In this document: positions 1 to 33,728 of the stretch, piece after piece
Position numbering within the stretch: the stretch's first letter is position 1
Layout: the number at the start of each line of letters is the position of its first letter
Assembly (NCBI GenBank): GCA_938083005.1
Contig: CALKCU010000070.1
Span: forward strand, 1 to 33,728
Length of the DNA stretch: 33,728 bases
Direction of reading: 5' to 3'
DNA from: an uncultured Sulfolobales archaeon
Lineage (GTDB): Archaea; Thermoproteota; Thermoprotei_A; Sulfolobales; NBVN01
Position numbers and translations under genes: made by a program
Notes under the pieces: model-generated
What the model saw: only the letters and a program-made list of their open reading frames with translations
The model's database searches: none
What the model was told of the DNA's origin: nothing

Positions 1-18
1 CCGGCGACGAAGGCTAGG

Positions 19-114
19 TGGGCCCGCGGGGACTCGAACCCCGGACCTCCGCCTCTCGCAGGGCTTCCTGGGGCTCGTAAGGGCGGCGTCCTGACCGGGC
101 TAGACGACGGGCCC
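19..114 (-). tRNA. tRNA-Val (anticodon UAC), intron-containing (intron about 55..75, 21 nt, at about 37/38)
   Basis: Minus strand GGGCCCG-T-C-GTCT...GGAC-G-CCGCC-CUUACG-[AGCCCCAGGAAGCCCTGCGAG]-A-GGCGG-AGGTC-CGGGG TTCGAGT CCCCG-CGGGCCC-A. All four stems pair once 21 nt are removed from the anticodon loop. The exact splice point can slide by 1-2 nt. Confidence 0.9.
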
Positions 115-150
115 CGGAGCAGCTCTCCGGCCGAGCTTAAAAGCTCTCCC

Positions 151-462
151 CTAGGCCACCCTGACGGGCCTCACGACGTGCCCCCGGTAGACCAGCGCGA
201 GGTCGGAGCACGTGGTGTTATAGAGGTGGGTTCCCGGAGCCACCTCGACCTCCTCGTGCTCCCCCGTGTCTAGGCAGACAAGCCTCACCGCGTAGGGGGT
301 CTCCCCCCAGTTTGCTACGATTACCGTGCTCCCCACTCTGTAGGCCGAGAGCCTCGGGGGAGGCTCGACGTCCCTCAGCGAGCCCGCCACCCCGGACGCT
401 ACGTGGACCAGAGCGACCCCTACCCCCAGTGCCACGGCGAGGAGCATGAGCTCCGCGTACAA
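151..462 (-). CDS. small predicted secreted/membrane-anchored protein of unknown function
   Basis: 103 aa ORF, TTG start, hydrophobic N-terminus (MLLAVALGVGVALVHVASG). TATA-like CTCTTTTTAACC upstream at about 502-514 on the minus strand. Confidence 0.6.
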   Translation of the reverse strand: MYAELMLLAVALGVGVALVHVASGVAGSLRDVEPPPRLSAYRVGSTVIVANWGETPYAVRLVCLDTGEHEEVEVAPGTHLYNTTCSDLALVYRGHVVRPVRVA

Positions 463-539
463 CTGAGTGACCCCCCTCAGGTCTGCTCCCGGTAGCGGGG
501 GCGGTTAAAAAGAGTTGCGCTAACGTATTACGCTGTACA

Positions 540-552
540 CATTTATATACCA
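540..552 (+). promoter_or_regulatory. TATA box for the RHH-like gene pair
   Basis: acatttatatacc, about 35 nt upstream of GTG 584. Confidence 0.6.
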
Positions 553-583
553 TGGGGCGACTCTTGAGCGGTTCGGTGAGAGG

Positions 584-1159
584 GTGTCGGCCAGGAGGTT
601 TGTGGCCCTCCCCGAGGGACTCCTCGTCGACGCGATAAGGGTCGCTGAGAGGCTCGGTATCCCCTACACGGCCCTCATAGAGAGGATCCTCACCGAGGTC
701 CTCAGGGTGCTGAAGTACAGAAGGGACTTCCTCGAGACCCTGACCATGGTCGACGCTCTCAGCGACGTGAGGAGGCTCGGCGGAATCTACCTCCCCGAGA
801 GGTCGGTCAGAGAGCTCCTGGCCCGCGCGGGCCCCGGCGGGCTCGGCGGCGTGTGCTCCGAGCTTTCGAGGACTGCTTCGTGGTACGCGGAGCTCGGCAA
901 GGTGAAGAGAGCCCTGACGGCTGGGGAGCTCAAGAACTCCCTGGAGCTCTGGGTCCCCAGCGCGAGGGTGGACCTGGTCAGGGAGGGCGAGGGGGCCTAC
1001 AAGTACGTCGTCAGCTTCGCGGATGCTCCGAGCGAGCTCCTCGAGCTCTCCAGGTGCGTGGCGGAGGGGCTGGCGAGGGGCTACGGCCTCGAGGGCTACG
1101 AGATCTCGGTCGGGACCTCGGTCCTCGTGCTTAGGGTGAGCGGTCTTGGTGAGGAGTAG
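584..1159 (+). CDS. RHH-like (MetJ/Arc-type N-terminus) protein of unknown function, copy A
   Basis: N-terminus RRFVALPEGLLVDAIRVAERLGIPYTALIERILTEVL resembles beta-alpha-alpha RHH. Overlaps the next CDS. Confidence 0.6.
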   Translation: MSARRFVALPEGLLVDAIRVAERLGIPYTALIERILTEVLRVLKYRRDFLETLTMVDALSDVRRLGGIYLPERSVRELLARAGPGGLGGVCSELSRTASWYAELGKVKRALTAGELKNSLELWVPSARVDLVREGEGAYKYVVSFADAPSELLELSRCVAEGLARGYGLEGYEISVGTSVLVLRVSGLGEE

Positions 1160-1679
1160 GAGGACGATCGGGCTGGACCTCGAGTTAGCCGAGGAGCTCA
1201 AATCGATAGCTAGGTCCAGGGGGATGAGCCTCGTCGGGTACCTGAGGAGGCTGCTCGAGGAGGTGGTGGAGATAGAGAGGGCGGGCTACTTCGCTCCGGA
1301 CGCCCTAAGAGAGAAGAGGGTGGAGCTCGTCCTATCGAGGCTCGGGTTCGTCTACGTGCCGCTCGACCTACTGAGAGAGCAGTCCGCGTCCCCGGAGGAC
1401 GCGGAGGCGTACGGCGAGAGGCTCGGGACTACCCTGAGGGAGCTCGGCGTGAGCTGCGGGGAGCTCGTCGAGAGGATATCGCTCAGCAACGGGATCGGGG
1501 TCCTCAAGGAGGACTCCGTGATCCTGGTCCCGTCCTCGGGACCCAGGGAGGTCTTGAGGCGCTTTCTCGCGGGTCTAGCTCGGGGGGCCTCTCTGGGAGT
1601 GTCAACCGTGGGGGAACTGGTGGTGGTGAGGATCCCGCGCTACGGACTGCCCCCGGGCACTCTAAGGGCCCCGGCCTGA
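1146..1679 (+). CDS. RHH-like protein of unknown function, copy B (paralogue of copy A)
   Basis: RRTIGLDLELAEELKSIARSRGMSLVGYLRRLLEEVVEI is RHH-like. The C-terminal part follows the same order of blocks as copy A. Confidence 0.65.
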   Translation: MVRSRRTIGLDLELAEELKSIARSRGMSLVGYLRRLLEEVVEIERAGYFAPDALREKRVELVLSRLGFVYVPLDLLREQSASPEDAEAYGERLGTTLRELGVSCGELVERISLSNGIGVLKEDSVILVPSSGPREVLRRFLAGLARGASLGVSTVGELVVVRIPRYGLPPGTLRAPA

Positions 1680-1758
1680 CCAGCCGCGGCTAGGCCCGCC
1701 GGAGGGGGCGGAGGGCCGCTTATTATTGCCGAGGCTCTGCTATGCCGGGAGCCCTTCG

Positions 1759-2790
1759 GTGATCAGGATCGAGCACGGAGCTGGAGGCTCCGAGATGATG
1801 GACTTCATAGTGAAGCACGTGGTCTCGAGGATCCCGCCCGAGCTCCGCAGCACTCCCGGGGGCTACGGGCTTGACTACATGGACGACGGTGCCGTGGTGG
1901 AAGTGGTCCCGGGTCTCTACATGGCTTTCACTATAGACTCCTACACCGTGAAGCCCCCGAAGTTCCCCGGTGGTGACATCGGGAAGCTCGCCGCCTCCGG
2001 AACGATAAACGACCTCCTCATGATGGGCGCCAAGCCTCTGGCCCTAGTCGACGCGATAGTGGTCGAGGAGGGAGCGGACGAGTCCCTGGTCGAGGAGGTG
2101 GTGGAGTCCTTCGCGAGCACCGCGGCTCAGGCCGGGGCCCGGGTAGTGGGCGGGGACTTCAAAGTCATGCCCAAGGGCTCAATAGACGGGATCGTGGTCA
2201 CCTCCTCTGGGATAGGCTTCACCAGGAACCCGATAGTCGACAGGAGGATAGAGGTGGGAGACGTAGTGATAGTCTCGGGTCCCGTGGGAGACCACGGAGC
2301 GGTCATAGCTGCTGCCCAGCTGGGACTGCTCGACAGGATCTCCGGGATCTCGAGCGACGTGAGGCCCCTCCACGACCTGATGCTGCCGCTGATAGAGCGG
2401 TTCGGAGACTCCATCCACGCGGCCAGGGACCCGACCCGCGGGGGGTTGGCCTCCGTTCTCTACGAGTGGACGAGGGCCTCCAAGCTATCCATAATGGTCT
2501 ACAGGGACTCCGTACCGGTCCGCGAAGCCACTAGGAACTTCCTAGAGCTCCTCGGCGTCGATCCCCTGAACTCCGCGTCCGAGGGCGTGGCGGTAATAGC
2601 AGTCCCGAGGGAGGTCTACCCGGAGGTCCTGGAGTTCGTGCGCAAGCTGGGCTACGAGGAGGCTTCCCAGGTGGGCGAGGTGATAGAACCACAGCTAGAC
2701 TTCCTGCGCGGCAGAGTGATCGCTAAGACTGAGGTCGGGGGCTACACGCTCGTCGAGCCCTCCCCTCTTCTCACGCCCAGGATCTGCTAG
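1759..2790 (+). CDS. hypE: hydrogenase expression/formation protein HypE
   Basis: IEHGAGGSEM...GDFKVM...DPTRGGLAS motifs and C-terminal PRIC (the carbamoyl/thiocyanate Cys). Start placed at GTG 1759, with a TATA-like TTATTATT at about 1719-1727. The ORF track starts at TTG 1726. Confidence 0.9.
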   Translation: MIRIEHGAGGSEMMDFIVKHVVSRIPPELRSTPGGYGLDYMDDGAVVEVVPGLYMAFTIDSYTVKPPKFPGGDIGKLAASGTINDLLMMGAKPLALVDAIVVEEGADESLVEEVVESFASTAAQAGARVVGGDFKVMPKGSIDGIVVTSSGIGFTRNPIVDRRIEVGDVVIVSGPVGDHGAVIAAAQLGLLDRISGISSDVRPLHDLMLPLIERFGDSIHAARDPTRGGLASVLYEWTRASKLSIMVYRDSVPVREATRNFLELLGVDPLNSASEGVAVIAVPREVYPEVLEFVRKLGYEEASQVGEVIEPQLDFLRGRVIAKTEVGGYTLVEPSPLLTPRIC

Positions 2791-3108
2791 ACCAGTCTCG
2801 AGAGTCCCCGGCTTGCCTTAACGCAGGGCACCACATAGTGGTCGCGCGCTCGAAACCCCAGTTGTCCGGATCCCCCCGTTGGCTAGGCGCGGACTCTCCG
2901 ACCGTGCCCCGAGCTTAATGGAGCCGCCGGCGGGTTCCACTGGGACCACCCTGCGGGTACGGCAGCGGGAGCCCCTCTCTGGCAGCTCCCACACCTGCGG
3001 AGACGCGCAGCACCCGAAAAGCCTACGGCTTGGGGCTCATCGCCACGAGTGAAATCCTACTCGATGAGTCCGCTCGGGAGTGCGCTTATAGGTGGAGGAC
3101 CCAGTGGT

Positions 3109-3142
3109 CCGGACCGCGAAATCGGGGAGCCGCGCGGTCCGG
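3109..3142. repeat. perfect 10-bp inverted repeat (hairpin) CCGGACCGCG-N14-CGCGGTCCGG
   Basis: Read directly: 3109-3118 pairs with 3133-3142. Confidence 0.85.
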
Positions 3143-3165
3143 GGCCCTCTCGCCGCAGTACCGGA

Positions 3166-3789
3166 CTAAGGGTCTAGCACCCTCAGTATAGCGTTCAGCA
3201 GAGCCCTAGCGCACTCTCCGCGGTCGCCGTAGCATATCGAGATAGCCAGCACGTCCCCCTCTCTACACCTCTCGGAGGCTAGAGTCTTCAGGACCCCCTC
3301 CGCCCTCTCGAAGCCTCCGCTCACCGGCATCATGGGGACATCGCCGCAGTAGACTATGATCGCTCCCTCGGCTCCCCCCCGGACTACCTCGTCCCGCAAC
3401 CTGAGGTACCCCACTCTCTCGTCTACGACCCTCCTGAACCCCCTCACTACGACTCCGTAGGCCTCGCAATCCCCGCAGACGGAGCTTAGGTCGAGCCGCC
3501 CCACGAACTCCAGCGTCTTCTCGAGCTCCTCCGCGAGCTCTAACCCCTCACGGGTTAGGAAGACCCCGGCAGCCCTGTCCACGTCGACGAGGCCCTCCCT
3601 CCTCATCCTCCTGACCAGGGTCTTGACAGACGCCTCTCCCAGGAGGAGAGTCCTAGCGAGGGTCAGCCTGCCGATCGGGGCCTCCCGGCGTAGGCTTACG
3701 AGGGCTAGGTACGCGTGGTACACGTCGAACGACGGTCTCACGCCGCCGGCCGGCTCGGAGAGCTTCTTCAATCTCGCCAGCCGATCCAT
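3166..3789 (-). CDS. archaeal winged-helix protein with C-terminal domain (DUF4443-like)
   Basis: HTH-like region RLTLARTLLLGEASVKTLVRRMRREGLVDVDRAAGVFLTREG followed by a conserved-looking C-terminal domain. Confidence 0.6.
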   Translation of the reverse strand: MDRLARLKKLSEPAGGVRPSFDVYHAYLALVSLRREAPIGRLTLARTLLLGEASVKTLVRRMRREGLVDVDRAAGVFLTREGLELAEELEKTLEFVGRLDLSSVCGDCEAYGVVVRGFRRVVDERVGYLRLRDEVVRGGAEGAIIVYCGDVPMMPVSGGFERAEGVLKTLASERCREGDVLAISICYGDRGECARALLNAILRVLDP

Positions 3790-3790
3790 C

Positions 3791-4531
3791 TCAGGACCTC
3801 CTGCTCGCCGGGACGAGCTTGGGCCTGGGCGTAGTGGTTATGTAGGTAACGCCCCTCCTGGCCGGCAGGGACACGTTGTAGACCTTGGTGAGCCCCACCG
3901 CGGCCTCCGTCACGGTAGCATTGTGAGCGTGAGCGTGGACCGCTAGGTCCGGCCTAGCCTCCTTCAGCACCTCCTCGAGCCTCCCGCAACCCATGTACGG
4001 GTATATCTTTTCGGGCTCTCCCCTGATCGTCTGGTATGTGGGAGCGTAGTGGGTCAGGAGGATCGTGAGGTCCGAGACCCTGGATACCTCCTCGATCAGT
4101 CTCCTCAGGACTACGATCCTCCTCCTATAGACCGTCTCCAGCTGGGGCATGTTCCTCCTCTGCCAGTGAGTTAGCTTATCGAGGGCTCCCCTGCTGCCCA
4201 CTATCCCGACCGTGACCTCGCCCAGCCTCAGGACCGTGACGGAGTCGTTTAGCCATATGACGTAGCCGAACTCCTTGACTAGACGGTCCTCGACCTCGTG
4301 GTATTCGTCGTTCCCGAAGACCGAGACTATCGGAACGTCCCTGAACCTCGCCGTAACCTCCCTCAGGACGAGGCCCATGCCACTGACGTCTCCTCTGTCT
4401 ATCACGTCGCCCGCCATGAGGATCGCGTGAGGCACTTCCGGCGGTATGCTCTTCAGGGAGGCCCTCAGCACGCTCAAGTACTGCATCCCGTGGACGTCCC
4501 CGAATGCCAGCAGCCTCACGGTCGAAGCCAT
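3791..4531 (-). CDS. metallophosphoesterase (calcineurin-like)
   Basis: AFGDVHG, LMAGDVIDRGD, FGNDEYHE, THYAP and HAHAHN metallophosphoesterase motifs. Start set at ATG 4531 because the longer ORF runs over a divergent promoter and gene. Confidence 0.85.
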   Translation of the reverse strand: MASTVRLLAFGDVHGMQYLSVLRASLKSIPPEVPHAILMAGDVIDRGDVSGMGLVLREVTARFRDVPIVSVFGNDEYHEVEDRLVKEFGYVIWLNDSVTVLRLGEVTVGIVGSRGALDKLTHWQRRNMPQLETVYRRRIVVLRRLIEEVSRVSDLTILLTHYAPTYQTIRGEPEKIYPYMGCGRLEEVLKEARPDLAVHAHAHNATVTEAAVGLTKVYNVSLPARRGVTYITTTPRPKLVPASRRS

Positions 4532-4552
4532 GCTCCCCCTCAGAACTGCCAC

Positions 4553-4566
4553 AAAGCTTAAAAACG
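4553..4566. promoter_or_regulatory. shared TATA element between divergent leaderless genes
   Basis: aaagcttaaaaac, centred about 27-28 bp from both ATG 4531 (-) and GTG 4586 (+). Confidence 0.6.
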
Positions 4567-4585
4567 ACCCCCGGAGTCCTCGAGG

Positions 4586-4810
4586 GTGCCGGGCCTGGTC
4601 AAGCTCGTGGGGTCCAACGCGGGCGGCCACATCGGGTGGGCTACGAAGAAGTGCAAGGTGTGCGGTAGGAGCCTTGTGGTGGGCGAGTCCGCGATATACC
4701 ACTGCCCGGGCTGCTCCACCAGGTACGGGGCGTACTTCTGCTCCAGCGACTCGAAGGTTCTCCACTACAGGTGCCCGTACTGCGGGCGGTCGCTGGAACC
4801 CCTTCTCTAG
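4586..4810 (+). CDS. small zinc-ribbon protein
   Basis: 74 aa with CKVC, CPGC and CPYCG Cys pairs. Confidence 0.7.
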   Translation: MPGLVKLVGSNAGGHIGWATKKCKVCGRSLVVGESAIYHCPGCSTRYGAYFCSSDSKVLHYRCPYCGRSLEPLL

Positions 4811-5427
4811 CCCCCGGCATGATTCCTAGGGGAGGCTTCCGCTTCGGACTTCAGGAGGAGCTCGTAGAGCCTGGCGAGCCTCCCCTTCCCCTCCAACAGG
4901 GCCTCGTTAGCCGCTCGGACGACCTCGCGGACCTCGCCGATCGCGAAGCCCCCGGCCCTCAGCAGGGTCGCCAGCCTCACTCCCGTCCTGAGCTCCAGGT
5001 ATATCCCCCTCCTACTGATCGACAGTACGCCGCTGTGCTTCATTCCGGCCTCGCGGGCTATCTTGAGGACCGAGAGGGCCTCGCGGAGCGTGAGCGCCGA
5101 TACGTGGAGTATGGGGCCCGTGACGACGAGCCAGAGCCTGCCCAGAGGAGGGGGACCCTGGATTATCGAGAGGACCTCGCGTTCCTCGACCGGGCTGTGC
5201 TTCTTGAATAGCACCGCCGACCCCCTCCTATGCCAGGGCATAGGCGCGTCGACTATGGTAACCCTACCGCTGCACGAGCTAACTGGGAAGGATTCCCTCC
5301 TCCTGAAGAGAGCGAGGAGGACGTGGTATATATCGGGGTCCAGGTAGCCAGCGTCTAGGTCCTCGAGCATCCTCCTGAACCTTGCCTCCCTCTCCCTGAG
5401 CCACAAGCTCCTGTCGACCATACCCAC
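4807..5427 (-). CDS. taw3: tRNA wybutosine/wyosine derivative methyltransferase Taw3 (TYW3 family)
   Basis: SSCSGRVTIVD signature, DP(D)I and the downstream TYW3-like GPILHVSALTLREA/GMKHSGVLSI region. Confidence 0.85.
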   Translation of the reverse strand: MGMVDRSLWLREREARFRRMLEDLDAGYLDPDIYHVLLALFRRRESFPVSSCSGRVTIVDAPMPWHRRGSAVLFKKHSPVEEREVLSIIQGPPPLGRLWLVVTGPILHVSALTLREALSVLKIAREAGMKHSGVLSISRRGIYLELRTGVRLATLLRAGGFAIGEVREVVRAANEALLEGKGRLARLYELLLKSEAEASPRNHAGG

Positions 5428-5518
5428 AGAGCCCCCGCGTGTGGAGGATCCTGGCTCGGTAAAGAGCTTTGACGTGCTTTTAAGTCACGGGCTCCCACGA
5501 GTCTTAGGTGACGGGAGA

Positions 5519-6793
5519 GTGGAGCTCCTAGAGAGGGTGAAGCCCCAGAGCGAGGGCCAGAGGAGGCTGCTCGAGGCGCTGCGCAACGAGGCGTACTCGA
5601 TAGTCGGGGTCTTCGGACCGACCGGGAGCGGCAAGTCTCTCTTCTCCCTGGCCTACGGCATAGACGCGGTGAGCAGCGGTAGGTTCAAGAGGTTCCTGGT
5701 GTTCAAGCCCGTAGTCGACGTCGTTACGGGGAGGGAGCTTACCCTGGCCGAGGCCGGGGAGGAGTACGTAAGGCTAGCCAAAGAGTACCTAGTGGACGTC
5801 CTGGGGACCTTCGCCGACCCGGCGAGCATCTCCGGGCTGATGAACTCCGGCAAGCTCGTCCTGACCGACGGTCACTACCTGAAGGGCAGGACCTTCGACG
5901 AGACCCTGATCCTCGTAGACGACGCCCAGCACGTCAGGCTCGAGATACTTCTAGAGGTCATAGTGAGGATGGGGAGCAAGAGCAGGCTGATAATCGCTGC
6001 CGATCCCATATTCCAGGCGCTAAGGGGAGTACACCACGACCACGTGACTACGCTGAGGGAGATCCTCCTCAGCGAGCCTGACGCCTACGTCGTGGACCTG
6101 GGGGTAGAGGACATAGTCAGAGAGGGAGCGAAGACCGGAGTGAGGTTCCTGCTCGAGTACGCGCTGAGGTCTAGGAAGCTCACCGACTCCGAGGTCAGGG
6201 CCCAGCAGGTGATAAAGGTGCACTCGCCAGACGCCGACGTGGTCACGGTGGTGGAAGTCGAGGAGGTGGCTAGGAAGTACGGCATCTCGACCGAGCACGT
6301 GCCGAAGTACCTGGTCGTCGTCAAGCCCGGACACCTGGGGCGCTTGGTCGGCAAGGGCGGAGAGAGGATCTCGTCTATAGAGAAGGAGCTCGGCGGCAGG
6401 GTCAGGGGGGTAGAGCTGGACCTCGACCTGACCAATTACATAAGGTCCGTTCACCCAGTCTCGTGGATCTGGAAGAGGGTCAAGGTACAGCTGCTGGGCT
6501 CCTACCTAGCGATAAAGGTCGAGAGCGACAACCTCGGTCCCCTGATGGGTCAGAGGGGGTCTTACATAAGGTTCCTGGAGGAGGTCACGGCGAGGCTCAT
6601 GGGTCTGGGAGTCCGCGTCATACCGGTCTCGGAGAGAGTGGGGCGGGAGGAAATCGAGAGGGCTGCTAGGAAGAGAGCGGCTAAGAGGGGGAGGGAGGCT
6701 AAGAGAGCGGCTAAGGCCTCCCAGAGTACTCCCGAGGCTTCTCAACCCGGAGGTCGAGGACAACCTGGTAGTAGCGCGGGCCAACAGACCTGA
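5519..6793 (+). CDS. PhoH-like P-loop ATPase with KH-type RNA-binding motifs and a basic C-terminal tail
   Basis: Walker A GPTGSGKS, Walker B LILVDDAQ, then GxxG KH loops VGKGGERI and MGQRGSYI. The ORF track starts at 5441; GTG 5519 is preferred because TATA GCTTTTAAGT lies at about 5477-5486. Confidence 0.75.
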   Translation: MELLERVKPQSEGQRRLLEALRNEAYSIVGVFGPTGSGKSLFSLAYGIDAVSSGRFKRFLVFKPVVDVVTGRELTLAEAGEEYVRLAKEYLVDVLGTFADPASISGLMNSGKLVLTDGHYLKGRTFDETLILVDDAQHVRLEILLEVIVRMGSKSRLIIAADPIFQALRGVHHDHVTTLREILLSEPDAYVVDLGVEDIVREGAKTGVRFLLEYALRSRKLTDSEVRAQQVIKVHSPDADVVTVVEVEEVARKYGISTEHVPKYLVVVKPGHLGRLVGKGGERISSIEKELGGRVRGVELDLDLTNYIRSVHPVSWIWKRVKVQLLGSYLAIKVESDNLGPLMGQRGSYIRFLEEVTARLMGLGVRVIPVSERVGREEIERAARKRAAKRGREAKRAAKASQSTPEASQPGGRGQPGSSAGQQT

Positions 6794-7658
6794 CCACGCG
6801 CGACCCCTCGACCCCGGCCCTCACGCCGAGGGACTTACACTTCTCCAGGTACCTCTCGCGGACTGCGAGGATCGCCTCGCCTTCTTCTCTCGCGCTCGCG
6901 AAGTCGTAGACGTGTACGACCCCCGTCCTCTTCAGGGAGTGAACAGCGTCGCTGAAGTACTCGTAAGCGAGCTCCGGGAGGGGCATCAGAACCCTGTCGA
7001 AGCAGTCGGGGCAGGATCTGGCCACCTCCCCGGCGTCGCCGAGCACTGGGAGCACTACCTCGGATACGCCGTTCAGCCTCGCGTTCTCTACCATGTACCT
7101 GTAGGCGTCGGGGTTTATGTCGACCGAGACGACCCGCTTAGGCCTCGAGTGCTTGGCCACTATGATCGAGAAGAGCCCGACTCCGGCAAACATGTTCAGG
7201 ACCTCCTCGCCCGGCCTGACGAGCCTAGCAACTCTTATGTGCTCGTAGTTTAGGGCGGGCGACACGTAGACCTTCGTTACGTCAAGCTTGAACGAGCACC
7301 CGTGCTCCCTGTACACGGTCTCGCTCCTGCTCTCCCCGGCTAGGTGCGTAAACTCCCTGAGCCTGTAGGCGCCCCCTACGGGGCTCGCAGCGAGCCAGAC
7401 CGACCTGACGTAGGGGAGCCTCCTCATCAGCTCCTCCGCGAGCCTCCTGTAGACTTCCAAGTCCAGGTCGGGGGACTTCCTGAGGATAGCTATGTCGCCC
7501 ACGATCTCCACTCTCTTCCACACTCTGCTAGCCAGAGGCTCCCCCAGGACCGACCGGGCTATGTCCCTTAGTAGTCGCACCACGCCATACAGGTCTCGGG
7601 AATCGCAAAAATACTGTGAGACCCCCTGGCCGAGAGCTTCACCGCGGATGCCAACCAT
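6711..7658 (-). CDS. trm5: Trm5-family tRNA (guanine37-N1)-methyltransferase (Trm5/Taw22-like)
   Basis: VEIVGDIAI, YRLRE, KVYVSPALNYEHIRVA, VLNMFAGVGLFSI and VSVDINPDAYRYMVENARLN align with Trm5 D2-D3. The start codon is uncertain. Confidence 0.8.
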   Translation of the reverse strand: MVGIRGEALGQGVSQYFCDSRDLYGVVRLLRDIARSVLGEPLASRVWKRVEIVGDIAILRKSPDLDLEVYRRLAEELMRRLPYVRSVWLAASPVGGAYRLREFTHLAGESRSETVYREHGCSFKLDVTKVYVSPALNYEHIRVARLVRPGEEVLNMFAGVGLFSIIVAKHSRPKRVVSVDINPDAYRYMVENARLNGVSEVVLPVLGDAGEVARSCPDCFDRVLMPLPELAYEYFSDAVHSLKRTGVVHVYDFASAREEGEAILAVRERYLEKCKSLGVRAGVEGSRVVRSVGPRYYQVVLDLRVEKPREYSGRP

Positions 7659-7904
7659 AGCAGCCCAGTCCCCGAAGCCTCTCGTCCCCAGACGCTCGTC
7701 GGTATTCGTCTACTCCGTGCCCGGGGGCTTTCGTCTCACCCACGACGGGGTTCCCGCGTAGCCGTGGGCGGCGTCGGGCTCCGATAGCGCGAAACCCCCC
7801 ATCGCTCCTCTTCAGGGTGGGCGAGGCTTGTAGATCTTCAACGCTGCTAGGAGAGCGGTCCGCGCGGTTTACACTACTACCGAAGCGCGAGGAGCCCCGC
7901 GCGG

Positions 7905-7919
7905 AAAGCTTAAAAGGCA
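7905..7919 (+). promoter_or_regulatory. TATA box/BRE of rpl7ae
   Basis: ggaaagcttaaaagg, about 35-40 nt upstream of ATG 7951. Confidence 0.6.
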
Positions 7920-7950
7920 GCGCGACCACTCTAAGAGGCGACGAGGGGGG

Positions 7951-8343
7951 ATGAGGATGAGCAAGAAGCCGCCCCACGTGAGGTTTGAGGTACCACCCGA
8001 GATCGCGGAGAAGGCCTACGAGGCCGTTAAGAAGGCCAGAGAGACTGAGGGCAAGGTCAAGAAGGGGACGAACGAGGTGACTAAGGCGGTAGAAAGGGGG
8101 CAGGCGAAGCTCGTCGTGATCGCCGTCGACGTCGACCCACCCGAGGTAGTCCTCCACCTGCCCTACCTCTGTGAGGAGAAGAAGGTCCCCTACATCTACG
8201 TACCCAGCAAGAAGAGGCTCGGCGAGGCGGCCGGGATCCAGGTCGCGGCAGCATCGGCCGTGATAGTAGACCCCGGGGGCGCTAAAGATTTGGTCGAGGA
8301 GCTTACCAAGGCGTACCAGGAGCTCAGAGCTAAGGCCGCTTAG
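7951..8343 (+). CDS. rpl7ae: 50S ribosomal protein L7Ae (K-turn binding)
   Basis: [58 protein letters not shown] is diagnostic. Confidence 0.97.
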
Positions 8344-8453
8344 CACTCCGGTTCTCCTCGCGGCAGCCCGCGTCCCTTACGCTTAGGACAGTTTTAGAAA
8401 AAGCTCAAAAGCGTACGCAACAAGAACCTCTCGAGAGTGGGAGTGGGAGCCCT

Positions 8454-9311
8454 ATGTTCAAGTCCGCTAGGGAGCCTACGACCGAGGAGGGCTTGCAGTA
8501 CCACGTACACCTGAAGCCTGGAGACGTGCCGAGGTACGTTCTCCTCCCGGGAGACCCCGGGAGGGTTCCTCTAATCGCCAGCGTGTGGGACCGGAGCAGA
8601 CTCGTAGCCGAGCACAGAGGGTTCGTGACCTACGCCGGTACGTATAAGGGCGTCGAGCTCGCGGCCACCTCGACTGGAATAGGCGGTCCCTCCACAGCCA
8701 TAGTCGTCGAGGAGCTGCTCAGGGTCGGGGCTGACACGTTCATACGGGTCGGCACGACGGGGGCCCTTCAGGAGTACGTAAAGCTAGGAGACCTGGTGAT
8801 ATCGTCAGCGGCCGTGAGGCTAGACGGGACCAGCAGGGTGTACGCAGACCCCGAGTACCCGGCCGCTGCGAGCTACGACGTCCTGCTCGCTCTAATAGAG
8901 GCTGCCGAGAGCCTGGGAGTGAGATACCACGTGGGCGTGACGGCCAGCAGTGACAGCTTCTATGTCGGTCAGGGGAGACCCGGGTTCAGAGGCTACCTAC
9001 CGGATAAGTGGAGGGGAATAGAGCGTAGACTCGCCGAGCTGAACGTCCTGAACTTCGAGATGGAGGCGGCGACGCTCTTCGTCTTAGCTAGCATCTACGG
9101 TGCGAGGGCGGGCGCCGTGTGCGCGGCCATAGCGAACAGGGTCACGGACGAGTTTGACCCCCGAGCGGGCATAACCGACCTAGTGAGGGTGGCCAACGAG
9201 GCCGTCAGGATACTGTACGAGTGGGACGCGGTCAGGGAGCTCCGGGGAAAGAGGTACCTCTCGGTGAGGCTGATCTCCGAGATCCTGAGGAGGGAGCAGT
9301 ACAAGGGGTAG
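8454..9311 (+). CDS. nucleoside phosphorylase (uridine phosphorylase-like)
   Basis: LLPGDPGRV, TGIGGPSTAIVVEELL, RVGTTGAL and NFEMEAATLF motifs of the PNP/UDP family. Confidence 0.9.
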   Translation: MFKSAREPTTEEGLQYHVHLKPGDVPRYVLLPGDPGRVPLIASVWDRSRLVAEHRGFVTYAGTYKGVELAATSTGIGGPSTAIVVEELLRVGADTFIRVGTTGALQEYVKLGDLVISSAAVRLDGTSRVYADPEYPAAASYDVLLALIEAAESLGVRYHVGVTASSDSFYVGQGRPGFRGYLPDKWRGIERRLAELNVLNFEMEAATLFVLASIYGARAGAVCAAIANRVTDEFDPRAGITDLVRVANEAVRILYEWDAVRELRGKRYLSVRLISEILRREQYKG

Positions 9312-9321
9312 CGCGCAGCCC

Positions 9322-10452
9322 ATGGTCAAGATACTCATAGACGGAGCGTCGATCTTAGCGATAGACGATGAGGTCAGGTACGTAAGCAGGGGTTACGTCT
9401 ACCTAGACGGAGGTCGCGTCAGGTCTCTGGGTCAGAGTCCGCCCCCCGAGGAGTTCCTCTACCCAGAGCTCCTGCTTAGCGGTGCGGGCAGGCTGGTAAC
9501 CAAGGGATTCGCGTCGGGCTTCACGGTCCTGAGCCTCTACCCCCTCAGATACGGGCTGGACGACGTTGACTGGTTCCTTGCGAGGGAGCTCTTCAAAGCG
9601 ATCAAGAGGGGGGACATGTACTACATCGCCGTGCTCTCGCTCGCCGAGCTGGTCAGCGAGGGGGTAACTGAGGCCCTCGTAGTCGACGTGTACCTGGACG
9701 ACGTTGCTAGAGCTTCTAGGGACGTCGGCATAAACGTGACCCTGGCGCCCCCGCTCAACTGCGGCCTGGACGACCAGCGGCAGCTGAACGAGCTGAAGCT
9801 CCTCCTCGGGAGGTGGCACGGGAGAGTCGAGGGGGTCAAGGTGGGGATAGCCGTGTGCCGGGAGCTCAGGGAGGAGCACGTAGCGCTGGCCCGCGAGGTG
9901 GGCCTGCCCCTGTACGCGCTGGAGCTTGAGAGAGAGCCCGAGAAGCGGCTGGAGGGGCTCAGAGTGGTTGCCATAAACCCCCTGATCGACGTCGAACTCC
10001 CGACCATATACTCCGGCGGGATGATTCAGAAGTGGAGGGAGGGCGGGGGGCTCGGTGTCGGGGTCAGACCCTCTTACAGCGTCCGCGAGGCGATGAAGGA
10101 GGCTCTCTGGTCTCGAGGGGCCGACCCTCTGAGCGTGCTACTCTCGGGGACCAGGACCACCTCGGAGCTCATCGATCAGCGCGAGAGCTCTGCCCTCAGG
10201 GAGGGGAGCAGGAGTAGTATAGTCGTGTACAACCTGTCGGAACCTCCGGGATGGCCCGTGCCGCGCTCGCTCCAGTCGGCTGTTAGAGCGGTCGTAGAGG
10301 GAGACCTTCCCATAGAGACCGTCGTGGTCGGCGACGAAGTGGTCCTAGACAGAGAGGGGCTCCTGACGGTAGGCTACGAGGTGTTCAAAAAAGCCATCGG
10401 GAAGTTCGAGGAGCTGTACCCTACTCTTCCTCCGCTACTCTCTCGACTATAG
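9322..10452 (+). CDS. amidohydrolase-superfamily-like protein lacking metal-binding residues
   Basis: N-terminal GGRVRSLG and C-terminal SIVVYNL...VETVVVGDEVVLDREGLLTVG match amidohydrolase ends. The expected HxH segment reads TKGFASGFTVLSL. Confidence 0.6.
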   Translation: MVKILIDGASILAIDDEVRYVSRGYVYLDGGRVRSLGQSPPPEEFLYPELLLSGAGRLVTKGFASGFTVLSLYPLRYGLDDVDWFLARELFKAIKRGDMYYIAVLSLAELVSEGVTEALVVDVYLDDVARASRDVGINVTLAPPLNCGLDDQRQLNELKLLLGRWHGRVEGVKVGIAVCRELREEHVALAREVGLPLYALELEREPEKRLEGLRVVAINPLIDVELPTIYSGGMIQKWREGGGLGVGVRPSYSVREAMKEALWSRGADPLSVLLSGTRTTSELIDQRESSALREGSRSSIVVYNLSEPPGWPVPRSLQSAVRAVVEGDLPIETVVVGDEVVLDREGLLTVGYEVFKKAIGKFEELYPTLPPLLSRL

Positions 10453-11119
10453 CTGCGGGGACTATCCTCCTCTTTATGATTTCATATACTCTCCTAGCCT
10501 CCTCGTCCGAGACGTACCTAGCCGCGGTCGTCAGAATGCTTATGCTGCCCCTCAGAGCCTCCTCGACGGTCTTCCCGTTTAGCGGCACCCTCTGCCTCTC
10601 GACGATTAGCGGTGACGGCTCCACCACCGCGGCCCTCTTTATGTAGACGAACTCCTGGTCTATGGGGGTGAGGACGAGGGCTCCGACCTCCCTGTCCCCA
10701 AGCTTTAGGGCTACGACCACGTCGCCGTCCTCAGTCTCGCCCAGCCTCTCTACCGAGTACTCGACTATACCGGTCATTATGGCTTCCGCCATGGGTATCC
10801 TGGACTCCAGTACCCTCTTCACCTCCTCCTCGGGGACTCTCCTGAACACCTCGATCCTGAGAGTGTTTAGCTTCCAGTCTATCCTGCCCGGAGACACCTC
10901 GTAGTCTATCACTATCCTAACGCTGTCTCCCTTGTCTACTCTGAGGTCCTCGACTAACACTTTGTAGAGAAATCTGTTGAGTTGTGCGACATGGTAGGCT
11001 ACCTCACTACCCTTTATCACCCCTTCCCTTATAGCGTCCCGCAGTTGGGCGAATACCGTCCTCCTGAGCTTCAGAGCGTAGGCCCCCGCTATAACAAGCC
11101 CGGAGCTTAGCCTTGGCAT
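10421..11119 (-). CDS. conserved archaeal protein of unknown function (DUF2258-like)
   Basis: SSGLVIAGAYALKLRRTVFAQLRD start. Start set at ATG 11119. Family name recalled from memory only. Confidence 0.6.
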   Translation of the reverse strand: MPRLSSGLVIAGAYALKLRRTVFAQLRDAIREGVIKGSEVAYHVAQLNRFLYKVLVEDLRVDKGDSVRIVIDYEVSPGRIDWKLNTLRIEVFRRVPEEEVKRVLESRIPMAEAIMTGIVEYSVERLGETEDGDVVVALKLGDREVGALVLTPIDQEFVYIKRAAVVEPSPLIVERQRVPLNGKTVEEALRGSISILTTAARYVSDEEARRVYEIIKRRIVPAAIVERVAEEE

Positions 11120-11288
11120 CGTTCCACCAATAAGCAACTACGGATATAGAGCTAAAAATATCCTGTTCTGCTCCGCCCTTCGCGTTCCGGAGTGCCGAAG
11201 CGCGCTAAGCTGAGGCCTCATTAAAGGTTTGAGCCTCCGAAGCGAAGAAACAAAAATAGATCGCTGGAGCGACGCCTCTGGGCGCTCA

Positions 11289-12575
11289 GTGTCGGTATAC
11301 TTCGAGACCTACGGCTGTGCGCTGAACAGGGCCGACACCGCTCTGATGAAGTCCCTGGTAGTCGAGAGCGGCTATAGGGTAGTCGAGAACATCGAGGAGG
11401 CCGACGTGATCGTCGTGAACACGTGTACCGTGAGGCTGGACACCGAGCAGAGGATGCTCAAGAGGCTGTCCGAGATATACGGGAGCTTCGGTAGCTCCAA
11501 GAAGATAGTCGTGGCGGGCTGCATGGCCTCCGCTCAGCCGTACACCGTCAAGACGCTAGCGCCGAGAGCGGTGCTCGTCTCCCCCCAGAGCATCACGAAG
11601 CTCGTTGAGGCCATCGAAAGCGGTGCGGACCTCCTCCTCGGTGAGAGAGATACGTCCTATCTCAAGCCGTGCGTGGAGGGAGCCGTCGCGGCCGTCCCGA
11701 TAGCCGAGGGATGCGCCGGGGACTGCTCGTTCTGCATCACGAAGCTGGCGAGGAGGAGGCTGCGCTCCTACAGCCCCCGCGTAGTCGTCAGGGCGGTCGA
11801 GGAGGCCGTGAAGCAGGGCGCGGTCGAGATCGAGCTAGCGGCGCAGGACACGGGCTCTTACGGCCTCGACCTAGGGAACACGCGCCTCCCCGACCTAGTT
11901 GAGGAGATCCTGAGCAAGGTCCCTGGAGACTACATGGTCAGGATCGGGATGTCCAACCCCGACACCCTGATCGCGATAGCTGACGGACTCGTCGAGGTCC
12001 TCAGGGATCCGCGGGTCTACAAATACCTCCACGTACCGCTCCAGTCGGCCGACGACGGAGTCCTAAAGATCATGAAGAGGAGGTACACCTACGAGGAGTA
12101 CCGGGAGCTGGTCCGAGAGCTCAGGAGGAAGGTCCCGGGGATCTCCATAGCCACGGACATTATCGTTGGGCACCCCGGAGAGGACGAGGAGGCCTTCCTG
12201 AGGACCGTCGAGGCCGTGGTCGAGCTCCAGTTCGACAAGGTTCACATAGCCCAGTACACCCTGAGGCCTCGCACGGAGTCCGCAGGGATGCCCCAGGTGC
12301 CCGAGGGTGTGAAGAAGAGGAGATCCTCTTACCTCAGCAAAGTGGTCGAGGACGTGGGGTCGAGCATAAACCGAGAGTACCTAGGCTCCCTAGCCCAAGT
12401 CGTCGTGACTCACAGGAGCATCCGCGGGAGCGTAATAGGGAGAACCGTGAACTACAAGCCAGTCGTACTCCTCGGCGAGAGCACAAACGCGGAAGAGCTC
12501 CTCGGGACGAGGCGGGCAGTCCTCGTTACCGCCGCGACCTTCTACGACCTGCGCGGGAGCGTCTTCTCTTCCTAG
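11289..12575 (+). CDS. tRNA-t6A37 methylthiotransferase (CDKAL1/MiaB-like radical SAM)
   Basis: FETYGCALNRADTALM, VVNTCTVR, AEGCAGDCSFCITKLARR radical SAM CxxxCxxC and a C-terminal TRAM-like region. GTG 11289 is an alternative to TTG 11229. Confidence 0.92.
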   Translation: MSVYFETYGCALNRADTALMKSLVVESGYRVVENIEEADVIVVNTCTVRLDTEQRMLKRLSEIYGSFGSSKKIVVAGCMASAQPYTVKTLAPRAVLVSPQSITKLVEAIESGADLLLGERDTSYLKPCVEGAVAAVPIAEGCAGDCSFCITKLARRRLRSYSPRVVVRAVEEAVKQGAVEIELAAQDTGSYGLDLGNTRLPDLVEEILSKVPGDYMVRIGMSNPDTLIAIADGLVEVLRDPRVYKYLHVPLQSADDGVLKIMKRRYTYEEYRELVRELRRKVPGISIATDIIVGHPGEDEEAFLRTVEAVVELQFDKVHIAQYTLRPRTESAGMPQVPEGVKKRRSSYLSKVVEDVGSSINREYLGSLAQVVVTHRSIRGSVIGRTVNYKPVVLLGESTNAEELLGTRRAVLVTAATFYDLRGSVFSS

Positions 12576-12720
12576 TCTAACCGTCTGTCCCCGGCCGCTC
12601 GGGAGGTTGCTCGACTCCAGCGCGACAACGAGGGGAGAGCACGAGAAGCTACTCTAGTCGTAGCACACCCCCGCTGCTCGGTTGCTCTACCCGCCTCGGG
12701 GCAGAGTCCATGAGGCCCTT

Positions 12721-12738
12721 CGGGGCTCTATAGCCCCG
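12721..12738. terminator. hairpin between convergent genes
   Basis: CGGGGCT-CTAT-AGCCCCG, overlapping the stop codon of the minus-strand ATPase. Confidence 0.4.
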
Positions 12739-13738
12739 AGTCACGGTCCCGGCCGAGCTCGACGAGGACCGGCTCATCGAGCGACGGCGCGTCCACTATG
12801 GCCTCGTTGAAGCTCAGCTTGTTTATCATGGAGGTGATTTCGGGGCCGAGGTTCATGGACCTCGAGATAGCTGATACATCCTCCGCGGACTTCAGCGCCT
12901 TCACTATCTTGACGTTTGTGTTGTTCATGACCTCGTAATCAAGCCCGGCCGGGGACTGCGTCACAACTATCAGCCCTATCCCAAGCTTCCTCACCTCCGC
13001 CAGGTACTTCTGGAGGAACCTGCTCTTCGCCATCACGTTGTGGGCCTCCTCCACCACCACGAAGACGTCGTCCTCGAGCTCTCCCCTCTCCTTCAAGTAC
13101 TTGATTGCGTTGAGGACTCCGAGGGCCACTAGCCTCCTGAGCTCGAGGGTCTTCAGGCCGCTTAGGTCGAAGACCGTCAACCTCCCCCCCGAGACCTCCT
13201 TCACTCTCCTCACCTCGTCGGGCTCTACGACCCTGAATGTCTTGCCATACCTCAGGAGCATCGAGACCTTCCTCGCTAGCGAGGCCTTGGTCTCGATCTC
13301 CCACCTGGCCTCGGGCTCGTATGCCTCTAGGAGGTCGACTATCCGCTCAAGGTCCCTCGGCTTCTTCATCAGCTTGGCCAGCAGGTAGGACTGAGGGGGG
13401 CTGAGGTCCAGGACCTCCTCTAACAGGAACACGGCATCCAGAGGGTCCTCTAGGGGTATAGCCACGGGGTCCCCGGTTCCCACACGGAGGACGTAGTCGC
13501 CCACGGGCGGGTACTCACCGTACCAGTCGAGGACGACCACGGCTCCGTAGCGCTTGAGCTCGCCCGCGATCTTCATGGCTAGGCTGGTCTTCCCCGAGCC
13601 CGTCGTCCCGACGATCAGGCAGTGCCTTAGGAAGTCGCTAGGCCTTATGCGCACCGGGACCCTGAGGGGAGTGTACGCTCTCCCTAGCAGCACTCCCTCT
13701 GCCTGCTCCTCGACACCGCCGCGAGTTGAGTGCATCAC
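12728..13738 (-). CDS. HerA/VirB4-like P-loop ATPase (DUF87-type)
   Basis: IVGTTGSGKTSLAMKIAGEL Walker A, VFVVVEEAHNV Walker B, GIGLIVVTQSPAGLDYEVMNNTN sensor region. Confidence 0.85.
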   Translation of the reverse strand: MMHSTRGGVEEQAEGVLLGRAYTPLRVPVRIRPSDFLRHCLIVGTTGSGKTSLAMKIAGELKRYGAVVVLDWYGEYPPVGDYVLRVGTGDPVAIPLEDPLDAVFLLEEVLDLSPPQSYLLAKLMKKPRDLERIVDLLEAYEPEARWEIETKASLARKVSMLLRYGKTFRVVEPDEVRRVKEVSGGRLTVFDLSGLKTLELRRLVALGVLNAIKYLKERGELEDDVFVVVEEAHNVMAKSRFLQKYLAEVRKLGIGLIVVTQSPAGLDYEVMNNTNVKIVKALKSAEDVSAISRSMNLGPEITSMINKLSFNEAIVDAPSLDEPVLVELGRDRDSGL

Positions 13739-14025
13739 CTCGGGGCCGCTGGCGCGGCCGAGGCGTAGCCTAAAGGGACGTCACCGCACTCCGACGGGAC
13801 TATCCTCGCATCCTCCCCGAGGATGTATCTGAGGAGGGGCGAGAGGTACTGGGAACACTCCCCTCCCGAGACGACTTCCACGAAGACTCTCGTTGAACCC
13901 CCCGAGAACTCCTCTACGATCCTGACCCTGCTCGGATCGCAGGCTACCAGCGCGGCTCTTATGAGGTCTACGGCCCTTACCTCGGTAGGCCTCCTAGTGA
14001 TGAGCCATAGGCTCTCGCAAGTCAT
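13735..14025 (-). CDS. small protein of unknown function, translationally coupled to the HerA-like ATPase
   Basis: Start ATG 14025 with TATA CTCTTTTTAAGGC (minus strand) at about 14047-14059. Its end overlaps the ATPase start by 4 nt. Confidence 0.6.
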   Translation of the reverse strand: MTCESLWLITRRPTEVRAVDLIRAALVACDPSRVRIVEEFSGGSTRVFVEVVSGGECSQYLSPLLRYILGEDARIVPSECGDVPLGYASAAPAAPR

Positions 14026-14186
14026 GGTGTCCCATACTCTGGGCTGCCTTAAAAAGAGGCTACGCACAGTGCGGACTCGGCGAACCTAAGGACTGGAGGA
14101 GCGTGCGAACTCCTTGGGAGACTATTCTGTCAAAGAGTGTGGACGACGGTGATCTGCCCTAGGAGGGAGAGCGACAGAACGTCCAC

Positions 14187-15956
14187 CTAGTCGTGTGCGT
14201 AGACGGCTTTCACTCTCCTCCTCTCAAGGACCTCCTCGAGCTTAACGAAGCCCACGCGCACCAGCTGGACGAGCGTCCCGGGCTGAAATCTCGCTAGGGA
14301 GTCCTCGGCTATCCCGCGGAGAGTCCTCAGCTTGAGCCCCTCGGGCTTCAGGACCTCTAGCCTCACGTAGCTCCTAACGGGGACCCACTGAACTATCCTA
14401 AGACCGGCTCTCCTTGCGTGCTCCAGCTCAGTTCCGGTGAACCTGGCCTCCGCGTACCCCTCGCGCTCGCTCTCGAGCGAGATGTTGCAGAATTCCAGCA
14501 ACCTCAGGGCCCCCCTCTCCTTCAGCAGGCCGAAGTCCTCTCTGCTTATGAAGACCTCGACCACGTCCTCCTGGCCGAGGTCAATAGTCCTGGAGCCCAG
14601 AGACGCGTTGGACGGGTGGTAGTCGAGCCTGAGGACCCTCGCGGAAGGGTCCTTAGGTACGTCCCGTATCGACACCCTGACCGGGTCGAAGACCGCCATG
14701 ACTCTCGGGGCCACCGGGTCCGCCCTCCTCCTGTTCAGCGACGCCACGTTCTCCCAGCTGATCGTAGCGTCGGTCCCCTTGACCCCCACCTCCATTATTA
14801 TCTCCCTCACGACCTCCGGGAGTATCCCCCGCCTCCTCAGGGCTCTCAGAGTGCCGAACCTGGGATCGTCGACCTCGGCTCTCCTGCTCCTTCCGAGGAC
14901 CTCCTTTATCTTGCTCTTGCTTAGGATCATCCCCTCTAGTTTCAGCCTCCCCAGGTTTATCACCTCAGGGTACTCCCACCCGAGCGCTCTATAGACGTAG
15001 AGCTGCTTCAGAGTGTTCACCGCGTGCTCTTTCCCCCGTAGTATGTGAGTTACCCCCGTGAGCCTGTCGTCGACCCCCGCCGCGAAGTTGTACGTCGGCC
15101 ACACGATGTACCTGTCCCCGGTTAGCGGGTGCGGGTGCTTCGACGTGTCCACTATCCTGAGGGCCACCCAGTCTATTAGGGACGGGTCGCTGAGGGCCAG
15201 GTCCGTCTTGACCCTGACCACGGCCTCCCCCTCCTCGAAGTACCCGGAGAGCATCCTGTCGAAGAGCTCCAGCGACTCCTCCGGGCTCCGGTTTCTGTGC
15301 GGACACTCCCTCCTCTCGAGCTTGAACTTCCTGAACTCCTCGCGCCTGCACAAGTCCACGTAGGCCCCGCCCCTGGCTATCAGCTCCCTGGCGACTCCGT
15401 AGTAGAGCTCCATCCTCAGAGACTGGACGTACTCCTCGTCCCAGGAGATCCCCAGCCACCTCAGGTCCTCCTTGATGGCCTCGTAGGCCTCTGGCAGGGG
15501 CCTCTTGATTCTGGGGTCCGTGTCCTCGAACCTGAGGATGAAGACCCCCCTGTACTCCCTAGCGTACTCGTAGCTGAGTAAAGCTGGCCTAGCGTTCCCC
15601 AGGTGTATGTAGAAGTCTGGGTTGGGCGCGAACCTGGTCCTGACGACCCTGTACTTCTCTACATTGGGTAGAGGCGGTAGGGCCCTCTCCTCCACCGGTC
15701 TAGCCTCTCTGACCCCTTCGAAGAGCTCCGGGAACATCTCCCTCGCGAGCTTTATCTGCTCCTCCAGCGTGAGGGAGTTCACGAACTTCACTACCTCCCT
15801 CACTACCTCGACCACCTGCCTGGCGAGCCTCCTCAGCTCCGGCAGCTCTCCGAAGACCTTGCTGATCACGGCGCTCTCGAGGGCTCTACCCCCGTGGTCC
15901 ATGGAGTTCTTCAGCGCGTGCTTCAGGGCTACCTCTCTGACCCTCTCAACCTCCAC
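14187..15956 (-). CDS. gltX: glutamyl-tRNA synthetase (archaeal GluRS)
   Basis: RFAPNPDFYIHLGNARPALLSYEYAR HIGH-region, FEDTDPR, archaeal LRGKEH, SKSKI region. Confidence 0.95.
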   Translation of the reverse strand: MEVERVREVALKHALKNSMDHGGRALESAVISKVFGELPELRRLARQVVEVVREVVKFVNSLTLEEQIKLAREMFPELFEGVREARPVEERALPPLPNVEKYRVVRTRFAPNPDFYIHLGNARPALLSYEYAREYRGVFILRFEDTDPRIKRPLPEAYEAIKEDLRWLGISWDEEYVQSLRMELYYGVARELIARGGAYVDLCRREEFRKFKLERRECPHRNRSPEESLELFDRMLSGYFEEGEAVVRVKTDLALSDPSLIDWVALRIVDTSKHPHPLTGDRYIVWPTYNFAAGVDDRLTGVTHILRGKEHAVNTLKQLYVYRALGWEYPEVINLGRLKLEGMILSKSKIKEVLGRSRRAEVDDPRFGTLRALRRRGILPEVVREIIMEVGVKGTDATISWENVASLNRRRADPVAPRVMAVFDPVRVSIRDVPKDPSARVLRLDYHPSNASLGSRTIDLGQEDVVEVFISREDFGLLKERGALRLLEFCNISLESEREGYAEARFTGTELEHARRAGLRIVQWVPVRSYVRLEVLKPEGLKLRTLRGIAEDSLARFQPGTLVQLVRVGFVKLEEVLERRRVKAVYAHD

Positions 15957-16392
15957 TCGCCGTCACACCCTCCCTAGCTATTACTATGTAACACTTTAGG
16001 GGCTTAGACGTGGGGTCCTCGTGTATCAGCAGGACGTAGCCCTCCACTCTCGACCTTACGCTCCTGAGCTCGCCCTTACCCGTGATCCCGTAGGCCAGGA
16101 GGTCCCCGACTCCTACTCGGTCTCCCACGTCGACCTGGGGGTAGACCTCGACGGCGGAGACCTCCACCGCGGTAACCCTTGAGCCCCCCGCTAAGCTCAG
16201 GCACACGTCCTTCCTCCTGTTGCAGACCGCTAGGTCCTCCCCGGTGTAACCCTTTTCGATCAGCTCCAGGGCCAGCTCGTGGCACTCGACCCTGGATCCC
16301 CCGCGGAAGCACTCGGTCGGCCTGTAGTACCTCATTATCTCCTCGAGGTCCCTCAGAACCTTGGCCGACGCCTCGCCGGGCTTAAGAGTCAC
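15946..16392 (-). CDS. archaeal protein with lipoyl/biotinyl-like C-terminal domain (DUF2118-like)
   Basis: VDVGDRVGVGDLLAYGITGKGELRSVRSRVEGYVLLI resembles a lipoyl-domain hairpin. Overlaps gltX by 11 nt. Confidence 0.6.
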   Translation of the reverse strand: MTLKPGEASAKVLRDLEEIMRYYRPTECFRGGSRVECHELALELIEKGYTGEDLAVCNRRKDVCLSLAGGSRVTAVEVSAVEVYPQVDVGDRVGVGDLLAYGITGKGELRSVRSRVEGYVLLIHEDPTSKPLKCYIVIAREGVTASGG

Positions 16393-16405
16393 AGGGGGCG
16401 CACCG

Positions 16406-17413
16406 CTAGTATGATCTCCTGGTCACGTAGAGGGCCAGTTCCTTCAGCATCTCCCTGGATTCCGCGTCTCTGGGGTTGGTCGAGTCCAGGGCCTCTGCGC
16501 CCCTCCTCACGAATTCCTCCGCTAGCTTGTTACTGTACTCTAGCGCTCCGAGCTCTACTATGGTCTTGGCAACATCCTCGAGCTCGGCCCGCGTGGCTCC
16601 CGGTCTGCCGAGCGAGTTCAGTATCTTCCTCCTCCGCACTTCGTCCGCTCTCTCAAGCGCGTAGAGCACGAGCAGAGTCTTCTTGCCCTCCCTGAGGTCG
16701 CTGTACCTGGGCTTGCCCAGGACGCTCTCGTCCGCCATCAGCCCCAGCTCGTCGTCCCGTATCTGGAACGCTATGCCTATGCTCGTGGCGAACTCGGAGA
16801 GCCTGGCCAGGTCCTCCTCGGGGGCTCCCGCGATGATCGAGCCTATGAGGATCGAGGACTTGAACAGCGCGGCCGTCTTCCTCCTGACCATTTCTATGTA
16901 ATCCTCCACCGAGACCCTCTCGAGGGAGACGAAGAGTATGTCCATGGCCTGTCCCTCGGCCACCGTTATGGCCGCCCAGGTCAGCTCCCTGATCGCCGAG
17001 GCGACCCTCTCGTAGCTCACGCCGTAGTCCAGCAACCTCAGGAGGGCCTCGTAGGACTTTGCGAAGAGGAGGTCCCCGGCTACTATCGCCAGCCCCTCGC
17101 CCCAGACCTTGTGTACAGTCGGCACGCCCCTCCTAAGCTCGTCCCTGTCTATTATGTCGTCGTGGACGAGGGTGAAGTTGTGAAGCAGCTCGACCGACGC
17201 TGCGGCCCACGACGAGACTTCCAGGGGGAGTCCGTACATCTTGGACGAGAGGGCCACCAGCAGGGGCCTCAACCTCTTGCCGCCCGCCCTGATTAGGTGC
17301 ATGGAAGCTTCATAGAGCTCGGCCGGGCGACCGGACGCCAGCTCCTCGATCCTCTTATACGTCATAGCGCTGACAGCGCTCGCGAAACTCGCGACCCGCT
17401 TAGAGAGCTCCAT
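16406..17413 (-). CDS. polyprenyl synthetase (geranylgeranyl diphosphate synthase-like)
   Basis: GGKRLRPLL, LVHDDIIDRDELRRGVPTVH, FQIRDDELGLM, GKPRYSDLREGKKTLL. Confidence 0.93.
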   Translation of the reverse strand: MELSKRVASFASAVSAMTYKRIEELASGRPAELYEASMHLIRAGGKRLRPLLVALSSKMYGLPLEVSSWAAASVELLHNFTLVHDDIIDRDELRRGVPTVHKVWGEGLAIVAGDLLFAKSYEALLRLLDYGVSYERVASAIRELTWAAITVAEGQAMDILFVSLERVSVEDYIEMVRRKTAALFKSSILIGSIIAGAPEEDLARLSEFATSIGIAFQIRDDELGLMADESVLGKPRYSDLREGKKTLLVLYALERADEVRRRKILNSLGRPGATRAELEDVAKTIVELGALEYSNKLAEEFVRRGAEALDSTNPRDAESREMLKELALYVTRRSY

Positions 17414-17570
17414 TACTCATCCCAGCTACGGGTGCGCGAGAACAATAAAGCTTTAAGGGTCTCGGTCAGGCCCGCTCGGGCGCTCCCGGCTAGGCGGGTC
17501 ACCACCTCGTATTGCGAGCGGAAGACGCGCTTATTAAGTGCTCCCGGGGTCACACTCTTGGGAGGGTTGA

Positions 17571-18227
17571 GTGAGCTACCCGAGCGCGGAGGTCAGCCTG
17601 GCGGAGTCCAACATACTGGAGCTGCTCGTGAGCATCTACAGGCTCGTATCGGACGAGGCCCGGGAGCTCAATAGCATGATAAAGGAGACCGACCTTACGC
17701 GGAGCGCGCTCGTAGAGAAGAGGTACGAGAGAGTCAGGAAGCTGAAGAACGACGTCGAGGGCTCGGCTATGACTCTGATGGAGTACTTCATCAAGGTGTC
17801 CGAATACATCTCGTCGCGCGAGCTGTACGTCATGGTCATAGACGAGACCCTGAGAATAGCCGAGGACCTCGAGGCTGCGGCCTACAGGCTGTACCTGGTG
17901 AACAAGCTCGGGGGCAGGATACCGGACAAGATCTACGTGATCATCAGCGAGGTGTCTAGGAGAGTGGTAACGCTCGTGGACCTGCTAGGCGACATGATCA
18001 GGAACGTGGGCAGCGACAAGGTCATTAAGGAGGCGTTCTCCGAGGCTGTAAAGATCGAGGACTCCATCGATGAGCTCTACAGGGAGGGAGGGCTGGAGTG
18101 CTTGAGGATGTCGGAAGACTTCGCTGGAGCGCCCATACTCAAGGAGGCGCTAGACAAGCTCGAGGACTCGGCCGACATAGCGAAGAGGGTGGCGACCTAT
18201 ATCTGGTTCCTCTCCTCGTTCAAGTGA
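17571..18227 (+). CDS. DUF47/PhoU-like helical protein
   Basis: All-helical protein with repeated E/D-rich helices (EDLEAAAYRLY, EAVKIEDSIDELYREG, LEDSADIAKRVATYIWFL). TATA CTTATTAAG upstream. Confidence 0.7.
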   Translation: MSYPSAEVSLAESNILELLVSIYRLVSDEARELNSMIKETDLTRSALVEKRYERVRKLKNDVEGSAMTLMEYFIKVSEYISSRELYVMVIDETLRIAEDLEAAAYRLYLVNKLGGRIPDKIYVIISEVSRRVVTLVDLLGDMIRNVGSDKVIKEAFSEAVKIEDSIDELYREGGLECLRMSEDFAGAPILKEALDKLEDSADIAKRVATYIWFLSSFK

Positions 18228-18258
18228 GCTCGGATCCTGCGCTCCCGTTCTTGGGCAC

Positions 18259-18786
18259 CTGGCGGGCTCCAAAGTCATAGTTTTCGACGTAGAGAAGGCT
18301 AGGTGCCTCTTTACTCACGGGTTCTACGGCAAGCCCGTCGGGGTGAGGAAACCCAAGGACACGAACATCGAGGTGCCCCTGGAGCTCTCCCTGCTGGAGG
18401 CCGTGTTCCTCTTCAGGAGGGGGATCCTGAAGGTCCGCTCGGGAGACAGAGAGCTCGGCGAGGAGGAGCTGCTCGGGATAGTCAATAGAGTGTTCAGCAA
18501 CTTCGAGGAGCTCTACTTGGTCTACGAGGACATGAGGTCTCAGGGGTTCGTCGTGAGGTCGGCACTCAAGTACGGAGCGGACTTCGCCGTCTACAGGACT
18601 AGACCGGGCCTCGAGCACGCACCGTTTCTAGTGAAGCTAGTCTCCAGAGGCCAGACTCTCGACCCGGGTGATATAATCGGCTGGGGGAGGATATCCCACA
18701 GCGTCCGGAAGACCCTGCTCCTGGCTATACCCGATGAGAGGAGGAGAGAGGTAAACTACGTAGTGCTGAAGTGGTTTAAGCCGTAA
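18259..18786 (+). CDS. endA: tRNA-splicing endonuclease EndA (start codon unresolved)
   Basis: YGKPVGVRKPKD, LSLLEAVFLFRRG, VYEDMRSQGFVVRSALKYGADFAVYRTRPGLEHAPFLV, ISHSVRKTLLLAIP (catalytic Y/H/K). The ORF track starts at GTG 18343, inside the conserved N-terminus. Confidence 0.9.
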   Translation: MAGSKVIVFDVEKARCLFTHGFYGKPVGVRKPKDTNIEVPLELSLLEAVFLFRRGILKVRSGDRELGEEELLGIVNRVFSNFEELYLVYEDMRSQGFVVRSALKYGADFAVYRTRPGLEHAPFLVKLVSRGQTLDPGDIIGWGRISHSVRKTLLLAIPDERRREVNYVVLKWFKP

Positions 18787-18992
18787 GCTGTTAGCCCCAT
18801 TCTCGCAGGATCACCGTTCACTCGCAATCCCTAGCACGGCAGATAGCGAAAGGCTTGCGCGCGGGGTTTGAGTTCGCGGTCCCCGGCGGACTCGCGCAGC
18901 TCCCCGAGTTCATCAGCCTTGGGCTCCTCCCGAGTTCGTCGGATCCCCCCGTCGGGAGCAAACCCCTCTACGCTCCCTCTGGGATACTCGCC

Positions 18993-19039
18993 GCCCCGTA
19001 CCCGGAGCCCTTCTTCTCTTTACCGGGGGAGTACGGGGC
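18993..19039. repeat. long inverted repeat (GCCCCGTAC-CCGG ... CCGG-ggga-GTACGGGGC)
   Basis: 9-bp plus 4-bp perfect pairing read directly. Confidence 0.85.
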
Positions 19040-19295
19040 TTTCGGCATCGATACCTATTGCCGTTCAGCCCCATCCTAAGTCTCTTTGCCCGGGACCGCG
19101 AGCTAGCGCGCTCTGCCTATCACGACGTGGCTCTTCACCTCTGAACGCTTGTCGATCCAGGGGCCCTCGCGGTGATGGAGAGACTGGCGCGAAGACCCCT
19201 TCGTCGCGGGGAACTAAGGTAAATTGGGACTCGCCGATCTCTCCGCGCGGGCACGACGCTGGAGGAAAATAAGCTCTCCCCCAGTACCACACTCG

Positions 19296-19832
19296 ATGGT
19301 CCGGGTAGTAGTGCTCAGGCTAGGGCACAGGGTTCAGAGGGACAAGAGGGTCACGACACATGTGGGGCTCGTAGCGAGAGCCTTCGGGGCCTCCGGGATC
19401 GTCATAGCCGGTGTCAAGGACGAGAGCGTAGTCAGGAGTCTGAGGAGAGTGTGCGAGATCTGGGGTCGCGCGGAGTTCGTAGTCGAGGACGGGGTCGATC
19501 CGCTGGAGTATATAGAGAACTGGAAGAAGTCCGGAGGGCTCGTTGTCCACCTGACCATGTACGGCCTCCACGTAGACGATGTAATAGACGAGATTAGGTC
19601 GTCCGGCAAGGACCTCCTAGTAATAGTCGGGGCTGCGAAAGTCCCCCGGGTATACTACGAGATAGCGGACTACAACGTGGCCGTAGGGCACCAGCCTCAC
19701 TCCGAGGTCGCGGCCTTGGCCATATTCCTGGATAGGCTTTACGGTGGGAAGGAGCTAAAACTTATCTACCCCGATGCGAAACTGTACGTAGAGCCCTGCC
19801 CGAGAGGCAAGAGGGTGGTGCTGCGTGGATAG
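19296..19832 (+). CDS. trm56: tRNA (cytidine56-2'-O)-methyltransferase Trm56
   Basis: [75 protein letters not shown] are characteristic aTrm56 blocks. ATG 19296 is leaderless behind GAAAATAAGC. Confidence 0.92.
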
Positions 19833-20352
19833 CAACCTCAAGGACCTGCTGAGGTTCGTCGAGGGCTATCTGGGAGAGGATGGCGTGAAGGTGTTCCGGG
19901 CCCTCCTCGATAGTGACAAGGAGCTTAGCTACAACGACATCATAGCCAAGACGGACCTGGACGAGCAGACCGTGAGGAGGGTCCTCTACGAGCTCAACGA
20001 CCTAGGCATGGTGATCTACAAGAGGGTCCAGTCGCCCGAGGACGGCAGGTTCATCTACTACTGGCTCGTGAACTCCTACGGGATAAACCAGGCGCTCCTG
20101 AACAGGAAGAGAATAACTCTGGAGAGGCTCAAAGCGAGGCTGAGCCACGAGATGGAAGCGGTGTTCTTCCTCTGCTTAAACGACGGCATCAGACTCTCGT
20201 TCGACGAGGCGCTGGAGCTGGACTTCAGGTGCCCCAAGTGCTCCTCGCTCTTGGTCCAGGAGGACAGGAACCCCTATATAGAGCCCTTGAGGAGACTCGT
20301 CGAGAAGCTGAGCAAAGAGGTGGAGGATGAGAGGAGGTCCCTATCTGATTGA
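19825..20352 (+). CDS. tfe: transcription initiation factor TFE (TFIIE alpha)
   Basis: N-terminal winged helix [24 protein letters not shown]...FIYYW followed by a C-terminal zinc-ribbon-like [10 protein letters not shown]. Overlaps trm56 by 8 nt. Confidence 0.9.
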
Positions 20353-21304
20353 CCTGTTCTCGGGCGCTGGTGGGTTCTCGCGGGGCTTCAGGGACTCGGG
20401 CTTCAGGGTGCTCCTGGCCATAGATAACGACAGATCGGCGGCCAAGACTTTCAACGCCAACTTCCCTGACACCATAGTACTCAACGAAGACATAAGAGAA
20501 GTGTCCTGCGATGACGTTCTCTACCTAGTCGGTAGAAAGAGTATCGACGTGGTCATAGGGTCCCCGCCCTGCGAGCCCTTCACGGCAGCCAACCCGCGAA
20601 GGCTCCGAGAGCCCCTGGACAGGCTCTACTCGGACCCCGTGGGATCCCTCGTCCTGGAGTACGTCAGGATCCTCGAGTGCGTGAAGCCTAGAGTCTTCGT
20701 TCTAGAGAACGTGCCGGGCATAATGGAGGGTGAGCTGAAACAGGCCATAAGAGCGGAGCTCGCCAAGGCTGGGTACAGGACTGTCTTCTTCAACGTCTTG
20801 AGGGCTGAGGAGTTCGGAAACCCGTCGAGGAGGACCCGGGTCTTCATCTCTAACGTAAGGATAGACCCGCCAAGAGCGAACTCGAGGATGACCGTGTGGG
20901 ACGCGATAGGAGACCTGCCGAGCCCGTCCCAAGACCCTGCTATACCAAACCACGACCCACCCCCCTCGGTGAGCGTCAAGAAGCTCAGGAGGATCGCGAA
21001 GCTCAGGTTTGGAGCGGCATTGGTGAAGTACAGAGGCTACGGAGGAAAGCTCTACCCGAACTTGGTAAAGCTCGACCCACATAGGGTGGCTCCAACAGTC
21101 CTGGGCTCGTCGAGGTTCATACACCCCTACGAACCGAGGCTACTCACGGTCAGGGAGCAGGCGAGGCTCATGAGCTATCCCGATGACCATATCTTCTTGG
21201 GGGGGAAGGACGAGCAGTACAACCAGGTCGGCGAGTCCGTCCCGCCAGCACTCTCGAGCGCTATAGCTAGGTACCTGCTGGGGCTCCTGGTAGAGACACC
21301 TTGA
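20327..21304 (+). CDS. C5-cytosine methyltransferase (Dcm-family, no adjacent restriction gene)
   Basis: [13 protein letters not shown] (motif I), GSPPCEPFT (motif IV), VLENVPGI (VI), NPSRRTRVF (VIII), Q.GESVPPALSSAIA (X). Confidence 0.93.
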   Translation: MRGGPYLIDLFSGAGGFSRGFRDSGFRVLLAIDNDRSAAKTFNANFPDTIVLNEDIREVSCDDVLYLVGRKSIDVVIGSPPCEPFTAANPRRLREPLDRLYSDPVGSLVLEYVRILECVKPRVFVLENVPGIMEGELKQAIRAELAKAGYRTVFFNVLRAEEFGNPSRRTRVFISNVRIDPPRANSRMTVWDAIGDLPSPSQDPAIPNHDPPPSVSVKKLRRIAKLRFGAALVKYRGYGGKLYPNLVKLDPHRVAPTVLGSSRFIHPYEPRLLTVREQARLMSYPDDHIFLGGKDEQYNQVGESVPPALSSAIARYLLGLLVETP

Positions 21305-21710
21305 AGTAGATCTTGTCCATGAAGTCAAACCCGGAGAAGAGTTCATGCCTCTCAGTCTCAACTATCACTACGTAGCCCCAGAGGGATAGGATCATCTTGT
21401 AGGAGGAGTCGCCGCGCTTCAAGCTTACAACGTAGCCCCACGCTACGTAGTCTACGCCCTTCTTGAACTGAGGAGCCTCCTTGCTCACCGTTATCACTAC
21501 CTCGTCCCCGGGCTTAAGCCTCAGGAGCTTGCTGTTAGCGTCGAACCTGATCCTCGCGCCCTCGCACTCGACCCTGTATATCGTCACACCGGGTATCATG
21601 GACTTCGCCACCTCGGCTACCCTGCCCCTCACCTCTATGAACCCCTGGGATCGCGCAGCTCCCTTCCCATCACCCGGAGAGTCCTCTGCTCCCCGACCTA
21701 GGGGGTCCAT
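21267..21710 (-). CDS. rpo8: DNA-directed RNA polymerase subunit Rpo8 (RpoG)
   Basis: IPGVTIYRVECEGARIRFDANSKLLRLKPGDEVVITV...KKGVDYVAWGYVV...SYKMILSLWGYVVIVET...DKIYFKVS. TATA cgtttatatacc upstream. Confidence 0.85.
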   Translation of the reverse strand: MDPLGRGAEDSPGDGKGAARSQGFIEVRGRVAEVAKSMIPGVTIYRVECEGARIRFDANSKLLRLKPGDEVVITVSKEAPQFKKGVDYVAWGYVVSLKRGDSSYKMILSLWGYVVIVETERHELFSGFDFMDKIYFKVSLPGAPAGT

Positions 21711-21778
21711 ACTTCCTCAACGTTAGATACGGATCCGCCCAGGTATATAAACGATCCGATGTCCTAGAGCCTTGACCG

Positions 21779-21792
21779 CAAAGCTTATAAGC
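21779..21792 (+). promoter_or_regulatory. TATA box for tRNA-like locus
   Basis: caaagcttataagc, about 27 nt upstream of a predicted TSS at about 21813. Confidence 0.6.
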
Positions 21793-21812
21793 AGACTAGC
21801 CCCCGCTAGCAA

Positions 21813-21874
21813 AGGGGCGGTGGCCGAGCGGGAGAACCCCCGTGACCGGGGTTCGAATCCCCGCCCGGCTACCA
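21813..21874 (+). tRNA. candidate split-tRNA 3' half (leader about 21813-21835; exon about 21836-21874, amino-acid identity unknown)
   Basis: A38-CCCCC-GTGAC-CGGGG TTCGAAT CCCCG-CCCGGCT-A-CCA forms a perfect 3' half. No 5' acceptor strand AGCCGGG/GGCCGGG or complementary anticodon strand precedes it. Confidence 0.55.
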
Positions 21875-21875
21875 A

Positions 21876-22163
21876 TCACTTCGGGCTCTCGTACTTCTCA
21901 ACGTATATAGCCTTGACAACTAAAGCGCCGTCGCCCCTGGGGCACGTCCCGACCACCTTACCGACGTAGTCCCCCTTCTCATACTTCCTCGAGATCTCGT
22001 GACCGCATACTGGACATCCAACGAGCTCCACTACCTCCTCTCTCACAGCCTTGGGTTTTGGCCTGGTCACCGAGAGGAGCCAGGGCACCAGGGCTGCTAG
22101 CAGCAGCATGAGCAGGGCCATGAGGAGGGCGACCGTCAGGAGGTCAAACTGCTGAGACAGCAC
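21876..22163 (-). CDS. small single-TM protein with C-terminal zinc-ribbon-like domain
   Basis: TM segment LLTVALLMALLMLLLAALVPWLL, then CPVCGHEI...C. Confidence 0.6.
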   Translation of the reverse strand: MLSQQFDLLTVALLMALLMLLLAALVPWLLSVTRPKPKAVREEVVELVGCPVCGHEISRKYEKGDYVGKVVGTCPRGDGALVVKAIYVEKYESPK

Positions 22164-22178
22164 AGCCTCTACACCCGG

Positions 22179-23294
22179 TCATCGGATCCCCACGGTGTTC
22201 CCCACTCCTACGATTACTACTGTTCCCCCCTCCTTGACCTTCTCTACGATAGTCCTCCGGACCATCTCGTAGGCCTTAACGACGCTCTCGTAAATCTTCT
22301 TCGTGAACGGGCCTAGAGCCTCCGCCTCGCTCATCTTGACCAGTATAGCGTCGAGGGGGATGGAGTAGCTCTCCGCGATTCTCTCTATGGCTATCTTCTC
22401 GGGACCTAGATCGCCTATGGCCGCGCCCGTGCCGTAGACGACCTCGCCCGACTCCTCGCTCTCTAGCTTTAGGGCAGCGTCGACCGTTATTATCCTATCG
22501 ACGGCGCCCCCGAGCTCCCCGACGAGCTTCTCCAGGGCCTCCCCGGGCCAGCCCACGTTGGATCCCGGCCCCGAAGCCTTGATCGCGTAGACCCTCCTCC
22601 CCCCTACTTCTACCTCGTAGAGGTCCGTTCCCTCGACTATCTCCCTCTGGGGCTCCCTCCACTCCACCAGCATTTTGGCAACCAGGGGACCCACGCCGTC
22701 GCCTATCGGCACGCCGGAGGCGAAAGCGTCTACGGAGTTCGCGTAGGCCCTGGCCATCTCGACTATCTCCGGCATCTGGAAGACCAGGTACTGTAGCAAG
22801 ATCAAGTTGTTGTACTTGAGCCCCAGCTCCAGGTAGTGCCTGACCAGCTTGTTGAGCAGTCTCAGAACGCTTACCACCTCCAGGACCGTTTCGACGGAGT
22901 ATTGGACGCTCCTCTCAGCGGAGTCCAGTACCCTCTTCACGTAGTCTCGAACGGAGCTCTCCCGAGTCCTGATAAGGTGCCTGAGCCTCCTTATGATGTC
23001 CGTGGGCTCTATGCCTACGGGCCAGATGAAGAAGAAGTTGTCTACGAAGCCCTCGATGACCTTAGAGGGCTCCCTAACGCCCACGGTGCCCAGATAGGCC
23101 ACCGCCTTCCTCCTGGCTCCGGCCTCCATCTCTTCTAGAACGTACAGCTTCCCTCTCACGAAGGAGGCGAATCTCTGCAGTTGAATCCTCTGCGGTAGGT
23201 CGGTAAACCAGAACAGGAAGATCATTACGAGGTTTATCAGTAGCAGGTACAGCAGATACGGCGCCGTCTCACCGCTCCCGTCCACGGTCCTCAC
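22179..23294 (-). CDS. conserved archaeal membrane-anchored protein (DUF1512-like)
   Basis: N-terminal TM LLYLLLINLVMIFLFWFTDLPQRIQL and a large cytosolic domain with GPGSNVGWPGEAL and GTGAAIGDLGPEKIAIE. Confidence 0.7.
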   Translation of the reverse strand: MRTVDGSGETAPYLLYLLLINLVMIFLFWFTDLPQRIQLQRFASFVRGKLYVLEEMEAGARRKAVAYLGTVGVREPSKVIEGFVDNFFFIWPVGIEPTDIIRRLRHLIRTRESSVRDYVKRVLDSAERSVQYSVETVLEVVSVLRLLNKLVRHYLELGLKYNNLILLQYLVFQMPEIVEMARAYANSVDAFASGVPIGDGVGPLVAKMLVEWREPQREIVEGTDLYEVEVGGRRVYAIKASGPGSNVGWPGEALEKLVGELGGAVDRIITVDAALKLESEESGEVVYGTGAAIGDLGPEKIAIERIAESYSIPLDAILVKMSEAEALGPFTKKIYESVVKAYEMVRRTIVEKVKEGGTVVIVGVGNTVGIR

Positions 23295-23393
23295 CGTGTA
23301 GGTAGGGGCTGTCGCGTTTTAAACTCCTCCAAGCGGTCATCCAGGGATGGAGTAGCATCATCGTTCATCATTGGAGTCTCTAATCATCCCGAG

Positions 23394-23483
<90 letters not shown>

Positions 23484-23661
23484 CCCTTCCAAGACTCACA
23501 CAGCGCAGAGAGGGCTTAAATAGCTTCACATTAAGAGTTTCCCAGCGGTCCAAAGAAGGGATGCCGGCGACACTCCTCCCGGTCAGCACCCCGCTTCGGT
23601 TTCGCTCTCCCCCCGTCAAGAGCTCTCGGTGGGAACGCCGTCGATTTCGAAGCCCGCGGTG

Positions 23662-23695
23662 CCCCGAGCGGCGGTGGGGGGTCGCTCGGGGTTTT
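23662..23695. terminator. 9-bp hairpin followed by TTTT on the plus strand
   Basis: CCCCGAGCG-N12-CGCTCGGGG-TTTT. Function or direction not established. Confidence 0.4.
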
Positions 23696-23729
23696 AGAGA
23701 GCAAGGTTTACGGAGCTCGTAAAGTTTTC

Positions 23730-24998
23730 CTACTGTTCGATCCTCAGTACGTCCAGCATGACCACGTTCATACTCTTCCCGGTGACCTCGGAGAGGCTGG
23801 GAGTAGTCCTGCCGCCGTCTCCCTCGATGAGCTCCTTGACGTACAGTCCTCCGTCCGTCCTCACGAGCACCTCCAGGAGGTAGTCGGAGATGACGTTAAC
23901 CCCCAGCTCGTAAACTCTCTTGCGGCGAACGGTATCCTTCCTCCTCCCGAGCACTCTCGTGGGGGTTCTCTGATGGACTATCGTGTTGCCGAGGCTTAGT
24001 ATATTCGCGACGTCCTTCTCGCTAACGCCCTCCGGCACCACTACGACCGCCCTGTACGTTTTCCGAGAGGACCTCATCTTCATGGTCCTAACGTATTCCC
24101 TCGTGGCCCTGCCGTGTATCACTACGTAGGCCCAGGGCGCCGGTCCCAGAGTCTCGAACCGGGAGACGGGGGCAAAGGGGCGTAGCCGGCTGGGGTCCTT
24201 GACTTCCACGACCAGAGGCCTCCCGTCTCCCAGCATCCTGGCGTCCGCGTCCTCGCGACCAGCCGCGTGTATCACGAGCCTCCTACCTCCGCAGAGCTCC
24301 AGGAGGCCCTGGCAGGCCTCGTAGATGGAGAGCTTGTACTTCCTCGTCCCGTCCCTCCTAACCCAGGGCATCTGAGATATGTACCTTCCCGCCTTCACGT
24401 ACCTGCCCCTCAGTAGAATCGGGAAGAACCTCAAGCCCGCCTCTCTCCTATCCAGGTCTACAACCACTAGAACGTCCGGACTGCTGAAGCTGGGGGCTAT
24501 CGATAGCTCTCCCGCCACGCGCTTGCCGACCAGTCTCTTAACCTCCCGGCGTATGCTCTCCCACGTATCGAGGCCCAGCGCGCCGATCACCTCCTGCTCC
24601 CTCTTCTCGTACTCTGAGCCCGCCCTAACGCCGACGAGGAAGCTGCCTACCTCGCTGCGCACCTCTTCGAGCAACTTGACGGCCTTTCCCCCCAGCTCCG
24701 AGATTACCTCTTCAAGCTTCGATCCGCATATGTAGCAGGGCGCGAGGGTGCTCGCTCCGGATCCCGGAGCGGCCGGCTGGGGTAGCCCACCGTTAGCCAC
24801 CAGCGTCTCGAGCTCTTCGTCGCTAAGCCGGAGCTCGTCGAGGAGCATCGCGAGGAGGGTCTTGACGGCCCTCCCGCGCTCCGCGTTGTCCAGCCCTCTG
24901 CCGAGCCTAGCGAAGAGCCTGCCCAGGCAGCGGTCGCACAGAGGATACCTCAGCAGAACCCTCAGCGCCGCGTCCAGGACTCTGCCGACCCTTTCCAA
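23730..24998 (-). CDS. pus10: tRNA pseudouridine synthase Pus10
   Basis: CDRCLGRLFARLGRGLDNAERGRAVK, CYICGSKLEEV, then a pseudouridine synthase domain with HAAGREDADARMLGDGRPLVVEV. Confidence 0.93.
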   Translation of the reverse strand: MERVGRVLDAALRVLLRYPLCDRCLGRLFARLGRGLDNAERGRAVKTLLAMLLDELRLSDEELETLVANGGLPQPAAPGSGASTLAPCYICGSKLEEVISELGGKAVKLLEEVRSEVGSFLVGVRAGSEYEKREQEVIGALGLDTWESIRREVKRLVGKRVAGELSIAPSFSSPDVLVVVDLDRREAGLRFFPILLRGRYVKAGRYISQMPWVRRDGTRKYKLSIYEACQGLLELCGGRRLVIHAAGREDADARMLGDGRPLVVEVKDPSRLRPFAPVSRFETLGPAPWAYVVIHGRATREYVRTMKMRSSRKTYRAVVVVPEGVSEKDVANILSLGNTIVHQRTPTRVLGRRKDTVRRKRVYELGVNVISDYLLEVLVRTDGGLYVKELIEGDGGRTTPSLSEVTGKSMNVVMLDVLRIEQ

Positions 24999-25002
24999 CC
25001 CT

Positions 25003-26358
25003 CTAGTCGACCTCCCCGCTTAGCCGACTCAGGTCCAGCCCCTTTATCCTGAGCCTACCCCTCTTCAGGTCCCTTATCATCCTGTTAAGCAGTTCGTAGT
25101 AGTCGAGGAGCTCCCTCACCTCAGCAACGGTCCTGCCGGATCCCAGGGCTATTCTCCTGATCCTGCTCTTGTCTATCACGCCCGGGTTATCGAGCTCCTC
25201 GTAAGTCATGGACTCTATTATGCTGACCCAGGCGTCGATCTTCCTCTCGCCGCCCTTGAGCATGCCGTTGCCCATCTTCAGCAGCGAGAAGCCCGGGACG
25301 AGCTCGAGGACCTTCCTCAGGGGACCCAGCTTCCTTATCGACTTGAGCTGGTGGTACACGTCCCTCATGCCCATTCTCCCTAGAGATAAGGCCCTCTCGA
25401 GACGCTTCCTGACCTCTTCGCTCTCCTCGACGGCCCTGAACTTCTCCAGGAGACTCTCGATATCTCCGAGGCCGAGTATCCTAGCGGCGAACCTCCTGGG
25501 GTTGAATACCTCGAAGTCCTCGAGCTTCTCCCCGTCCCCCACGAACTTTATTCTGGCCCCGGTCGCAACCACAGCCGAGAGGGCCCCGCCTCCCCTGGCA
25601 GTGCCGTCCAGCTTGGCAACGATTATGGATCCCACGGGGGTCCACTCGTGGAATCTCTTCGCTAGGTCGTACGCCTTCTGTCCCATCGAAGCGTCTATTA
25701 CGAGAACTACTTCCGAGGGCTTTATGGCCTCCGAGATCTCCCTCATCTCCCTCAGCAGGTCTTCCTCCTTCCCGTAGCCGTGCCTACCCGCCGTGTCTAC
25801 TATGACTATGTCGCAGAGGTAGTCGTTCAGCAACACCTTAATAGCCCTCCTCGCTATCTCCACGGGGTCCCCACTCCTCTCGCCGTAGAACGGGATCCCT
25901 ATGGAGTCGGCTATCTGCTTGAGCTGGTCGTAGGCCGCCGGCCTGTACACGTCCGTCGTCGTCAGCCCCACTCTGTACCCCCTTCTCTTGTAGTAGAGGG
26001 CCAGCTTTCCGGCGGTGGTAGTCTTACCACTACCCTGGACACCGACCAGTAGCACTATCCAGGGGAGGCTCCTCGGAGAGGGATCCGGGGCTACGTCCCC
26101 GCCCAGGAGTCGCGCGATCTCGTCATAGACTATCTTGACGAACCACTCCTTCCTCAGGATCCCCGGCGGCGGCTCCTCCTTGAGTGCCCTCTCCCTGATC
26201 CTGGAGCTTAGCTCCAGGACTACCTTGACGTTGACGTCGGATCTTATCATCTCCTTCTGGAGCTCCTTGATGAAACTGCCGACGGCCTCCTCGTAGCTCT
26301 CGAAGGACTTCAGGAAGGTCGAGACCAGGTCCCTGAGTTTACCAAAAACGCTGGACAT
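25003..26358 (-). CDS. srp54: signal recognition particle protein SRP54
   Basis: GVQGSGKTTTAGKLALYYKRRGYRVGLTTTDVYRPAAYDQLKQ, DTAGRHGY, TKLDGTARGGGALS-type motif, M-domain. Confidence 0.97.
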   Translation of the reverse strand: MSSVFGKLRDLVSTFLKSFESYEEAVGSFIKELQKEMIRSDVNVKVVLELSSRIRERALKEEPPPGILRKEWFVKIVYDEIARLLGGDVAPDPSPRSLPWIVLLVGVQGSGKTTTAGKLALYYKRRGYRVGLTTTDVYRPAAYDQLKQIADSIGIPFYGERSGDPVEIARRAIKVLLNDYLCDIVIVDTAGRHGYGKEEDLLREMREISEAIKPSEVVLVIDASMGQKAYDLAKRFHEWTPVGSIIVAKLDGTARGGGALSAVVATGARIKFVGDGEKLEDFEVFNPRRFAARILGLGDIESLLEKFRAVEESEEVRKRLERALSLGRMGMRDVYHQLKSIRKLGPLRKVLELVPGFSLLKMGNGMLKGGERKIDAWVSIIESMTYEELDNPGVIDKSRIRRIALGSGRTVAEVRELLDYYELLNRMIRDLKRGRLRIKGLDLSRLSGEVD

Positions 26359-26378
26359 GGTTTCCTTCCTAGAGCTCC

Positions 26379-26789
26379 TCAGGCCCTGAGCACTCGCATT
26401 ATCTTCCTGACTCCCATGACCTCCCAGTACTCCACCTCGCCGCCCGCTCTGATCCTGCTCGCAACGTCCTCCTCCTTCGGGAGGTCCACCTCGAAAGTCT
26501 CGAAGGTCTCCGTATCCATAAGCTGCACTCTATCCCCCAGGACGGCTACGACCTGAGCGGTCCTCTTAGATACTATCGGGACCTCCACTCTCTGATCCAC
26601 CGGAGCGACGAGGGTCTTCCTGGAGCCGCTGAACACACCTATGGCTACAACGTGGGCTTTAGCGCTCCCGTGCTTCCCCGTCTTAGCTCTCGTCATCTCG
26701 ACTATCCTGCAGGGCTCCCCGTCGATGACTATGTAGCTGCCCTCCCTGAGCTCACCAAGCTCGGCGTACTCGACGCTCAACCTATTCAC
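26379..26789 (-). CDS. eif5a: translation initiation factor 5A
   Basis: [22 protein letters not shown] hypusination loop. Confidence 0.97.
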
Positions 26790-26805
26790 CTCAACTGTGA
26801 ACCCG

Positions 26806-26820
26806 TCTAAAGCTTTTAAA
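26806..26820. promoter_or_regulatory. shared TATA region between eif5a (-) and tRNA-Asp (+)
   Basis: taaagcttttaaagt, about 20-30 bp from both predicted 5' ends. Confidence 0.5.
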
Positions 26821-26846
26821 GTCTCGTAGATCTCGTAATAGACGGT

Positions 26847-26921
26847 GCCGCGGTAGTATAGCCCGGCCTAGTATGCGGGCCTGTCGAGCCCGTGACCCGG
26901 GTTCAAATCCCGGCCGCGGCG
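26847..26921 (+). tRNA. tRNA-Asp (GUC), no intron
   Basis: GCCGCGG TAGTATAGCCCGGCCTAGTAT GCGGGC CUGUCGA GCCCG TGACC CGGG TTCAAAT CCCG GCCGCGGC G. Confidence 0.95.
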
Positions 26922-27088
26922 CCTCGGCTCCAAGTTCTTCGTCCAGTACCGCATTACGAGCTGCAGCTTCCGGCCTGCTAGAAGACCTCACCGGGAGGAG
27001 CCGGAGCAGAGATTCCGCGGCGAGCTGCGCGGAGGCGCGGTGCCCAGAGCTCTGAAGCTACCGAGTCCCCGCAGAGGGCTCGGCGGAC

Positions 27089-28321
27089 CTAGCCGCGAGC
27101 GGTAGCCGATATTATTCTGATCACATCGCCGTCGGATACTCTGTAGTCCGCGCCCACCCTCTTGTCCCTGTTCACTACGTGAGCGGCTATGAAGCCCTTA
27201 GCTAGCTCCGTGTGTATCATCTCGGCCAGCTCCAGCGCCGTGGTCCCCTCCTTGACTATGTAGGCGTCCGGAAGCACGTTCCCGTGCCTGTCGCTGAACC
27301 TCGAGGCGTTCTCGACCGGGTAGACCAAGACCATCCCGAGTACGTCGAAGACCGCTCTGTTCAACGCCTCCTGAACGCCCGTCCCCCCGTGCCTCTTCAT
27401 GAACTCCCTTATCCTCTCCAGCGCCGTCCTCTGCCTCGCGGTCAGCCTGGCCTCGTCGACCACCTGGAAGTCCCCGTCCCCGGGTATGTAGCTTATCAGC
27501 CCGGATCTGGCCGCTCTCCTGAGGGCTAGCTCGTAGAGGGAGCTCACAGGCACGATCTCTCTCCCATCCTTCAGAGCGCTGCAAACCCTCCTGAAGTTGT
27601 CCTCGGCCTCCGGGATGTCCATCTTGTTTGCTACGATCACGAGAGGCTTAGCCGTCTCCCGCAGCTTCTTGGTGAACAGCCTGAGCTCCTCCCCCCTCCA
27701 CGAGCTCGGCCTCGTGTTCTCTAGCCTGGCCTCACGCAGGGCTCTCACCACGTGCTCCCTTCTTATCGAGAGGCCGGAGACCCTCTTGGCTATCCTGCTT
27801 ACAACCTCGTCCCAGGGCAAGGCGTCTATCTCCCTGGAGAACCTGGGCCAGTCGCGGGCTACCGTTCCGTAGAACCACTCGTCTATCTCGTACTCGATAG
27901 ACTCTATCTCCTCGAGAGGGTCGTAGTACCCGGGCCTCACCGGGTTTCCCTCCTCGTCCGTCTCGCCCGCCATGTCTACTATGTGGAGGAGGACGTCGGC
28001 CTGCCTCAGGTCGTCCATGAACTTGTTCCCCAGCCCTCTCCCCCTGTGCGCGCCCTTTATGAGGCCCGCGACATCGTAGAGCTTCACAGGCACGAACCTG
28101 TAGCCGCTCAGGCAGATCGAGTTCTTGGGGTCGCAGGAGGGGAGCCCCAGCTCCACGTGAGCGCACCTCTTCCTAACGTACGCCATACCCACGTTCGGGC
28201 TTATCGTTACGAAGGGTCTGTTCTCGATCTTAGCGTCGATCAGTGTGGCCGCCGTGAAGAACGTGGTCTTACCGACGTTGGTCTTACCGACGATCCCCAC
28301 GAGCACAGTCGGCGGGGGCAA
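27089..28321 (-). CDS. Obg-family GTPase (archaeal YchF/OLA1-like) with C-terminal TGS domain
   Basis: GIVGKTNVGKTTFFTAAT, YDVAGLIKGAHRGRGLGNKFMDDLRQADVLLHIVD, NKMD, C-terminal TGS-like VKEGTTALELAEMIHTELAKGF. Confidence 0.93.
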   Translation of the reverse strand: MPPPTVLVGIVGKTNVGKTTFFTAATLIDAKIENRPFVTISPNVGMAYVRKRCAHVELGLPSCDPKNSICLSGYRFVPVKLYDVAGLIKGAHRGRGLGNKFMDDLRQADVLLHIVDMAGETDEEGNPVRPGYYDPLEEIESIEYEIDEWFYGTVARDWPRFSREIDALPWDEVVSRIAKRVSGLSIRREHVVRALREARLENTRPSSWRGEELRLFTKKLRETAKPLVIVANKMDIPEAEDNFRRVCSALKDGREIVPVSSLYELALRRAARSGLISYIPGDGDFQVVDEARLTARQRTALERIREFMKRHGGTGVQEALNRAVFDVLGMVLVYPVENASRFSDRHGNVLPDAYIVKEGTTALELAEMIHTELAKGFIAAHVVNRDKRVGADYRVSDGDVIRIISATARG

Positions 28322-28416
28322 CCTGCCATCCAGGCTTCTCTTGGTAGCGGGGCTTTATTTACCGCGGACCCCCGGACATATTTTCGCTCTAGGAGAGACG
28401 AAGTCGGGTTTCCGGA

Positions 28417-30246
28417 GTGGGAGGGTTCGTGTTCATCAGGTCAACCGGAGGGCTGGACGCGCTCGCGCTTGCGAAGCTCTCTCTAAGCAGGATGGAGTTC
28501 CGCGGGAAGGACTGCAGCGGAGTGGCCTGGATCGAAGAGGGTAAGGTAAGGGTGGTCAAGGACTCGTGTCCCGTCGGCGAGCTCTTCGCCAGATACCCTC
28601 TCAGCGGCAGACCGGTCGATAGAGTTCTCGGTCACACTAGGTACTCGACCCACGGAAAGGCTGACCCCAGGAACGCTCACCCCCACCTAGACTGCGGGGG
28701 GACGGTAGCGGTCGTCGGCGACGGAGCTCTGAGGAACTACGAGGACCTCTACGCGGAGCTCCTGGAGGAGGGCCACAGGCTAGTCTCGAAGTCGGACTTC
28801 GAGGTCCTTCCACATCTCGTGGAGGAGTCGGTGGGGAGGGGCTCGGACTACCTGGGGGCGTTCGTTAACACGGTCTCGAGGCTAAGAGGGATCGTCGCTA
28901 CCGCGGCCCTGTTCAGGGACGGCTCCGCAGCTGCTTATACGTCCCATCAGCCTATCTACGTGGGGCTTGGCGAGGGGCTCCTGGCGATATCCTCAACACT
29001 CTCGGGCCTCTACGGCATAGCTGCGAGGTACTCCAAGGTAGACCGAGGTGAGGTGGTCGCGGTGACTAGCGGAGGCGAGGTGGTGTTCCTCGACTTGAGC
29101 GGGAGGAGGCTCTCGAAGGAGTTCCTCCCCTACGAGCTCGAGGAGCCCCTCGCGAGGACGGACGGGTTCCCCCACCACATGTTGCGCGAGATATACGAAA
29201 CCCCCTACAGCATCCTGAGGACGGCCTCCGCGGTTCAGTCCAGGTACCTGGAGCTAGCCTCCAAGATGATCCTCAGGAGCAACAGGGTCTTCGTGGTGGC
29301 CAACGGGACGAGCCTCCACGCGGGCATGGTGTTCTCCTACTACCTCTCCGAGATGTCCGGAGCGGTCCCGGTAGTCGTTAGCGCCTCGGAGTTCTTGCTA
29401 TACCACCTGGACGGGGTGAGCGTCGGCGACTCCGTGATAGCTATAAGCCAGTCCGGAGAAACCTCGGAGGTCGTCAGATCCGCCTATGAGGCCAGGCTCA
29501 GGGGCGCCACTGTTATAGGGATCACGAACAACATCAACTCGAGGCTGACGAGGTTCTCGAACATATACCTGCCGATAGCGGCTGGACCGGAGCTGGCCGT
29601 CCCGGCCACGAAGACCTTTACGTCGACTCTCGCGCTGCTGTACGTGCTAGCGAAGTCCGTCGCGGCGATAACGAGCACCCCGAGCTCTAGGATCCTGGCC
29701 GAGACCTGGGAGGAGTTCGAGAAGCTTCACTACACCCTGCTCGGAGAGCTTGACAGAATCCGCGCGGAGGCGGAGAGGGCCTCGGGGTTCATAGCGGGCT
29801 GCTCGAGCGGCTACGTGGTGTCGAGGGGGATAGCCTACCCGCTGGCCCTGGAGGGCGCTCTGAAGATCAAAGAGTCCGCGTACGTACACGCCGAGGGCGT
29901 TGAGGGGGGCGAGCTAAGGCACGGCCCCATAGCGATCCTAGACGAGAACGTGTTCGCGATCTTCGTAGAGCCCCTGGAGCCTGTGGCTGCCGAGGACATG
30001 CTCAGCGTAGTAGGGGAGGCCGTAGAGTGCGGAAGCCCGACGGTCGTCATATCGCATAGCGCTAGGGCCGAAGAAGCCCTCGCCACTAAGACGAGAGTGG
30101 TGAGGGTGCCCAGCTTCGAGAGGCACTTTATGCCTATCAGCATTGCCGTGGCCCTACAGCTCCTGGCCTACTCGCTGGCGAACCGCAGGGGGGTGGACGT
30201 GGATAGGCCTAGAAGGCTGAGCAAGGTCGTGAGGACGGTAGGTTAG
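28417..30246 (+). CDS. GlmS-like glutamine-fructose-6-phosphate aminotransferase homologue with degenerate glutaminase domain
   Basis: SIS domains SQSGETSEVV, ATKTFTSTLALL and HAEGVEGGELRHGPIAI. N-terminus is MGGFVF rather than MCGI; VVGDGALRNY replaces VVHNGIIENY. Confidence 0.88.
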   Translation: MGGFVFIRSTGGLDALALAKLSLSRMEFRGKDCSGVAWIEEGKVRVVKDSCPVGELFARYPLSGRPVDRVLGHTRYSTHGKADPRNAHPHLDCGGTVAVVGDGALRNYEDLYAELLEEGHRLVSKSDFEVLPHLVEESVGRGSDYLGAFVNTVSRLRGIVATAALFRDGSAAAYTSHQPIYVGLGEGLLAISSTLSGLYGIAARYSKVDRGEVVAVTSGGEVVFLDLSGRRLSKEFLPYELEEPLARTDGFPHHMLREIYETPYSILRTASAVQSRYLELASKMILRSNRVFVVANGTSLHAGMVFSYYLSEMSGAVPVVVSASEFLLYHLDGVSVGDSVIAISQSGETSEVVRSAYEARLRGATVIGITNNINSRLTRFSNIYLPIAAGPELAVPATKTFTSTLALLYVLAKSVAAITSTPSSRILAETWEEFEKLHYTLLGELDRIRAEAERASGFIAGCSSGYVVSRGIAYPLALEGALKIKESAYVHAEGVEGGELRHGPIAILDENVFAIFVEPLEPVAAEDMLSVVGEAVECGSPTVVISHSARAEEALATKTRVVRVPSFERHFMPISIAVALQLLAYSLANRRGVDVDRPRRLSKVVRTVG

Positions 30247-30365
30247 AGCCCGGCACGCGAGCTCAGCGGATGTTGTCGAGTGGAGCCCGCGGTTTCGGTG
30301 GCGCGATAGTAGAGCCGGGTCTCGCCAGCTTTAACTTTAATACGAGGCCTCTCGCTGTAGTCTAG

Positions 30366-31433
30366 GTGAGCTACGTGGAGTCTATAGGAGGGAAAAGCCT
30401 AAGATCACTCCTCCTGGCGCTGTTCCTGTTGGCGGCGGTAGCCTCCGGGAGCAGTAGCACGTCGTGGTCCACCTCCACCACTGCTGGGCCCCTCGCGGTA
30501 AACTTCGCCGACCCTGAAGGGGACCCCTATGGACCGGGCAACTACGACTACAGCTCTGTTTTCGCTGACGCCTACAGGGCTGAGTACTTCGACCTGACGG
30601 GATTCTCGGTCAGGCTAGAGGGGGACAACGTCAGGCTGGCGGTGAGCTTCACCAACGTCAGCAACCCCCTCGAGTCCTCCCTAGGCTTCTCCCCGCAGGT
30701 AGTCCACGTCTACATAGTGGGGAGGTGCGAGAACGCCAGGACCGACACTCTCGGCCTCAACGCCAGGCTCAGGGCTGTGGACGCGTGGTGCGCTTGCGTG
30801 ATCGTGGCCCCGAACCTCGGCAACTACACGTCCAGGATAGTCCTTGCGGACGGGAGAATCCGGGCTGTGGACAGAATCGTAGTCGAGAACAACACTATCG
30901 CCGCCGAGGTGTCGCTCGCGATGCTGGTCGAGGCGACGGACGCCAACCTGACGTCGTGGAGGTACTTTGTGGCCGTGACGGCCTACGACCCCGACTCGCC
31001 GGACGGCCTCGTCAGGATATCGATCGAGGAGCGGGAAGCTCCGATAGTCTACACCGGTGAGGACAGGGAGAGCCTAAGGTTCCTTCCCAGGATACTGGAC
31101 ATGCTCGCAGAGACCTCAGGAGAGCAATACTTGATGCTGAGCACGTACTCGGCCGCTCACGGTGACGTAGCCACGGTCGCTGCCTACCCGTATGCTGAGG
31201 GCACGATCTTGCCCTACGTGCTCCGGGCCATAACCACGACGGTTACTACTCCAATCACGGTGGCGGAGACCTACGTCAAGGTCTATACGGTGCCTGGGGT
31301 AACGACTACGGTAACCGAGCACGTCCAGGTGCCCAAGTACGGACCCGAGCTGTACGCTCTCGCACTGGTATCGGTGGTGCTCGTAGTGTTGCTGGCGCTA
31401 TCCCTAGACAGGAGGAGGTTCCTTGGCAAGTAG
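30366..31433 (+). CDS. secreted, membrane-anchored surface protein with glucodextranase C-terminal-like domain
   Basis: Signal peptide, DPEGDPYGPGNYDYSSVFADAYRAEYFDLTGFSVRLEGD motif, Thr/Val-rich stalk TTTVTTPITVAETYVKVYTVPGVTTTVTEHV, C-terminal TM plus RRR tail. Confidence 0.75.
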   Translation: MSYVESIGGKSLRSLLLALFLLAAVASGSSSTSWSTSTTAGPLAVNFADPEGDPYGPGNYDYSSVFADAYRAEYFDLTGFSVRLEGDNVRLAVSFTNVSNPLESSLGFSPQVVHVYIVGRCENARTDTLGLNARLRAVDAWCACVIVAPNLGNYTSRIVLADGRIRAVDRIVVENNTIAAEVSLAMLVEATDANLTSWRYFVAVTAYDPDSPDGLVRISIEEREAPIVYTGEDRESLRFLPRILDMLAETSGEQYLMLSTYSAAHGDVATVAAYPYAEGTILPYVLRAITTTVTTPITVAETYVKVYTVPGVTTTVTEHVQVPKYGPELYALALVSVVLVVLLALSLDRRRFLGK

Positions 31434-31612
31434 AGCGAGGGAGCCCCGCTACACGTGGAGGCCGTAGGATTTTCCGCACCGCAACCGCTCGCTCCCGGAG
31501 TAACGGCTCGCACGGTTTGGTGCTCCTCAACCCCGCGAGCCATCGCGAGAGCGCCGGATCTCGGGAAGCGGCGGAGCTCCCAGCCGGAGTGCGGGGCCCT
31601 CATGACTTATTA

Positions 31613-33616
31613 ATGGCTCCGCCTCACCTTCGGGGGTCGCTCCTGGCGGCTAAGGTGTTTCACAGGCTAGCCACCATAGACGAGGTCTTGAGGGAGCTGG
31701 AATCCTATCTAAAGTCGAGGCGGCCCGACGTCGAGGAGGTGGACCTCCGCCAAGCGTTGGGCCGGGTCCTGGCCGAAGACGTCCTCGCGCGCAGCGATTA
31801 TCCCCCCTTCGACAGGTCTGAGGTGGACGGCTATGCTGTGAGGTCCTCAGATATCGAGGGTGCTGACGAGGATCGCCCGGCGAAGCTGAGGGTTCTGGGC
31901 TCCGTAGGGGTCGGCGAGGAGCCTAGGTACGCGGTAGAGCCTGGCACGTGCGTGGAAGTCGCTACAGGATCTATGATCCCGCGCGGTGCGGACGCCGTCG
32001 TGCCGGTGGAGTACACAAAGAGGGTCGGGGACTACGTCTACGTGCACCGCAGCTTCTCTCCCGGTGACAACGTCGTCACCGCGGGCAGCGACGTGCTCTC
32101 CGGAGACGTGGTAGTTCTCGAGGGCACGGTACTGGGACCAGCGGAGCTGGTAACCCTGGCCGGGAGTGGAGTGGCTAGAGTGAGGGTGTACAAGAGGCTT
32201 AGGGTCGGTGTGGTATCCGTGGGCGACGAGCTCGTGGAGCCGGGCAAGGAGCTAAAGCTCGGGAGAGTGTACGATACCAACTCCTACTACTTGGAGGCGG
32301 CCCTCAGAGAGATGGGAGTGGAGACGGTCTTCTACGGCATAGTGGAGGACAGGGAGGACGTGCTGAGAGAAGTTCTGCGGAGGGCCGTCGAGGAGTGCGA
32401 CGTGGTTCTCACGAGCGGGGGTACCTCGGCGGGTGTCGGAGACATCACGTACAGAGTCGTGGAGAAGCTCGGGAAGCCCGGGATAGTGGTCCACGGGTTG
32501 AAGGTAAGGCCTGGAAAGCCCACGTTCGTCGCTATAATCGGGGACAAGCTCCTGGTGGGACTCCCCGGTTTCCCCCTGTCCATGATGATGATCTTCAACA
32601 CTCTTGTAAAGCCCCTGCTCTCCGCCCTGATGGGGCTCCGCGAGAACCCCTTCGCCTACACTGAGGAGGCCGCGCTGGCGGAGAGGGTTATCGGGTACCT
32701 GGGCGTCGACAGAATGGTCCCGGTGGTGCTTAAGAGAAGACCCGAGAGCGTCGTCTCCTACCCCATCGGGTATCGGTCCGGCTCGGTGAACGTCCTGCAG
32801 CTGGCCGACGGCTTCGTGAGGATCAGAGCCGGCGTGCCGTACGTAGAGGCCGGGACCAGGGTCGCGGTCTATAGGTTCAGCAACCGCAGAGCCCCGGACC
32901 TGCTGGTCATGGGGAGCCACGACTATCTGTTCGGCGACGTCCTTAGGGTCATCGGCCGGAGAGTGTCGACCAAGTACATCGTGATAGGGTCCCTCGCGGG
33001 TCTCGACGCGGTAGCCAAGGGAGTGGCAGACGCGGCCGGCGTCCACATTCTCGATCGAGATACAGGTACCTACAACGAGGCTGTCATCAGGAGGCTCGGC
33101 TACGGAGGTAGGGTAGCGCTCATCGTGGGTTACCTGAGGGAGGTGGGGCTCGTGACCCTCAAGGGCAACCCGAAGAGCATCAGGAGCCTCCGGGACCTCC
33201 TGCGGGACGATGTAGTCTTCGTCAACAGGAGCAGGTACACCGGTACGAGGGTGTTGGTGGACGCCATCCTCGAGGACGTAGCCAAGGAGCTCGGAGTGAC
33301 ATTCGAGAGCCTCGTGAGCAGGATAAGGGGGTACTACTCGGAGGCCAAGACTCACAGCGGAGTCGCGATAAGCGTGCTAACTGGTAGAGCGGATACTGGA
33401 GTAACTCTCAGGTACGTAGCGGAGAAGTACGGCCTGGAGTTTATACCACTGGCGCATGAGAGGTTCGACATCGCGGTGGGGCTAGAAGCTCTCGAGACTC
33501 CGGGAGTGAAGCACCTAGTCGATTACCTGAGGTCTGAGGAGTTCAAGCGGCTGGCCTCGGCGTACCCAGGCTACAGGACTCTCGACGATACAGGGCGGGT
33601 AGTCTTCCTAAAGTGA
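31613..33616 (+). CDS. moeA: MoeA-like molybdopterin biosynthesis protein fused to C-terminal PBP-like substrate-binding domain
   Basis: DYPPFDRSEVDGYAVRSSD, GSMIPRGADAVVPVEYT, DTNSYYL, SGGTSAGVGD, GLPGFPLSMMM, then LLVMGSHDYLFGDVL...TGRADTGVTLRYVAEKYGLEFIPLAHERFDIAV. The start could be ATG 31613 or GTG 31655. Confidence 0.9.
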   Translation: MAPPHLRGSLLAAKVFHRLATIDEVLRELESYLKSRRPDVEEVDLRQALGRVLAEDVLARSDYPPFDRSEVDGYAVRSSDIEGADEDRPAKLRVLGSVGVGEEPRYAVEPGTCVEVATGSMIPRGADAVVPVEYTKRVGDYVYVHRSFSPGDNVVTAGSDVLSGDVVVLEGTVLGPAELVTLAGSGVARVRVYKRLRVGVVSVGDELVEPGKELKLGRVYDTNSYYLEAALREMGVETVFYGIVEDREDVLREVLRRAVEECDVVLTSGGTSAGVGDITYRVVEKLGKPGIVVHGLKVRPGKPTFVAIIGDKLLVGLPGFPLSMMMIFNTLVKPLLSALMGLRENPFAYTEEAALAERVIGYLGVDRMVPVVLKRRPESVVSYPIGYRSGSVNVLQLADGFVRIRAGVPYVEAGTRVAVYRFSNRRAPDLLVMGSHDYLFGDVLRVIGRRVSTKYIVIGSLAGLDAVAKGVADAAGVHILDRDTGTYNEAVIRRLGYGGRVALIVGYLREVGLVTLKGNPKSIRSLRDLLRDDVVFVNRSRYTGTRVLVDAILEDVAKELGVTFESLVSRIRGYYSEAKTHSGVAISVLTGRADTGVTLRYVAEKYGLEFIPLAHERFDIAVGLEALETPGVKHLVDYLRSEEFKRLASAYPGYRTLDDTGRVVFLK

Positions 33617-33728
33617 GCCCGCGATCCCCCGGCTAGCGGTCCGAGGGGTCTCCAGTCACTGATATAACCGGGCGGGATGGTATTGCTCGGGGCGCTGGGA
33701 ATGTCCAGCAGTCAAGGCTTTCACCGAT

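What the first reader, a model, noticed from the sequence alone, without database searches (positions are those of the whole stretch)
21779..21874. Orphan tRNA 3' half with its own TATA box: candidate split (trans-spliced) tRNA
Seen: after the TATA box caaagcttataagc there is GGGGCGGTGGCCGAGCGGGAGA-ACCCCCGTGACCGGGGTTCGAATCCCCGCCCGGCTACCA. The 3' part fits a canonical tRNA from position 38 to CCA: 39-43 CCCCC, variable GTGAC, 5-bp T-stem with TTCGAAT, acceptor strand CCCGGCT, A73, encoded CCA. Nothing upstream pairs with CCCGGCT (AGCCGGG or GGCCGGG is required) and there is no GGGGG anticodon strand before a 7-nt loop. Known: crenarchaeal split tRNAs are made from separately transcribed halves with GC-rich complementary flanks, joined through a BHB motif. 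Inference: the GC-rich leader GGGGCGGTGGCCGAGC would pair with the 5'-half trailer, GGGA would be the BHB central helix (predicting pyrimidines at 34-35), and GA|A38 the bulge. Alternative: the leader contains TGGCCGAGCGG, which resembles a class II or Cys D-arm, so this could be a tRNA pseudogene that lost its anticodon arm. In that case the retained 5' heptamer GGGGCGG should still pair with the acceptor 3' strand, and it does not.
Basis: partly seen in the sequence, partly recalled or inferred. Interest (0 to 1): 0.75.

Follow-up and report, generated by a model that had tools for sequence, protein, structure and literature searches.

The report
Split glutamine tRNA, shared 3' half
The fragment is one half of a glutamine transfer RNA whose two alternative other halves lie elsewhere in the same archaeal genome, so the cell must transcribe the pieces separately and join them; the same tRNA appears to have been broken up independently at least four times in related heat-loving archaea.

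Summary
Window 21814-21874 (+) is the 3' half of a split (trans-spliced) tRNA. The tRNA is Gln. The genome has two unlinked 5' halves, Gln(CUG) at G000:C20:2511-2548(+) and Gln(UUG) at G000:C40:12459-12496(-). Their trailers form 15-bp duplexes with the leader GGGGCGGTGGCCGAG (fully Watson-Crick for UUG, one G-U for CUG), so one 3' half serves both isoacceptors. Joined at 37/38 they give 76-nt tRNAs identical, letter for letter, to continuous tRNA-Gln genes of relatives. The junction is a canonical bulge-helix-bulge. All six congeners searched have the same three-part set, with compensatory changes in the annealing stem and no continuous tRNA-Gln found. The genome encodes both EndA subunits (alpha lies in this window) and RtcB. 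In an order-wide survey, split tRNA-Gln recurs in at least four lineages; others have both halves 145-711 nt apart, usually with a TATA-like box about 60 nt before the 3' exon. Closest precedent: Nanoarchaeum equitans tRNA-Glu. Not shown: transcription, splicing or charging. New member of a known kind; unusually informative about how tRNA genes split.

The parts
21784..21791 (+). TATA box CTTATAAG of the 3'-half transcription unit, 53 nt before the exon
   Evidence: Same motif at a similar distance before the same half in congeners and before continuous tRNA genes of this genome.
21814..21836 (+). 5' leader of the tRNA-Gln 3' half (removed on splicing), GGGGCGGTGGCCGAGCGGGAGAA
   Evidence: Conserved in all same-genus genomes; ends where continuous relatives have their intron end. 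The true transcription start is not known.
21814..21828 (+). Trans-annealing segment GGGGCGGTGGCCGAG, pairs over 15 bp with the trailers of both 5' halves
   Evidence: Duplex energies and shuffles; covariation across the genus.
21831..21834 (+). GGAG, 3' strand of the 4-bp BHB central helix, pairs with anticodon-loop bases 32-35 (CUYU)
   Evidence: 4/4 pairs in every split and intron-containing tRNA-Gln tested, with anticodon-dependent base at -5.
21835..21837 (+). 3' bulge AA|C38 with the predicted splice site between 21836 and 21837
   Evidence: matching 5' bulge GG|A on the 5' halves.
21837..21874 (+). tRNA-Gln 3' exon, positions 38-73 plus encoded CCA, shared by Gln(UUG) and Gln(CUG)
   Evidence: Spliced products are called tRNA-Gln(ctg) and tRNA-Gln(ttg) and equal continuous genes of relatives exactly. 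Partner 5' halves outside the window: G000:C20:2511-2548(+) and G000:C40:12459-12496(-).
18343..18786 (+). tRNA-splicing endonuclease EndA catalytic (alpha) subunit, the expected processing enzyme, 3 kb from the 3' half
   Evidence: PF01974 97.2 bits; NCBIfam TIGR00324 endA 94.8 bits, over cut-off. Second subunit at G000:C37:33891-34124(-).

Best explanation
The feature is the shared 3' half of a split tRNA-Gln. Three separate small genes, each with its own upstream TATA box, are transcribed: one 3' half (this window) and two 5' halves that differ at base 34 (UUG on contig C40, CUG on contig C20). The GC-rich leader of the 3' half anneals to the complementary trailer of either 5' half over about 15 bp. 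This brings the acceptor, anticodon and T stems together and forms a bulge-helix-bulge at the 37/38 boundary. The EndA alpha/beta splicing endonuclease cuts both bulges (GG|A and AA|C) and RtcB ligates, giving 76-nt tRNA-Gln(UUG) and tRNA-Gln(CUG). Shown by sequence: the halves, complementarity, BHB geometry, absence of continuous tRNA-Gln in the assemblies searched, conservation and covariation in the genus, presence of the enzymes. Inferred from established split-tRNA biology: transcription, annealing, cutting, ligation, charging. Most likely origin, inferred: an ancestral tRNA-Gln(CUG) with an ordinary 37/38 intron, as still found in sister genera, became two units; the UUG 5' half then came to use the same 3' half.
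For: Two exact-prediction 5' halves in the own genome, interior to their contigs. Spliced products called tRNA-Gln by ARAGORN and identical to continuous genes in relatives. Full cloverleaf plus canonical BHB with 41 of 41 standard pairs for both isoacceptors. Trailer-leader duplexes of -39.3 and -38.7 kcal/mol against shuffled means near -26 to -27; over 33 pairs of 20 genomes, cognate mean -37.7 against -24.7 for non-cognate lineages. In the genus, compensatory changes C-G to U-A (i12) and A-U to G-C (i10). All six congeners have exactly two 5' halves and a single matching 3' half; only one full-length 3' match in the window's genome. tRNA set: 40 isoacceptors continuous here and Gln absent; in the 97%-complete congener G004 only Gln (both) and Gly(CCC) lack a continuous gene, G004 having contig-end gaps. 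Central-helix base -5 is always G opposite C34, A or G opposite U34, and always G in shared halves. EndA alpha and beta and RtcB are encoded.
Against: No RNA data exist for this organism, so transcription and joining are inferred. The genome is a metagenome assembly, 83% complete, so a continuous tRNA-Gln could lie in the missing part; the same absence in six congeners makes that unlikely. The unconstrained two-strand MFE (-83.7, -81.6) is lower than the cloverleaf+BHB structure (-71.4, -69.1), because this model at 37 C prefers other pairings of the GC-rich arms; the annealing helix itself is also in the MFE. One pair in the stem of G001 (CTG) is broken (A-C), and G002 and the G004 CTG half have small irregularities.
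Confidence: 0.95

Rival explanations
1. The 21814-21874 element is a tRNA pseudogene or a degenerate class II (Leu/Ser/Cys-like) tRNA that lost its anticodon arm; TGGCCGAGCGG is a relic D-arm.
For: The leader resembles the D-arm of tRNA-Cys/Ser of this genome (GGTGGCCGAGCGG in L039).
Against: The leader is exactly complementary to a 5'-half trailer and covaries with it. The exon is unchanged across the genus and completes an otherwise missing, essential tRNA. The acceptor strand pairs perfectly with the separate 5' halves.
Confidence: 0.01
2. The halves are real but belong to one very long intron or are separated only by assembly breaks; in the cell they form one precursor.
For: Some relatives do have both halves 145-711 nt apart on one strand, and one (G071) has both halves facing contig ends.
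Against: In the own genome each half lies inside its contig with kilobases of protein-coding flanks. In complete single-contig genomes the halves are about 46-907 kb apart (G031) or about 267 kb apart (G029). In G108 they are on opposite strands. One 3' half serving two 5' halves cannot be one intron.
Confidence: 0.02
3. The 3' half is an attachment-site remnant left by an integrated element that duplicated the 3' end of tRNA-Gln.
For: Orphan tRNA 3' ends of that kind occur in these archaea (a candidate in G004, L221).
Against: An att remnant would leave a complete tRNA-Gln nearby and would not carry a leader complementary to the 5' halves, a promoter, or a conserved BHB. The intergenic setting and the flanking gene are shared by congeners.
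Confidence: 0.01

Closest known systems
Nanoarchaeum equitans split tRNA-Glu(UUC)/tRNA-Glu(CUC) (Randau et al. 2005; table in PMC3218864, text in PMC4390854)
   Same: Two 5' halves share one 3' half, joined at 37/38; partners differ at base 34.
   Different: Amino acid is Glu; N. equitans is a symbiont of another phylum. Here a whole genus of Thermoproteota has it, with comparative covariation.
Nanoarchaeum equitans split tRNA-Gln(UUG)
   Same: Also a split tRNA-Gln.
   Different: Split at 32/33, not 37/38, and listed for UUG alone (PMC3218864).
Split tRNA-Asp(GUC) of Aeropyrum pernix and Thermosphaera aggregans, tRNA-Lys(CUU) of Staphylothermus (Chan et al. 2011, PMC3218864)
   Same: Same archaeal branch; separate promoters, complementary flanks, BHB; Asp at 37/38; adjacent-halves form with a promoter inside the 'intron'.
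   Different: One split tRNA per genome with halves close together; here two isoacceptors, three unlinked genes, shared 3' half, different amino acid.
[quoted passage not shown] 2009, as described in PMC4390854)
   Same: Halves shared between synonymous tRNAs in a free-living crenarchaeon.
   Different: Ala, Gly and Glu; three-piece tRNAs there; no three-piece tRNA seen here.

Membership tests
Archaeal split (trans-spliced) tRNA | 5' and 3' halves encoded at separate loci, no continuous gene for that isoacceptor | tested here: met
   the own genome is 83% complete, so absence rests also on congeners.
Archaeal split (trans-spliced) tRNA | Complementary flanks joining the halves | tested here: met
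   15-bp stem.
Archaeal split (trans-spliced) tRNA | BHB motif at the junction, 4-bp helix between two 3-nt bulges | tested here: met
   GGA and AAC bulges, CUYU/GGAG helix; 4/4 pairs in all tested.
Archaeal split (trans-spliced) tRNA | Joined product folds as a normal tRNA | tested here: met
   ARAGORN tRNA-Gln(ctg) and (ttg); identical to continuous genes of relatives.
Archaeal split (trans-spliced) tRNA | Each half has its own promoter | tested here: inconclusive
   TATA-like boxes lie upstream of all three halves, but promoter activity cannot be tested here.
Archaeal split (trans-spliced) tRNA | Splicing endonuclease able to process it, plus ligase, in the genome | tested here: met
   EndA alpha in window and a beta-like second subunit, RtcB; assembly as (alpha-beta)2 inferred.
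Archaeal split (trans-spliced) tRNA | Joined transcript observed in RNA | not testable with these tools
   No RNA data available.
tRNA-Gln identity | Anticodon UUG or CUG and archaeal A1-U72 pair | tested here: met
   that A1-U72 marks archaeal tRNA-Gln is from general knowledge.
Permuted tRNA | 3' half lies just upstream of the 5' half in one transcript | tested here: not met
   No 5' half downstream in the window; 5' halves on other contigs.
tRNA pseudogene / degenerate class II tRNA | Relic of one gene, no functional partner, decay between species | tested here: not met
   Conserved across the genus with covarying partners.

The most novel reading that the evidence does not exclude
tRNA-Gln is a hot spot of repeated, ongoing gene splitting across this archaeal order. 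Introns at 37/38 grow, gain an internal promoter, and the halves then drift apart and can be pooled, with the anticodon-loop helix keeping G at intron position -5 so that one 3' half can serve both C34 and U34 by wobble. Sister species appear to catch single steps of this in the act.
Probability: 0.6. Interest if true: 0.78.

Novelty: new member of a known kind. Interest (0 to 1): 0.64.

Why it matters
Papers in the held library count fewer than twenty rearranged tRNAs in a handful of archaeal species, and whether split tRNAs are ancient relics or recent products is disputed. Here one tRNA is split in a whole genus, with comparative evidence, and the same tRNA appears to have been split at the same position at least four times independently in one order, next to lineages that keep an ordinary intron there and lineages with what look like intermediates. 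That makes the direction (intron to split) and the mechanism directly testable. Practically, continuous-gene tRNA finders will report these organisms as lacking tRNA-Gln.

Tried and rejected
A first 5'-half pattern with several variable gaps was rejected by the tool. The idea that Leu(UAG) and Arg(GCG, CCG, CCU), also absent from this assembly, are split too was dropped: the congener G004 has all four as continuous genes. G071's unlinked UUG halves were not counted as split, because both halves face contig ends 286 and about 495 nt away. G063's UUG gene, at first listed as split, has an intron of ordinary length (overlapping coordinates). The plasmid collection gave no match to the locus. Papers on archaeal tRNA loss and tRNAscan-SE 2.0 mention no split tRNA-Gln in this order; further literature searches gave nothing relevant, and the library lacks many subscription papers.

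Full report
Observation. The standard tRNA finder and Rfam at its cut-off do not call it, although they find the ordinary tRNAs of the window; a relaxed search gives 15.5 bits. The window lies in a 1.33-Mb, 70-contig archaeal metagenome assembly, 83% complete. Reading all tRNA hits by hand and with ARAGORN gives 40 isoacceptors. Missing are Gln(UUG), Gln(CUG), Arg(GCG, CCG, CCU) and Leu(UAG). The 3' part ends CCCGGCT-A-CCA, i.e. U72, and A1-U72 with a GUGAC-type variable region points to archaeal tRNA-Gln (general knowledge).

Partner halves. A search for AGCCGGGTNGTNNAG in the own genome gave two exact hits. Both are tRNA-Gln 5' halves that end at base 37: AGCCGGGTCGTCTAGCGGCCAAGGATGCGGGGCTCTGG at C20:2511-2548(+) and ...GGGGCTTTGG at C40:12459-12496(-). 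They are followed by trailers ACCTCGGCCGCCGCCCC and ACCTCGGCCACCGCCCC, and each has a TATA-like box upstream. The window leader is GGGGCGGTGGCCGAG, whose complement is CTCGGCCACCGCCCC: an exact match to the UUG trailer, and one G-U pair with the CUG trailer. Both 5' halves lie inside their contigs among protein genes (MoaC and SAM-synthetase-like ORFs on C20, FEN1-like and a zinc-finger ORF on C40; the SAM-synthetase, FEN1 and zinc-finger names are by eye).

Product and junction. Joining a 5' half to CCCCCG... gives 76-nt RNAs that ARAGORN calls tRNA-Gln(ctg) and tRNA-Gln(ttg). They equal, letter for letter, a continuous tRNA-Gln(CUG) of G071 (L251) and a continuous tRNA-Gln(UUG) of G029 (L162). 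The annealed halves form the full cloverleaf and a canonical BHB: bulges GG|A and AA|C38, 4-bp central helix C32-U33-Y34-U35 with GGAG, then one pair, a bulged C and a 15-bp stem; 41 of 41 listed pairs are standard for both. The unconstrained two-strand minimum is lower in energy because of alternative pairing in the GC-rich arms; it keeps the annealing helix.

Conservation in the genus. All six same-genus genomes searched hold the 3' half with leader, exactly two 5' halves and one 3' half. Leader and trailer change together: C-G to U-A at i12, A-U to G-C at i10. Downstream of the 3' half the same converging gene is recognisable in G000, G004 and G006. In G004, 97% complete, every isoacceptor missing from the window's assembly except Gln is present as a continuous gene; only Gly(CCC) is additionally unseen there, and some tRNAs are cut by contig ends. 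So the Arg and Leu absences in the window's genome are best read as assembly gaps, and the Gln absence as real.

Pairing statistics. Over 33 trailer-leader pairs from 20 genomes, cognate duplexes average -37.7 kcal/mol against -24.7 for non-cognate lineages (Mann-Whitney p about 4e-19; pairs within a genus are not independent). In 29 of 33 the own lineage ranks first of 12. At intron/leader position -5, which faces base 34, 38 of 38 CUG genes have G, UUG genes have A (14) or G (9), and all 12 shared halves have G. G can face both C34 and U34, as sharing requires.

Machinery. The EndA catalytic subunit is in this window at 18343-18786 and a beta-like second subunit is on C37. RtcB is on C57. 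Two unlike subunits suggest the (alpha-beta)2 type; that this type goes with split and non-canonical tRNA introns is from PMC4033280.

Wider survey. Other genera of the family (Zestosphaera tikiterensis among them, L116) keep continuous tRNA-Gln, mostly with a short intron at the same 37/38 site, the CUG introns ending GGGAGA-N. Among 159 genomes of the order (the match list was cut off, so this is a lower bound), clearly unlinked halves occur in: the window's genus; family f4 (G037 = Desulfurococcaceae archaeon AG1, and G041, both isoacceptors; G042 and G027, CUG only); family f8 (G031, G105, G106, G107, both; G108, UUG); and G029, CUG only. Their leaders and trailers differ but match within each genome; G107 uses two separate 3' halves, one for each 5' half. 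On an SRP54 tree of 30 genomes the strictly split ones need at least four changes, and holding them in one clade is rejected (p-AU 9e-52). This is one gene, and losses by re-fusion are not excluded.

Possible intermediates. In G056, G064, G072, G076 and in L131 the halves are 145-711 nt apart on one strand with a TATA-like box 58-63 nt before the 3' exon; G102 (L120) has the same layout at 195 nt, with an AT-rich AGCTTAATAAAG stretch where the motif scan found no hit. The sister species G063 and G064 share related leader and trailer sequences, but in G064 the halves are 221 nt apart and in G063 1942 nt apart with two genes on the opposite strand between them. This matches the adjacent-halves case of Aeropyrum tRNA-Asp in PMC3218864 and its suggestion of an intermediate.

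Comparison. The closest precedent is N. equitans tRNA-Glu, two 5' halves on one 3' half at 37/38; N. equitans tRNA-Gln(UUG) is split at 32/33. In Desulfurococcales only Asp and Lys splits were reported. I found no report of split tRNA-Gln in this order in the held library, which is incomplete. Verdict: a true split tRNA, new member of a known kind; the recurrent splitting around it is the more interesting result. RNA evidence is outstanding.

Noticed in passing
L297 980-1510 (-), own genome C20: The moaC reading frame runs through the antisense strand of the whole Gln(CUG) 5' half, so the predicted MoaC C-terminal tail (about 30 residues beyond the family match) is encoded opposite the tRNA half.
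   Followed up: partly
L146 and L164 (G004:C2): In congener G004 the Gln(CUG) and Gln(UUG) 5' halves share an identical stretch of almost 40 nt upstream, suggesting recent duplication or gene conversion of a 5' half together with its promoter.
   Followed up: no
L291 (G063) and L298 (G064): Sister species with the same tRNA-Gln(CUG) halves 1942 nt and 221 nt apart; two opposite-strand protein genes lie between the halves in G063.
   Followed up: partly
L201 (G029): The G029 Gln(CUG) 3' half has no obvious TATA box and sits directly downstream of an intron-containing tRNA-Arg(CCU), so it may be co-transcribed with it.
   Followed up: no
L086 and L091: Two further Desulfurococcales assemblies have orphan tRNA-Gln 3' halves with a different leader (AAGGCGGTGGCGGC) and a TATA-like box; their 5' halves were not sought.
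   Followed up: no
L221 (G004:C7:53304): Orphan tRNA 3' end (T-arm to CCA) after a protein gene, perhaps an integration-site remnant.
   Followed up: no
window 23394-23482 (-) and 19-114 (-): tRNA with CAU anticodon (14-nt intron) and tRNA-Val(UAC) (about 21-nt intron); ARAGORN leaves the first unassigned and misses the second in the window scan.
   Followed up: partly
window 20327-21304 (+): DNA (cytosine-5) methyltransferase gene (TIGR00675, 156.8 bits) close upstream of the tRNA half.
   Followed up: no
L117 (G019:C23, 789 bp): A short contig in a different genus is identical to the split 3' half region of G001; that genome has both tRNA-Gln genes continuous, so this is probably a contaminant contig.
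   Followed up: partly
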